A stretch of DNA of 50,633 nucleotides from Nitrospirota bacterium (lineage in GTDB: Bacteria > Nitrospirota > Thermodesulfovibrionia > Thermodesulfovibrionales > JdFR-86), in the NCBI GenBank assembly GCA_037386965.1, contig JARRLN010000008.1, positions 1-50,633 on the forward strand. The letters are read 5' to 3'. A program made the translations under genes and the position numbers. This document shows, piece by piece, positions 1 through 50,633 of this stretch. Each line of letters begins with the position of its first letter. The stretch's first letter is position 1. A model generated the notes under the pieces. The model was not told the DNA's origin and did no database searches. It saw only the letters and a list, made by a program, of their open reading frames with translations.

Positions 1-2
1 TC

Positions 3-566
3 CTTGCTTCGGCCTCTCCCCGCCGGAGGCGCATCCTGGAGGAGGCGGGCATTCCCTTCGCCGTCCTTGAGAGCAGGTACGCCGAGGACCTCTCCCTGCC
101 GCTTCCCCCGGCGGAGCTGGCCCGGCACATCGCCCGGGGCAAGGCCCGCGAGGTGGCCGCCCGCCGTCCGCAGGCGGCCGTCCTGGCCGCCGACACCCTG
201 GTCGTCCTGCAGGGCGCCGTCCTGGGGAAGCCCGCAGACCCCGGCGAGGCCCGCCGGATGCTCCGGGCCCTCTCGGGAAGGGCGCACACGGTCATAACGG
301 GGTTTGCCGTGGTGGTCCCGGGGGGCAGGGAGATAGTCCGCTCCGTGGAAAGCACGGTCCGGTTCAGGCCCCTCTCCGGGGAGGACATCGAGGAATACGT
401 CAGAAGCGGGGAGCCCCTGGACAAGGCCGGGGCCTACGGCATCCAGGAGAGGGGGGCGGCCCTGGTCGAGGGCGTCCAGGGGGATTTCCTCAACGTGGTG
501 GGCCTCCCCCTCGGGGCCGTCAAGCAGGCGCTCCGGGAGCTGGGCCTCATCGCGCCCTCCGATTAG
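3..566 (+). CDS. maf: Maf-like nucleoside triphosphate pyrophosphatase (5' end outside window)
   Basis: The reading frame is already open at the window edge and begins LASASPRRR, the N-terminal phosphate-contacting motif of Maf proteins, so only a few N-terminal residues are missing. Further family motifs follow: AADTLVVLQG with its Asp, the LSGRAHTVITG segment, GEPLDKAGAYGIQ, and GDFLNVVGLPL near the C-terminus. Maf enzymes hydrolyse non-canonical or modified nucleoside triphosphates (dTTP, UTP and relatives) to monophosphates in the cytoplasm and are linked to division control. The gene ends in TAG at 564-566, five bases before a strong palindrome shared with the convergent DUF523 gene. The family call is secure; the exact substrate class is not. 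Confidence 0.93.
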   Translation, partial: LASASPRRRRILEEAGIPFAVLESRYAEDLSLPLPPAELARHIARGKAREVAARRPQAAVLAADTLVVLQGAVLGKPADPGEARRMLRALSGRAHTVITGFAVVVPGGREIVRSVESTVRFRPLSGEDIEEYVRSGEPLDKAGAYGIQERGAALVEGVQGDFLNVVGLPLGAVKQALRELGLIAPSD

Positions 567-571
567 AAAAG

Positions 572-596
572 TGACTGGCCACTGGCTGGCCAGTCA
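572..596. terminator. Perfect hairpin between convergent maf and DUF523 genes
   Basis: A 10-bp perfect inverted repeat (TGACTGGCCA, 5-nt loop CTGGC, TGGCCAGTCA). The TGA stop of the minus-strand DUF523 gene is inside the right arm (594-596), and the maf TAG lies 5 nt upstream. On the minus strand the stem is followed by a short T run (CTTTTC). It probably terminates both genes. The arms contain ACTGG/CCAGT, so it also belongs to the window-wide palindrome family. Confidence 0.6.
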
Positions 597-1571
597 GGGG
601 CCGAAGCGGAGGGCGGCCTCCGCGGGGTCGGGGTTCAGGTAGACCTGTTTTTGAAGATACTCCACCCCGAAAGTGCGGGCGTAGTGGTTTATGAGGGTGA
701 GGGGGGAAAGAAGCGGGGTCTTCCCCAGGTGGTAGGCGCTCATGAGCTCCAGAAGCTCCATCTTCTCATCCGGTTTCAGGTCCTTCTTGAAGTACCCCAT
801 GGCGTGGTACAGGACGTTGACGTTCTTCCGCCGCGTGGCCAACTGGTGCAAGGCGTCCATGAGGGCGTCGATATAAAGGCGAAGAAGCTCCTCCCTCAGG
901 TGCTCCTTGCCGCGGGCCACCAGGCGTCCCAGCTCCCGGCAGCGCTCGGGGCTGTGGGCCATGAGGAGGAGCTTGTGCCTGCCGTGAAACTCCACCAGGG
1001 CGTGCAGGGAGCCCCCTTCCCTGAGCATCTCGAGCCAGCGCCTCCGGACGAAGAGCCGGGTGAGCCAGTTATCCCTCAGGTGGATGTCCCCGAGAAGCTC
1101 CTCGTCTATGACCGGGAGGCTGCCGAGCCCGTCCATGAGGGCGCGAGCGAAGATGCCCACCCCCCGCGTGCCGGGCACTCCGCCTCCGGGGGGATAGACC
1201 TTCACCCCTCGAAGGCCGCAGCTCGGCGAGCGGGTCTTGAGGACGAAGCCCGACAGGCCTGTCCCCTCCAGCTCCGCGACCTTCCCTGCCGACCAGGCGG
1301 AGAGCCTTTCCGTAAAATCCGTGTCCGTTTCCCATCCCAGGAGAAGGGGAGCGTCGGGGTCGCCCACCTGGCGCATGGGCTCCCGCGGGACCGAAAGACC
1401 CGATTCGGTCTCGGGACAGACGGGCACCCAGGCCACGTGCTGCGCTAGGGTGCCCGTGACGTAGCGGTCCAGCCTGTCCCCGCCGTCAAAGCGCACCTTC
1501 TCGCCGAGGAGGCAGGTGCAGACCCCCACGCGAGGGGCTCCTTCCGCGCTCACCGTCCCGCCTCCGCCCAC
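594..1571 (-). CDS. DUF523-DUF1722 fusion protein (YbgA-like)
   Basis: A 325-aa two-domain protein. The N-terminal half is DUF523: VCTCLLGEKVRFDGG with Cys18/Cys20, VCPETESGLSVPREPMR with Cys52, and LKTRSPSCG with Cys118. The C-terminal part (about 195-315) is DUF1722 with KLLLMAHS, the RKNVNVLYHAMGYFKK segment and LLSPLTLINHY. The conserved Cys/Glu pattern has no firmly assigned role as far as I know; in some bacteria this fusion sits near photolyase or stress genes. The first gene-upstream reading frame overlaps this start by 22 nt, so a GTG six codons downstream is an alternative start. It is the last gene of the SDR/SRPBCC/DUF523 minus-strand operon. Confidence 0.88.
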   Translation of the reverse strand: MGGGGTVSAEGAPRVGVCTCLLGEKVRFDGGDRLDRYVTGTLAQHVAWVPVCPETESGLSVPREPMRQVGDPDAPLLLGWETDTDFTERLSAWSAGKVAELEGTGLSGFVLKTRSPSCGLRGVKVYPPGGGVPGTRGVGIFARALMDGLGSLPVIDEELLGDIHLRDNWLTRLFVRRRWLEMLREGGSLHALVEFHGRHKLLLMAHSPERCRELGRLVARGKEHLREELLRLYIDALMDALHQLATRRKNVNVLYHAMGYFKKDLKPDEKMELLELMSAYHLGKTPLLSPLTLINHYARTFGVEYLQKQVYLNPDPAEAALRFGP

Positions 1572-1984
1572 TGTTTCAGCTCCTTGAGCATCGCCTTCAC
1601 GAGGTGGCGCAGCCGCTCCTCCCCCAGCGCTCCCAGGAGCATGCGGACCGGCCCGCCCCTCAGGGTCTCCCGGCTGGTGAGCACCACGCCCCCGGGCACC
1701 TCGTCGAAGAAGAACTCATGAAGAGCATACACGCCGTAAACGCGCGCCGACCAGGCGACCCTCCGGCCGGGGACCACCTCCTCCACCCGGGGCCTCACGT
1801 TTATGGGGAAGACGAAGGGCCGGATGCAGTAGGCGAAGCGCTTTCCCTTTTTCATCCGGGGGGAGCCCTCCGCCTCGACGTCCGTGACGGTGGTGCTCCA
1901 CTCGTTCCAGCAGGAAAGGTCGATGAGGGCCTCCCAGACGCGCTCGCGCGAGGCGTGGATTGCCATTGACTCCTCGATGACCAT
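1550..1984 (-). CDS. SRPBCC-family (START-like) ligand-binding protein
   Basis: A 144-aa protein that begins with the pattern of the polyketide cyclase/dehydrase-like SRPBCC fold: an initial strand (IEESMAIHASRERVWEALIDLSCWNEWS), a central antiparallel region rich in V/R strands, and a long C-terminal helix (RLRHLVKAMLKELKQWAEAG). Such proteins bind small hydrophobic ligands in a helix-grip cavity; the ligand cannot be predicted here. The gene starts 4 nt after the upstream SDR stop and overlaps the downstream DUF523 gene, so the three are almost certainly cotranscribed. Confidence 0.75.
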   Translation of the reverse strand: MVIEESMAIHASRERVWEALIDLSCWNEWSTTVTDVEAEGSPRMKKGKRFAYCIRPFVFPINVRPRVEEVVPGRRVAWSARVYGVYALHEFFFDEVPGGVVLTSRETLRGGPVRMLLGALGEERLRHLVKAMLKELKQWAEAGR

Positions 1985-1988
1985 GCCT

Positions 1989-2948
1989 CTAAAAGCCCGT
2001 CACCCCGGGGCCCGAGGTCTCCTCAGAGAAAGCGATGCGCACCGCCTCGTGGAAAGGGGTCTTCTTTACGGGCACGTATTTATCGATGCGGCTGTCCCGG
2101 CAGACGACCTCGCTTTTGAGGCCCTCGATGAGGGGATGGGCGATGCCCGAGGCAACGGGGGTGACGAGGTCCACCCAGTAGGCCGAAAGGAGGGGCGTAA
2201 GGAGGGGCACCCGGAAGATGACTCTCCTGGCCAGGCCGCGGGCCGCGGCGTACTGCTGTATCATCTCCCGGTAGGTGAGCACCTCGGGGCCGCAGACGTC
2301 AAAGCTCTCTCCGGCGGTCTCGGGGGCGAGGAGGCAGCCTATCATGTACTCAAGCACGTCCCTCACGGCGATGGGCTGGATGCGGGTGTCTATCCACTTG
2401 GGGCAGACCATCACGGGGAGCCGCTCCGTCAGGTAGCGGAGCATTTCGAAGGAGGCGCCCCCCGCCCCGATGACGATGGCCGCCCGGAGGACCGTCGCCC
2501 GGGGGCCCCCGGAGGAGAGTATCCGGGCCACCTCGGCGCGGCTCCTCAGGTGCTCGGAAAGCCCCGGGCCGGTCTCCCCCAGCGCCCCCACGTAGATGAC
2601 GCGCCCGAGGCCCGTCCGCCGGGCCGCCCGCATGAAGGTCTCCGCGATGCGCCGGTCCGTCTCGGCATAGACCCTGTTGCGGGCGATGCTCCGTCCGCCC
2701 ATGGAGTGGATGAGATAGAACGCCGCGGTCATGCCCGTGAGGGCCCGGGCAAGGTCCTCTTCATCCAGGGCGTCCCCCTGGACGACTTCCATGCGCTCGC
2801 GCAAGCCCGGCTCGATTTTCCCCGGCTGCCGCACCATGGCCCGCACGGGTATGCCCCGGGAGAGAAGCTCCGGGAGAAGCCTTCTGCCGAGAAACCCCGT
2901 GGCCCCGAGCACCAGGGCGCGGTGCCCCGCTTCCTTGTTGCCGTCCAT
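1989..2948 (-). CDS. NAD(P)-binding atypical SDR / NAD-dependent epimerase-like protein
   Basis: A 319-aa Rossmann protein with the dinucleotide motif GATGFLGRRLL near residue 16 and an acidic strand-2/3 pattern (VVQGDALDEEDLARAL), followed by the YLIHSMGG segment used by atypical SDRs instead of a YxxxK active site. It resembles the YbjT/NmrA-like NAD(P)H-binding branch that is often fused or linked to SRPBCC domains, which is exactly its neighbour here. That pairing suggests a redox or isomerase step on a small lipophilic compound, but this is inference. It is the first gene of the minus-strand operon, with a possible -10 (TAGACT) 6 nt before the ATG. Confidence 0.8.
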   Translation of the reverse strand: MDGNKEAGHRALVLGATGFLGRRLLPELLSRGIPVRAMVRQPGKIEPGLRERMEVVQGDALDEEDLARALTGMTAAFYLIHSMGGRSIARNRVYAETDRRIAETFMRAARRTGLGRVIYVGALGETGPGLSEHLRSRAEVARILSSGGPRATVLRAAIVIGAGGASFEMLRYLTERLPVMVCPKWIDTRIQPIAVRDVLEYMIGCLLAPETAGESFDVCGPEVLTYREMIQQYAAARGLARRVIFRVPLLTPLLSAYWVDLVTPVASGIAHPLIEGLKSEVVCRDSRIDKYVPVKKTPFHEAVRIAFSEETSGPGVTGF

Positions 2949-2954
2949 GAAGAA

Positions 2955-2960
2955 AGTCTA
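2955..2960 (-). promoter_or_regulatory. Possible -10 of the SDR operon, leaderless type
   Basis: TAGACT preceded by TGA (extended -10) lies exactly 6 nt from the ATG at 2948, with no Shine-Dalgarno sequence between. The -10 match is only partial and no -35 is evident. Confidence 0.35.
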
Positions 2961-3008
2961 TCACCTTTGCCCCGCCGCCACCATCGTGCACGCTCCTCTC
3001 CGGCTCTG

Positions 3009-3185
3009 GAACCTATCTCAAAATCGCTTCCGGCTGCAAGAGGCCCAAATGGCGTCATACGGCGTCCTGAAGGGGAAATCGTCCTCAACGCAGCGCTGCT
3101 GCGCCTCTGGGCGATTTCCCCTTCCCTCCTTGTCTGCCGCCATTTCTTCTCTCTTTCGCTTCGAAATCAATTTTGGGATAGGTTC
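3009..3185. repeat. 177-bp foldback (MITE-like) element
   Basis: The divergent SDR/DUF2301 gap is filled by one long imperfect inverted repeat. The outer ends read GAACCTATC (3009-) and GATAGGTTC (-3185). Further in, AAATGGCGTCA pairs with the complement of TGCCGCCATTT. A perfect 13-bp pair (GAAGGGGAAATCG at 3069-3081, CGATTTCCCCTTC at 3112-3124) lies near the centre, enclosing the small palindrome GCAGCGCTGC. The spacings between these blocks are nearly equal on both arms (37 vs 39 and 22 vs 21 nt). It encodes no protein. A close copy of its right end recurs at 23018-23048. Confidence 0.75.
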
Positions 3186-3194
3186 TGGTAACAT
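3186..3194 (+). promoter_or_regulatory. Extended -10 for the DUF2301 gene, leaderless type
   Basis: TGG followed by TAACAT, directly after the foldback element, with 6 nt (AGGGTC) before the ATG at 3201. No good -35 was seen, consistent with extended -10 promoters. AGGG is too close to the ATG to be a normal Shine-Dalgarno site. Confidence 0.42.
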
Positions 3195-3200
3195 AGGGTC

Positions 3201-3782
3201 ATGGGAGAGCGGGTCATTTATCAGCCCCTTACCCCGGGGGACAGGCTGACCGTAGTGCTCTACCGGGCGGGCATCGTCCTGGCGGCCCTCATCATCGCCG
3301 CGGCGGCCTTCCTCATGAACCTCGGAGAACAGGTCCCCTATAACCTGCTCCTTTACGGGGTTTACGGCTCCGCCGCCCTGAGCGTTTTCTTCATTCATCT
3401 TTACATCGGCAAGCTCAAGCGCCTGCTGATGGCCTGCTACGCCGCGGCCCTGGCCGCCCTGGGCCTTCTGCTTGCTCTGGGCGGGGGCGACCCCGCTCTG
3501 TACATCGCCGCCCATCCCCAGGGCCTGCTTCTCCTCCTGCCCGTCTCTTTCTGCCTGGGGTTTGCCACGGCCAAGGAGGCCTTCTGCTTTCAGCTCCCGG
3601 AGGGATATCTCCTGGCAATCGTCATGCCCCTTTTCCTCCTGGTGCTGTCCACCGGGCAGGTGGGCACGAGGGGCGCGTCCTACGGGCTGTTCGTCATCAC
3701 CGGCATGTACCTGTACTTCCTCGCCCGGAAGCTCTTCATGCCCCTGGCCTACGACATCGGCGACAAGTCCGCCTACCAGTAG
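3201..3782 (+). CDS. DUF2301-type integral membrane protein
   Basis: A 193-aa protein that is almost entirely hydrophobic, with about six membrane segments (for example 23-41, 49-68, 75-93, 106-122, 137-151 and 160-176). The segment LLLPVSFCLGFATAKEAFCFQLPEGY matches my memory of the DUF2301 family known from cyanobacteria and Nitrospirota; no function is assigned to the family. The last codons (TAC CAG TAG) lie inside the first copy of the duplicated sequence CTACCAGTAG, so a repeat supplies the stop codon. It is transcribed alone and convergent with the DUF2914 gene. Confidence 0.7.
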   Translation: MGERVIYQPLTPGDRLTVVLYRAGIVLAALIIAAAAFLMNLGEQVPYNLLLYGVYGSAALSVFFIHLYIGKLKRLLMACYAAALAALGLLLALGGGDPALYIAAHPQGLLLLLPVSFCLGFATAKEAFCFQLPEGYLLAIVMPLFLLVLSTGQVGTRGASYGLFVITGMYLYFLARKLFMPLAYDIGDKSAYQ

Positions 3783-3830
3783 CTGGGCTACCAGTAGCCG
3801 GCTGCCACTAGCCAGCTACCAGCAGCCCAC
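3773..3830. repeat. ACCAGT-core palindrome cluster between convergent genes
   Basis: CTACCAGTAG occurs at 3773-3782 and 3788-3797, and GGCTAC-CA-GTAGCC forms a palindrome at 3786-3799. Degenerate copies (GCCACTAGCC, AGCTACCAGCAGCC) follow up to the DUF2914 stop. The first copy contains the DUF2301 stop codon. Confidence 0.65.
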
Positions 3831-3831
3831 G

Positions 3832-4926
3832 TCATTTGACCGCAGTCGTCCACGACCTCTTTGCATCGCCGGCGGCTATGACGTCGAAGACCACGTAGCC
3901 CACGAGCAGGCCGCCCCCGGTCCGGACCTCCACCCTCCACCTGCCTGGGGCGGCGTACTGCTTGAAGGTATAGCCCCTGTAACCCTTCCCCCTTCCGCCC
4001 GAGATCTCAAAGGGCAGCCGGTCGGTGGTCACCCATTGTTTCTTCCTCGGGCTGTAGGTCTGCCACAGGTGATAGATGTCCTTGGTCAATCCCACAGGGG
4101 CGAAGACGGCGGTAAAGCAATACACTCTGTCGCCCGGGGCATAGACGAAGGGCTCGTCGTCTCTCGCCCAGAACCTGTACCAGGGGGGCTTCTGATACGT
4201 CAGGCGATAACGGCCGTCCATCCGCTCTACACTGTGATAAACGCCCATGTCCTTGAGGGAGAGGGGCACCGGAGGTATCCAGTTCATCACATAAAAGACG
4301 TTCAGCATAACGAAGAGCCCTCCTACCAGGGCCCCCGTGAAGGCGAACTCACCTCGTCCCTTGAAGACGCCCCTTCTGACGAAGGAGCGCATGAGCGCGC
4401 CCGTGACGAGAAGGCCGAAGAGGGTGCTCAGAACAAAGGTCCCATGGTTCATTGCCTTGAAGACCACGGGGATGAAGAAGACGAGGAAGCTGCTCGTGGC
4501 CAGGAAGTACAGCGACATCTGAAGGGGCAGGTTCTCAAGCCTATTCTCCAGAAACTCGTTGGCGACGAGAAGCAGGACCAGGATGATGAGAAACAGGGAG
4601 GTCCGTCCCATGGAGGCGCTCTGAAAGTAAAAGACCACGTAGCTGCTCAGGAGCCCGCCCAGAAAGAACTGGATGCCCAGGGGATACCACCGCCTGTGGC
4701 GCTCCAGAAGGGGACGGTTCAGCCGCCCTCCGGAGGTAAGGTTTGTGATGACGATGAGCCCGCCCAGCAAAAGCAGGTATGCAAGGAGGACGAGGTTATC
4801 GACAAGGTTGTCTATCCGGGTGAGGGTAAGACTGTCCCACAGGAATCCGGCCAGGAAGAAAACCACGGGCATGTACTTCCTGTGCCGGGAAAAGAAGTCT
4901 TTCGTGCCCCGAACGAGATGCCCCAC
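3832..4926 (-). CDS. DUF2914 domain membrane protein
   Basis: A 364-aa protein. The N-terminal two thirds contain about seven membrane helices (first around MPVVFFLAGFLWDSLTL). The C-terminal roughly 110 residues form the soluble DUF2914 domain (YAPGDRVYCFTAVFAPVG, the IYHLW(Q)TYSPRKKQWVTTDRL segment, and GRWRVEVRTGGGLLVGYVVFDV), an Ig-like extracytoplasmic fold predicted to bind carbohydrate or protein. The start is GTG, 6 nt downstream of a TAGAAT hexamer. The gene stands alone, convergent with DUF2301 across a repeat cluster. Function is unknown. Confidence 0.8.
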   Translation of the reverse strand: MGHLVRGTKDFFSRHRKYMPVVFFLAGFLWDSLTLTRIDNLVDNLVLLAYLLLLGGLIVITNLTSGGRLNRPLLERHRRWYPLGIQFFLGGLLSSYVVFYFQSASMGRTSLFLIILVLLLVANEFLENRLENLPLQMSLYFLATSSFLVFFIPVVFKAMNHGTFVLSTLFGLLVTGALMRSFVRRGVFKGRGEFAFTGALVGGLFVMLNVFYVMNWIPPVPLSLKDMGVYHSVERMDGRYRLTYQKPPWYRFWARDDEPFVYAPGDRVYCFTAVFAPVGLTKDIYHLWQTYSPRKKQWVTTDRLPFEISGGRGKGYRGYTFKQYAAPGRWRVEVRTGGGLLVGYVVFDVIAAGDAKRSWTTAVK

Positions 4927-4932
4927 CCGGAT

Positions 4933-4938
4933 ATTCTA
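4933..4938 (-). promoter_or_regulatory. -10 hexamer of the DUF2914 gene, leaderless type
   Basis: TAGAAT (5 of 6 to consensus) ends 6 nt before the GTG at 4926. There is no Shine-Dalgarno sequence and no clear -35. Confidence 0.4.
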
Positions 4939-5033
4939 CGGGATGAGGGTGAAAAGGTGCCTTCTCCCGTGGCGTGCCGTCCCGACACACAGGGAACGGT
5001 GTCCCTCCCGTCTCCAGGCGCCGGCTGGCCGCC

Positions 5034-5645
5034 TCAGGTGACGACGACGGAGTCGTCCGAGCCGAACTGGTTCGGCTCGTAGCGGTCGGCGCACCAGTCG
5101 TTCTCCCACCGGGAGCCGTCGATGAGGTAACGGTAGCGGTAGGCGCCGTTGGACGGCAGCTTGACGGTCACCTTGAAAGAGTCCTTGCTGGCCTTCAGGG
5201 GAATGCCTTTCATGTCCCAGTCGTTGAAGTCTCCCACGAGGACCACTTTACGGGCCTTGGGGGCGGCATCCTTGGGCAGGACGAAGGTCACCTGACACTC
5301 CGGCTTGCTCTTCAGGTACTTCTTCTTGGCCGCGTAGTCCGTGGACTTGCACACGTGGGGCGATGCCGGGGCCTCGCGGGAAGGCCCTTTGGCCCGGGCT
5401 TCCTTCGGGGCCGCCTTCTTTGCCTTGGCGGCCGCTGCCGGGGGGGCTTTGGGAGCGGCTTCAGGGGCTCCCGGAGTCGTCTCGGGGGCCTTGGGAGGTG
5501 TCCCGGGGGCTTTGGCAGCAGTTTCCGGGGCTTTCGAAGCCGTCTCGGGGGCTGGGGCCGTGGCCTTCATGGGGTCCCTGGTCGTCTTCGGCGTTTCCTT
5601 CTTTGCCCTTCTGGCGGAACGGGGACGTTTTGCTTCAGCGGACAT
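5034..5645 (-). CDS. CBM48/AMPK-type glycogen-binding domain protein with Ala/Pro/Lys-rich N-terminus
   Basis: A protein of about 203 aa from the ATG at 5645, which is preceded by GAGGTG at 5 nt; an upstream start at 5672 lacks this. Residues 1-100 are a low-complexity Ala/Pro/Lys segment with repeats such as SKAPETAAKAPGT and PKAPETTPGAPEA. Residues 115-203 form an early-set/CBM48 glycogen-binding domain: VTFVLPKDAAPKARKVVLVGDFNDWD, VKLPSNGAYRYRYLIDGSRWENDW. Such domains bind alpha-glucans or serve as interaction modules. The single-domain form with a basic disordered tail is known in Nitrospirota-like genomes as a stand-alone isoamylase-N-like protein. No glycogen enzyme lies nearby, so its ligand is unknown. 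Confidence 0.75.
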   Translation of the reverse strand: MSAEAKRPRSARRAKKETPKTTRDPMKATAPAPETASKAPETAAKAPGTPPKAPETTPGAPEAAPKAPPAAAAKAKKAAPKEARAKGPSREAPASPHVCKSTDYAAKKKYLKSKPECQVTFVLPKDAAPKARKVVLVGDFNDWDMKGIPLKASKDSFKVTVKLPSNGAYRYRYLIDGSRWENDWCADRYEPNQFGSDDSVVVT

Positions 5646-5681
5646 ATGCACACCTCGGGGTTTGAATGTCACTAGATTAGC

Positions 5682-5710
5682 ATTGTATTAAGAAGCAGGG
5701 GCGTTGTCAA
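5682..5710 (-). promoter_or_regulatory. Near-consensus sigma70 promoter of the CBM48 gene
   Basis: A perfect -35 TTGACA (5705-5710), a 17-nt spacer, and -10 TACAAT (5682-5687). Transcription would start near 5675, giving a roughly 30-nt leader with the GAGGTG Shine-Dalgarno site before the ATG at 5645. This is the best vegetative promoter in the window. Confidence 0.82.
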
Positions 5711-5750
5711 CGGAATTGTGACGGGACGCGCCCGGGACCCGATAATAGTC

Positions 5751-5759
5751 TGATATAAT
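5751..5759 (+). promoter_or_regulatory. Extended -10 TGATATAAT upstream of the zinc-ribbon/trp unit
   Basis: A perfect TGN-TATAAT extended -10, 8 nt before the ATG at 5768. It predicts a leader of only about 2 nt. It diverges from the CBM48 promoter, whose -35 lies about 40 nt upstream. Confidence 0.55.
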
Positions 5760-5767
5760 AATTGGAT

Positions 5768-5974
5768 ATGGAAAACGACGAGCGGAAAAACGCCCCCCGG
5801 GAGAGCATCCTGCACTGCCCCATCTGCGGACGGGAGCTGGACGAAGAGCAGCGCACCGCGGAGGGATGGGAGTGCCGCTGCGGGGAGTTCATCCCGGCCT
5901 CGCTGGCGCTTGACTCCCAGGAGGGCTGCACCCACGGGCGCAACTGCAACTGCGGCCGGGAGATGCGCTTTTGA
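5768..5974 (+). CDS. Small zinc-ribbon protein upstream of trpB
   Basis: A 68-aa protein with six or more cysteines arranged as [11 protein letters not shown], then WECRCGEF, then [10 protein letters not shown], typical of a small treble-clef or zinc-ribbon protein. A TTG two codons upstream (5762) is an alternative start, but the ATG at 5768 fits the very close promoter. The stop TGA overlaps the TTG start of trpB by 3 nt (TTGA), so the two are translationally coupled. No function is known; it may simply be the leader cistron of the trpBA unit. Confidence 0.68.
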
Positions 5975-7140
5975 AGGGATACTTCGGGGCCTTCGGCGGC
6001 CGGTACGCGCCGGAGACCCTCATGCCCGCCCTGGAGGAGCTGGAGGGCGCCTGGTCGCGCTTGAGGAGGGATGCTTCCTTCCGGCGGGAGCTCGATGAGC
6101 TTCGGCGCACCTATGTGGGTCGGCCCACCCCCCTTTACTTCGCCTCCCGCCTGACCGCGAAGCTCGGGGGAGCGCGCATCTACCTCAAACGCGAGGACCT
6201 GGCCCACACCGGCGCCCACAAGATAAACAACGCCGTGGGACAGGCCCTTCTGGCCCGCAGGATGGGCAAGGAGCGCCTCATCGCCGAGACCGGGGCGGGG
6301 CAGCACGGCGTGGCCACCGCCACGGGTGCCGCCCTGGCGGGCCTGGCCTGCGAGGTCTACATGGGCAGCGAGGACATGCGCCGGCAGGCCCTGAACGTCT
6401 ACCGGATGCGCCTTCTCGGGGCCACGGTGAGGGAGGTGAGCCTGGGCTCCCGCACCCTCAAGGACGCCATCAACGAGGCCCTGCGCGACTGGACGACCAA
6501 CGTCCGCACCACCCACTACGTCCTGGGGACCGTCTTCGGCCCCCATCCCTTCCCCTCCATGGTGAAGGACTTTCAATCGGTCATAGGCCGTGAGGCGCGC
6601 AAGCAGATATTGAGGGCCGAAGGAAGGCTGCCCGACGTGCTGGTGGCCTGCGTGGGCGGGGGAAGCAACGCCATGGGCCTTTTCCACGAGTTCCTCAAGG
6701 ACGACGTCCGGATGGTGGGCGTGGAGGCCGGAGGGCAGGGCATCGCCTCCGGCAGGCATGCCGCCCGTTTTGCCGGCGGGGACGTGGGTGTTTTTCAGGG
6801 CTGTAAGAGCTATCTCCTTCAGGACGAGGTGGGAAACGTCCTTACCACCCATTCGGTCTCGGCGGGGCTGGACTACGCTTCCGTGGGGCCGGAGCACGCC
6901 CATCTCAGGGAAGTGGGCCGGGTGCGCTACACCTACGCCACGGACGAGGAGGCCCTGAGCGCCTTCGACCTCCTATCCCGCACCGAGGGCATCATACCCG
7001 CCCTGGAGAGCGCCCACGCCCTGGCCGAGGCCGCGAAGCTCGCCCCCGCGATGCCGAACGCCATCATGGTGGTGAACCTCTCGGGCAGGGGCGACAAGGA
7101 CGTGGAGCACGTGGCCCGGCTGCGGGGGGCGGAGGTCTGA
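5971..7140 (+). CDS. trpB: Tryptophan synthase beta chain
   Basis: A 389-aa PLP enzyme that condenses indole with L-serine to give tryptophan; it works as an alpha2beta2 complex with TrpA. The family N-terminus [19 protein letters not shown] follows directly after the TTG start, and no later start would retain it. PLP lysine Lys84 lies in [13 protein letters not shown], the catalytic Glu region is [14 protein letters not shown], and the phosphate loop is VGGGSNAMG. The standard TrpB1 length agrees. The start codon overlaps the stop of the preceding small gene. trpA follows after 62 nt, and no other trp genes are in the window. Confidence 0.97.
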
Positions 7141-7202
7141 GCGCCCGAAGCCCGGCACGGGAAACCAAATGACTCAGCCAAAGTGAAGAGCAACTGGTCA
7201 GC

Positions 7203-8033
7203 ATGACGCGCATCGGAAAGACATTCAAAAAGCTCAAGCGGAAGGGCCGAAAGGCCTTCATCCCCTACATCATGGCGGGGGACCCCTCGCTTGAGCGCAC
7301 CGGGGAGCTCATCGGTCTTCTGGAGAGGCACGGGGCCGACATCGTGGAGCTGGGCGTTCCCTTCTCCGACCCCCTGGCCGACGGGCCGGTCATCCAGCGG
7401 GCGGCGGAGCGGGCCCTGAAGGGGGGCGTCTCGCTTCGGAAGGTCATCCGCTTCGTCTCCGACATCCGCCGGAAGACGCAGATTCCCCTGGTCCTGATGA
7501 CGTACTTCAACCCGGTCTTCCGCTACGGCCTGGAGGCCTTCATGCGCGACGCCTCGGAGGCCGGCGTGGACGGGGTCATCGTGCCGGACCTTCCGCCGGA
7601 GGAGGCCGGGGAGTACCGGAAACTGGCCAGGGCCCACGGCGTGGACACCATATTTCTGGTGGCGCCCACCTCCACGGAGGAGAGAAGGAAGAAGATAGCC
7701 CGGGCCTCCTCCGGGTTTCTGTACTACGTATCCATAACCGGCATCACGGGGGCCAGGCTCGCCCTGGCCGGGGAGGCCGGGGAGAGCATCCGGGCCCTCA
7801 GGGAGATGTCGGGCAAACCCGTGGCCCTGGGCTTCGGGGTCTCCACCCCCGAGGAGGCCCGCCAGGTGGCCGCCATGGCCGACGGGGTCATCGTGGGAAG
7901 CGCCATCGTCAAGCGCATCGCCCAGGACACCAGTGCCCAGGGCACCAGTGCCCAGGGCACCGTCGCCCCGGACACTGGTGTTCCCGACTCCGGCCTCGAA
8001 GAGTTCCTCACCTCCCTCAGAGAGGCCATCTGA
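7203..8033 (+). CDS. trpA: Tryptophan synthase alpha chain with an added C-terminal repeat
   Basis: A 276-aa TIM-barrel lyase that cleaves indole-3-glycerol phosphate to indole and glyceraldehyde 3-phosphate. Catalytic Glu49 (IVELG) and Asp60 (FSDPLADGP) fall at the same numbers as in the classical enterobacterial enzyme. Other motifs are VPDLPPEEA, the YYVSITGITG loop and LGFGVSTPEE. Before the last helix (LEEFLTSLREAI) there is an unusual linker, AQDTSAQGTSAQGTVAPDTG, encoded by a 15-nt tandem repeat whose DNA contains the ACCAGTGCCC motif of the intergenic palindromes. The active site is intact, so the enzyme is probably functional. Confidence 0.97.
   Translation: MTRIGKTFKKLKRKGRKAFIPYIMAGDPSLERTGELIGLLERHGADIVELGVPFSDPLADGPVIQRAAERALKGGVSLRKVIRFVSDIRRKTQIPLVLMTYFNPVFRYGLEAFMRDASEAGVDGVIVPDLPPEEAGEYRKLARAHGVDTIFLVAPTSTEERRKKIARASSGFLYYVSITGITGARLALAGEAGESIRALREMSGKPVALGFGVSTPEEARQVAAMADGVIVGSAIVKRIAQDTSAQGTSAQGTVAPDTGVPDSGLEEFLTSLREAI
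7929..7961 (+). repeat. 15-nt tandem repeat inside trpA
   Basis: ACCAGTGCCCAGGGC is repeated at 7929-7943 and 7944-7958, with partial copies on both sides. It encodes the pentapeptide repeat SAQGT and leaves the frame open. Confidence 0.85.
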
Positions 8034-8052
8034 GGGAAAGGAAGGCGACGGC

Positions 8053-8811
8053 GTGGAGGTTCGCGTTCTGGGAGCTTCAGGCAGCGACATGCCCGGCAGG
8101 CATCTGCCGGCGTTCCTCGTGGACGGCACCGTCCTGCTTGACGCAGGGACCATAGGGGGCGTTCTCACGGAAAAGGAGCAGCGGAAGATACGCGCCGTCC
8201 TCCTGACCCACCCGCACCTGGACCACCTGAGGGCGCTGGCCTTCTTCGGGGACAACCTGGCCCTCCGGGGCAGGACGTGCGCGGTCTCCGTGCGGGCGCT
8301 CCCGCCCGTGCTCCGGGCGCTCGCGACCAACATTCTGAACGACAGGGTCTGGCCCGACCTCACGGAAAAACCAGCCCATCCTGTCTTCTCCCTGGATGCC
8401 GTGCGTGCGGGCCGTCCCTTCGAGGTGGGGGGTTATCGGGTGTGGGCCCACCGGGTGGACCACGCGGTGCCTGCCGCGGGCTACGTGCTTGAGGACAGGC
8501 GGGGCAGACGGCTTCTTTACACCGGGGATACCGGCCCCACGGAGACGCTCTGGAAGGAGACCGCCCGGGGCATCCACTGTGCTATCATAGAGTGTTCGCT
8601 TCCCAACAGGATGCGGAAGCTGGCCCTTCGGGCGGGGCACCTCACGCCCGCTCTTCTGGGGGAGGAAATCAGGAAAATGCATCGGGTTCCGGAGCAGATT
8701 CTCATCTCGCACGTCAAGCCCCAGTACCATGACGCCGTCGCACGGGAGCTTCGCTTTCTCCGCATGAAGAACCTCCACGTCCTGAGGGACGGGGAGGTGT
8801 TCGAGGTATAG
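8053..8811 (+). CDS. MBL-fold metallohydrolase, class II cAMP phosphodiesterase-like
   Basis: A 252-aa metallo-beta-lactamase fold protein. The start chosen is the GTG at 8053, preceded by AAGGAAGG at about 8 nt; the frame is open further upstream but there overlaps trpA. The metal-binding motif is THPHLDH, and further metal ligands are likely in HRVDHAVPAAGY, YTGDTGPTETLW and LISHVKPQYHD. The N-terminal pattern (VLGASGSDMPGRHLPAFLVDGTVLLDAG) and the FFGDNL segment resemble class II 3',5'-cyclic nucleotide phosphodiesterases more than beta-lactamases or RNase Z. The substrate is not proven by sequence. It lies between trpA and accD, probably in the same transcript. Confidence 0.8.
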   Translation: MEVRVLGASGSDMPGRHLPAFLVDGTVLLDAGTIGGVLTEKEQRKIRAVLLTHPHLDHLRALAFFGDNLALRGRTCAVSVRALPPVLRALATNILNDRVWPDLTEKPAHPVFSLDAVRAGRPFEVGGYRVWAHRVDHAVPAAGYVLEDRRGRRLLYTGDTGPTETLWKETARGIHCAIIECSLPNRMRKLALRAGHLTPALLGEEIRKMHRVPEQILISHVKPQYHDAVARELRFLRMKNLHVLRDGEVFEV

Positions 8812-8816
8812 GGGAT

Positions 8817-9683
8817 ATGTCGGCCTGGTTCAAGAAGACGAAGCAGGGGGGGCCGAAGAAGCAGGTCAAGATACCCGAGGGCCTCTGGGTCAAGTGCGAC
8901 GGGTGCAAGGAGATCATCTACCGGAAGGAGATAGACCGGAACTTCCAGGTCTGCCCCAAGTGCCGGTACCACTTCCGCATAAACGCCGGGCTGCGTTTGA
9001 AGTACCTGGCCGATGACGGGAGCTTCGAGGAGCTGGACCGGGGGGTGACTTCCGCGGACCCGCTTCAGTTCAAGGACCAGAAGCCCTACCCCGAGCGCGT
9101 AACCGAGAGCCAGGCCAGAAGCGGCCTGAGGGAGGCGGTCATCTCGGGGAAGGCCCGCATCAAGGGCAACCCGGTGGTGCTGGTCGTCATGGACTTCTCC
9201 TTCATGGGCGGCAGCATGGGCTCGGCGGTGGGCGAGAAGCTCGTGCGGGCCGCGGAGCTGGCCCTTTCAGAGAGGACGCCCCTGGTGGCCGTCTCCTCCT
9301 CCGGCGGGGCCCGGATGCAGGAGGGCATCCTCTCCCTCATGCAGATGTCCAAGGTCTCGGCGGCCATCGGCAGGCTCAAGGACGCCGGGGTCCCTTACAT
9401 CTCGGTCATCGCGGACCCCACCTTCGGCGGCGTGACGGCCAGCTTCGCCATGCTCGGCGACGTCATCCTGGCCGAGCCCCGGAGCCTCATCGGGTTTGCC
9501 GGTCCCCGGGTCATCGAGCAGACCATCAAGCAGCAGCTTCCCCAGGACTTCCAGCGGGCGGAGTTCCTCCTGTCCCACGGGCTCATCGACGCCATCGTGC
9601 AGCGCAGGGACATGAAAAAGACCCTGGCCATCCTTATCGGCCACCTCGCCCCGCCCCCCGCCAAAGAGGCCGTCGCCCGGTAG
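8817..9683 (+). CDS. accD: Acetyl-CoA carboxylase carboxyltransferase subunit beta
   Basis: A 288-aa protein with the N-terminal C4 zinc finger of AccD (Cys27, Cys30, Cys46, Cys49; CDGC..CPKC), then a crotonase-like carboxyltransferase domain (VVLVVMDFSFMGGSMGSAVGEK, SSSGGARMQEG, the PTFGGVTASFAMLGD oxyanion region, and LIGFAGPRVIEQT). It pairs with AccA to transfer the carboxyl group from biotin to acetyl-CoA in fatty-acid synthesis. AccA is not in the window. The start is 5 nt after the MBL stop. The accD-folC order is common in bacteria. Confidence 0.97.
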   Translation: MSAWFKKTKQGGPKKQVKIPEGLWVKCDGCKEIIYRKEIDRNFQVCPKCRYHFRINAGLRLKYLADDGSFEELDRGVTSADPLQFKDQKPYPERVTESQARSGLREAVISGKARIKGNPVVLVVMDFSFMGGSMGSAVGEKLVRAAELALSERTPLVAVSSSGGARMQEGILSLMQMSKVSAAIGRLKDAGVPYISVIADPTFGGVTASFAMLGDVILAEPRSLIGFAGPRVIEQTIKQQLPQDFQRAEFLLSHGLIDAIVQRRDMKKTLAILIGHLAPPPAKEAVAR

Positions 9684-9711
9684 CCTCCCAAGCCCCCTCC
9701 TCGGCGCGCTT

Positions 9712-9741
9712 ATGACAGGGGGACATGGCATGATGTAAAAT
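9712..9741 (+). promoter_or_regulatory. Possible folC promoter
   Basis: ATGACA (9712-9717), 18-nt spacer, TAAAAT (9736-9741), then 9 nt to the folC ATG at 9751. There is no Shine-Dalgarno site, so the leader would be about 3 nt. Confidence 0.45.
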
Positions 9742-9750
9742 CTCTCCTGT

Positions 9751-11058
9751 ATGGGCTACACCGACACCATCCAGTACCTCTATGCCCTGGGGCGGCACGG
9801 GACCAAGCTCGGCCTGCACAACACCACCGAGCTTCTGGCCCGCTTCGGCAACCCCCAGAGGCGGTTCCGCTCGGTCCACATCGCCGGGACCAACGGCAAG
9901 GGCTCCACTGCCGCCTGCCTGGCGGCCATGCTCAAGCAAGGCGGCGCCCGGGTGGGGCTTTTCACCTCGCCCCACCTGGTGAGTTTCACCGAGCGAATGA
10001 CGGTGGACGGCGTGGAGATAACCGAGGCCGAGGTGGTCTCCCTGGCCCGGGAGGTCCGGGGGCGGTCGGGGGGGCTTACGCCGACCTTCTTCGAGGTGGT
10101 CACGGTGATGGGTTTTCTCCACTTCGCCCGGGCCGGGGTGGACTGGGCCGTGGTGGAGACGGGGCTCGGGGGCAGGCTGGATGCCACCAACGTCCTTGCG
10201 CCCGCTCTTACCATCATCACCACCCTGGGGATGGATCACCGGGAGTTTCTGGGGGAAAGGCCCGAGGACATCGCCCGGGAGAAGGCGGGCATCATCAAGC
10301 CCGGGGTGCCCGTGGTCACGGCACCGCACGGCACGGCGGAGATGGCCGTCATCCGGGAGGCGGCTCTCTCGAGGGAAGCCCCTCTCCATGTTGCGGGAAA
10401 GGATTTCCAGGCTGGCATAAAGGCGCGGACCACAGGCGGGCTTGCCTTCGAGTACCGGAGCGATTCTCGCCGGGTGGCCGACGTCTTTCTCCCCCTGGCC
10501 GGGGACTACCAGGCCCTGAACGCCTCGCTGGCCATCCGGGCCTTCGAGCTCCTGGCCCCCGAGAAAGGGGAGCTTGCCGGCCTGATAAGGGCGGCCCTGG
10601 CCTCCCTGAGGTGGCCCGGGCGGCTTCAGGTCGTGGGCGAAGACCCCCCGGTGCTTATCGACGGGGCCCACAACCCCGATGCCGCGCGCGCCCTGGCAGA
10701 GGCGCTGAGGGAGGGCTTTCTCCGTGCCGGCGAGCGCCTCACCCTGCTTGCGGGGGTCATGGCCGACAAGGACATAAAGGGGATACTGGGGCCCCTTTTG
10801 CCCCTGGCAAGCAGGGTCATCTTCGCCGCCCCCGCCTTCGGGCGGTCGGCCGAGCCCCGGGCGCTTCGGGAAGCGGCGGCCTCCCTGGGCTTTGCCTCCG
10901 AGGCGGCGCCCTCCGTAGGAGAGGCCCTCCAGGCCGCCCGGCAGGGTGGGGACCCGGTGCTCGTCACCGGCTCCTTCTACACCATCGGCGAGGCCATGGA
11001 GACCCTGGGGACGCGGGGCACACTCTCACGCCTGAGGGAATGGCACAAGCCGGTCTGA
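9751..11058 (+). CDS. folC: Folylpolyglutamate synthase / dihydrofolate synthase
   Basis: A 435-aa Mur-ligase-type enzyme that adds glutamate to dihydropteroate and to folates using ATP. The P-loop is IAGTNGKGSTAA (about 44-55). FTSPHLVSFTERM, VVETGLGGRLDATN and TLGMDHREFLG follow, then the C-terminal ligase domain with LIDGAHNPDAARALAEAL. The length fits bifunctional FolC. The 3' end overlaps the start of lptD by 19 nt in another frame. Confidence 0.96.
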   Translation: MGYTDTIQYLYALGRHGTKLGLHNTTELLARFGNPQRRFRSVHIAGTNGKGSTAACLAAMLKQGGARVGLFTSPHLVSFTERMTVDGVEITEAEVVSLAREVRGRSGGLTPTFFEVVTVMGFLHFARAGVDWAVVETGLGGRLDATNVLAPALTIITTLGMDHREFLGERPEDIAREKAGIIKPGVPVVTAPHGTAEMAVIREAALSREAPLHVAGKDFQAGIKARTTGGLAFEYRSDSRRVADVFLPLAGDYQALNASLAIRAFELLAPEKGELAGLIRAALASLRWPGRLQVVGEDPPVLIDGAHNPDAARALAEALREGFLRAGERLTLLAGVMADKDIKGILGPLLPLASRVIFAAPAFGRSAEPRALREAAASLGFASEAAPSVGEALQAARQGGDPVLVTGSFYTIGEAMETLGTRGTLSRLREWHKPV

Positions 11059-13001
11059 GAAAGATTTTCATTCTGCTGGCCGGGTTTCTTCTCCTTCTGA
11101 CAGCCCCCGCCCGGGGGGCGAAGGTGCAAATCACCGCCGACTCCATGACCGGGATGGGTGAGGCCTATCTCTTCGAGGGCTCGGTGGTGCTTAAGAGGGA
11201 AGGAGCGGTCATCAGGACGGAGCGCGCCCTCTATAACCGCCTCACCGGGGACGTGGAGGCCACCGGCGGGGTCACCTACGAGGACCCCCAGGTAAGCATC
11301 CAGGCCCGGCGGGCGGAACTGAACCTCGTCACCCGCACCGGCACCCTCCACGATGCCAGCATCTACATCAAGGAAGAGGGCTTCCACGTCAAGGGCGAGG
11401 AGGTGCGGCGCGTCGCCCCCGACCGCTACACCCTCCGCCGGGCATCGGCCACCACCTGTGAGGGGGACGGGGCCGCAGGGGGGGAAGGCTCCCCCGACTG
11501 GTGCCTGCGGGGCAGGAAGGTGAACATCCTCCTGGGGGAGTGGCTCAAGGCCACCCACGCCACCTTCCGCATAAAGGGCGTCCCCGTCCTTTACACCCCC
11601 TACCTCAACGTCCCCATCATCAGGGAGCGAAGGACCGGCCTGCTCATGCCCACGGCGGGCTACCGGGACCTCACCGGGTTTTTCTATAGCCAGCCCTTCT
11701 TCTGGGCCATGGCCGATAACCGGGACGCCACCTTCACCGTCGACTACTACAGCCGCCGGGCCCTGGGCGGTTCGGTGGAGTACCGCTACGTGGAGGGTCC
11801 CAAGACGGAAGGCAGGCTCTATGTGCGCGCCCTGGACGACAGCGAGCGGGACGAGGTCTTCTCCGAGTGGCAGGCCTTCCACCGGCAGAGGAGCCGAAAC
11901 GCCGGAGGCATCCTGGACCTCCGGGTGATAAGCCACGACCAGTACCTCCGCATCTACGAGCCCTACCTGGAGCAAAGCGCCACGCGCTTTACGGAATCCA
12001 CCGCCAGGCTCTGGGCCTGGGCGGGCCCGGCCCGCCTCTTCCTCCTGGGCCGCTTCCGGCAGGACCTCAAGGAGGGCGTGGATGACGACACGGTGGTGCA
12101 GAGCCTCCCGGAGGCGGGCGCCTTCCTCACGCCCACGCGGGTGGGCCCTCTCCTGTTCATGGGGGATGCCGACGGGGTGCGTTTCGACCGGGACCTGGGG
12201 GCGCGCGGACAGCGGTACGACCTCCGCCTGAGGACCCTTCATACGCTTGGGCGTGTGCCCGCCCTTACGCAGAGCGTGGAGGTCCGGGAAACCCTGTACG
12301 ACCTGGCCCGAGCCCCCGGAGAGGACTCGCTGCACAGCGAGGTCTTCACCTACCAGGCCGCCCTGGAGGGCGCGTTCATCCGGCCGGTGGGCGGATACCG
12401 GCATTCCCTGGAGCCCGCCCTGACCTACCGGTATGTGCTTACCGAAGGGGACACCGCCCCATTTTTCGACCTGAGGGAACAGGTCCGGGACGAGTCGGTC
12501 GTGGCCCTCACGCTCCTGAACCGCCTTTACGGAGAGGGCGGGGAGTACCTGACGGCCCGGGTTGAGCAGGGCTACGACTTTGGCGACGGGAACGCTCACT
12601 TTCTTCCCCTGCTCCTGGAGGTCGTCCTCCGGCGGCCCTTTTATGCCGCGGTCTCGGGCACGTACGACCAGGAGGAAGGGCGGGTGGCCGCGGTGAACTC
12701 CGCGCTTTCCTTCTCTTACCGCCTCCTGAGGCTTACGGCCGGGCAGAGCTTCGATGCCCGGGCCGACGTCTCCACCTACACGCTTCGGATGAGCCGGCCC
12801 CTTACCCGGGCGCTGGATGTGGCCGCCGGGCTGCGGTACGACGACAAGGAGGAAGGGGGGTTCGAAGAGATATGGGCTTCCCTGGGCTACCTGAGCCAGT
12901 GCTGGGGGGCCAGGGTGGCCTATGTGCGCCGCCCCCCGGACGACTTCACGGTCCTTGTGAACGTCTCGCTCAAGGGGCTGGGCGAGGTGGGCATTCGATA
13001 G
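11040..13001 (+). CDS. lptD: LPS-assembly outer membrane protein LptD
   Basis: A 653-aa protein from the ATG at 11040, which begins a clear signal peptide (KIFILLAGFLLLLTAPARGA). The same frame is open further upstream inside folC, but that part has no export signal. The N-terminal OstA/LptA-like beta-jellyroll covers about residues 27-150 (VQITADSMTGMGEAYLFEGSVVL). The rest is the beta-barrel LPS-assembly domain (VPVLYTPYLNVPI, RRTGLLMPTAGYRDLTGFFYSQPFFWA). It inserts LPS into the outer leaflet, which shows a diderm envelope. It is shorter than the E. coli protein (about 780 aa) but within the range for non-proteobacterial LptD. Two cysteines (TTCEG, DWCLRG) may form a disulfide. Confidence 0.93.
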   Translation: MAQAGLRKIFILLAGFLLLLTAPARGAKVQITADSMTGMGEAYLFEGSVVLKREGAVIRTERALYNRLTGDVEATGGVTYEDPQVSIQARRAELNLVTRTGTLHDASIYIKEEGFHVKGEEVRRVAPDRYTLRRASATTCEGDGAAGGEGSPDWCLRGRKVNILLGEWLKATHATFRIKGVPVLYTPYLNVPIIRERRTGLLMPTAGYRDLTGFFYSQPFFWAMADNRDATFTVDYYSRRALGGSVEYRYVEGPKTEGRLYVRALDDSERDEVFSEWQAFHRQRSRNAGGILDLRVISHDQYLRIYEPYLEQSATRFTESTARLWAWAGPARLFLLGRFRQDLKEGVDDDTVVQSLPEAGAFLTPTRVGPLLFMGDADGVRFDRDLGARGQRYDLRLRTLHTLGRVPALTQSVEVRETLYDLARAPGEDSLHSEVFTYQAALEGAFIRPVGGYRHSLEPALTYRYVLTEGDTAPFFDLREQVRDESVVALTLLNRLYGEGGEYLTARVEQGYDFGDGNAHFLPLLLEVVLRRPFYAAVSGTYDQEEGRVAAVNSALSFSYRLLRLTAGQSFDARADVSTYTLRMSRPLTRALDVAAGLRYDDKEEGGFEEIWASLGYLSQCWGARVAYVRRPPDDFTVLVNVSLKGLGEVGIR

Positions 13002-13213
13002 CGCTCGTAAGGGGGACTCGCGCCGCTCACAAGGGGGACTTGCGTCCCCCTTGTGTATCCCCCCAAAAACATGTATGGGGATTTGGCATCCCCTTTACGT
13101 ACCCTCCTGGTAAGGAAAAGTCTTTTTTATCTACCGGGGGCTTGGTGCGTCATAAACGTTCTTTTCCTTTTGAGGGGAGAGAGAGCGAGGGTGGGGCCGG
13201 ACTAGTTTCCTCT
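13002..13213. repeat. Composite palindromic repeat cluster between convergent lptD and oppF
   Basis: The 212-nt gap contains no gene. From left to right: a GTAAGGGGGAC half site; a perfect 12-bp hairpin (CACAAGGGGGAC, loop TTGC, 13028-13055); a GGGGAT-ATCCCC hairpin with TTTACGTACC; a CCTGGTAAGGAAAAGT tract followed by TTTTTTAT; and at the right end TAGTCTCCAGTTTCCAGTC, which runs into oppF. The same order of parts occurs at 40917-41167. The hairpins probably also stop transcription from both sides. Confidence 0.78.
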
Positions 13214-14248
13214 CTAGTCTCCAGTTTCCAGTCTCGGTGTGTTCCACAGGTGGCAGGCAACGGGCCGTCCGCTCTCCGCGGCCAGCCGGGGCACGACCCT
13301 GTCGCAGGGCTCGAACCGCCTGGGGCACCGGGGGTGAAAGGGGCAGCCCGGCGGCACGTTCAGCGGGCTGGGGACCTCGCCGGTGAGGATGACCTTCTCG
13401 CGCCCGGTCGGCTTTAGCGACGGGGCCGAGCTCAGAAGCACCACGGTATAAGGGTGGCGGGGCTCCCGGAAGAGCTCATCCGCGGGGGCCTGCTCCACTA
13501 TCTTGCCCAGGTACATCACGGCCACCTCGTCGCTCAGGTACTCCACCACGTGCAGGTCGTGGCTTATGAACAGGTAGGATATGCCGGACTCCCGCCGGAG
13601 GTCCATCAGGAGGTTCATGATCTGGGCCTGGATGGAGACGTCCAGGGCCGAGAGGGGCTCGTCGGCCACGATGAGCTCGGGTGAGACGGCCAGGGCCCGG
13701 GCGATGCATATCCTTTGCCGCTGCCCGCCGCTGAACTCGTGGGGATAGCGGTCCATGACGTCCTGCAGACCCACCTTCTCAAGGAGCGCGGTCACCCTGT
13801 CGCGCAGCTCCTCCGGGGGTGCCAGGGCATGGATGCGCATCGGCTCGGCCACGGTGTCAAAGACCGTCCTGCGGGGGTTCAGGGACGCAAAGGGGTCCTG
13901 AAAGATTATCTGCGCCCCCCGGCGGAACCTCTTGAGCTCCTCCCCGTGGAGGGCGGAGATGTTCCTGCCCTTGAAGAGCACCTCTCCCCCGGTGGGCTCC
14001 AGAAGCCTGAGCACCAGCCTCGCCACGGTGGACTTCCCGCAGCCGCTCTCCCCCACCAGGGAGAAGACCCTGTCGCGCCCCAGGGTGAAGCTCACCCCGT
14101 CCACGGCCCTCAGGTGCTCCCGGCGGGCGAAGGCTCCCCGCCTGAAAGGGAAATGCTTGGCCAGGCCGCGCACCTCAAGGAGGGGCACAGCCGTGCCTGC
14201 CCCGGCGGGCCTTCTCTCAAGGGCTTCCCCGGTCCCCGTCTCACTCAT
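13214..14248 (-). CDS. oppF: Oligopeptide/dipeptide ABC transporter ATP-binding protein (OppF-type)
   Basis: A 344-aa ABC ATPase with Walker A GESGCGKST, Q-loop IIFQDPFASLNPR, signature FSGGQRQRI, Walker B LIVADEPLSALD, and H-loop FISHDL. The C-terminal oligo-peptide extension (PPGCPFHPRCPRRFEPCD) carries the Cys residues seen in OppD/DppF proteins. It energises uptake of peptides or nickel-type substrates across the inner membrane with OppD, but no permease or binding protein is in the window. The last residues (RLETGD, TAG) are encoded by a dispersed repeat (GAGACTGGAAACTGGAGAC). An ACTGACCAGTCAGT palindrome lies 3 nt upstream of the ATG, where a Shine-Dalgarno site would be expected. Confidence 0.93.
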   Translation of the reverse strand: MSETGTGEALERRPAGAGTAVPLLEVRGLAKHFPFRRGAFARREHLRAVDGVSFTLGRDRVFSLVGESGCGKSTVARLVLRLLEPTGGEVLFKGRNISALHGEELKRFRRGAQIIFQDPFASLNPRRTVFDTVAEPMRIHALAPPEELRDRVTALLEKVGLQDVMDRYPHEFSGGQRQRICIARALAVSPELIVADEPLSALDVSIQAQIMNLLMDLRRESGISYLFISHDLHVVEYLSDEVAVMYLGKIVEQAPADELFREPRHPYTVVLLSSAPSLKPTGREKVILTGEVPSPLNVPPGCPFHPRCPRRFEPCDRVVPRLAAESGRPVACHLWNTPRLETGD

Positions 14249-14251
14249 GGC

Positions 14252-14284
14252 ACTGACCAGTCAGTTTTCATCTTCACATTGAAA
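14252..14284. repeat. ACCAGT palindrome element between oppD and oppF
   Basis: A 14-nt perfect palindrome ACTGAC-CA-GTCAGT followed by TTTTCATCTTCACATTGAAAC. The same element occurs at 22942-22974; all seven differences over 33 nt are transitions, and the two in the arms are compensatory (G-C replaced by A-T). Confidence 0.75.
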
Positions 14285-14303
14285 CCTTGCAACAACTTGC
14301 TTT

Positions 14304-15305
14304 TCATCTCAATTCCTGCATCGGCACGTGCACTCGGGCATCTCCGCGGAGTATCTCCTCGGAGCGTATGCACCGGGCCCGCTGCTCCGGGCGTACCTCC
14401 AGGAGCTCGGGCTCCCGGTCGTGGCAGGCGTCAACCACGCAGGGACACCGGTCGGAGAACGTGCAGCCGGGAGGAAGGTGTCCCGGCCGGGGCACCGTTC
14501 CCGGGATGGGCCGGAGCTCCACGCCCCGGGCGCTGGGCAGGGAGCGGAGAAGACCCACCGTGTAGGGATGGGCCGGTCTCTCGAAGAGCATCGCCGACGG
14601 TGCGGTCTCCACCAGGCGCCCGGCGTACATGACGGCCACCGTTTCGGCGTTCTCGGCGATGATGCCCAGGTCGTGCGTGATGAGCAGAAGGGCCATATGC
14701 TTTTCGTCGACCAGCTCCCTGAGCATCCGGAGCAGCTGGGCCTGGATGGTGACGTCCAGGGCCGTGGTGGGCTCGTCCGCGATGAGCACGGCGGGGCTGC
14801 ATGCGATGGCCATGGCCATCATGACCCGCTGCCTCATCCCGCCGGACATCTGGTGGGGATACTCCCGCATACGGACTTCCGGGGAGGGGATGTGCACCGC
14901 GCGGAGGATGCCCCGGGCTATCTTCTCGGCCTCCTTGCGGCCCACTTTCAGGTGTGTCCTGATGACCTCCTCTATCTGGTAGCCCACCCGGAGCACCGGG
15001 TTCAGGGAGGTCATGGGCTCCTGGAATATCATGGATATCTCGCACCCGCGAATGCGCCGGAGCTCGGCGTCCTTGAGGCCGAGGAGGTTTCTCCCGCCGT
15101 AGGCGACCTCCCCGGTGGCCTGCATCCCCGGGGGCAGGATGCCCATGACGGCCAGGGCCGTAAGGCTCTTGCCGCAGCCGCTCTCCCCCGCAAGGCCGAA
15201 GACGGTCCCCTTTTTCAGGGAAAGCGACAGGTCCTTGACGACCTCGACCACGCCCTGGGCGGAGTGGAAGGAAATGTTCAGGCCGTTGATTTCGAGGACG
15301 GACAC
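14304..15305 (-). CDS. oppD: Oligopeptide/dipeptide ABC transporter ATP-binding protein (OppD-type)
   Basis: A 333-aa ABC ATPase from the GTG at 15305, 8 nt after the TPR gene stop; the longer open frame to 15392 overlaps that gene. Motifs: Walker A GESGCGKSL, Q-loop MIFQEPMTSLNP, signature MSGGMRQRV, Walker B VLIADEPTTALD, H-loop LITHDLG, and the C-terminal peptide-transporter segment PPGCTFSDRCP. OppD and OppF form the ATPase heterodimer of an importer. The missing permease genes must be elsewhere, or these are remnants that serve another transporter. Confidence 0.92.
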   Translation of the reverse strand: MSVLEINGLNISFHSAQGVVEVVKDLSLSLKKGTVFGLAGESGCGKSLTALAVMGILPPGMQATGEVAYGGRNLLGLKDAELRRIRGCEISMIFQEPMTSLNPVLRVGYQIEEVIRTHLKVGRKEAEKIARGILRAVHIPSPEVRMREYPHQMSGGMRQRVMMAMAIACSPAVLIADEPTTALDVTIQAQLLRMLRELVDEKHMALLLITHDLGIIAENAETVAVMYAGRLVETAPSAMLFERPAHPYTVGLLRSLPSARGVELRPIPGTVPRPGHLPPGCTFSDRCPCVVDACHDREPELLEVRPEQRARCIRSEEILRGDARVHVPMQELR

Positions 15306-15313
15306 TCCCTGGG

Positions 15314-16018
15314 TCAGCCCCCCCGCCGGAGGATGTGCAGGAAGGTCCTTGCTTCCTTGAGCTCCGGGTCCTGCCCCGCCGCCTGCTCCCACTCCGCGAA
15401 GGCCAGGCCCATGTGGCCCTTCAGATAGTACGTCAGGCCAAGCTGCACCCGGGCCTGCCCGTAGACGGGGTTTGCCTGCTTGGCCTTGGTCAGCTCGGTG
15501 ATGGCGTCGTCAAAGAGGCCCTTCTCCCTGAGGGCCATCCCCAGGCGGGTGTGGATGTCGGTCAGGCCGGGCCGCCGGGCGAGGGCCTTCCGGTACTCCT
15601 CTATGGCCTCGTCGAAGGAGCCCATGGAGTAGTAGATGTTGCCCAGCCTGTAATGCTCGTTGGCCAGCTTCCCGGCGGCGTAGCAGTCCCTGTAGCCGTT
15701 CTGCCGGGGGGCGTCCTTCACCAGGGTCATGAAGACCTCGTAGGCCCGGTCGGTGGCCCCCATCTCGTTGAGGGTGATGGTGAGGTTCAGGGCGGCCTCC
15801 GTATAGCCGGGGTTGACGTTGAGGGCCCGCTCGAAGTACTCGCACGCCTCCTCGAGCCGGCCGTCCAGGTGCGCGATGACGCCGAGCTTGTTCAGGACGT
15901 CGGCATACCGGGGTTTCTGCCGGGCGACCTCCTTGAGGATGCCTTCGGCTTCGATGTAGTTGTTCTTCTCGAAGAGGTCGCTGGCGCGCTCGTAAAGTTC
16001 CTTCGTTTCCCAAGGCAT
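15314..16018 (-). CDS. Tetratricopeptide-repeat protein
   Basis: A 234-aa protein from ATG 16018; the frame is open upstream but there runs through the zinc-ribbon gene. It contains about five TPR units (for example ALNVNPGYTEAALNLTITLNEMG and YRKALARRPGLTDIHTRLGMALREKG), so it is a scaffold of helical repeats with no enzymatic motif and no signal peptide. It has its own strong promoter placed exactly for a leaderless transcript and is followed by oppD with an 8-nt gap. Partner proteins cannot be deduced. Confidence 0.85.
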   Translation of the reverse strand: MPWETKELYERASDLFEKNNYIEAEGILKEVARQKPRYADVLNKLGVIAHLDGRLEEACEYFERALNVNPGYTEAALNLTITLNEMGATDRAYEVFMTLVKDAPRQNGYRDCYAAGKLANEHYRLGNIYYSMGSFDEAIEEYRKALARRPGLTDIHTRLGMALREKGLFDDAITELTKAKQANPVYGQARVQLGLTYYLKGHMGLAFAEWEQAAGQDPELKEARTFLHILRRGG

Positions 16019-16024
16019 GAAAAA

Positions 16025-16054
16025 AGTATAGGTGGTTGCGGAAAATTCTGTCAA
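16025..16054 (-). promoter_or_regulatory. Sigma70 promoter of the TPR-oppD-oppF unit, leaderless type
   Basis: TTGACA (16049-16054), 18-nt spacer, TATACT (16025-16030), then 6 nt to the ATG at 16018. There is no Shine-Dalgarno site. This is the clearest case of the leaderless arrangement because both hexamers are good. Confidence 0.68.
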
Positions 16055-16067
16055 GTTTTCCGCTTCC

Positions 16068-16394
16068 TTACCGGGGAAGGGAATGGCCGCACTCCGGGCA
16101 GTTCTCCCCGCGGGGCACGTACTTTCCGCAACCGGGGCACTCCACCATCTCGATGGGAAGCTCCCGCCCGCAGTGCTTGCAGACCTGGGCCTCCTCCTTG
16201 ATGATTTCGGCACAATAGGGGCATTTCTTCGTCCTGCCCCTGGAGACGGTGGACGGAAGCACCAGGACCAGAAGGACCAGAATGGGGAAGAGAAAGCACA
16301 GCGCACCCCATAGGGCGGTGTTTCTGCCCTTGCGTTCGGCAATGAGGGCGCCCGCAACACCGGTTACGATGCTCAGGATGAGAAAGCGGAACAC
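16068..16394 (-). CDS. Membrane-anchored double zinc-ribbon protein
   Basis: A 108-aa protein. Two hydrophobic segments (about 1-18 and 27-46) are followed by two C4 zinc ribbons: CPYCAEIIKEEAQVCKHCG and ECPGCGKYVPRGENCPECG. The topology places the ribbons in the cytoplasm or periplasm near the membrane. It starts 3 nt after the hemC stop and is likely cotranscribed with hemA and hemC. No function is known for this arrangement; proteins like it are often annotated only as zinc-ribbon proteins. Confidence 0.8.
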   Translation of the reverse strand: MFRFLILSIVTGVAGALIAERKGRNTALWGALCFLFPILVLLVLVLPSTVSRGRTKKCPYCAEIIKEEAQVCKHCGRELPIEMVECPGCGKYVPRGENCPECGHSLPR

Positions 16395-16397
16395 CCT

Positions 16398-17351
16398 CTA
16401 GCTTGACAGCTCGCCGTTCAGCGGCGGCTCCTTTCCGTAGATCTCGGCCAGTATGCGGTTCGCCCCCATCCCCAGAAGCTCCTCGGCAAGGGCGGTCCCC
16501 AGGGCGGCGGCCTCCGCGGCCGCTCCCTCCCGGTGCGCCCGGATGATGGTGTCGCCCGAGACGCTGCCCACCAGCCCGTCCATGACGAGCCTCCCGTCTG
16601 CCAGGTATGCATGGGCGGCGATGGGCACCTGGCAGCCCCCTTCCAGTCTGATGAGGGCCGCGCGCTCCGCCGTCACGCAGACAGTGGTCTCCTCGTGGGC
16701 CAGCGGGGCGATAAGCCCGTTTACGAAGGCATCGTCCTTCCGGCACTCTATGCCCACGGCCCCCTGGGCTATGGCCGGCAGCGAGACCGAGGGCTCCAGG
16801 ACCTCGGTGATGCGGTCCTCGAACCCCAGGCGCTTCACCCCGGCGGCGGCCAGCACGATGGCGTCGAACTGCCCCTCCTCCAGTTTCCGGAGCCTGGTGT
16901 CCAGGTTGCCCCGGAGGGAGACGATTTCGAGGTCCCCGCGGGCGTTGGCAAGCTGCGAGGAGCGCCGGAGGCTCGACGTCCCCACGGTGGCCCCCCGGGG
17001 AAGCTCCTTGAAGGTCCCCTTGGTGCTTATCAGGGCGTCGCGCGGGTCCTCCCTATGAAGGATGGCCCCCAGGTGAAGGCCCTCGGGCAGGTAGGTGGGC
17101 ACGTCCTTCATGCTGTGCACGGCAAGGTCCGCCTCGCCCCTGAGCAGGGCCTCCTCTATCTCCTTGACGAAGAGGCCCTTGCCGCCCACCTTGGCCAGGG
17201 GGACGTCCAGTATCTTGTCCCCGGTGGTCTTTATCTTCAGGAGCTCCACGGCCAGGGACGGGTTTGCGCCGGCAATGAGCGAGCGAACCCACTCGGCCTG
17301 CCAGAGGGCGAGCTTGCTCCCCCGCGTGGCGATAACGACCTTGTCTTTCAC
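16398..17351 (-). CDS. hemC: Porphobilinogen deaminase (hydroxymethylbilane synthase)
   Basis: A 317-aa enzyme that polymerises four porphobilinogens into hydroxymethylbilane. The N-terminus is VIATRGSKLALWQ, the catalytic Asp is in VHSMKDVPT (Asp83), Arg-rich substrate loops are GTSSLRRSSQL and SLRGNLDTRLRKL, and the cofactor-attachment Cys240 lies in EGGCQVPIAAHA. The start is GTG with GAGG about 7 nt upstream. It follows hemA after an 87-nt gap containing an ACTGGT-type palindrome, so it can be cotranscribed with hemA unless the hairpin attenuates. Confidence 0.97.
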   Translation of the reverse strand: MKDKVVIATRGSKLALWQAEWVRSLIAGANPSLAVELLKIKTTGDKILDVPLAKVGGKGLFVKEIEEALLRGEADLAVHSMKDVPTYLPEGLHLGAILHREDPRDALISTKGTFKELPRGATVGTSSLRRSSQLANARGDLEIVSLRGNLDTRLRKLEEGQFDAIVLAAAGVKRLGFEDRITEVLEPSVSLPAIAQGAVGIECRKDDAFVNGLIAPLAHEETTVCVTAERAALIRLEGGCQVPIAAHAYLADGRLVMDGLVGSVSGDTIIRAHREGAAAEAAALGTALAEELLGMGANRILAEIYGKEPPLNGELSS

Positions 17352-17401
17352 TCTCGGACCTCGCTTCTCATTGAAGTACCCATGTCGTACAGCCTCCCGG
17401 A

Positions 17402-17445
17402 TGATTTAAAAGGGGGACTGGTCCCCGGGGACGGGTCCCTAGTCC
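17402..17445. repeat. GGGGAC-TG-GTCCCC palindrome unit at the hemA stop
   Basis: TTTAAAAGG then the perfect palindrome GGGGACTGGTCCCC (17413-17426), followed by GGGGACGGGTCCCTAGTCCCC-like arms. The hemA TAG stop (17439-17441) lies in the second palindrome. The left flank GGATGATTTAAAA matches that of the units near 20.4 and 39.7 kb. Confidence 0.75.
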
Positions 17446-18710
17446 CCGCCTTTGTCGTTGAGCGTGTAGAGGCGCTTGATGGTGGCGATGAGGATGTCCT
17501 TGTCCTCGGCGTCTTCCTTGAGGGCCGCGGTGGGCGGATGGATGAGCTTGTTGACGATGGCCGAGGCCAGGGCCTCCACGGCCTTTCTCTCCTTTTCGCC
17601 CAGGCCGCCCATCTTGTTCAGGGCCCGCTCCAGCTCCTGCCTCTTTATCCCCTCGGCGTGCTCCCTCAGGGCCTTGATGGTGGGGACGGAATCCAGCGAC
17701 GCCTGCCAGCGCCGGAAAGTCTCTATCTCCTCCTCGACGATGCCCTCGGCCTTTTGGGCCTCCTTCTCGCGCTCCTTGACGTTGGTGTCCACGACCCCTT
17801 GCAGGTCGTCCACGTCATAGAGGTAGACGTTGGGCAGGTCGTTTATCCCGGGGTCGACGTTGCGCGGGACCGAGATGTCGATGACGAAGACGGGCTTCTG
17901 CTTGCGCTCCTTCATGAGGGCGTGCATGTCGGGCCGGGTAATCACGTAGGTGGGAGCGCCGGTGGAGCAGATGACGATGTCGGTCCCGAGCATTTCGTCG
18001 AGGAAGCTCTCGAAATGTACCGGCCTGCCGTTCATTTCCCGGGCCAGCTCCACCCCCCGCTCGTAGGTGCGGTTGGCCACGATGAGCTCCCTGATGCCGG
18101 TGCTCTGGAGATGCTTGGCGGCAAGCTCGGCCATCTCCCCCGCGCCCAGGAGCATGACGGCGTGTTCGTTCAGGTCACGGAATATCTTTCTGGCCAGCTC
18201 CACGGCGGCGAAGCTGATGCTGACGGCGTTCTCTGCAATGGCCGTCTCGGTGCGGATGCGCTTGGCCACGGATATGGATTTCTTCATGAGCTTGTTCAGG
18301 AAGACCCCGGTGGCCTTCCTGGAGAGGGCGAACTCGAAGGCGTCCTTCATCTGCCCCAGAATCTGGGGCTCCCCCACCACCATGCTGTCCAGGCTGGCCG
18401 CCACCCGGAAGGCGTGGCGGACGGCCTCCTGGTCGGTCTTCACGTACAGGGCGCCCTCGAGCAGGGAGGGGTCTATGCCGTGGAAGCTCGCGCAGAAGGC
18501 CTCGACGGACCGGGCGGCCAGCTCGGGCTCCCGGGTGCTTATGTACATCTCCACCCGGTTGCAGGTGGACAGCACCAGGGCCTCCTGCACCTCCGGCAGG
18601 GAGCACAGGGCCGTGAGCCCGTCCTGGAGCTTCGGGCCGTCGAAGGCGAGCTTCTCCCTCACCTCCACGGCGGCGCTCTTGTGGTTCAGGCCCACGACCA
18701 GAAGCCTCAT
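17439..18710 (-). CDS. hemA: Glutamyl-tRNA reductase
   Basis: A 423-aa enzyme that reduces glutamyl-tRNA(Glu) to glutamate-1-semialdehyde, the first step of C5-pathway tetrapyrrole synthesis. The nucleophile Cys50 sits in VLSTCNRVEMY, followed by the family pattern GEPQILGQMKDAF. The NADPH-binding domain shows VMLLGAGEMAELAAKHL and VANRTYERGVELA, and the C-terminal part is the helical dimerisation domain. The start overlaps the ccsA stop by 4 nt (ATGA), giving the common ccsA-hemA-hemC order. hemB and hemD are not in the window. Confidence 0.97.
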   Translation of the reverse strand: MRLLVVGLNHKSAAVEVREKLAFDGPKLQDGLTALCSLPEVQEALVLSTCNRVEMYISTREPELAARSVEAFCASFHGIDPSLLEGALYVKTDQEAVRHAFRVAASLDSMVVGEPQILGQMKDAFEFALSRKATGVFLNKLMKKSISVAKRIRTETAIAENAVSISFAAVELARKIFRDLNEHAVMLLGAGEMAELAAKHLQSTGIRELIVANRTYERGVELAREMNGRPVHFESFLDEMLGTDIVICSTGAPTYVITRPDMHALMKERKQKPVFVIDISVPRNVDPGINDLPNVYLYDVDDLQGVVDTNVKEREKEAQKAEGIVEEEIETFRRWQASLDSVPTIKALREHAEGIKRQELERALNKMGGLGEKERKAVEALASAIVNKLIHPPTAALKEDAEDKDILIATIKRLYTLNDKGGD

Positions 18711-19531
18711 GGGAAGATGTGCAACCCCTTATGGAAGAACTTGATGCCGAAAAACGCCCCCACGATGACCAGGAAGCCCAGTATGGAGAGCACCGAGGCG
18801 CGCCTGCCCCGCCAGCCGGCCACCAGCCGGGCGTGCAGGATGATGGCGTAAAGGAACCAGATGATGAGCGACCACACCTCCCGCGGGTCCCATCTCCAGT
18901 AGCTGCCCCAGGCCGAGTCGGCCCAGAGCGCCCCGGTGACGATGGCCAGCGTCATCAGGGGAAACCCGATGGTGATGAGCCGGTAGTTCAGGTAGTCCAG
19001 CATCTGGATGCTCGGCAGCCGGTCGAACAGGCCCCCCATGTGCTTGGACTTCAGATAGTGCTCCTGCACCAGGTACATGATGCCCGTGACAAAGGCCAGC
19101 GCGAAGGCCGCGTCGCCCGTGAAGGCAAGGAACGTATGTATCCACAGCCAGTAGCTCTGAAGCGTGGGCGACAGGGGCTTGATGTCGCGCGAGAGCATCG
19201 AGGAGGCCAGCATCAGCAGAAAGACCACCGGCATGATGAAGGAGCCCATGAGCCCGATGCGGTAGCGCATCCTGAGGACGAAGAAAAGAAGCATGATGGA
19301 CCAGGCGAAGAAGCTCGCCGCCTCATGAGGGCTGCTGATGGGCAGATGCCCGGCGGCGGCGTACCGGTAGAGGATGCTGACCGTGTGGTTTGCAAACCCC
19401 AGGCCCGCCGATATCATCATCAGCCAGGAGGTGGCGCGGGAGCCGCGGATGATCTCGATGACGCCGAACAGGGCGGCCGCGAAGTAGAAGGTCAGGGCCA
19501 GCTCGAAGGGATATACACTCATCAGAAGCAC
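18707..19531 (-). CDS. ccsA: Cytochrome c biogenesis protein CcsA/ResC-like (HemX type)
   Basis: A 274-aa membrane protein with eight predicted helices and the haem-handling tryptophan-rich motif (WGSYWRWDPREVWSL) near residues 207-221. Conserved histidines occur in NHTVSILYRY, the WIHTFLAF region and IILHARLV. It is thought to deliver haem to the outside of the membrane together with a CcsB/ResB partner, which is not in this window. A start three codons later (MSVYPF) is possible. It lies immediately upstream of hemA, a widespread pairing. Confidence 0.88.
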   Translation of the reverse strand: MLLMSVYPFELALTFYFAAALFGVIEIIRGSRATSWLMMISAGLGFANHTVSILYRYAAAGHLPISSPHEAASFFAWSIMLLFFVLRMRYRIGLMGSFIMPVVFLLMLASSMLSRDIKPLSPTLQSYWLWIHTFLAFTGDAAFALAFVTGIMYLVQEHYLKSKHMGGLFDRLPSIQMLDYLNYRLITIGFPLMTLAIVTGALWADSAWGSYWRWDPREVWSLIIWFLYAIILHARLVAGWRGRRASVLSILGFLVIVGAFFGIKFFHKGLHIFP

Positions 19532-19692
19532 CCCAGCTGGCAGTCGGTTATCTTTATGGAAAGCTCGTTGGCGGCCTGGCCCACCTCCTTGCGGGGGACC
19601 CCCAGCTCCCTGGCGATGCCCATGGCCTCCGCGCAGGAGAGCCTGCCGTCACGGGCGCGCTCTCTAAGCATGTCTTTCAGTTCTTCTTTCAT
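19522..19692 (-). CDS. Small conserved Cys protein next to MobB-like gene
   Basis: A 56-aa protein from the ATG at 19692: the body is a helical region SCAEAMGIARELGVPRKEVGQ, and the C-terminus is ITDCQLGCF. I recognise the helix-turn-helix-like body and CQLGCF ending from small proteins that accompany MobB-like or molybdenum-related genes in anaerobes, but I know no assigned function. It overlaps the mobB-like gene upstream by 29 nt and ccsA downstream by 10 nt, so it is embedded in the operon. The two Cys in CQLGC could bind metal or form a redox pair. Confidence 0.72.
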   Translation of the reverse strand: MKEELKDMLRERARDGRLSCAEAMGIARELGVPRKEVGQAANELSIKITDCQLGCF

Positions 19693-20203
19693 GGAAAACC
19701 TCGTCGATGTGAGCCAGCAGGCCGTCACGGTCGTCGCGGTGAAAGAGCGCGCACCCGGAAGGCGTCTCCTCGGGGGGCGCACCGGCGTGGACGACGATGT
19801 CGGACACTCTGAGCACGGCCCGTGCACTTTCTTTGCCTCTGCCCGGCTCACCAGCCATGTATATTACGATATCGGGCTTTAAAAGCTCAATCGCGCTGTT
19901 TCCCTCCACCACCACGCCCTCCAGGTGGGAAAGCCTCTCCACGGACATCCTGAGGGTCTCGGCCATGTCCTCCTCGGTGGCCTGCACCCAAAGGACCTCC
20001 TGAGCCCCCGCCTCAAGCATCCGGGCGGTGTCCTTGTCCTTCTGCGCCAGGGCGCTCCGGCCATCGGTGAGGGCGGTGTAAAGGAGGGTGGGCGTGCATT
20101 TGAGGGCGCCCCACCCCTTCAGGTGTCTGAGGAGGACCTCGGCCGCCGTGGTCTTGCCCGCGCCCGAATGGGCGCCCCCGATGCCGATGAGAAAAGGAGC
20201 CAT
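19664..20203 (-). CDS. mobB: MobB-like P-loop GTPase (molybdopterin-guanine dinucleotide biosynthesis)
   Basis: A 179-aa protein from ATG 20203. The P-loop is GGAHSGAGKTTAAEVLL at about residues 8-24, and the VVVEGNSAIELLKPDIVIYM segment corresponds to the second-half motif of MobB proteins. MobB assists MobA in attaching GMP to molybdopterin; the homology is partial and other small P-loop NTPases remain possible, so the symbol is tentative. The open frame further upstream runs through the repeat array and is not coding. The promoter is TATAAT, 6 nt from the ATG, without a Shine-Dalgarno site. Confidence 0.7.
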   Translation of the reverse strand: MAPFLIGIGGAHSGAGKTTAAEVLLRHLKGWGALKCTPTLLYTALTDGRSALAQKDKDTARMLEAGAQEVLWVQATEEDMAETLRMSVERLSHLEGVVVEGNSAIELLKPDIVIYMAGEPGRGKESARAVLRVSDIVVHAGAPPEETPSGCALFHRDDRDGLLAHIDEVFHERRTERHA

Positions 20204-20209
20204 GCATTT

Positions 20210-20215
20210 ATTATA
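20210..20215 (-). promoter_or_regulatory. -10 TATAAT of the mobB-ccsA-hemA operon, leaderless type
   Basis: A perfect -10 hexamer, 6 nt from the ATG at 20203. No convincing -35 at 16-18 nt. Confidence 0.5.
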
Positions 20216-20244
20216 AAATTTTTCCACCATCCCAGGCACCCGGG

Positions 20245-20620
20245 CGCGCCCTGGAGCGTTCTGACATCGAAATGTCGTGCCCAAGGGACGGCTCCGGAAC
20301 CAACTACATCTCGATTGAAGTTTAAAAAGGGGACTGGCCGGGCACGGCCCGGCCAGGCTCGGCCTGGAGCGACTTAACATCGGGGCGTGGTGCCCAAGGG
20401 ACGGTCCAACCACGTCTCGATGGTTAAAGAAAAGGGGACTGGTCCCCCCGGGCGCGGCCCGGAACGACTTAACATCGGAGCGTGGTGCTCAAGGGACGGT
20501 GGGACCGCGTGTGTTGTTCAAGAGACGGCTCCGGAACCAACGACGTTTCGCTGGTTAAAGAAAGGGGCACTGGTGCCCCAACCACGTCTCAATTGATGTT
20601 TAAAATGGGCACTGGTGCCC
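20245..20620. repeat. Array of three to four REP-like units between mobB and topA
   Basis: About 100-nt imperfect units repeat along this gap. Each has GGAGCGACTTAACATCG or a variant, then GTGCCCAAGGGACGG, CCGGAACCAAC, ACGTCTCGATGGTTAAA, and finally a palindrome. The palindromes differ: CTGGCCGGGC-acg-GCCCGGCCAG (20334-20356), GGGGACTGGTCCCC (20434-20447), GGGGCACTGGTGCCCC (20564-20579) and GGGCACTGGTGCCC (20607-20620). The topA TAG stop overlaps the last palindrome by one base. There is no coding signal. Confidence 0.8.
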
Positions 20621-22911
20621 TAGGCGGCTTCGGGTTCCTTGAGTTCTTCCTTGTGGCCGCATTCCTTGCGGATGCAGCTTTTCACCACCCGGCCGGAGCG
20701 CTCTTTCTTGATGACCATGAAGGGGGCTCCGCAAGCGGGGCATTTCTCCGGGATGGGCTTGTGCCAGATGGCGAACTTGCACTGGGGGTAGTTCGAGCAG
20801 CTCCAGAAGGGCTTGCCCCTCTTGGTGCGGCGCTCGATGAGGTCGCCGCCGTCTTCGGGGCATTTGACCCCCGTGGAGAGGGGCTTGGTGGTCTTGCACT
20901 CGGGGTAGCGCGAGCAGGCAATGAAAGGGCCGAAGCGCCCTCGTTTGAGCACCATGGGCGCTCCGCAGGTGGGGCAGACCTCTCCGGTGGGCTTCTCCTC
21001 GGGGGCCTCCCGCTTCTCTCCTTCCAGGGGGCGGGTGTTCTTGCAGGCGGGGTAGGCCGAGCAGGCCAGGAATCTGCCGTGGCGGCCCCAGCGGATGACC
21101 ATGGGGGCGCCGCACTTCTCGCAGACTTCGTTGGTCTCGATGTCCTTGGGCTTGACCTTGCCCTGCACCTGGGAGGCGGAGACGAGGTCCTTTTCGAAGG
21201 GGCCGTAGAAGTCCTTGACCACGTCCACCCAGCGGAAGTCCCCGGTCTCTATCTTGTCGAGCTTGTCCTCCATGCGGGCGGTGAAGCCGAGATCCAGGAG
21301 CTCGGCGAAGTTCTCCACCAGGTAGTCGTTGACCACCATGCCCAGCTCGGTGGGCACGAACCGCTTGTCCTCCCTGTGGACGTACTTGCGGTCGGCGATG
21401 GTGGAGAGTATGGCGGCGTAGGTGCTGGGCCTGCCGATGCCCTTCTCCTCCAGGGTCCTGACCAGCGAGGCCTCGGTGTAGCGCGGCGGCGGCTGGGTGA
21501 AGTGCTGCCGGGGCAGGAGCTCCTTGAGGGTGAGCCTGTCTCCCTCGGCCAGGGGCGGGAGCATGGCGCCCTCCTCTTCCTCGCCCGGGGCTTGGTCGGC
21601 GCCCTCGGAGTACAGGGCCATGAACCCGGGGAACTTCATCACGTTGCCCGTTGCCCTGAAGACGGCCGCCGCGCCGTTACGGGCGGCTATCTCGAAGGTG
21701 GTCTGCTCCAGCTCCGCGGGCTTCATCTGGCTGGCCATGAACCTGTTCCAGATGAGGGTGTAGAGCCTCTGCTGGTCGCGGGAGAGGTAGGGTTTTACCG
21801 CCTCCGGGGGCTTCGTCATGAGGGTGGGCCGGACGGCCTCGTGGGCCTCCTGGGCGCCGGCCTTGCTCTTGTAGGCCGGCGGCGAGGGCGGCAGGTAGTC
21901 CTTGCCGAACCTCTCCCGGATGTATTTCCGCGCTCCGGCTTGCGCTTCGGCGGCCACGCGAACGGAATCGGTCCTCATGTAGGTGATGAGGCCCACCGCT
22001 CCTTCGGGCCCCAGCTCCACGCCCTCGTAAAGCTGCTGGGCCAGGACCATGGTCTTCTTGGCCGCGAAGCCCAGCTTGCGCGAGGCCTCCTGCTGAAGGG
22101 TGCTGGTTGTGAAGGGCGCGGCAGGGGAGCGCCTCCGGAGCTTCTTCTCCACCCCGGATAGGGTGTACTCGGCCTGGCGGAGGTCGCCGGCGGCTCTCTC
22201 GGCCTGCTCGGCGCTGGTCAGGAGGAACCGCTCGCCCTCCGGGGCGTCGCGGTTGATGACGACCGCGCCCTCCAGGGTGTGCAGGCGGGCGTTGAACGCG
22301 GGCGGTTTCGGTCCCGCCAGGGAGGCGACGATGGACCAGTACTCCTCCTGCTTGAAGGCCTCTATCTCTCTTTCCCTGTCCACGACGAGGCGCAGGGCCA
22401 CCGATTGGACGCGGCCCGCGCTCAATCCCCGGCGGACCTTCTTCCACAGAAGGGGGCTCAACTGATAGCCCACCAGCCGGTCCAGCACCCGCCGGGCCTG
22501 CTGGGCCTCCACCTTGTCCATGTCTATCCTGCCGGGGTGCTCCATGGCCTCCTTGACCGCGCGGGCCGTAATCTCGTTGAAGGTCACCCGGTGGATGGCG
22601 TGCTCCTTGGAGCCGTTTATCTCGGTGGCGATGTGGTAGGCTATGGCCTCGCCCTCGCGGTCGGGGTCCGGGGCCAGATAGATGTCCCGGGCTTTGGCCG
22701 CGGCCTGCTTGAGCTCCTTGACCACCTTCTCCTTGCCCGGGATTATCTGGTAGTCCGGGCGGAAGGCGTCCTTTACCTCCACGCCGAGCACCTTGGCCGG
22801 CAGGTCCTTGACGTGGCCCACCGAGGCCTTGACGGCGTACTGCTTGCCCAGTATCTTATTGATAGTCCGCGCTTTTGCGGGTGATTCCACGATAACGAGC
22901 TTTGAAGCCAT
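20620..22911 (-). CDS. topA: DNA topoisomerase I
   Basis: A 763-aa type IA topoisomerase that relaxes negative supercoils. The N-terminal TOPRIM domain shows VIVESPAKARTI and APDPDREGEAIAYH. The active-site tyrosine is Tyr311 in TYMRTDSVRV. The C-terminus has four zinc-ribbon-like repeats: CEKCG..CSAYPAC, CPTCG..CSRYPEC, CPEDGG..CSNYPQC and CPACG..CIRKEC, of which the third lacks one cysteine. The start ATG has GGGAGGGG about 10 nt upstream. The stop TAG abuts a repeat palindrome. topA next to dprA is a common order. Confidence 0.97.
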   Translation of the reverse strand: MASKLVIVESPAKARTINKILGKQYAVKASVGHVKDLPAKVLGVEVKDAFRPDYQIIPGKEKVVKELKQAAAKARDIYLAPDPDREGEAIAYHIATEINGSKEHAIHRVTFNEITARAVKEAMEHPGRIDMDKVEAQQARRVLDRLVGYQLSPLLWKKVRRGLSAGRVQSVALRLVVDREREIEAFKQEEYWSIVASLAGPKPPAFNARLHTLEGAVVINRDAPEGERFLLTSAEQAERAAGDLRQAEYTLSGVEKKLRRRSPAAPFTTSTLQQEASRKLGFAAKKTMVLAQQLYEGVELGPEGAVGLITYMRTDSVRVAAEAQAGARKYIRERFGKDYLPPSPPAYKSKAGAQEAHEAVRPTLMTKPPEAVKPYLSRDQQRLYTLIWNRFMASQMKPAELEQTTFEIAARNGAAAVFRATGNVMKFPGFMALYSEGADQAPGEEEEGAMLPPLAEGDRLTLKELLPRQHFTQPPPRYTEASLVRTLEEKGIGRPSTYAAILSTIADRKYVHREDKRFVPTELGMVVNDYLVENFAELLDLGFTARMEDKLDKIETGDFRWVDVVKDFYGPFEKDLVSASQVQGKVKPKDIETNEVCEKCGAPMVIRWGRHGRFLACSAYPACKNTRPLEGEKREAPEEKPTGEVCPTCGAPMVLKRGRFGPFIACSRYPECKTTKPLSTGVKCPEDGGDLIERRTKRGKPFWSCSNYPQCKFAIWHKPIPEKCPACGAPFMVIKKERSGRVVKSCIRKECGHKEELKEPEAA

Positions 22912-22941
22912 GTCTGCTTTTCCCCTCCCGTGCGACGTATT

Positions 22942-22974
22942 ACTAACCAGTTAGTTTTTGTCTTTGCATTGAAG
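22942..22974. repeat. ACCAGT palindrome element upstream of topA
   Basis: The perfect 14-nt palindrome ACTAAC-CA-GTTAGT followed by TTTTTGTCTTTGCATTGAAGC. This is the second copy of the element at 14252-14284, related by transitions only. Confidence 0.75.
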
Positions 22975-23017
22975 CTGTGAAAATACCTTACACCCCATGG
23001 ACTTTAGGGCATTGATA

Positions 23018-23048
23018 CGCTTCGAAATCAATTTTTGAGACAGGTTCT
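23018..23048. repeat. Solo end of the foldback element
   Basis: CGCTTCGAAATCAATTTT then TGAGACAGGTTCT, matching the right end of the element at 3009-3185 (3157-3186) with one extra T and two substitutions. The TAG stop of the 58-aa gene overlaps its edge by two bases. Confidence 0.7.
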
Positions 23049-23223
23049 AATGCCAGGTAATCTTGTCTCCGCCCAGGAAGACCACGGAGTAGATGGTGTC
23101 CATGTCCATGTCGGTCTCCCTCATGAGGATAAGGACCATCGCCGCCCGGAGGCTGTCCATTGCCTCGGAGTCATTGAGGTAGTCCGTGAATTCCCGGGTT
23201 TCTTCTATCTGTCCCTTTGCCAC
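23047..23223 (-). CDS. Small conserved hypothetical protein downstream of dprA (58 aa)
   Basis: The frame starts with GTG 2 nt after the dprA stop and encodes 58 residues, beginning VAKGQIEETREFTDYLND and ending VVFLGGDKITWH. The sequence is acidic and probably helical (SLRAAMVLILMRETDMDMD), with codon choice rich in G/C third positions like its neighbours. The tight coupling to dprA, the absence of internal stops and the gene-like composition support a real gene. I do not recognise the family. Its TAG stop lies at the edge of a repeat. Confidence 0.6.
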   Translation of the reverse strand: MAKGQIEETREFTDYLNDSEAMDSLRAAMVLILMRETDMDMDTIYSVVFLGGDKITWH

Positions 23224-23225
23224 GC

Positions 23226-24311
23226 CTAAAGAATCTGAAACCTCTTCCCCTCAGTCTGTCCGACGACCCCTTTCAGCTCCAGCTGAAGCAGAAGGGCCAA
23301 GGCCGTGGAGACGCCCATCCCGCACTCCCGGGAGATGTCGTCTATATGCCTGGGCTCCCTGCTCATCGCCTCGCATAGGGCCTTCTCCTCGTCGGAGAGA
23401 GGGACCGTGTCCCCCCTTCTGGCAGATTTTATATAACCTCGGAGCTGGGGCGCAAGTTCCTGAATCACATCTTGGGCCCCCAGGGCGACGCGTGCCCCGT
23501 CGCGTATGAGGGCGTTGGTCCCTTCGGAGACCGCCGAGCTGATGTTGCCCGGGACGGCGAATACTTCCTTGCCCTGCTCCAGGGCATGGCGGGCCGTAAT
23601 GAGCGAGCCGGACCGGGCCGCGGCCTCGATGACCACCACCCCCAGGGACAAGCCGCTTATGAGCCTGTTTCGCCGGGGGAAATTCTGCTGAAGCGGCGGC
23701 CTGCCCGGCGGAAATTCCGACATCACCGCCCCGGTCTCGGTCATCCGGAGCATGAGCCCCCTGTTTTCGGCCGGATAAAGCACGTCTATTCCCGAGCCCA
23801 GCACGCCCAGGGTCCGCCCGCCGGCCTTGAGCGCCCCCTTGTGGGCGGCGGCATCCACGCCCCGGGCCAATCCGCTCACCACGGTAAGGCCCATGCCGGC
23901 CAGCTCGGCGGCCATTGTCTCGGCCGTGGCCAGCCCGTAGCGGGTGGGCCGCCGTGAGCCCACCATGGCCACGGCGAACCGGTCCTCCCGGACGATTTCT
24001 CCCCTCAGGTAAAGCACCAGGGGCGCGTCCTCGCCCAGGGCGAGGAGACCCTCGGGGTAGCCCTCCTCGCCCTCCAGGCATACCCTGACGCCTTCGCGCC
24101 GGAGCAGGGCGAGATTCCTCTCCAGCTCCTCGAAGCCCCCGAACTCCCGGATGCCCGCGGCCCTTTTTCCCCCCATGCCCGGCACCCGGGCAAGCTCCCC
24201 CGTGTCGGCCCCGAAGACGGCCTCCGCGGAGCCGAAGTGCCGGAGCAGGCGCCGCACGGTCATCGGTCCCAGCAGGGGGAGGGAACAGAGGGCCAGCAGG
24301 GCGGTGTCCAC
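23226..24311 (-). CDS. dprA: DNA-processing protein DprA
   Basis: A 361-aa single-strand DNA-binding protein that loads RecA during natural transformation. An N-terminal helix-hairpin-helix/SAM-like region (PLLGPMTVRRLLRHFGSAEAVFG) leads into the extended Rossmann fold: AVAMVGSRRPTRYGL, VVSGLARGVDAAAHKGAL, LGSGIDVLYPAENRGL, FPPGRPPLQQNFPRRNRLISGLS, AAARSGSLITARHALEQG, and VPGNISSAVSEGTNALI. The C-terminal winged-helix domain (about 300-361) is present. Start is GTG, 12 nt after the argG stop. It suggests at least the DNA-handling part of a competence pathway. Confidence 0.95.
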   Translation of the reverse strand: MDTALLALCSLPLLGPMTVRRLLRHFGSAEAVFGADTGELARVPGMGGKRAAGIREFGGFEELERNLALLRREGVRVCLEGEEGYPEGLLALGEDAPLVLYLRGEIVREDRFAVAMVGSRRPTRYGLATAETMAAELAGMGLTVVSGLARGVDAAAHKGALKAGGRTLGVLGSGIDVLYPAENRGLMLRMTETGAVMSEFPPGRPPLQQNFPRRNRLISGLSLGVVVIEAAARSGSLITARHALEQGKEVFAVPGNISSAVSEGTNALIRDGARVALGAQDVIQELAPQLRGYIKSARRGDTVPLSDEEKALCEAMSREPRHIDDISRECGMGVSTALALLLQLELKGVVGQTEGKRFQIL

Positions 24312-24323
24312 GGGCGGCCGGCC

Positions 24324-25517
24324 TTACTGGCGGCCCAGAAGGCGTCCGATTCTCAGGCGTAAGGCGGTAAGCTTTATGAACCCCTCGGCGTCGGCCTGGT
24401 CGTATACCCGCTCGGGCCCGAAGGTAGCATAGCCCGGGTGGTAGAGGCTCACCGGGGACTTTCGGCCCACCACGGAGACCGAGCCCTTGTAGAGCTTGAG
24501 CCGGGCGGTGCCGGTTACCTTCTTCTGGATGTCGTCCACCATGCCCTGCAGGGCCTCCCGCTCGGGGGAGAACCAGAAGCCGTTGTACACCAGCTCGGCG
24601 TACCGGGGCATGAGGGAGTTGCCGAGGTGCATGACCTCCCTGTCCAGGGTGACCGACTCCACGGCCCTGTGCGCGGCGTGAAGCACGGTCCCCCCGGGGG
24701 TCTCGTAGACCCCCCGGGACTTCATCCCCACGAAGCGGTTCTCCACGATGTCCAGGCGTCCCACCCCGTGGCTGCCGGCCAGGGCGTTGAGCTTCTCAAG
24801 GAGCGTGTGGGGCTTCATCCTCCGCCCGTTCACACTCACCGGGTTTCCCTCGTGGTAGCCCACCTCCACGTAGGCGGGCTTCTGGGGGGCCCGCTCCGGC
24901 GGCACCATCATGGTGTACATGTCCGCCGGGGGCTCGGCCCAGGGGTCCTCCAGAACTCCTCCCTCGTAGCTTATATGCAGGAGGTTCATGTCGGTGGAGT
25001 ACGGCTTTTTCCGGGTGGCGGGCACCGGGATGCCCTTTTCCTTCGCATACTGGATGAGGGCCTCGCGGCCCTCGAAGCCCCACTCGCGCCAGGGCGCGAC
25101 GACCGTGACCTCGGGCATGAGGGCGTAGTAGGCAAGCTCAAAGCGCACCTGGTCGTTTCCCTTGCCCGTGGCCCCGTGGGCCACGGCAGTGGCCTTCTCC
25201 CTGCGCGCCACCTCTATCTGTTTTTTGGCGATGAGGGGCCGGGCGATGGAGGTGCCCAGCAGGTAGCCCCCCTCGTAGACGGCGCCCGCCCGGAGCATGG
25301 GAAAGACATGGTCGCGGACGAACTCCTCCCTCAGGTCCTCCACGTAGACCTTCGAGGCCCCGGTGGCGAGGGCCTTTTTCCGTACCGCCCTCAGGTCCTC
25401 CTTCTGGCCCAGGTCGGCGCAGAAGGCGACGACCTCCGCGCCGTACCGCTCCTTGAGCCAGGCGATGGCCACCGAGGTGTCAAGCCCCCCGGAGTAGGCT
25501 AGAACGATCTTCTTCAC
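24324..25517 (-). CDS. argG: Argininosuccinate synthase
   Basis: A 397-aa ATP-dependent ligase joining citrulline and aspartate in arginine synthesis. The PP-loop is [13 protein letters not shown] near the N-terminus, and the sequence has [14 protein letters not shown], the citrulline-binding [13 protein letters not shown] region, and [17 protein letters not shown]. The start codon is GTG with GGAGG 6 nt upstream. Upstream of it is a 171-nt gap with short GC palindromes. The other arg genes are not here. Confidence 0.97.
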
Positions 25518-25589
25518 CGCGTCCTCCGAAGAAAAATCTTTCCGGCGCCCGAAGGTCGCCGAAAAGAATAAAACCTTATCACAAAAAAC

Positions 25590-25660
25590 AAATACCGGTC
25601 AATCGGCCGCCAGGCCACCAGCGGGCGGCCAGCCGCCCACCAGTGGCTTTTCTCTTTTCC
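25590..25660. repeat. GC-rich palindromic stretch between argG and DUF401
   Basis: Overlapping GGCCGCCAGGCC, CCACCAGCGGGCGGCC and GCCGCCCACCAGTGGC sequences form small hairpins with CCAG/ACCAGT cores. They are related to the palindrome family but degenerate. The rest of the 171-nt gap holds only the argG upstream region. Confidence 0.45.
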
Positions 25661-25688
25661 TCCATCGCGTGTTTCCTGCGAAGGCCGC

Positions 25689-26879
25689 TCACAGAAGAAA
25701 ATAAAGCGCGAAGGCCGCGGCGAGCACCAGGGCCGCGGGAAGGAGCATCCGCCGGTAGATGCCCGCCATGTCGGCGGCGAAGTACTCCCGGGTGAGGACC
25801 AGGCAGACGTGCACGGGGGAGAAGAGCACCCCCGTAAACCCCGCGGCGAAGGCCAGGGCCACGGCCCCCAGAGAGCCGCCCCCGGCCAGGCTGGCCAGAA
25901 GCGGAAAGGTGGAGCCCACGAATCCTATGGTAAGGCCCGTCAAGAGCCCCGTGGCGAGGGGAAGGAAAAACAGCGTGGGCAGAAGGGGCACGCCCTGGGC
26001 GGCCGCGTACGCGCTGAGGTTCTCCACGGCGCCGGAAGCCTGCATTACTCCCTTGAAGAGCATCACCCCGCCGATGAGCACGGCCACCTCCCAGGAAATC
26101 CCGTACCGGAGGGTCCTCGCCAGGTCTTTCCACCCGTAGCGGTAAAACAGAAACAGGGCGGCCAGCACTACCAGGATGGCCATGTACAGCTCCATCCGGA
26201 AGGCGATGACCAGGAGGAGCACCCCTCCGATGGGAAGGAAGCTCGCCAGGCGCTTTCTTCCCGCCTCCCGGCCCCGGCCGCCCTCCTTTCCCCTCACGTT
26301 TCGCATGCTCACCGCAAACCCCGAGGCGGCCATCACCCCGGCAAAGACGAGGTTTGCCAGGATGAGGTCCCGGAGCGCGATGCCCGAGAGGGCCGCGGCC
26401 AGGAGTATGCCCGGGTACAGGGGAAGCACGTATTCCCAGGGATGGCGGTACCAGTAGTTGACGAAGCCCTTTTCCTCCGGAGGCATCTCCTCCCCCCTGG
26501 TGGCCGCCTCCACCATGGGGGCGCTGAAATAGGCCCCGCCCACCGAGGGGAGCGTCCCGATGAGAAGGGGCATGGAGACGATGGCCGCGCGGCGGCTCGG
26601 CGTAAGCGCACCGGCGGCCGCCATCATCTCGCCGAGGATGTCGTGCTCCCGGAGGACCATCTCGAACATCCTGATGAGCCAGAGCGCGGCAATGAGCTCC
26701 ACCGTCACGGGGTCGGTCAGCGAGACGTATACCGCCCGGCCCACTTCATAGGGGCTCATCCAGGCCGACAGGGAGAGAAAGCCCGCCGCCATGAGCATGA
26801 CGTAGCCTATCTTCATCTTCATCCTCAGCAGAACGACGATGAGCAGAAAAGACAGCGTGAGCCTCAGAATGTCCGCCAC
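25689..26879 (-). CDS. DUF401 family integral membrane protein
   Basis: A 396-aa membrane protein with about ten helices and the family landmarks LPSVGGAYFSAPMVEA, NYWYRHPWEYVLPLYPG and GFVGSTFPLLASL. DUF401 proteins belong to the ion-transporter (IT)-like superfamily and are found in bacteria and archaea; the substrate is unknown. The start is GTG with GAGAGG 7 nt upstream, divergent from the ftsE operon. An alternative reading frame over the C-terminal part is a shadow. Confidence 0.85.
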   Translation of the reverse strand: MADILRLTLSFLLIVVLLRMKMKIGYVMLMAAGFLSLSAWMSPYEVGRAVYVSLTDPVTVELIAALWLIRMFEMVLREHDILGEMMAAAGALTPSRRAAIVSMPLLIGTLPSVGGAYFSAPMVEAATRGEEMPPEEKGFVNYWYRHPWEYVLPLYPGILLAAALSGIALRDLILANLVFAGVMAASGFAVSMRNVRGKEGGRGREAGRKRLASFLPIGGVLLLVIAFRMELYMAILVVLAALFLFYRYGWKDLARTLRYGISWEVAVLIGGVMLFKGVMQASGAVENLSAYAAAQGVPLLPTLFFLPLATGLLTGLTIGFVGSTFPLLASLAGGGSLGAVALAFAAGFTGVLFSPVHVCLVLTREYFAADMAGIYRRMLLPAALVLAAAFALYFLL

Positions 26880-26969
26880 GGCGCCACCTCTCCCGGAATG
26901 CGCGCGAATCGAGGGTTTGCACGTTTTTTCAGAGCCGGGCTTTCAATTCCTGCCCGGCCGGGTTTATAG

Positions 26970-26975
26970 TATAAT
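26970..26975 (+). promoter_or_regulatory. -10 TATAAT of the ftsEX operon, leaderless type
   Basis: A perfect hexamer followed by 6 nt (ATCCCG) and the ATG at 26982. No Shine-Dalgarno sequence and no clear -35. Confidence 0.52.
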
Positions 26976-26981
26976 ATCCCG

Positions 26982-27320
26982 ATGCTTACAGGGTTCAACA
27001 CCAACGTCCCTTTCAAGGGCAAGATGTACCACGTGCAGACCGAAGACGGCGGCGCGAGAAACCCTGTGTTTACCACCCTCCTTTACCACAAGGGCGAGAT
27101 ACTGGCCTCCGAGAAATCCAGCTATGCCGACCTCCTCATCGACGAGAACTGGGAGGAGAAGGCCCTGGAGCGGATGAAGGAGCAGCACCGCACGGTCATC
27201 CGCAAGCTCATGAAGGGCGGCTGGAGCCAAGACCCCGACCCCGCGGCCTCCGGCAACGGGAAGGAGAAGTCCCTGGAGGAGACCATCATCGATTACATCG
27301 TCGGGCCGGAGGGCCAGTGA
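26982..27320 (+). CDS. Conserved hypothetical protein heading the ftsEX operon (112 aa)
   Basis: A 112-aa soluble protein: [20 protein letters not shown], then [20 protein letters not shown], a charged central helix, and a C-terminal tail ([16 protein letters not shown]). I recognise the N-terminal pattern (NVPxxGKxYHVQTED) as a small conserved family of unknown function in Nitrospirota and related groups. The stop overlaps the ftsE GTG start (GTGA), so translation is coupled to the cell-division ABC ATPase, which hints at a role in the same process. Confidence 0.78.
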
Positions 27321-27979
27321 TACATTTCCAGAACGTCTCGAAGACCTACGACGCCCTTTCCGCCCTCAAGGACATCACCTTTTCGGTGGAGCGCGGCGAG
27401 ATGGCCTACGTGACCGGCCCCAGCGGGGCGGGCAAGACCACGCTTTTGAGGCTCATCTTCCTTGCCGAGGAGCCCGACCACGGCACCATCACCGTGGACG
27501 GGCAGCGGATAGACCAGCTCGGGGACTCCGACATCCCGCGCCTCAGGCGGAAGGTGGGTGTGGTGTTTCAGGACTTCAAGCTCCTGGAGCGGCGCACCGC
27601 CTACGAGAACGTGGCCCTCACCCTGAGGGTGCGGGGCCTGCCGGAGTCGGCCATCAAGCCCGCCGTCTTCGAGACCCTGAAGATGGTCAACCTCCGGCAC
27701 AAGGCCGACAGCTATCCGCCCACCCTCTCCGGCGGCGAGCAGCAGCGGGTGGCCATCGCCCGGGCCCTCATCGGGGAGCCCACGGTGCTTCTGGCCGACG
27801 AGCCCACCGGCAACCTCGATCCCGAAACGGCCTGGGGCATCATGCGCATCTTCAAGGAGATAAACGCCCGGGGGACCACGGTGCTTCACGCAACCCATAA
27901 CCGCGACCTCTTCCGGGGCTCGGCGGGCAGGGTCTTCCGCCTGGAGGGCGGCGGCCTTTTCCCGGAGGCGGGCCTGTGA
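27317..27979 (+). CDS. ftsE: Cell-division ATP-binding protein FtsE
   Basis: A 220-aa ABC ATPase with Walker [11 protein letters not shown] (33-42), Q-loop VVFQDFKLL, signature LSGGEQQRV, Walker [13 protein letters not shown] and H-loop THNRD. Length and motifs fit FtsE, which forms a complex with FtsX to activate septal peptidoglycan hydrolysis through EnvC-like proteins. The GTG start overlaps the preceding stop, and the stop overlaps the ftsX GTG. Confidence 0.96.
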
Positions 27980-28845
27980 GCTATCCCTTCCGCGTGGCCT
28001 TCGAGGGCCTCTGGAAAGAGAAATGGATAAACGTGCTGTCCATGTGCACCATCGGGGCGGGCCTGTTCATCATGATGCTGGCTGCCCTGGTGGTCTACAA
28101 CCTCAACCTGGCCACCCGGTCCCTGCCGGAGCGCTTCACCATCACCGCCTATCTGAAGGACGGCCTGGACGACGGGGCCACCGGGGACGTCATGAAGGCC
28201 GTCCGGGGGCTCTCGGGGGTGAAGAAGGTCGTCTACGTCTCCAAGGACGACGCCTTGAGGGACCTGGCCTCCACCCTCAAGGACGCCGATTTCGTCCTGG
28301 AGGGCCTGGATGAAAACCCCCTTCCCGACGCCCTGGTGCTTACGCTCGGGGAAGAGGCCGTCAAGGGCGGCCGGGTGGGCGACCTGGCCGCCACGCTCTC
28401 GGGCCTCCAGGGGGTGCAGGACGTGCAGTACGGCGAGGAGCTGCTTGCGGCCATCAGGAGCGTGGGCCGCTATTCGCGGGCCTTCGGGCTCTTTCTGGTG
28501 ACGGTCCTCTCGGCGGGGGTGCTCTTCGTCTGCTACAGCACGGTGAAGATACTCTTTTACAGGAAGAAACCCGAAATCGACACCCTGAAGCTCCTCGGGG
28601 CCACCCGGTGGTTCATCCGCTCCCCCTTCCTCATCGAGGGCGGCGTGGTGGGGCTGGCCGGGGGCGCGATAAGCGGGCTCAGTGTGGCCGTCCTTTACTC
28701 CGTGGTGCTGGGGAGCCTGGGGGCCTCCCTGCCGGCCGTTCTGAGCATAGCCACCCCCTCGGAACTGGTCCTCCTCGCTCCGCCGGCGGGCCTCCTGGTC
28801 GGCCTGGTGGGGGCCTTCTTCGCCGTGGGCAGGATAAAGTTCTGA
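27976..28845 (+). CDS. ftsX: Cell-division protein FtsX
   Basis: A 289-aa membrane protein with the FtsX layout: a first helix ([24 protein letters not shown]), an extracytoplasmic loop of about 100 residues ([19 protein letters not shown]...), and three further helices in the MacB-like permease domain, with the [25 protein letters not shown] segment between. It couples ATP hydrolysis by FtsE to activation of murein hydrolases outside. The start GTG overlaps ftsE by 4 nt. Confidence 0.95.
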
Positions 28846-28849
28846 GCGT

Positions 28850-30010
28850 ATGGCTTTCCGGCGAGTGAGCCTGCTTCTGGCCGCGGCCTTCTCCCTGGTG
28901 CTGCTCGTTCCCTCCGCATTTGCAGCCGAAGACCCCGGCACGGTACAGGAGCGCCTCGAGGACGTCCAGAAGAAGATAGAGGGCAACGAAGCGCAGCTGA
29001 AGAGCGCGCGGAAGCTCGAGCGGGTCACCCTCAAGGAGCTGGAGGCGGCCGACCGCAAGCTGGTGCGGGTCTCCAAGCAGCTGTCCGTCTACAGGGCCAA
29101 GCTCAAGAAGACCCAGAGCCGCACGGTCGTCCTGGAGGGCGAGATGGCCTTTCTCGAGGCCCGCATCGAGGACAGGAAGCACTGGCTGGTCCGGAAACTG
29201 AGGGCCATGAACCGGCACAGCAGGTCCGGGGACATGCTGCTTGTGCTTTCGGGCTCCAGCGACCTGGGGCAGCTGGTGAGGCGGTGGCACTACCTGGGGG
29301 TCCTGGCCCGCCACGACAAGGACGTCATGGAGGCTTACCGTGCCGACCTCACGGAGCGTGCCCAAAAGCGCAAGGAGCTGGCGGCCGTCACCGGCGAGCT
29401 CAAGGATCAGGAGCACAAGGTGCTCCTGGCGGAGAAGGCCCTCCTCGGGGAGAAGAAGAAAAAGGAGGCGCTGCTGGCCCGGGTCCGGAGCAAGAAGGGC
29501 TCCTATGAGCGTATGCTCAAGGAGCTCCGGCGGTCCTCGGCCCGCCTGCAGAAAATGCTCAAGCAGTACAAGCAGGCCACCCGCTACCGGGGGACGAGCA
29601 TCCGCAAGCTCAAGGGCAGGCTGCCCTGGCCGGTGCACGGCCCGGTGGCCGTCCCCTACGGCGTGCAGGAGGACCCGCGCTTCAAGACCCCGGTATTCCG
29701 AAACGGCATCTACATCGCCGCCCCCCCGGGCGCCCTGGCCCGCGCCGTGCACGGCGGGGACGTGGTCTATGCCGACTGGTTCCGGGGCTACGGGCAGGTG
29801 GTCATCATCAACCACGGGGGCGGCTACCACTCCCTGTACGGGAACCTCTCGGAGATTTTTTTGAAGCAAGGCGATATAATAGGGAAGGACGATGTCATAG
29901 GGCGGGTCGGCACCTCGGGAATGCTGAGCAGGCCGTCCCTTTATTTTGAGATTCGCTACAACGGCAAACCGCTGAACCCGACCCAATGGCTGTCGAAAAA
30001 CAGGCGATAG
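28850..30010 (+). CDS. envC: EnvC-like murein hydrolase activator (degenerate M23 domain)
   Basis: A 386-aa protein. The signal peptide ends near AFAAED (about residue 25). A long coiled coil spans about 28-255, followed by a LytM/M23 domain (about 262-380). Metal-binding residues are missing: the usual HxGxDxxxP motif reads RNGIYIAAPPG, and the usual HxH is LYFEIRYNGKPLNPTQWL. This is the signature of a non-catalytic activator such as EnvC. Its place right after ftsX, with a 4-nt gap, supports the FtsEX-EnvC-amidase mechanism. A periplasmic amidase must be elsewhere. Confidence 0.93.
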   Translation: MAFRRVSLLLAAAFSLVLLVPSAFAAEDPGTVQERLEDVQKKIEGNEAQLKSARKLERVTLKELEAADRKLVRVSKQLSVYRAKLKKTQSRTVVLEGEMAFLEARIEDRKHWLVRKLRAMNRHSRSGDMLLVLSGSSDLGQLVRRWHYLGVLARHDKDVMEAYRADLTERAQKRKELAAVTGELKDQEHKVLLAEKALLGEKKKKEALLARVRSKKGSYERMLKELRRSSARLQKMLKQYKQATRYRGTSIRKLKGRLPWPVHGPVAVPYGVQEDPRFKTPVFRNGIYIAAPPGALARAVHGGDVVYADWFRGYGQVVIINHGGGYHSLYGNLSEIFLKQGDIIGKDDVIGRVGTSGMLSRPSLYFEIRYNGKPLNPTQWLSKNRR

Positions 30011-30029
30011 AACTGGAGGGGATAGCGAC

Positions 30030-31379
30030 GTGATGCGAAGGAAGAGGGCTCTGGCCCTCCTTGTTACGCTTGCCGTAGTGGCGGCCATTTCCCTGGCCGT
30101 CTGGGCCCCCGGCTCCCGGGTGAGCGCGGAGGGCGAAGTATACGAAGGCCTCAAGGTCTTCACCGAGGTCCTCTCGGTGGTGAAAACCAAGTACGTCGAG
30201 GAGACCAATACCCAGGACCTCATCTACGACGCCCTGGCCGGCATGCTGAAGTCCCTGGACCCCCACTCGGGGTTCATGACGCCGGACATGTACAAGGAGA
30301 TGCAGATAGACACCCGCGGGAAGTTCGGCGGCCTGGGCATCCAGATATCCATGAAGGACGGCGTCCTTACCGTCATCGCCCCCATCGAGGACACCCCGGC
30401 CTGGCGCGCGGGCATAGAGGCCGGCGATAAGATCATCAAGATAGACGGTGAGTCCACCCAGGACATGAGCCTCCAGGAGGCCGTCAACAAGATGCGCGGC
30501 CCCAAGGGCACCTCGGTCGTCATCACCATCTTCCGCGAGGGCGAGAAGGAGCCGAAGGACTACGCCATCGTCCGGGACATCATCGAGATAAAGAGCGTGG
30601 ATGCGAAGGTCGTCGAGGACGGCATCGGTTACGTGCGGCTCAAGCAGTTCCAGGAGAAGTCCGCGGCCGAGATGGAGGCGGCGCTCCAGGACCTGGTGGG
30701 CAAGGAGGAGGTCACCGCCCTCATCCTGGACCTCCGGAACAACCCCGGCGGGCTCCTCACCAGCTCCATCGACGTGGCCAACCTGTTCCTGCCCTCGGGC
30801 AAGCTGGTGGTCTATACGAAGGGCCGGGCCGAGGACCGCACCGACTACCGCACGGTGCAGGACGGGCCCTATCAGGACATCCCGATGGTGGTCCTGGTCA
30901 ACCAGGGGAGCGCCAGCGCTTCGGAGATAGTGGCCGGCGCGCTCAAGGACTGGAGGCGGGCCATCGTGCTGGGGACCGAGACCTTCGGCAAGGGCTCCGT
31001 GCAAAGCGTCATCGGCCTTTCGGACGGCTCGGGCCTCAGGCTCACCACCGCCCGGTACTATACGCCCAAGGGCCAGAGCATCCAGAACACGGGCATAACC
31101 CCGGATATCGTGGTGAAGCTGAAGTCCGCCAACGGAGCCGCCGAGCACGTCGTGGTGCGGGAGAAGGACCTCAAGGGCCACCTGGAGAACGAACAGGCGG
31201 GCCAGGGCGACGCATCGGATACCGGCGAGGAGAAGGCCGTCATATTCTCCAGCCTGAGCCCGGAGGACGACACCCAGCTTCAGCGGGCCATCGACCTTCT
31301 GAAGGCCTGGGAGACGTTCAAGAAGCTTCCCGACGGCGAGTTTCTGCCCCGCGTGGAGAATGTCCCGGCTCATAGTTGA
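30030..31379 (+). CDS. ctpA: Carboxy-terminal processing protease (S41, CtpA-like)
   Basis: A 449-aa periplasmic serine protease. The N-terminal signal/anchor (LALLVTLAVVAAISLAVWAP) is followed by a PDZ domain (about 100-180; GIQISMKDGVLTVIAPIEDTPAWRAGIEAGDKI). The catalytic core shows LRNNPGGLL, the serine region NQGSASASEIVAGAL and the lysine in GTETFGKGSVQ. It trims C-termini of exported proteins and often regulates hydrolase adaptors. Start GTG 30030 is immediately followed by ATG 30033; GGAGGGG lies 8-11 nt upstream. The 3' end overlaps the exonuclease start by 20 nt. Confidence 0.96.
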   Translation: MMRRKRALALLVTLAVVAAISLAVWAPGSRVSAEGEVYEGLKVFTEVLSVVKTKYVEETNTQDLIYDALAGMLKSLDPHSGFMTPDMYKEMQIDTRGKFGGLGIQISMKDGVLTVIAPIEDTPAWRAGIEAGDKIIKIDGESTQDMSLQEAVNKMRGPKGTSVVITIFREGEKEPKDYAIVRDIIEIKSVDAKVVEDGIGYVRLKQFQEKSAAEMEAALQDLVGKEEVTALILDLRNNPGGLLTSSIDVANLFLPSGKLVVYTKGRAEDRTDYRTVQDGPYQDIPMVVLVNQGSASASEIVAGALKDWRRAIVLGTETFGKGSVQSVIGLSDGSGLRLTTARYYTPKGQSIQNTGITPDIVVKLKSANGAAEHVVVREKDLKGHLENEQAGQGDASDTGEEKAVIFSSLSPEDDTQLQRAIDLLKAWETFKKLPDGEFLPRVENVPAHS

Positions 31380-32037
31380 CATCGAGACGGTAGGCAAGGA
31401 GCTTCGCGAGCTCGACGATGTCACCAGGGCGTACTTTCTGCGGGGGAAACAGACGGCCGAGGAGGTCAAGGAGGTCGAGGAGACCCTGGGCTTCTACCCG
31501 GTGACGGCCGAGGTGGTGGCCATCGGCCTGCTCAACCCCGACACCTCCCGCGGAGCCGTGTATTTCCAGACCCCCGGCGAGGACCCCCTCCTGCCCTTCG
31601 AGGAGGGCGGCATCACGTACGCCACGGGCTCCGAGAGGGAGATACTGGCCAGGTTCTGGGAGACGGTGCGGACCTATGAATCCCTGGTCACCTTTAACGG
31701 CCGGGGTTTCGACTGCCCCTTTCTCCTGGTGCGCTCCGCCGTGCACGGCATAGCGCCCACGCGGGACCTCATGCCCAACCGCTACAGCGACCTGCACATC
31801 GACCTCATGGACCGCCTCTCCTTCTTCGGCTCGGTCAGGCGGAAGTTCAGCCTGGACATATGGTGCCGCGCCCTGGGCCTGGAGAGCCCCAAGCAGGAGA
31901 TGAGCGGCTACGAGGTGGCCGGCCTGTACCGCGAGGGCCGCCACCTGGACATCGCCCGCTACTGCGCCCGGGACCTCTTCGCCACCAAGGGCCTTTTTGA
32001 GGTCTGGGAAAAATACATCGGCTCCCGCCCTGTCTGA
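31360..32037 (+). CDS. Predicted 3'-5' exonuclease (DEDDy, PolB-like)
   Basis: A 225-aa DnaQ-like nuclease. The three DEDD segments are visible: LIVDIETV (Asp7, Glu9), LVTFNGRGFDCPFLL, and ARYCARDLFATKGLF with the YxxxD form of ExoIII. It matches the predicted 3'-5' exonuclease family related to the proofreading domain of PolB. The start lies inside the last codons of ctpA. It may act in DNA repair or RNA processing; the substrate is unknown. Confidence 0.88.
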   Translation: MSRLIVDIETVGKELRELDDVTRAYFLRGKQTAEEVKEVEETLGFYPVTAEVVAIGLLNPDTSRGAVYFQTPGEDPLLPFEEGGITYATGSEREILARFWETVRTYESLVTFNGRGFDCPFLLVRSAVHGIAPTRDLMPNRYSDLHIDLMDRLSFFGSVRRKFSLDIWCRALGLESPKQEMSGYEVAGLYREGRHLDIARYCARDLFATKGLFEVWEKYIGSRPV

Positions 32038-32091
32038 CCCTCTTCCGGTGAGCACGGGCCTTCCGGGCCACCAGGCGAAAATGCTATAGTA

Positions 32092-32100
32092 GGGCGCTTT
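32092..32100 (+). promoter_or_regulatory. Extended -10 TGCTATAGT of the MshEN gene
   Basis: TGC-TATAGT 18 nt before the ATG at 32119, leaving a leader of about 12 nt with GGGGAGG as Shine-Dalgarno site. Confidence 0.5.
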
Positions 32101-32118
32101 CGAGAGAGGGGAGGACGC

Positions 32119-32829
32119 ATGTCCGTACGCAAGAGCGGGAGGAACCGCAGAAAGCGCCTGGGGGAGATGCTCCTTGAGGCGGGCCTCATCGACGAGATGC
32201 AGCTTGCCGTGGCCCTCGGGGAGCAGAAACAGTGGGGCGGCAAGCTCGGGGCCGAGCTTCTCCGGCTGGGGTTCGTCGCCGAGCGGGAGCTGGCCCTCGT
32301 CCTGGAGGAGCAGCTCGGCATACGGTGGATTCAGCTTTTCGACCGGGACATCCCGGAAGAGGTCTTGCGCCTGGTGCCGGCGGACCTGGCCACCTCGTAC
32401 CTGGTCATACCCGTGGAGTACGACGGCAAGACCCTCACCCTGGCAGCCACCAACCCCATGGACCTGGAAGTGATGGACACCCTTCAGTTTCTCCTCGGAA
32501 AGAGAATCCGCCCCCTGATGGCCCTGGAGCCGGACATCATCGCGGCCATCGTCAGGCATTACGGGCTGGAGGGGACGGACTTCGAGGCGTCGATGGAGAA
32601 GAAATGGGCCGGATGGACCGTGAGGACCGAGGGCGCGGGACGGACAGCCCGAATGCCCGGGTCATCCATTCCGTCCGGCCGCTGCGGGCCGCACCCGCCC
32701 CAAAGCGGTGTTGCCGGGGCGGGGCATCCGTCGCTCTACGAGGCCCTGGTAAAACTTCTCCTGAGGAAGAACCTCATCACGGAGAAGGAGCTTTTGGAAG
32801 AGTTCAGGCGCATGGACGCTTCTCCCTGA
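32119..32829 (+). CDS. MshEN (GspE N-terminal) domain protein, possible c-di-GMP receptor
   Basis: A 236-aa protein. Residues 12-150 form a GspE/PilB N-terminal (MshEN) domain with the two-fold pattern RLGEMLLEAGLIDEMQLAVAL and KLGAELLRLGFVAERELALVL, matching the RLGxxLxxxGxI repeat that binds c-di-GMP in MshE. A Gly/Pro/Ser-rich linker (about 172-208) leads to a C-terminal helical part (YEALVKLLLRKNLITEKELLEEF) that resembles another half repeat. There is no ATPase domain, so it is not a pilus motor. It could be a c-di-GMP effector. Confidence 0.8.
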   Translation: MSVRKSGRNRRKRLGEMLLEAGLIDEMQLAVALGEQKQWGGKLGAELLRLGFVAERELALVLEEQLGIRWIQLFDRDIPEEVLRLVPADLATSYLVIPVEYDGKTLTLAATNPMDLEVMDTLQFLLGKRIRPLMALEPDIIAAIVRHYGLEGTDFEASMEKKWAGWTVRTEGAGRTARMPGSSIPSGRCGPHPPQSGVAGAGHPSLYEALVKLLLRKNLITEKELLEEFRRMDASP

Positions 32830-32903
32830 GAGAACCGGGCTCCGTCGCCTTCGGCAGACCTTTCCCCTTTCATCACCCTCTGGCACGGACGGGTGCGTTC
32901 CGA

Positions 32904-32909
32904 TAAAAT
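32904..32909 (+). promoter_or_regulatory. -10 TAAAAT of the CDF-suf operon, leaderless type
   Basis: TAAAAT, then 6 nt (AAAAAC), then ATG at 32916. CTGGCA 18 nt upstream may be a weak -35. No Shine-Dalgarno site. Confidence 0.45.
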
Positions 32910-32915
32910 AAAAAC

Positions 32916-33833
32916 ATGAGTGCGATGAAGCCCGAGAAGCGGCTGACCATAACGTTTTCCATCACGGCGCTCATCCTCGTGGCGGAGGTGGCCGGCGGCA
33001 TCATCAGCAACAGCCTTGCCCTGTTGAGCGACGCGGGCCATGTGTTTACGGACTCCCTGGCCCTGGGGCTGAGCGTGGCGGCCGCGCGCATCAGCATGAG
33101 GCCGCTGGACCCCCGGGCGACCTACGGCTATCACCGGGTGGGCATCCTTGCGGCGGCCATAAACGGGCTGAGCCTTCTGGGCATCGCCCTGTACATTTTC
33201 TACGAGTCCTACCTGCGTTTCATGAACCCCCCGGAGGTCCACCTCGGCGTGATGCTCCCGGTGGCCGTGGGCGGCTTTCTCGCCAACCTTCTGATGGCCG
33301 CCATCCTGGGCCACCACCACGAGGACCTCAACGTCCGCAGCGCGTGGCTCCACGTCCTGGGGGACACCCTGTCCTCCCTGGGGGTAATCGCCTCGGGCGT
33401 GGTCATCTACTTTACAGGCTGGGTCTATGCCGACCCCCTGGCGGGCCTTCTCATCGGCGCCATCATCATCGTCGGGGGTGTCCGGGTGGTGCGGGAGGCC
33501 GGGAGCATCTTCCTCGACCTCGTGCCCAGGGGCTTTCACGTCGAGGAGATTGCCGACGAGATTCTCTCCCTGCCGGAAGTCCTGGGGGTCCACGACGTGC
33601 ACATCCGCTCCCTTACCCACGGCAGGGTGGCCTTCACGGCCCACGTCTGGGTGCGCGACCGGCTCCTGAGCGAAGTGGAAGGCATCCGGACGGAGATAGA
33701 GGACCTTCTGAGGAACAAGGGCATCCGGCACATCATGCTTCAGTTCGAGTGCATGGAGTGCGACACCGACGGGCTGTACTGCCGCACCTGCTCCGTGCGC
33801 CCCCACGAGGAGCACGAGGACCACGCCCACTGA
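32916..33833 (+). CDS. Cation diffusion facilitator (Zn/Co/Cd efflux, CzcD/ZitB-like)
   Basis: A 305-aa transporter with six membrane segments. Transport-site motifs are HxxxD twice: SDAGHVFTD (His42, Asp46) in helix 2 and WLHVLGD (His146, Asp150) in helix 5. The cytoplasmic C-terminal domain follows (about 205-285). The tail is rich in Cys and His (CMECDTDGLYCRTCSVRPHEEHEDHAH), an unusual extra metal-sensing or chelating end. It probably exports Zn2+, Co2+ or Fe2+ in exchange for protons. The suf genes follow after 11 nt, so metal homeostasis and Fe-S assembly are linked. Confidence 0.92.
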   Translation: MSAMKPEKRLTITFSITALILVAEVAGGIISNSLALLSDAGHVFTDSLALGLSVAAARISMRPLDPRATYGYHRVGILAAAINGLSLLGIALYIFYESYLRFMNPPEVHLGVMLPVAVGGFLANLLMAAILGHHHEDLNVRSAWLHVLGDTLSSLGVIASGVVIYFTGWVYADPLAGLLIGAIIIVGGVRVVREAGSIFLDLVPRGFHVEEIADEILSLPEVLGVHDVHIRSLTHGRVAFTAHVWVRDRLLSEVEGIRTEIEDLLRNKGIRHIMLQFECMECDTDGLYCRTCSVRPHEEHEDHAH

Positions 33834-33844
33834 GGAACACCTCA

Positions 33845-34978
33845 ATGGCCCTTCTTGACATAAGAGACCTCACCCTGGCCGTGGAAGGGAGAAGCATCCT
33901 CAAGGGCCTTACCTTCTCCATCAAGGAAGGAGAGATTCACGCCCTCCTGGGCACCAACGGCACCGGCAAGAGCACCGTGGCCAACCTCATCATGGGCTCC
34001 GGAGGCCTCCGGCCCCAGGCCGGCCGCATCTTCTTCAAGGGAGAGGACATCACCGGCCTACCCATCCACGAGCGGGCCCGCCGGGGCATCACCATGGCCT
34101 GGCAGGAGCCCGTGCGGTTTGAAGGCATTACCGTCAAGGACTACCTGCACCTGGGGTGGGCGCGGCCCGCAACGACAGACCGAGCAGGGCCTACAACGAC
34201 TGACCAGGCGCGTCCCTCAGCGACCGGGCAGCGGCCCGGGGCGGCAGGGCAACGGCCCGGGGGTCCCGGACCCCTTTCCACGACCTCTGGTGGGGAAGCT
34301 TTTAAAAGGGAGGGGTCGGTGACCTCCCGCACCCGGCCCGATGACATCGCGGGCTTCTCTGAGAACCACGCTTCGAATGACAGTGAAAAAGGGTCCGTGA
34401 CCCCCGTGACCTCCCGGTCTCTCCAAGCGAAGCCCGATAACACCGAGGGCTCTACTGAGAGCCGCGTCTCGGATGACGAGGAAAAGGGGTCCGTGACCCC
34501 GGGGACTCCCGAAGCCCCGCAGACGCGGCCCGACAACGCCGCGGGTTCCACTGAGAACCAGGCTTCGAATGACAGTGAAAAGGGGTCCGTGACCCCTCTG
34601 TTGGAGATGGTGGGGTTGAGTCCGGAGCTTTACCTGCACCGGATGGTGGACCGCTCGCTCTCCGGCGGGCAGAGAAAGCGCGTGGAGCTGGCCTCGGTGC
34701 TCGGGCTCGGCCCCGCACTGGCGATTCTCGATGAGCCCGACAGCGGAATCGACATGCTTTCCACGAAGGACGTGATAAACGTCATTCAGGCGTTCAAGGG
34801 CAGGGGGGCGTCGGTTCTGCTCATCACCCACAGGGAGGAGATAGCCCGGGGGGCGGACACGGCGAGCCTCCTGTGCGGGGGACGCATCGTCTGCGCGGGA
34901 GACCCCGGCAGGGTGGCCGAGTACTACCGCAACAGGAAGTGCGTGATATGCGACGGCCGGGAGTGCGTCTATGTCTGA
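33845..34978 (+). CDS. sufC: SufC-type Fe-S assembly ATPase with a repeat-derived insertion
   Basis: A 377-aa protein, far longer than the usual roughly 250 aa of SufC. Residues 1-105 give the ABC core start with Walker A LLGTNGTGKST (35-45) and Q-loop TMAWQEPVRFEG (83-94). Residues about 106-250 are low complexity and contain repeats (SDEEKGSVTPGT, NDSEKGSVTP) encoded by 96-nt tandem units. The ATPase resumes with PLLEMVGLSPELYLHRMVDR, signature LSGGQRKRV (272-280), Walker B ALAILDEPDSGID and H-loop LITHREE. The tail has a CVICDGRECVYV cysteine cluster. Without the insert the protein has about 232 aa and every motif. It overlaps sufB by 8 nt. Confidence 0.9.
   Translation: MALLDIRDLTLAVEGRSILKGLTFSIKEGEIHALLGTNGTGKSTVANLIMGSGGLRPQAGRIFFKGEDITGLPIHERARRGITMAWQEPVRFEGITVKDYLHLGWARPATTDRAGPTTTDQARPSATGQRPGAAGQRPGGPGPLSTTSGGEAFKREGSVTSRTRPDDIAGFSENHASNDSEKGSVTPVTSRSLQAKPDNTEGSTESRVSDDEEKGSVTPGTPEAPQTRPDNAAGSTENQASNDSEKGSVTPLLEMVGLSPELYLHRMVDRSLSGGQRKRVELASVLGLGPALAILDEPDSGIDMLSTKDVINVIQAFKGRGASVLLITHREEIARGADTASLLCGGRIVCAGDPGRVAEYYRNRKCVICDGRECVYV
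34304..34600 (+). repeat. In-frame 96-nt tandem repeats inside sufC
   Basis: AAAAGGGG-type units start at 34304, 34386, 34482 and 34578 (spacings 82, 96 and 96 nt). Each has GGGGTCCGTGACCCC or a variant (arms GGGGTC/GACCCC), then a GCCCGA(T/C)AAC segment, GAGAACC or GAGAGCC, and TTCGAATGACAGTG or TCGGATGACGAGG before the next AAAAGGGG. This layout parallels the intergenic units (CGATGGTTAAAGAAAAGGGGACTGGTCCCC parts). The 96-nt spacing keeps the frame. Confidence 0.85.
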
Positions 34979-35903
34979 GCTCGGCGGGCTCCTTCGGGCG
35001 TATCGCGAGGCCGGCGGCGAGGACGCCGCCCTTGCGGACAGGGCCACGGCCCACCTGATGCTTGAGGGCAACAGAATCGTGAGCATGCGGGAGGTGGAGG
35101 GTTTCGCCTGCGCGGCCCGTGAGACCCCCGAGGGGCTCGATGCGTCCATCCGGGTGGCCGAGGGCGTGAGGCTTGAGAAGCCCGTGCACCTGTGCTTCGG
35201 GATGCTCCACGGCGGGCTTCAGCACATCGTGCTCGACGTGCGCTTCGGGCGGGGGGCCCGGGCGTCTTTTCTGGCCCACTGCGTGTTTCCCGACATCTCG
35301 GGCGTGGGCCACGTGATGGACGCCGAGATAGGGCTTGAGGAGGGGGCCGAGATGCGTTACAGCGAGGTGCATTTCCACGGGGAGCATGAGGGAGCCGAGG
35401 TGAGGCCCACCGCCCGGGTGCAGGTCGGTCCCCGTGCCCGGTACTTCACGGACTTCTCCCTTACGCGCGGAAGGGTGGGGGACTTGCGCATCGACTACGT
35501 CGCGGACGCCCGGGAGAGCGCCGTGGTGGAGATGACGGCCCGGGTTTTCGGCCGGGGCAGGGACAGGATTTCCATCGACGAGAAGGTCGTCCTCTCCGGC
35601 GCGGACGCCCGGAGCCTCATCAAGACCCGCGTGGCCCTGAAGGACGAGGCCCGGGGGGACATAACCGGGGCCACGGAGGGCAATGCCCAGGGGGCGCGGG
35701 GGCACGTGGACTGCATGGAGATTGTCAGGGACCGGGCGGTGGCCCGGGCTGTGCCCATCGTCAATGTCTCCCACCCGGGGGCCAAGATCACCCACGAGGC
35801 CGCCATCGGGAGCGTGGACCAGAGGCAGCTGGAGACCCTGCTGGCCCACGGCCTGACGCCCGAGGAGGCCGTGGACGTCATCGTGCGGGGGGTGCTCCGG
35901 TGA
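34971..35903 (+). CDS. sufB: SufB/SufD-family Fe-S scaffold protein (short form)
   Basis: A 310-aa protein of the SufBD beta-helix family, shorter than SufB (about 480) or SufD (about 420). It ends with the family block HPGAKITHEAAIGSVDQRQLETLLAHGL..EEAVDVIVRGVL and has GHVDCMEIVRD with a possible ligand Cys. With SufC it forms the minimal two-component type of Fe-S machinery found in many archaea and anaerobic bacteria (the SufCB or Sms type). No sufS, sufE or sufU is in the window. The start overlaps sufC and the stop overlaps the ArsC-like gene by 4 nt. Confidence 0.92.
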   Translation: MSELGGLLRAYREAGGEDAALADRATAHLMLEGNRIVSMREVEGFACAARETPEGLDASIRVAEGVRLEKPVHLCFGMLHGGLQHIVLDVRFGRGARASFLAHCVFPDISGVGHVMDAEIGLEEGAEMRYSEVHFHGEHEGAEVRPTARVQVGPRARYFTDFSLTRGRVGDLRIDYVADARESAVVEMTARVFGRGRDRISIDEKVVLSGADARSLIKTRVALKDEARGDITGATEGNAQGARGHVDCMEIVRDRAVARAVPIVNVSHPGAKITHEAAIGSVDQRQLETLLAHGLTPEEAVDVIVRGVLR

Positions 35904-36349
35904 AGCGGGTGATGGTGCTGTGCACGGCAAACTCCATCCGCTCGCAGATGGCCGAGGGGTTCCTGAGGGCCATGGGCAAGGGCAGGATAGAAGCCCACAG
36001 CGCGGGCGTCATGGCCGCGGGCGTCAACCCGCGGGCCGTCAAAGCCATGCGGGAGGCCGGCATCGACATCTCCGGGCAGAGCTCCAAGGAGCTGGACCCC
36101 GCCCTCCTCCGGCGGATGGACCTGGTCATCACCGTTTGTGGCCATGCCGAGGCCACTTGCCCCTCCACGCCGCCTTCGGTCCGCCGCCTCCACCTGCCCA
36201 TCGACGACCCGGTCGGGGCGCGGGGCACGGAAGAGGAAGTAATGAACGAGTTCCGCCGTGCCCGGGACGAGATAAGAGCGGCCCTCGTCCCTGTGGTCAG
36301 GGAGCTTCTGGCCGAAGAGGACATTTCCCGCCTCTACCGAAAAAGCTAA
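35900..36349 (+). CDS. arsC: Thioredoxin-type arsenate reductase / low-molecular-weight phosphatase
   Basis: A 149-aa LMW-PTP fold protein. The P-loop is VLCTANSIRSQMAEG (Cys8, Arg14; CX5R). Cys80 and Cys87 (TVCGHAEATCP) are 7 apart, as in the pI258 ArsC (Cys82/Cys89), so the thioredoxin-coupled redox relay is possible. It then reduces arsenate to arsenite. No arsenite pump or ArsR is nearby, and a general protein-tyrosine-phosphatase role is an alternative. The GTG start overlaps the sufB stop. Confidence 0.85.
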   Translation: MKRVMVLCTANSIRSQMAEGFLRAMGKGRIEAHSAGVMAAGVNPRAVKAMREAGIDISGQSSKELDPALLRRMDLVITVCGHAEATCPSTPPSVRRLHLPIDDPVGARGTEEEVMNEFRRARDEIRAALVPVVRELLAEEDISRLYRKS

Positions 36350-36406
36350 GCGGCCGCTTTCAAACCGGCCCGCCCTTCCTTTGCCGTTTCCGGACTCTCC
36401 AACCGC

Positions 36407-36435
36407 TTGACAGGGTGCCGGTTTGGTGACATGCT
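36407..36435 (+). promoter_or_regulatory. Possible promoter of the superoxide reductase gene
   Basis: TTGACA (36407-36412), 17-nt spacer, then TGA-CATGCT (extended -10). The leader would be about 95 nt. The rest of the 182-nt gap contains short GC palindromes near 36350-36375 and no gene. Confidence 0.42.
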
Positions 36436-36531
36436 TTCCTTAACAGCCGGATTCCGGTTGACGGAAGGCGCGGAGACGGGGCGCGAACCAACTCTTTTAT
36501 TCGGGGAATCCCAGGAGAAGGAGGCATCACC

Positions 36532-36942
36532 ATGGCGGACGTTACAGTGGCCAAATTCGGAGAACTCTTCCAGACCGCCGATTGGAAGACGGAGAAGCAC
36601 GTACCTGTCATCGAGTGTCCCGATAAGGTGAAGGCCGGCGAGATGTTCACGGTAACGGCCACCATCGGCAAGGAAGTGGCCCATCCCAACAAGACGGAGC
36701 ACCACATCCGCTGGATAGAGCTGTATTTTCATCCCGAGGGCGAGAAGTTCCCCCTGCAGGTGGCAAACTGCCAGTTTACGGCCCACGGCGAGGGCCTGGA
36801 GGGGCCGGACACGGGGGCGGTGCACGCCCATCACGCGGTCACCGTGCAGATGAAGACGGCCAAGCCCGGCACGCTGTACGCAACGAGCTACTGCAACATC
36901 CACGGCCTCTGGAAATACAGCAAGGAGGTCAAGCTCTCCTGA
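36532..36942 (+). CDS. Superoxide reductase (neelaredoxin, 1Fe-SOR / class II)
   Basis: A 136-aa protein that reduces superoxide to hydrogen peroxide. The iron site is complete: EKHVPVI (Glu21, Lys22, His23), HPNKTEHHIRWIELYFHP (His51, His57), and SYCNIHGLWKYS (Cys121, His124). There is no N-terminal desulforedoxin-type rubredoxin domain, so it is the one-iron class. AAGGAGG lies 8 nt before the ATG. It implies life with low or intermittent oxygen. The 3' end overlaps the convergent histidine kinase by 55 nt. Confidence 0.94.
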   Translation: MADVTVAKFGELFQTADWKTEKHVPVIECPDKVKAGEMFTVTATIGKEVAHPNKTEHHIRWIELYFHPEGEKFPLQVANCQFTAHGEGLEGPDTGAVHAHHAVTVQMKTAKPGTLYATSYCNIHGLWKYSKEVKLS

Positions 36943-38342
36943 GGGGGCGGGCGGCATCCTGAAAAGCGGGCGCTCTTTCGGCCCTTTGAGTCTCTACCGA
37001 AAGGTGCACTGAAGGCCGGGAGCGCCGTTGCGCCCGGGTCGCTTGTGGCGTCGAGCCGGCCGCCCATGATGCCCACCAGCTCCTTGACGATGGCCAGCCC
37101 CAGGCCCATGCCGGAGGAGCCCTTTCCCTTGTAGAACCTCTTGAAGATATGAGGCAGGTCCTCCGGGGCTATGCCCCGCCCGGTGTCCCTCACCTGGATG
37201 TGGAAGCTCCCGTCCGTCTTGCCCAGCTCCACCCGGACGGCGCCTCTGTCGGTGTACTTTATGGCGTTGGTGATGATGTTTCTGAGGATGATTTCCAGTT
37301 TCTCCAGGTCGGCGGTGACCGCGCACTCCCCCTCGGGGAGGACCGAGACCTCCACCGGCTTTCCCGCGAGCATGGGGGAAAGGGAGGCCACGACGCCCCG
37401 GGCGAGGCTGCCCAGCTCCACGGTCTCGTATTCGGCTGGCTTGAAGAAGCTGGCCTCGGCCTTGGCGAAGTCCTCGATGCCCTCCACCAGGGAGATGAGC
37501 CTCTCCACCTGGCCGGCCAGCCCGGCCACGGTCTCCCGGTCGCACCGGACGACCCCGTCGGCCACGCCCTCCAGGTGGGCCTTCATCACGGTCAGCGGGG
37601 TGCGCAGCTCGTGGGCCACGTTGCTGGTGAGGTGCTTCCTCAGGGCCTCCTCCCTCTCCAGGGACTCCACCATGTGGTTGAAGGCCTGGGTGAACCGGCC
37701 TATCTCGTCCTTGGACCCGCCCGGCACGCGGACGCTCAGGTCCCCGGTGGAGACTTTTCCGGCGGCGCGGGTGAGACGCTTTATGGGGCCGGTGAGAAAG
37801 ATGCTGAAGACGGCCGACAGGAAGACGGCGCCCCCGCCGGCGATGACGAAGCTGGTGACGAGGAAGGTGCGGCCCCGGCGCTTGAAGATGCCCTCCTTGG
37901 CCTTCAGAAGCCCCCTCCTCTCCAGGGGCCGTATGTGCAGGGAGCCTATCTCCTTGCCCTGGGCAAAGAGGGGATAGCTCTCGAACTCCCCCATCGGCTG
38001 GTTCAGGTTCACCAGGGCCTCCATGCGCCTCCGCATGGTGGGGGTGAGCCCCTTCAGGGCCTCCCGCGAGGTGAGGACCCCCTTCCCCCCGGCGTCCAGC
38101 ACCTGCACGTCGAACCCCAGCATGGTGGCCCAGTGCAGGTAGTCCTCCAGGGTCTTCCTGTCCCAGCCGCTCCGGGGGTCGTAACTGCCCTCCACCGAGG
38201 CCAGCACCCAGTAGAGGCGGTCCTCCCGGGCCCCCATGACATAGTCCTCGAAGTCCTTGATGATAAGGTGCTCGAAGATGAAGTTGCTGACCAGGGCGGT
38301 GAGGATGACGGCGAAGAAGGCCAGGAAAAGCTTAGTCCTCAT
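36888..38342 (-). CDS. Sensor histidine kinase
   Basis: A 484-aa membrane kinase. A first helix (about 5-23), a periplasmic region of about 130 residues, a second helix (about 160-183), HAMP (184-237), HisKA with phospho-accepting His244 (SNVAHELRTPL), and HATPase with NAIKYTDRG (N box), DTGRGIAPEDL (G1) and GMGLGLAIVK (G2). The kinase core should end soon after GGRLDATSDPGATALPA, but the frame continues for about 40 residues of low-similarity sequence into the SOR gene; this suggests loss of the original stop or a small frameshift. It pairs with the response regulator upstream; the ligand is unknown. Confidence 0.9.
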   Translation of the reverse strand: MRTKLFLAFFAVILTALVSNFIFEHLIIKDFEDYVMGAREDRLYWVLASVEGSYDPRSGWDRKTLEDYLHWATMLGFDVQVLDAGGKGVLTSREALKGLTPTMRRRMEALVNLNQPMGEFESYPLFAQGKEIGSLHIRPLERRGLLKAKEGIFKRRGRTFLVTSFVIAGGGAVFLSAVFSIFLTGPIKRLTRAAGKVSTGDLSVRVPGGSKDEIGRFTQAFNHMVESLEREEALRKHLTSNVAHELRTPLTVMKAHLEGVADGVVRCDRETVAGLAGQVERLISLVEGIEDFAKAEASFFKPAEYETVELGSLARGVVASLSPMLAGKPVEVSVLPEGECAVTADLEKLEIILRNIITNAIKYTDRGAVRVELGKTDGSFHIQVRDTGRGIAPEDLPHIFKRFYKGKGSSGMGLGLAIVKELVGIMGGRLDATSDPGATALPAFSAPFGRDSKGRKSARFSGCRPPPQESLTSLLYFQRPWMLQ

Positions 38343-39033
38343 CCCGCGTGCCGATGAACTTGTATCCCAGGCCGTAGACCGTCTTTATGAAGACGGGCTC
38401 ACGCGGGTTGGGCTCTATCTTCTGCCTCAGGTTCTTGATATGGGCGTCCACGGTGCGCTCGTACCCCTCGAAGTCGTAGCCCTGCGCGAGGTTGACCAGC
38501 TGAAGCCTGCTCAGCACGGCCTGGGGGCGTTCGGCCAGTATCTGCAGCATCCTGAACTCCGTGGGGGTGAGGGTCACGGGTGCGCCGTCGCGCTGTACCT
38601 CGTGGTTCTGGACGTTTATCGTGAGGATGCCGCCGTTGAAGCTCAGGACCCGCACGGGCTTCCTCGTCCTCCTCAGAAGGGCGTTCACCCGCGCCACCAG
38701 CTCCCGCGGACTGAAGGGCTTGACCACGTAGTCGTCGGCCCCGATGTGCAGGCCCTTGACCTTCTCCTCCTCGGCGCTCTTGGCCGTCACCATGATGATG
38801 GGCACGTCGGAGTTTTCCCTGAGGAGGGTGCATATCTCCTCGCCGGCCATGTCCGGGAGCATGAGGTCCAGGATGACCAGGTCGTGGTCCTGCTTGAGGA
38901 GGGCCAGGGCCTGCTCACCTGTCTCGGCCACCGCCGCCTGGTAGCCCTCCCGCTCGAGGTAGGCCCTGGTGATGTCCGCTATCCTTCGCTCATCCTCGAT
39001 AATGAGGATTTTTCCCTTATTTGTAGCGCTCAT
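38332..39033 (-). CDS. OmpR-family response regulator
   Basis: A 233-aa regulator. The receiver has the acidic pair in IIEDERRIAD, phospho-acceptor Asp56 (LVILDLMLPD), the T in MVTAKS and Lys in VVKPF. The C-terminal winged helix-turn-helix ends with VDAHIKNLRQKIEPNPREPVFIKTVYGLGYKF. The start chosen is the ATG at 39033, the one with a -10 (TATACT) 6 nt ahead; the frame is open upstream. It overlaps the kinase gene by 11 nt. Target genes unknown; the adjacent ferritin-like gene is divergent. Confidence 0.94.
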   Translation of the reverse strand: MSATNKGKILIIEDERRIADITRAYLEREGYQAAVAETGEQALALLKQDHDLVILDLMLPDMAGEEICTLLRENSDVPIIMVTAKSAEEEKVKGLHIGADDYVVKPFSPRELVARVNALLRRTRKPVRVLSFNGGILTINVQNHEVQRDGAPVTLTPTEFRMLQILAERPQAVLSRLQLVNLAQGYDFEGYERTVDAHIKNLRQKIEPNPREPVFIKTVYGLGYKFIGTRDED

Positions 39034-39039
39034 AGATTG

Positions 39040-39069
39040 AGTATACCCTTCCGGAAAAGCCTTCCGCAA
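39040..39069 (-). promoter_or_regulatory. Promoter of the response regulator/kinase operon, leaderless type
   Basis: TTGCGG (39064-39069), 18-nt spacer, TATACT (39040-39045), 6 nt (CAATCT), ATG at 39033. There is no Shine-Dalgarno site. Confidence 0.55.
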
Positions 39070-39094
39070 GGCCGGTGCAAGGCGGCGGGCGGCC

Positions 39095-39123
39095 TTGCCC
39101 CGGCCCTCCCGTTCCGGTACACT
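39095..39123 (+). promoter_or_regulatory. Promoter of the ferritin-like gene
   Basis: TTGCCC (39095-39100), 17-nt spacer, TACACT (39118-39123). The leader of about 25 nt contains AAGGAGGG in front of the ATG at 39155. Confidence 0.5.
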
Positions 39124-39154
39124 TGGGGTACTCAGCCACCAAGGAGGGACATCC

Positions 39155-39574
39155 ATGGCAGCGAAGAAGATGGGGGAACTGCTGAACCAGGCCATAGCCC
39201 GGGAGATAGCGGTGAGCATCCAGTACATGTGGCAGCACGTGATGGTCAAGGGCCTGTATGCCCAGTCGGTGGGGCCCGTCTTCCGGCAGATAGCCCTGAC
39301 CGAGATGCTCCATGCCGAGATGATAGCCGAGCGCCTGGACTACCTGGGCGGGAAGCCCACCACCGAGCCCGCAACCATAAACGTGGGGGGCTCCGACCCG
39401 GAGGCCATGCTCAAACTCGACGTCAAGGCCGAGGAGGAGGCCCTGGCCCTCTACCGGGAAATCATCGAGCTTGCCCAGAAGGAGGGGGACTACACCACCC
39501 GAAAGCTCTTCGAGGATATCCTGCGGGACGAGGAGAACCACCACAACACGTTCCTGAACCTCCTGGGCAAGTAG
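39155..39574 (+). CDS. Bacterioferritin-like diiron protein
   Basis: A 139-aa four-helix ferritin-like protein from ATG 39155 (AAGGAGGG upstream). Metal-ligand pairs are in REIAVSIQYMWQH, TEMLHAEMIAERL (ExxH), KAEEEALALYREI and RDEENHHNTF (ExxH). It stores iron or detoxifies peroxide in the cytoplasm. Placed by an SOR, a CDF transporter and suf genes, it fits iron and oxidative-stress control. A haem-binding Met cannot be assigned with certainty. Confidence 0.88.
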   Translation: MAAKKMGELLNQAIAREIAVSIQYMWQHVMVKGLYAQSVGPVFRQIALTEMLHAEMIAERLDYLGGKPTTEPATINVGGSDPEAMLKLDVKAEEEALALYREIIELAQKEGDYTTRKLFEDILRDEENHHNTFLNLLGK

Positions 39575-39587
39575 CCAGGCGCGGCCT

Positions 39588-39775
39588 GGAGCGGCTGGAC
39601 ACTGAAGGGGATTATGCCTAGGACGGCCTGCTTCCCGTCCCGTTTCACTGGCGTTAAAGAGGGGACTGGTCCCCGGCCAGCGGGCCGGAGCGACTTGACA
39701 TCGAAGGGGATTATGCCTAGGACGGCCTGCTTCCTAACCCGTTTCGATGGAGTTAAAAAGGGGGGCTGGCCCCCC
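39588..39775. repeat. Two tandem 99-nt REP-like units before hemW
   Basis: Units begin at 39588 (GGAGCGGCTGGACA) and 39687 (GGAGCGACTTGACATCG). Each contains GGGGATTATGCCTAGGACGG, a CCCGTTTC(A/G)(C/A)TGG segment, GTTAAA and a terminal palindrome: GGGGACTGGTCCCC (39661-39674) and GGGGGGCTGGCCCCCC (39760-39775). The 20-base block GGGGATTATGCCTAGGACGG is identical in both copies. There is no gene in the gap 39575-39797. Confidence 0.85.
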
Positions 39776-39785
39776 TGGTCCCCTC

Positions 39786-39791
39786 TAAGAT
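39786..39791 (+). promoter_or_regulatory. Possible -10 TAAGAT of hemW, leaderless type
   Basis: TAAGAT, then 6 nt (AGGGGT), then ATG at 39798. AGGGG is too close to serve as a Shine-Dalgarno site. Confidence 0.35.
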
Positions 39792-39797
39792 AGGGGT

Positions 39798-40916
39798 ATG
39801 GAGAGCGTTTACATCCACGTGCCTTTCTGCGTGCGGAAGTGCGTCTACTGCGATTTCCTCTCGGTGCCCTTCGACCCCGGGCTCGCCCGGGCGTACGTGG
39901 AGGCCCTGGCCTGCGAGGTCCGCCTGCGGGAGGGGGGCGAGATAAAGACGCTTTACCTGGGCGGGGGAACGCCCACCGTCCTGCCGGATGCGCTCTTAAA
40001 AACCCTCTTCGGGGCGCTCATGGAGCGCTTCACCCTTCTGCCCGGCGCGGAGGTCACCATGGAGGCCAACCCCGGCACCCTGGGAGGTGGCAGGGCCGGG
40101 ACGCTCCGCTCCCTGGGTGTGAACCGCCTGAGCATCGGGGTGCAGTCCTTCAGGGACGAGGACCTGCGGCTCCTGGGAAGGGTGCACAGCGCCCGGGATG
40201 CCGAGGAGGCCGCACAGAGGGCCAGGAAGGCCGGGTTTGAGAACGTCTCGCTGGACCTTGTCTTCGGCATCCCGGGGCAGACCCCGGAGGGCTGGCAGGA
40301 GACCCTCGAGCGCGCCCTCTCCCTTTCCCCGGCCCATATATCGGCCTACGAGCTCACCCCCGAGGCGGGCACCCCGCTCATGGAGGCCCTGGAGCGGGGA
40401 GACCTCGTCATGCCCGGGGAGGACGTGGTCCTGGAGATGTTCGCCCGCACCGTGGACACCCTCGCCGCCCACGGCCTTTTCCGCTATGAGATATCCAACT
40501 ACGCCCGGCCGGGACGGGAATGTCGCCACAACCTCAACTACTGGGACAGGGGCGAGTACCTGGGCCTGGGGGCGGGGGCCCACTCCCTCCTCTGGGAGAG
40601 GCGGGAAAGCAACACCAGGGACATCGGGGGCTATATCGCAAGCCTTTCGGAGGGCGCGCTTCCCGTGGCCGAAAGCAACGCCCTCAGCCGGGAGGACATC
40701 CTCAGGGAGGTATTCTTCCTCGGCCTCCGGAAGACGGAGGGCATCGAGAGGGAAAAGTGCGAGAGGGAGCTGGGTGTGGACCTCGGGGATGCCCTCCGGG
40801 AGCTTGAGGACGAGGGTCTTCTTGAGGTCGGCCAGCGGAGGGTGCGCCTGACCGGGCGGGGGATGCTTCTGTTCAACCCCACGGTGGGCAGGCTCCTGGA
40901 CGCCCTGAATCTCTAG
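39798..40916 (+). CDS. hemW: Radical SAM haem chaperone HemW
   Basis: A 372-aa radical SAM protein. The [4Fe-4S] motif CVRKCVYC (Cys11, Cys15, Cys18) starts the barrel, and LGGGTPTVLP, EANPGTL and GVQSF belong to the HemN/HemW group. The missing N-terminal extension and the short length distinguish HemW from coproporphyrinogen dehydrogenase HemN. It hands haem to respiratory enzymes rather than making it. The stop TAG adjoins a GTAAGGGGG hairpin cluster. Confidence 0.9.
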   Translation: MESVYIHVPFCVRKCVYCDFLSVPFDPGLARAYVEALACEVRLREGGEIKTLYLGGGTPTVLPDALLKTLFGALMERFTLLPGAEVTMEANPGTLGGGRAGTLRSLGVNRLSIGVQSFRDEDLRLLGRVHSARDAEEAAQRARKAGFENVSLDLVFGIPGQTPEGWQETLERALSLSPAHISAYELTPEAGTPLMEALERGDLVMPGEDVVLEMFARTVDTLAAHGLFRYEISNYARPGRECRHNLNYWDRGEYLGLGAGAHSLLWERRESNTRDIGGYIASLSEGALPVAESNALSREDILREVFFLGLRKTEGIEREKCERELGVDLGDALRELEDEGLLEVGQRRVRLTGRGMLLFNPTVGRLLDALNL

Positions 40917-41164
40917 AGGGCGTAAGGGGGATTTCGCATCCCCCTTACGTATCCCCCTCTGCGCATAAGGGGGAGTTTCTCCCCCTCATGTATCCCCCCG
41001 GAAAAAACGGAAAAGCTTTGCTTTACGTAGGGAGGACTAACGGTGTCCCTACGTACCCCTTGGTAAGAAAAAGTATTCTCTTCGTCTCATGTGAGGGTGT
41101 TTGTTCCTCGCAGGGCCAACTGGCGTCCCCTTGTATAGTCCCCTTAATCTCCAGTCTCCAGTTT
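40917..41164. repeat. Composite palindromic repeat cluster between convergent hemW and the CDF-like gene
   Basis: No gene in this 248-nt gap. It has the same parts in the same order as 13002-13213: a 12-bp hairpin CGTAAGGGGGAT-ttcgc-ATCCCCCTTACG (40921-40949), a second ATAAGGGGGAG-CTCCCCCTCAT hairpin, GTATCCCCCCGGAAAAAA, TACGTACCCCTTGGTAAG followed by an A/T-rich stretch, and at the right end AATCTCCAGTCTCCAGTTT, reaching the CDF-like stop TAG. Confidence 0.78.
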
Positions 41165-41890
41165 CTAGCCTTTGCCGAAGGTGATGGGGGTAGCGGGCTT
41201 CTCCGCTCTGGCGTCCTCCGCCTGCTCCGGGCCGGGGCACGTGCCCGCCGCGCAGGAGCAGAGCTTCCCCCGGGCCTTCTGGAAGGCCTCTCTTCCTTCA
41301 CGGAAAGCCAGCAGGGCGATGAGGAGCGCCCCCAGGCTGTCCAGCCCCCCGATGCCCGTCAGCTCGTAGCCTCCGCTTGAAAGGAGGAGAATGACCGAGA
41401 GGTAAAGGCAGGTCCTCGTGCAGGCGGCATCCGCGACGATGGCCTCGCTCCGGAGGGCCAGGCCCACCCCCATCTTGTAGCGGATGAGAAGCCACATGGT
41501 GGCTATGGAGACCAGGGCCACCACGATGCCCCAGAAGGTGGTCACGGGGGCATGGCCCTCCACGAGGTTGACGACTGACGTTACGGCCAGCCCCGCCGCC
41601 AGCAGGTAGAAGGCCCCCCCGGTGATGCGGAGGGCCCGCGCCTCGAACCGGTCCGGGCTCTCCTGGCCGCCCCGGCGTATCCGCCGCACCATGTGCCAGA
41701 TGCCCACGCCGGAGATGACCTCCACGAAGGAGTCGAGGCCGAAGCCCATGAGCGCGAAGGTCTTGTCCTCGAGCCCGAAAAACAGGGAGACCAGGCCCTC
41801 GGCAAAATTGTACGAGACCGTCACCAGCGCCAGCGCGGCGGCCCAGCGATACAGGCGCTCCCTGTCCTCGGGAAAACGGATGGCGTTCAT
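41165..41890 (-). CDS. Cation-efflux-like membrane protein
   Basis: A 241-aa protein with five or six helices related to the membrane domain of cation diffusion facilitators: FAEGLVSLFFGLEDKTFALMGFGLDSFVEVISGVGIW carries the Asp of helix 2, and SEAIVADAACTRTCLYLSVILL that of helix 5, though His of the HxxxD motif is absent. The cytoplasmic C-terminal CDF domain is missing, and a Cys-rich tail (CSCAAGTCPGPE) follows. It may carry another metal or not transport at all. Its TAG stop adjoins the repeat cluster; the start has TACAAT 6 nt upstream. Confidence 0.78.
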   Translation of the reverse strand: MNAIRFPEDRERLYRWAAALALVTVSYNFAEGLVSLFFGLEDKTFALMGFGLDSFVEVISGVGIWHMVRRIRRGGQESPDRFEARALRITGGAFYLLAAGLAVTSVVNLVEGHAPVTTFWGIVVALVSIATMWLLIRYKMGVGLALRSEAIVADAACTRTCLYLSVILLLSSGGYELTGIGGLDSLGALLIALLAFREGREAFQKARGKLCSCAAGTCPGPEQAEDARAEKPATPITFGKG

Positions 41891-41896
41891 TTCCCT

Positions 41897-41902
41897 ATTG
41901 TA
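41897..41902 (-). promoter_or_regulatory. -10 TACAAT of the CDF-like gene, leaderless type
   Basis: TACAAT, 6 nt (AGGGAA), ATG at 41890. AGGG is too close to the start for a normal Shine-Dalgarno site. Confidence 0.5.
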
Positions 41903-42060
41903 CCAACCAAGGCAGGCCGAAGAAACAGCGCGAGTGCGCGCGCAGGAGGGCCGTTGACCAAAAGTGGTGAAATTGCCGAATTGTGCCCTAACACTGTGTC
42001 ATTTCCACCATATTGGGCCCTTTCCCGATACATTTCTCGCCATAACTCGTCTTTATTTCT

Positions 42061-42088
42061 TTGACAATTCTCCTGGCATTGATATTGT
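42061..42088 (+). promoter_or_regulatory. Promoter of the 3D-domain gene
   Basis: A perfect TTGACA (42061-42066), 16-nt spacer, TGA-TATTGT (extended -10, 42083-42088). The short leader has AGGTAAAGGG ahead of the ATG at 42104. The upstream part of this 213-nt gap shows no gene. Confidence 0.55.
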
Positions 42089-42103
42089 TAGGTAAAGGGT
42101 GCA

Positions 42104-42571
42104 ATGAACAGGCGGGCGGCCATACTGATTCTCTTGTTCGCGGGGTGGTTGTTGGGGTACATGCATCACTACCTGGCCACCAGAACGGAGATGAACGACC
42201 TCATGGTGCAGAACATGGCCATGCATGAGGAAATCACCAAGCTCCGGGCGAGCATCCCCGCGGCCATGAAGGTCAATGTGAAGGCCACGGCCTACAGCAA
42301 CGACCCCTACTCCATCGACGTGGCCAAATGGAGGGACGGCCTTACGGCCACGAACACCCAGGCGCGCCGGGGCATCGCGGCAGCCGACTGGCGCGTGTTT
42401 CCCCCGGGGACCCGTCTTTACATCCCCGGCTACGGAGAGGCCACCGTGGAGGACCGGGGCGGCGCCGTCAAGGGCTACCACGTGGACCTCTTCGTGGACT
42501 CATACAACGAGGCCATCCGCTGGGGCAACAAGGACATGGAAATCTACGTCCTGGAGATGGGCAAGGGATAG
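42104..42571 (+). CDS. Membrane-anchored 3D (Asp-box) domain protein
   Basis: A 155-aa protein with one N-terminal helix (AAILILLFAGWLLGYMHHYL) and a C-terminal 3D domain of the double-psi-barrel type: VKATAYSNDPY, GIAAADWRVFPPGTRLYIPGYGEATVEDRGG, YHVDLFVDSYNEAIRWG. These keep the Asp residues that correspond to the MltA-type lytic transglycosylase site. It probably cuts peptidoglycan near the inner membrane. It is followed by a strong terminator. Confidence 0.85.
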   Translation: MNRRAAILILLFAGWLLGYMHHYLATRTEMNDLMVQNMAMHEEITKLRASIPAAMKVNVKATAYSNDPYSIDVAKWRDGLTATNTQARRGIAAADWRVFPPGTRLYIPGYGEATVEDRGGAVKGYHVDLFVDSYNEAIRWGNKDMEIYVLEMGKG

Positions 42572-42599
42572 AGGGGTAGAAAACCTGACACGCCCCGAC

Positions 42600-42631
42600 G
42601 GGGAGCCACAGGGCTCCCCTTTCTTTTTCTT
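42600..42631 (+). terminator. Rho-independent terminator after the 3D-domain gene
   Basis: An 8-bp stem GGGGAGCC-ACAG-GGCTCCCC (42600-42619) followed by TTTCTTTTTCTT. Confidence 0.85.
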
Positions 42632-42794
42632 CCGGCCCGGACGCCCGGCCCGCGGTGACGAAGGCCTCCCGGGCGTGGAGCCGCCGCTTGTCCTTTCCCA
42701 AGGTTCTCTTCCGGGTTTCTCGACCCCCTCGGTTTAATCGACCCCGTTTCTTCAAAGGCTCCCCGGGGTCTCGAAAATCCTCCTTTCCCCGCTT

Positions 42795-42800
42795 TATAAT
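42795..42800 (+). promoter_or_regulatory. -10 TATAAT upstream of relA/spoT
   Basis: A perfect TATAAT 16 nt before the ATG at 42817. The leader of about 10 nt carries AGTGAGGG as Shine-Dalgarno site. No obvious -35. Confidence 0.48.
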
Positions 42801-42816
42801 AGAAGTGAGGGAAAAG

Positions 42817-44985
42817 ATGGGGAAAAAGCTCAACGGTAAGCCGGCTGTCCAGGAGGTCAGGAGCGTGGAGGACCTGTGCCGGAAGGTGCGCTCCTACAAC
42901 TCCGCGGCGGACACCGAGTTCATCAAGCGCGCCTACTGGTTCGCCAGCGAGGCCCACGGCCTTCAGAACAGGCAGGACGGCTCCCCCTACATGAAACATC
43001 CCCTGGAGGTGGCCTCCATCCTGGCCGACATGCGCATGGACGTGGCGACCATCGCCGCGGGTGTCCTGCACGACACCATCGAGGACACCTACATCCACAC
43101 GGAGGACATCCGCAAGCGCTTCGGCTACGACCTGGCCTTCCTCGTGGACGCCCTGACCAAGCTCTCCCGGATGGAGTACAAGTCCAAGGAGGTGGCCCAG
43201 GCCGAGAGCTTCAGGAAGATGCTCCTGTCCATGAGCGAGGACGTGCGGGTCATCCTCATCAAGTTTGCCGACCGCCTGCACAACATGCGCACCCTCAGGC
43301 ACCTGCCGGAGAACAAGCGCCACCGCATCGCCACCGAGACCCTGGAGATTTACGCCCCCCTGGCCAACCGCCTGGGGATGGGGCAGCTCCGCACGGAGTT
43401 CGAGGACCTGAGCTTCAGGTTCCTTCTGCCGAACCTCCATAACGAGCTTGTGCGCAAGGTGCGCAAGATGCGCGAGGAGCACGAGGGCTACATCAAGGCC
43501 CTGGCCGCCGCCATCGAGAAGCACCTCGCCGAGGAGGGCATCCCCGGTGCGGTGCAGGGAAGGGTGAAGCACTATTACGGCATCTACCAGAAGATGCAGC
43601 GGCAGGGCATCCCCTTCGAGCAGGTGCACGACGTGCTGGGGCTCCGCATCATCACCGACACCAAGGCCAACTGCTATGCCGTCCTGGGCCTGGTGCACGG
43701 CCTGTGGAAGCCCATCCCGGGGAAGTTCAAGGACTACATAGGCGTGCCCAAGTCCAACATGTACCGGTCCCTGCACACCACGGCCATCGCCCCCGGGGGC
43801 GAGCGCGTGGAGATCCAGATACGCACCGAGGAGATGCACCGGGTGGCCGAGGAGGGCATCGCCGCCCACTGGAAGTACAAGGAGAGGTCCACGAGCGAGC
43901 GGAAGGACGAGGATTACGTGGCCTGGCTGAGGGAGCTGGTGCAGGTGCAGAAGGAGGAGGGCTCCGACGACGCCCGGGCCTTCCTGGAGGCGGTCAAGAG
44001 CGAGGTCGTCCCGGACGTCATCTACGTCTTTACCCCCAAGGGGGACATCAAGGAGCTTCCCCTGGGCTCCACGCCCGTGGACTTCGCCTATGCCATCCAC
44101 ACCGAGGTGGGCCACAAGTGCGTGGGGGCCCGGGTAAACGGCCGGATGGTCCCCCTGAGGCACCAGCTGGCAAGCGGAAACACCGTGGACGTCATCACCT
44201 CCCAGACCCACAAGCCCAGCCGCGACTGGCTGAAATTCGTGGTCACCACCCGGGCCAAGAACCGCATCAAGCAGTGGTTCAAGACCGAGGAGCGCGCCCA
44301 GAGCATCGAGCTGGGCACCCGGCTCCTGGAGGACGAGCTCAAGAAGCACAACCTGCCCGGCGCCCTCATGAAGGACAACAAGGCTCTGGAGGAGGTGGCC
44401 CGGAGCTTCTCGCTCCGCTCGGTGGACGACCTTCTGGCCTCTCTGGGCTACGGAAAGGTCTCGGCCCACCAGGTGGTAAACCGCCTCCAGCCCGACCAGG
44501 CCGTGCAGGAGGGCCCCCGCATCACCCGGCAGAAGAAGGAGATAAAGGGCATCACCATCAAGGGGGTGGACGACGTCCTTTACCACACGGCCAAGTGCTG
44601 CTTCCCGGTGCCCGGGGACGACCTGCTGGGCTTCATCACCCGGGGCAAGGGGGTGGCCGTGCACCGCAGCGACTGCCCCAACCTGGAGCGGCTGGCCGTG
44701 GACGAGGCCCGCCTCATCGAGGTGGACTGGAAGCCCAACCCCGACGTCACCTCCTACGCCCGTGTCGTGGCCAACACGGTGGACAAGCCCGGCATCATCG
44801 CGGAGCTCTCCGCCGTGATGAGCGCGCAGAAGGTCAACATCTCCCACCTGGAGGCCACCACCAGCAGCCAGGACCGGAGGGCCCGCCTGGTCTTCGTCCT
44901 GGAGGTCAGGGACAAGCGGCAGCTCCTGCACATCCTCCGGCAGGTGGTGCAGATGGACGGGGTGCTGAACGTCCGCCGTTATTGA
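42817..44985 (+). CDS. rel: Bifunctional (p)ppGpp synthetase/hydrolase (RelA/SpoT)
   Basis: A 722-aa enzyme. The HD hydrolase domain is intact (KHPLEVA His61; GVLHDTIED His85, Asp86). The synthetase domain follows (about 210-330; FKDYIGVPKSNMYRSLHTT, KYKE). The TGS domain (about 385-445; VFTPKGDIKELPLGSTPVDFAYAIH), a conserved-Cys region (YHTAKCCFPVPGDDLLGFI), and the C-terminal ACT domain (about 645-720) complete it. It makes and breaks the alarmone (p)ppGpp in the stringent response. The start chosen is ATG 42817 with GAGGG; the upstream open frame looks non-coding. Confidence 0.96.
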   Translation: MGKKLNGKPAVQEVRSVEDLCRKVRSYNSAADTEFIKRAYWFASEAHGLQNRQDGSPYMKHPLEVASILADMRMDVATIAAGVLHDTIEDTYIHTEDIRKRFGYDLAFLVDALTKLSRMEYKSKEVAQAESFRKMLLSMSEDVRVILIKFADRLHNMRTLRHLPENKRHRIATETLEIYAPLANRLGMGQLRTEFEDLSFRFLLPNLHNELVRKVRKMREEHEGYIKALAAAIEKHLAEEGIPGAVQGRVKHYYGIYQKMQRQGIPFEQVHDVLGLRIITDTKANCYAVLGLVHGLWKPIPGKFKDYIGVPKSNMYRSLHTTAIAPGGERVEIQIRTEEMHRVAEEGIAAHWKYKERSTSERKDEDYVAWLRELVQVQKEEGSDDARAFLEAVKSEVVPDVIYVFTPKGDIKELPLGSTPVDFAYAIHTEVGHKCVGARVNGRMVPLRHQLASGNTVDVITSQTHKPSRDWLKFVVTTRAKNRIKQWFKTEERAQSIELGTRLLEDELKKHNLPGALMKDNKALEEVARSFSLRSVDDLLASLGYGKVSAHQVVNRLQPDQAVQEGPRITRQKKEIKGITIKGVDDVLYHTAKCCFPVPGDDLLGFITRGKGVAVHRSDCPNLERLAVDEARLIEVDWKPNPDVTSYARVVANTVDKPGIIAELSAVMSAQKVNISHLEATTSSQDRRARLVFVLEVRDKRQLLHILRQVVQMDGVLNVRRY

Positions 44986-45002
44986 AAACACCCGCAGGCT
45001 TC

Positions 45003-45011
45003 TGCTAATTT
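45003..45011 (+). promoter_or_regulatory. Possible extended -10 of hisG, leaderless type
   Basis: TGC-TAATTT, 5 nt, ATG at 45017. Weak hexamer, no Shine-Dalgarno site. Confidence 0.33.
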
Positions 45012-45016
45012 AAACG

Positions 45017-45892
45017 ATGGCCGACATTCTGAAGCTCGGACTCCCCAAGGGCTCTCTGCAGGAGAGCACGCTCAAGCTCTTCCGCAAGGCGGGCTACCAC
45101 ATCAACGTCTCCAGCCGCTCCTACTACCCGGCTTTCGACGACCCGCAGATACAGGGCATGCTCATCCGGGCCCAGGAGATGGCCGGCTACGTGGAGAAGG
45201 GCATCATCGACTGCGGCCTCACCGGCAAGGACTGGATCCTGGAGCAGGGGGCCAAGGTGCACGAGGTCACCGAGCTGAACTACGCAAAGGAGGGCCTCCG
45301 CCCGGTCCGCTGGGTGCTGGCCGTCCCCCATGACTCCAGGGTGCGGAAGGTCCAGGACCTGGAGGGCAAGCGCATCGCCACCGAGCTGGTGGGCTACACC
45401 AGGCGCTACTTGAAGAAACAGGGCGTAAACGCCGAGGTGGACTTCTCCTGGGGCGCCACCGAGGTCAAGCCCCCGCACCTGGCCGACGCCATCGTGGAGC
45501 TCACCGAGACGGGCAACTCCCTGAGGGCGAACAACCTGCGCGTCATCGAGACCCTGTTTGAGTCCACCACCCGCTTCATCGCCAACCGCAAGGCGTGGAA
45601 GGACCCCTGGAAAAGACGGAAGATGGAAAACATCGTCCTTCTGCTCCGGGGCGCCCTGGCGGCCGAGGAGAAGGTGGGACTCAAAATGAACGTCCGCGAG
45701 AAAGACCTGAAGAAGGTCACCAGCCTTCTGCCCTCGCTGCACTCCCCCACGGTCTCCACCCTCTCCACGCCGGGCTGGTACGACCTGGACGTCATCATCG
45801 ACGAGAAGGTCGTCCGCGACCTCATCCCCCGGCTCAAGGCGGCCGGGGCCACCGGCATCGTGGAGTACCAGCTCAACAAAGTCATCCCCTAG
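45017..45892 (+). CDS. hisG: ATP phosphoribosyltransferase, long form
   Basis: A 291-aa enzyme that starts histidine synthesis by joining PRPP to [19 protein letters not shown] begins the catalytic part, the [16 protein letters not shown] and [15 protein letters not shown] segments follow, and the PRPP site is in the [21 protein letters not shown] block. The C-terminal roughly 80 residues are the ACT-like regulatory domain ([27 protein letters not shown]), so it is the long, HisZ-independent, histidine-inhibited form. The TAG stop overlaps a hairpin by one base. Confidence 0.96.
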
Positions 45893-45911
45893 GCATCCAG
45901 ATGCCCTTTTC
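45892..45911 (+). terminator. Hairpin at the hisG stop
   Basis: GGCATC-CA-GATGCC (45892-45905) followed by CTTTTCTT. A second copy lies at 45981-45994 followed by TTTTTC. The CA centre links it to the palindrome family. Confidence 0.55.
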
Positions 45912-46048
45912 TTCCCCCTCTTTTCCGTTCTGCGTGATTGAAGGAGAACTGCCTTTCGACCCCACTTCCGCGGCCAGCCAGGCATCCAGATGCCTTTTTC
46001 TCTCCCCTTTTCTCCCTTTCCGCTTCACTGCGTGATTGAAGAAGAAGC
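45892..46048 (+). repeat. Direct duplication downstream of hisG
   Basis: AGGCATCCAGATGCC followed by a pyrimidine-rich tract and CTGCGTGATTGAAG occurs twice, about 89 nt apart (starting at 45891 and 45980). Between and around is T/C-rich sequence. No gene. Confidence 0.72.
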
Positions 46049-46072
46049 GCCCCTCGACCCTCCTCTTTCCTC

Positions 46073-46223
46073 CCTAGAGCAATCCAACTTAACCTGTGGC
46101 CGATTTAAGGGAGAGGTGCCTTCCATAGGCAGTTCCCCCAAAGGAGTCACTGCCAAGCCGCCTCAGGTCAAACGGCAACGACAAGGAGGCCTTCGGCTAC
46201 ATAATTTATTAAATTGCTCTAGG
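46073..46223. repeat. 151-bp element with 11-bp terminal inverted repeats (structured)
   Basis: Perfect ends CCTAGAGCAAT (46073-46083) and ATTGCTCTAGG (46213-46223). Inside, TTAACCTGTGGC can pair with GCCTCAGGTCAA (10 of 12), TGCCT-TCCAT-AGGCA forms a small hairpin, and GGCAGT pairs with ACTGCC around TCCCCCAAAGGA. It could be a MITE or a structured RNA. It makes up most of the 430-nt hisG-VanZ gap and has no convincing reading frame. Confidence 0.65.
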
Positions 46224-46307
46224 CTCCTTCCCTTCCCCTCCTTCTCTTGCGCTTTCCCGTCACTTGTCTCGTTGATATCTCCGTACCGGCCGCCCCTCGC
46301 CATGCTT

Positions 46308-46313
46308 TATACT
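46308..46313 (+). promoter_or_regulatory. -10 TATACT of the VanZ gene
   Basis: TATACT, 9 nt before the ATG at 46323. An in-frame ATG at 46314 directly abuts it and would lie upstream of the expected start of transcription. Confidence 0.45.
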
Positions 46314-46322
46314 ATGAGGATA

Positions 46323-47558
46323 ATGAGGCGGGTTTCTCTGGGTGGGTTTCTTCCTGTCGTGGCCATGGCCCTTTTCATCCTTTACGGGTCGCTCTTCCCG
46401 TTTTCGGGATGGAGCTGGCCCGGAGGCGGGGCCGTCCAGAGCGTGGAGGGGGGCTGGCCCCGGTATATCTCCAGAAGCGACGTGGTCACGAATTTTCTGC
46501 TCTATGTGCCCTTGGGTTTCCTGGCCGCCCGCGCCCTGAGGGGGCGGCTGGGGCTCTGGGCGTCGGCGGCGGGGGCGGTCCTCATGGGGGCGGCCCTGAG
46601 CGGGAGCCTGGAGCTTCTTCAGCTTTTCCTTCCGGGCCGGGTGACCTCGCTCCTGGACGTCATGTTAAACAGCGCGGGCACTCTGGCCGGGGCGCTTGTG
46701 GGCGTTCTGCTGGCCACGCGGTCGGCTTCGGGGGACAGTCTGGCCGCTTTCCTCGGCGCCCGCGATGATGACGGTCCCCTCCGGGGCGTGGGCCTCCTGG
46801 TGCTCGTCCTCTGGGCGGTCTCGGGGCTTTTCCCTCTGGTGCCTTCCTTCAGGGCGGCCAACCTGGCCCAGGGCGTACGGCCTCTCCTGGAGGCCCTGCG
46901 GGACCCCGGCAGGCTGGACGGGACGACGGCCCTCACCGAGGGGTTTTCGGTCCTGGGCGTGGGGGCGGTGGCGCTCACCTTGCAATGGTCCAGGGAAAGG
47001 GCCCTCTGGCTTCTCTCGGCGGCCGTGCTCCTGGTGCTTGCCCTGAAGGTGCCGGCGGTGCAGAGGATGCTCACCCTGGAGGCGGTCCTCGGGGCCGGGG
47101 TGGCCCTGGGCCTTTTCTGGATGGCGCGGGAGGCCCCCCGCGAGGTGCTTCTCTGGGCGGGCGTGACGGCGCTTACGGCGGGCTTCGTCCTTGAGGCCCT
47201 TGCACCGGGCCCGCGGGCACTGGCGGGAGGGTTCAACTGGGTCCCCTTCCGCGGGCAGTTCGGCAGCATCTTCGCCCTGAAGGACGTCATAGACGCCATG
47301 TGGCCCTTCATGGCGGTGGGCTACCTGGTGCTCACCCTGTACAGGGCCCGCTCTTCGGTCTATCTGCTGGCAGGCGGCGGGGCCGCCCTGCTTTTCGCCT
47401 TCTTCGTGGAATGGCTTCAGCGCTGGGTGCCGGGGCGCTATCCCGACCTGACCGACGCCCTCCTGGCCGGGGCCGGCTGGGTGCTGCCCTGGCTGCTTCT
47501 GCGTCTCCGCCTGGAGGAAAGAAAGGCAGCCAGCCTCAAAATCCCCCGGCAGCCCTAA
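46323..47558 (+). CDS. VanZ-family membrane protein with two VanZ-like halves
   Basis: A 411-aa membrane protein with about ten helices. The N-terminal half is a full VanZ domain (SDVVTNFLLYVPLGFLAARAL, then SLELLQLFLPGRVTSLLDVMLNSAGTLAGAL). The C-terminal half repeats the plan (KDVIDAMWPFMAVGYLVLTLY, FFVEWLQRWVPGRYPDLTDALLAGAGWVLPWL), so it is an internal duplication. VanZ proteins are linked to glycopeptide tolerance and polysaccharide handling, but their activity is unknown. The start is placed after the -10 hexamer; the in-frame ATGs at 46302 and 46314 are alternatives. Confidence 0.82.
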   Translation: MRRVSLGGFLPVVAMALFILYGSLFPFSGWSWPGGGAVQSVEGGWPRYISRSDVVTNFLLYVPLGFLAARALRGRLGLWASAAGAVLMGAALSGSLELLQLFLPGRVTSLLDVMLNSAGTLAGALVGVLLATRSASGDSLAAFLGARDDDGPLRGVGLLVLVLWAVSGLFPLVPSFRAANLAQGVRPLLEALRDPGRLDGTTALTEGFSVLGVGAVALTLQWSRERALWLLSAAVLLVLALKVPAVQRMLTLEAVLGAGVALGLFWMAREAPREVLLWAGVTALTAGFVLEALAPGPRALAGGFNWVPFRGQFGSIFALKDVIDAMWPFMAVGYLVLTLYRARSSVYLLAGGGAALLFAFFVEWLQRWVPGRYPDLTDALLAGAGWVLPWLLLRLRLEERKAASLKIPRQP

Positions 47559-47560
47559 GA

Positions 47561-47608
47561 GAGAGCCCACTGGTGGGCACTGGTGGGCACTGGCGGGCCG
47601 CTGGTGGC
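47561..47608. repeat. ACTGGT palindromes between VanZ and hisC
   Basis: GCCCAC-TG-GTGGGC (47565-47578) followed by overlapping GGGCACTGGTGGGC, GGGCACTGGCGGGCC and CCGCTGGTGGCGG variants. Another member of the ACTGGT-core family. Confidence 0.7.
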
Positions 47609-47616
47609 GGTGCGCA

Positions 47617-47625
47617 TGGTATAAT
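47617..47625 (+). promoter_or_regulatory. Extended -10 TGGTATAAT of hisCB
   Basis: Perfect TGN-TATAAT, 8 nt before the ATG at 47634; leader of about 2 nt, no Shine-Dalgarno site. Confidence 0.6.
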
Positions 47626-47633
47626 GCGTGTTT

Positions 47634-48668
47634 ATGAAAAGAAACATGGACATTACTCGCCTGGTTAGGCCTGCGGTGCGGCGCCTCAAGGCATACGAGG
47701 CCAGGGAGGTGCCGGCCAGGGTGAAGCTCGACGCCAACGAGAGCCCGTACGGGTTCGCCCTCCGCTCTCCCCTGCCGGCAACCAACCGCTACCCCGACCC
47801 CGAGGCCAGGGAGCTGAGGAAGCGGGCGGCCCGGGAGTTCGGCGTCCGGAGGGAGAATGTCCTGGTGGGAAACGGCTCGGACGAGCTTATCTATTATCTC
47901 GTTACCACCTTCGGCGGGCCCGTCCTCTATCCCACGCCCACCTTCGTCATGTACGGGGCCATCGCCCGGGCCCTGGGGGAGGAGACCGTGGAGGTGCCCC
48001 TTTCCGAGGACTTCGACCTGGACGAGACGGCCATGCGCAGGGCCGTGCGTGAGAGGAAGCCCCGGCTTTCCTTTCTCTCCACGCCCAACAACCCCACCGG
48101 CAACTGTTTTTCCGCCGGGCGGGTGCTCAGCCTCATCGAGCGGGCCCCGGGCATGGTGGTGGTGGACGAGGCCTACCAGCCCTTCTCGAGCGAGCGTGGT
48201 TTCCTGCCGCTTCTTCGCGACTACCCCAACCTCCTCATCCTGCGCACGTTGAGCAAGGTGGGCCTGGCGGCCCTGAGGGTGGGGTTTCTGGTGGGCTCGG
48301 CGGAGGCCCTGGAGCAGGTCAACAAGGTGCGGCTGCCTTTCAACCTGAGCGCCCCGTCCCAGGCCCTGGCGGTGGAGGCCCTGGGGGAGAAGCGCGCCAG
48401 GCGCGCGGCCGTTCGGAGCATCGTCAGGGAGAGGGGCCGCCTCATGCGGGAGCTCCGGAGGGTGCCCGGCGTGACGGCCTATCCCTCGGAGGCGAACTTC
48501 ATCCTCTTCCGCGTGCCGGGGGCCGGGCGGGTGCACAAGGGGCTTTTGAAAAGGGGGGTGCTCGTCAGGAACATGGAGGGCGCCCTGCCCGGGTGCCTGC
48601 GGGTGACGGTGGGGGCGCCGGAGGAAAACGGGGCCTTTCTGGACGCCCTCAAGGAGACGCTTCGATGA
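47634..48668 (+). CDS. hisC: Histidinol-phosphate aminotransferase
   Basis: A 344-aa fold-type I PLP enzyme that converts imidazole-acetol phosphate to histidinol phosphate. The N-terminal LDANESPYG motif, NRYPDPEAREL, VGNGSDELI, STPNNPTGN, VVVDEAY and the PLP lysine in RTLSKVGLAALRVG are all present. GTG 47628 and ATG 47646 are alternative starts. The stop overlaps the hisB start (ATGA). Confidence 0.95.
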   Translation: MKRNMDITRLVRPAVRRLKAYEAREVPARVKLDANESPYGFALRSPLPATNRYPDPEARELRKRAAREFGVRRENVLVGNGSDELIYYLVTTFGGPVLYPTPTFVMYGAIARALGEETVEVPLSEDFDLDETAMRRAVRERKPRLSFLSTPNNPTGNCFSAGRVLSLIERAPGMVVVDEAYQPFSSERGFLPLLRDYPNLLILRTLSKVGLAALRVGFLVGSAEALEQVNKVRLPFNLSAPSQALAVEALGEKRARRAAVRSIVRERGRLMRELRRVPGVTAYPSEANFILFRVPGAGRVHKGLLKRGVLVRNMEGALPGCLRVTVGAPEENGAFLDALKETLR

Positions 48669-49252
48669 GAAAAGTGACCGAGACAAGAAAGACCAGGGAG
48701 ACGGACATCTCCCTTACGCTTGAGCTGGACGGGCGGGGAAAGTACGCCGTGGCCACCGGCATTGCCTTCCTCGACCACATGCTTGAGCTTATGAGCAAGC
48801 ACGGCCTTCTGGACCTCACGGTGAAAGCCAAGGGCGACGTGCACGTGGACGACCACCACACCGTGGAGGACGTGGGCCTGGTGCTGGGGGCCGCCCTCAA
48901 ACGCGCCCTGGGGGACATGAAGGGGGTGCGGCGGTACGGAAGCGCCCGGGTGCCCATGGACGAGGCCCTGGCCGAGGTGAGCCTGGACCTGAGCGGGAGG
49001 CCCTTTCTGGTCTACCAGGTCAGCTATCCCAAGCGCTCCCGCATCAAGGGCTTCGACGTGGACCTGGTGCAGGACTTTCTCCAGGCGCTCTCCACTGCTG
49101 CGGGCATGACGCTCCACGTCTCTGTGCCCTACGGGCGGAACACCCACCACATGGTGGAGGCGGTCTTCAAGGCCCTGGGGCGCGCCGTGCGCGAGGCCGT
49201 GGAGGTGGACCCCCGGGTGAAGGGCGTGCCCTCCACCAAGGGGAAGATATAG
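48665..49252 (+). CDS. hisB: Imidazoleglycerol-phosphate dehydratase
   Basis: A 195-aa enzyme (monofunctional, without the phosphatase half) that removes water from imidazole glycerol phosphate. Metal-binding blocks: TGIAFLDHMLELMSKHG, DVHVDDHHTVEDVGLVLG, and AGMTLHVSVPYGRNTHHMVEAVFKALGRAVR. It overlaps hisC by 4 nt. The remaining his genes are not in the window. It converges with the DpnI-like gene with only 4 nt between the stops and no terminator. Confidence 0.96.
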   Translation: MRKVTETRKTRETDISLTLELDGRGKYAVATGIAFLDHMLELMSKHGLLDLTVKAKGDVHVDDHHTVEDVGLVLGAALKRALGDMKGVRRYGSARVPMDEALAEVSLDLSGRPFLVYQVSYPKRSRIKGFDVDLVQDFLQALSTAAGMTLHVSVPYGRNTHHMVEAVFKALGRAVREAVEVDPRVKGVPSTKGKI

Positions 49253-49256
49253 GGTT

Positions 49257-50027
49257 TCAGACCCTCAGCCGGTAATGGCCGGGGGAGAGGAAGGTTAGCA
49301 TTCCCCTGTCCCGGAGGACCTGGAGCTGCTGGCGGATCTTGGGGCGGACGTTTTTGTTGGCTGGATGAAGCCTCTTTAGGGAAGCTTCGTACTCATAGAC
49401 CTCCCGCAATGTGAAATCTTCCTTGCCCAGGTCGCGCACGCATTTCAGGACATCCGCCAGCCAGCCCCTTTCATTGGCCTTTTGCTCCGAAAGAAACCTG
49501 AACCGCGCGTAGTCCTTCCGCACGTCACGGGGAGACATCGCGTGCCCGCCATGGATCAGCGGAATCCGGGCGTCCCCGGGCAGAGCGCCCAAAAGGATAT
49601 TGCATCCCTGCCAACCCGCGCGCCGTGCCTTGGGTGAAAGGGGGTTTCGCATCTCGATGCATGAGAGGGTGACGAAATGCCTTGGAACCAGAAGAAGGTT
49701 CTCCACGCATTTTGCATCCCTGCTGTAATGCATGAACAAGAAGTTCGGCGACCTGTCGTGTGCGATCGCCTCGGCCATGGGCGCATAGGCGGCGTCCGCG
49801 ACTTTGCTGCCCAGGGGCCTGCTCTGGCTCTTTAACTGGTACTGCTCCTTGCACCTGTCGCAGACGAAGTCAACGACCCTGGTGTTCTCGCGGGCTGGTA
49901 CCAATCGGTCGGCCCGGCACGAAACGCAGTAGAGGTTCGTTCGCGCCCAGCTTTCGGTTAGGACACGTGCTATCTGGGAACCACTCTTGTAGCCCGCCGC
50001 CTTAGAGGGATCAAAGCAAAGGTCCAT
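49257..50027 (-). CDS. DpnI-family endonuclease homologue (Gln at the catalytic Glu position)
   Basis: A 256-aa homologue of DpnI, the enzyme that cuts adenine-methylated GATC. The start ATG 50027 (MDLCFDPSKAAGYKSGSQIAR) aligns with the DpnI N-terminus; a GTG at 50063 would add 12 residues. With this start, zinc ligands Cys34, Cys37, Cys56, Cys59 and PD-(D/E)XK residues Asp53 and Lys66 fall at the DpnI numbers, but DpnI Glu64 is replaced by Gln (YQLK). The block PLSPKARRAGWQGCNILL and the C-terminal winged helix (FTLREVYEYEASLKRL, KIRQQLQVLRDRGMLTF) are preserved. An XRE gene precedes it. No GATC methylase is seen, as expected for a DpnI-type host. Confidence 0.9.
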   Translation of the reverse strand: MDLCFDPSKAAGYKSGSQIARVLTESWARTNLYCVSCRADRLVPARENTRVVDFVCDRCKEQYQLKSQSRPLGSKVADAAYAPMAEAIAHDRSPNFLFMHYSRDAKCVENLLLVPRHFVTLSCIEMRNPLSPKARRAGWQGCNILLGALPGDARIPLIHGGHAMSPRDVRKDYARFRFLSEQKANERGWLADVLKCVRDLGKEDFTLREVYEYEASLKRLHPANKNVRPKIRQQLQVLRDRGMLTFLSPGHYRLRV

Positions 50028-50101
50028 CTTTTCTGATATACGGGATAAGCCATCTCTTGCCACCCGCCCACTTGAGAAAGGGTTTCGCTTCTTGAGGGGT
50101 T

Positions 50102-50362
50102 TTATGCGTCTTCTTTCCCGTTCCGCCTGACATCATATATTCCCTTGAATATGTCATTGATTCTTACGTCCAGTGCGTCCGCGATGCGGAAAAGGGTCTT
50201 GAGTGACGGGTAGCGCAGGCCCCGCTCTATCTGCCCTATATAGGAGACATGGATGTCCGCCTTCTCCGAGAGCTTTTCCTGCGAGAGATGCTTTTTCTCC
50301 CTGAGCTTTTTGATGTTCTGGCCCAGGGCGAGGCAGCGGTCATCGGGCTTGGCCTGCGGCAT
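50102..50362 (-). CDS. XRE-family regulator upstream of the DpnI-like gene
   Basis: An 86-aa helix-turn-helix protein (LGQNIKKLREKKHLSQEKLSEKADIHVSYIGQIERGLRYPSLKTLFRIADALDVRINDIF). Its size matches the controller (C) proteins of restriction-modification systems. It is followed by the endonuclease gene after 74 nt. Its ATG lies 5 nt from a TATAGT hexamer without a Shine-Dalgarno site; leaderless C genes are known. Two perfect and one near-perfect copy of CTATTTGTAA lie upstream as likely operators. Confidence 0.85.
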   Translation of the reverse strand: MPQAKPDDRCLALGQNIKKLREKKHLSQEKLSEKADIHVSYIGQIERGLRYPSLKTLFRIADALDVRINDIFKGIYDVRRNGKEDA

Positions 50363-50367
50363 GGGGT

Positions 50368-50373
50368 ACTATA
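50368..50373 (-). promoter_or_regulatory. -10 TATAGT of the XRE gene, leaderless type
   Basis: TATAGT, 5 nt (ACCCC), ATG at 50362. The surrounding sequence is AT-rich. Confidence 0.48.
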
Positions 50374-50379
50374 AATTTC

Positions 50380-50426
50380 TTACAAATAGTATTTAAAGAG
50401 ACTATATGTAATAAGGCTATTTGTAA
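50380..50426. promoter_or_regulatory. Operator-like repeats upstream of the XRE gene
   Basis: TTACAAATAG (50380-50389), CTATATGTAA (50402-50411) and CTATTTGTAA (50417-50426). The first and third are perfect inverted copies, the second has one mismatch. They sit just upstream of the -10, where a C-type regulator would bind. Confidence 0.55.
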
Positions 50427-50507
50427 TAGGAAAGTTGGAGGAGGGAAAGTTTATGACACCTTAAAAACTATGGAGAGGGTAAGAGGCGCTTCTCTACCAG
50501 GGGGCTA

Positions 50508-50533
50508 CACAAGGGGGACTTGCGTCCCCCTTG
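50508..50533. repeat. Palindrome identical to that after lptD
   Basis: CACAAGGGGGAC-TTGC-GTCCCCCTTG, identical over 26 nt to 13028-13053. It lies 9 nt past the stop of the partial gene at the window end and can serve as its terminator. Confidence 0.8.
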
Positions 50534-50541
50534 CGCGTTCC

Positions 50542-50633
50542 TTAGTTGTACCGGACGGTTATCTCGTAGTCTATGCTCGCGTGCTTGGCCGGAAGGTCAT
50601 CGCCCTTTCCGGGGCAGATGAGCTTGCCCGCGG
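50542..50633 (-). CDS. C-terminal end of an unidentified protein (cut by window edge)
   Basis: An open frame runs in from the window edge and ends with TAA at 50542-50544. The visible residues include GKLICPGKGDDLPAKHAS then IDYEITVRYN. It has gene-like codon use and a hairpin after the stop. I do not recognise the family from 30 residues. Confidence 0.55.
   Translation of the reverse strand, partial: AGKLICPGKGDDLPAKHASIDYEITVRYN

Follow-up and report, generated by a model that had tools for sequence, protein, structure and literature searches.

Probable Replacement of a D12 Adenine Methylase by a QxK-Type DpnI Homologue Behind a Controller-Like Gene in a Nitrospirota Bacterium

Introduction

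Among m6A-directed restriction enzymes, DpnI serves as the model, and it is an everyday laboratory reagent. R.DpnI from Streptococcus pneumoniae is a type IIM enzyme specific for Gm6ATC (PDB 4esj, 4kyw). The window, i.e., the whole stretch of 50,633 nucleotides of Nitrospirota DNA that was analyzed (contig JARRLN010000008.1), contains a homologue of this enzyme in which glutamine occupies the position of a catalytic glutamate, and an XRE-type gene resembling the controllers of restriction-modification (R-M) systems lies ahead of it. This locus raises two questions, namely, whether such an enzyme can cut, and why a controller gene should stand before an enzyme that can do without a methylase. 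We consider it probable that the locus encodes a controller-linked, methylation-directed QxK enzyme of the DpnI family, which was installed by replacing a D12 methylase in an R-M cassette.

The DpnI Homologue

The nuclease gene and its parts are as follows.

49257..50027, minus strand: dpnI homologue, QxK type, 256 aa, with a PD-(D/E)XK catalytic domain and a winged helix
49830..49871, minus strand: catalytic motif D53-X10-Q64-L65-K66, with the Gln codon at 49836-49838
49605..49649, minus strand: methyl-pocket loop, with R127, L130, R136, W139, and G141 corresponding to DpnI R126, L129, R135, W138, and G140
49260..49478, minus strand: C-terminal winged helix, with K230 and R232 corresponding to DpnI K229 and R231

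The open reading frame extends over 49257-50063 on the minus strand, and the ATG at 50027 is the dpnI start. The two domains of the DpnI/Dam-replacing family were detected in order, namely, Pfam DpnI (PF06044; E 5.3e-60, 202.6 bits against a gathering threshold of 26.7), followed by DpnI_C (PF17726; E 6.8e-28, 97.1 bits against 23). DpnI (4esj/4kyw) was the sole PDB sequence match (E 1.8e-60), and PADLOC classified the protein as a methyl-directed REase (E 1.2e-76). An AlphaFold model that was built with 34 relatives as input had a mean pLDDT of 94.5 and shared the fold of DpnI (Foldseek against 4esj_B, TM 0.86/0.91, rmsd 2.3). The zinc cysteines 34, 37, 56, and 59 were all retained, as were the residues S17, Q18, N48, D78, R126, L129, R135, W138, G140, K229, and R231, by which the catalytic domain and the winged helix of DpnI contact Gm6ATC (PMC4117772). 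The preliminary description of this DNA had proposed a full-length DpnI homologue, which these results bear out. It had also stated that the numbering coincides with that of DpnI; this is true from the ATG at 50027 until about residue 105, after which the window protein runs one residue ahead.

In DpnI, metal site 1 is coordinated by Asp53 and Glu64, and the attacking water is contacted by Lys66 (PMC4117772). Alignment with DpnI confirmed the earlier reading that the first and the last of these residues are kept and that Glu64 is replaced by Gln (CAG, 49836-49838, minus strand), which leaves the catalytic set of DpnI incomplete in the window protein.

Four of the 18 GATC sites of the window are located inside dpnI, and the gene deviates in G+C content (59% vs. 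65%); these features suggest that dpnI may be a fairly recent import. A phage origin was rejected, as the viral matches cover the winged helix alone and the single match in a phage record is a C-terminal piece. The viral contigs (L164-L168) match only the winged helix of DpnI, residues about 188-256; because of this partial match, the methyl-sensing helix probably forms part of other proteins in these viruses.

Two Halves of the DpnI Family

When 396 genomes from this phylum were searched with Pfam, a search free of motif-pattern bias, the homologues had Q64 wherever this position was readable. Another 80 loci came from scanning 84,980 species genomes, and a few loci represent the same genomes in both searches. 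Among 87 loci, position 64 was Q in 43 and E in 44, with no other residue, although the Q share is inflated and gives no frequency because the 80 loci were the top 80 in a ranking by resemblance to the window protein. At every aligned locus, D53, K66, and the four zinc cysteines were invariant, and the family-wide conservation of W138, G140, K229, and R231 was partly selected for, since the scan patterns contained GW.GCNI and KIRQQLQ.

In an unrooted tree of 83 proteins, E64 and Q64 fell on opposite sides of one branch, with a support of 99/94 when columns 64, 151, and 169 were omitted. The Q side comprised Nitrospirota, Acidobacteriota, Planctomycetota, Chloroflexota, Armatimonadota, Verrucomicrobiota, and many archaeal lineages, whereas the E side comprised DpnI, Bacillota, Bacteroidota, and most Pseudomonadota. 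The split was mirrored in two more columns: column 151 was acidic in 37/40 Q proteins, and column 169 was Arg in 36/40. A different Glu at the metal site, which would undermine the substitution, was looked for in the alignment; no compensating Glu was found in Q members, position 151 being the sole Q-specific acidic column, and E25 was common to all members in the column-by-column alignment. The decay of one gene was therefore rejected as the origin of Q64, given the single family-wide split, and the residue is not an individual oddity. Judged from the alignment and the tree, Q64 is the mark of one ancient half of the sampled DpnI family. This large half, which occurs in bacteria and archaea, appears to be uncharacterized, as the characterized members considered here (DpnI and Neisseria Drg) are of the ExK type, and it could yield enzymes with other metal or temperature behavior.

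Broken dpnI copies, with stops, a frameshift, or just an N-terminal piece, were observed in three relatives within the phylum (L010, L011/L016, and L012). Another relative carried a stray C-terminal winged-helix fragment downstream of an intact dpnI copy (L007:2837-2923).

Q-Type Loci Beside Full-Length Methylases

A full-length N6/N4 methylase adjoined dpnI in 14/40 Q-type loci, whereas the neighboring methylases of E-type dpnI were mostly fragments; a previous survey found directly adjacent N6/N4 methylases to be frameshifted (PMC11037411). Methylase A, which is divergently oriented to the Q-type dpnI, was found in Nitrospirota and relatives (L020, L028-L032, L041, and L071, where it extends to the contig end). 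Its counts are not independent, with seven of the eight in one small tree cluster, together with an archaeal and a planctomycete locus; few events are therefore likely to lie behind type A. Methylase B (L045, L048, L055, L059, L084, and L106) is DpnA-like, lies on the same strand as the Q-type dpnI, and shares 46-58% identity with the second methylase in a three-gene operon on plasmid pSRQ700 (adenine methylase, second methylase, type II nuclease). This operon is the LlaDCHI system, an isoschizomer of DpnII.

If either methylase produces double-stranded Gm6ATC, it may conflict with a neighboring nuclease that cuts this site. Either Gm6ATC in double-stranded DNA is not a product of these methylases, or the requirement or control of some Q-type enzymes is different. 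On the second option, the Q64 half would be a distinct subfamily that lives beside working methylases, some of them DpnA-like, as a nuclease with altered requirement or control in R-M-like units, even in the order controller, nuclease, methylase; we regard this as unlikely. Somewhat less likely again is the fuller version of this reading, in which the requirement has changed in modification, context, or conditional cutting, and the window copy, which has no full-length methylase partner, is a derived orphan. The contrast between Q- and E-type neighborhoods speaks for it, as does the locus L071:4634-6577, where a controller-like XRE gene, a Q-type dpnI, and methylase A follow one another in that order and in one direction, and D151 and R169 could be the marks of such a change. 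However, all known Gm6ATC contacts are conserved, type A arose in few events, and at another locus (L023) a DpnA-like gene ends prematurely at the start of a Q-type dpnI. A Q-type enzyme directed against Gm6ATC is preferred.

Other gene arrangements were observed at E-type and related loci. In Flavobacterium (L091), an E-type dpnI (5001-5762) is preceded at a distance of 120 bp by a Dam gene that seems uninterrupted and is followed by a DpnA-like piece; this arrangement is a potential self-conflict. A DpnD-PcfM domain is fused N-terminally to a DpnA-like methylase that adjoins an E-type dpnI (L073:3463-4497), and eleven further E-type dpnI genes have a stand-alone DpnD-like gene of 56-89 aa next to them. 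Fusobacterium vincentii harbors a row of a Dam-like methylase, a DpnII-like nuclease, an Mrr-like QxK protein, and methylase A, all assigned by eye on the sequence (L163:2363-5729).

Cleavage by a QxK Site

Nucleases of the Mrr, MspJI, and BisI families have D-X(10-12)-QxK as their active site (PMC12707154, PMC4926085), and the window protein has the spacing D-X10-QxK. An active enzyme is favored because of this precedent. Furthermore, Q64 defines one side of a deep split across which D53 and K66 are invariant, which argues for a maintained function. The window protein is probably a cutter of Gm6ATC as judged from its motif and family, and the suggestion that a QxK site might be active gains support from the retention of D53, K66, and the methyl pocket throughout the Q half.

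It had alternatively been suggested that the protein binds methyl-GATC and no longer cuts; such a protein could act, for example, in regulation or sequestration. In favor of this reading, DpnI uses Glu64 as a direct metal ligand (PMC4117772), D53 by itself might fail to hold the metal, and the binding-site residues are intact. Nevertheless, a pure binder would have no need of D53 and K66, both invariant in the Q half; position 64 admits only E or Q across the loci; the QxK sites of Mrr-type, MspJI, and BisI enzymes do cut; and dpnI sits on a methylase stump (see below), as expected if cutting and methylation are mutually exclusive. The loss of cleavage through Q64 is accordingly improbable, and an active enzyme is the better reading.

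Controller Gene and Methylase Stump

The following features were located upstream of dpnI.

50011..50136, minus strand: truncated 5' end of a Dam-class (D12) adenine methylase gene, about 36 codons, from similarity searches
50102..50362, minus strand: xre, an 86-aa helix-turn-helix protein resembling R-M controller (C) proteins (HTH_3, E 3e-18)
50380..50426: three TTACAAATAG-like operator candidates at 50380-50389 (plus), 50402-50411 (minus, one mismatch), and 50417-50426 (minus)
50368..50397, minus strand: promoter-like hexamers overlapping the first repeat, weak and at chance level (1 found, 0.6 expected)

The best solved relatives of the XRE protein were C.BclI (E 1.6e-9) and C.AhdI (E 1.4e-8), and PADLOC assigned it as a control protein (E 3.8e-17). 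The 50.6 kb window contained three TTACAAATAG-like sites (at most one mismatch), all of which were no more than 47 bp upstream of xre; 0.38 were expected in the window, and at least three were reached in 2/100 shuffles. The proposed controller-like XRE gene with operator repeats was thus upheld. The truncated D12 methylase gene between xre and dpnI had gone unnoticed.

The stump reading frame, which has the same orientation as xre, opens at 50136 within the last part of that gene and reads MMSGGTGKKTHKTPQEAKPFLKWAGGKRWLIPYIRKDGPLL. It contains KPFLKWAGGK, the N-terminal motif of D12 adenine methylases. Its best solved match was M.DpnII (E 0.011), its best plasmid match in tblastn was an annotated DNA adenine methylase (60.6%, E 1e-4), its annotated phage matches were DNA methylases, and in a small set, matches to D12 methylases of the same phylum reached E 1e-8. 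Strong similarity was confined to about 20 residues, and Pfam detected no family in the 41-residue piece. The similarity ends where dpnI begins (50027), and 4 bp separate the stop codons of dpnI and hisB; the remainder of the methylase is therefore gone. A truncated adenine-methylase gene at the dpnI junction, as in a drg-like Dam-replacing locus, is present in the window. It is very improbable that the XRE gene and the methylase-like frame are chance neighbors of a stand-alone dpnI with no historical or regulatory link to a controller: the similarity is short and without a Pfam family, and a close XRE relative stands beside dpnI at just one other locus among 87 (L071), but the motif follows an ATG that overlaps the xre end on the same strand, the plasmid, phylum, and M.DpnII matches are all methylases, and the XRE protein is of the controller class.

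From the sequence of this junction, it was concluded that dpnI replaced a D12-class methylase inside a controller-bearing cassette and that xre is probably an inheritance from the replaced R-M cassette. The stump between xre and dpnI is the likely explanation for a controller gene without a methylase, ahead of an enzyme that needs none. Similar junctions were found at other loci, including an N-terminal Dam piece that ends 6 bp before dpnI (L057) and C-terminal Dam pieces 14-23 bp before dpnI (L094 and L095), and the truncated DpnA-like gene of L023 belongs with them. The stump supports gene replacement as a recurring route from ordinary R-M cassettes to methyl-directed restriction. No intact ancestral xre-methylase operon was found among 30 D12 loci of the phylum, in which similar D12 genes had varied neighbors, and in a comparison for an empty site at hisB, the downstream genes were different in every relative.

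Methylases and GATC Sites in the Host Genome

Genome-level statements refer to family searches and to 300 kb of sampled sequence. No D12, N6_N4, or N6 methylase exceeded the threshold in the host genome, which is 96.7% complete (best N6_N4 match, E 0.39), and the named controls were detected. A missing partner is possible because of this completeness and because the contig ends (50633) 271 bp beyond xre. GATC was the most depleted 4-base palindrome, with about five-fold depletion: the window contained 18 sites against about 157 expected, and 300 kb elsewhere in the genome contained 171 against 944. Observed/expected ratios were 0.07-0.18 in the window, in the samples of the same genome (L108-L122), and in three genomes of the same family (G032, G101, and G132). 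These three lack dpnI and were equally or more strongly depleted, whereas G360 showed no such depletion; a footprint of dpnI was therefore rejected as the cause. GATC avoidance has already been reported in genomes with DpnI-like enzymes (PMC4687349). The depletion is a lineage trait that is compatible with missing GATC methylation.

Proposed Model and Comparison with Known Systems

The ancestral R-M cassette probably consisted of the xre controller followed by a D12-class adenine methylase. Replacement of the methylase by dpnI would have left its first ~36 codons in place, and the inherited xre and its operator would now stand upstream of dpnI, which we infer to be under XRE control. The enzyme most likely binds fully methylated Gm6ATC through its catalytic domain and winged helix, and D53, Q64, K66, and the carbonyl group of residue 65 would form the metal site at which cleavage takes place. 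Phage or plasmid DNA that enters with Dam methylation would thereby be destroyed, and the host would be spared because it is apparently without GATC adenine methylation. The locus belongs to the apparently uncharacterized QxK half of a known family, and its dam-replacing junction, with a controller gene in front, is unusually easy to read.

The window protein resembles R.DpnI in its full-length fold, zinc cysteines, D53, K66, methyl pocket, and winged-helix contacts. In contrast to R.DpnI, it has Gln for Glu64 as well as D151 and R169, and it lies across the deepest branch of the family; its locus has an upstream controller gene and no annotated adjoining dpnD-like gene. It shares D-X(10-12)-QxK with the PD-QxK nucleases Mrr, MspJI, and BisI, although it belongs to a different family and has the motif alone in common with them. 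The XRE protein is similar to C.BclI and C.AhdI as a small HTH_3 protein of related sequence with repeats before its own start, but the enzyme linked to it is methyl-directed and has no methylase, and the operator role of its repeats is putative. Unlike in classical type II R-M systems, the nuclease has no cognate methylase beside it, only a methylase stump. A close parallel in arrangement is Drg/NmeBII of Neisseria: insertion of drg (dam replacing gene) has left dam truncated in several strains, and in three gonococci a DpnIIB-like gene comes after drg (PMC4269198); this following gene was interrupted in the Neisseria record examined. The window DpnI homologue likewise truncates a dam-type methylase gene, but it does so in another host and within another subfamily, with a controller before the stump and with the 3' end of the methylase gone.
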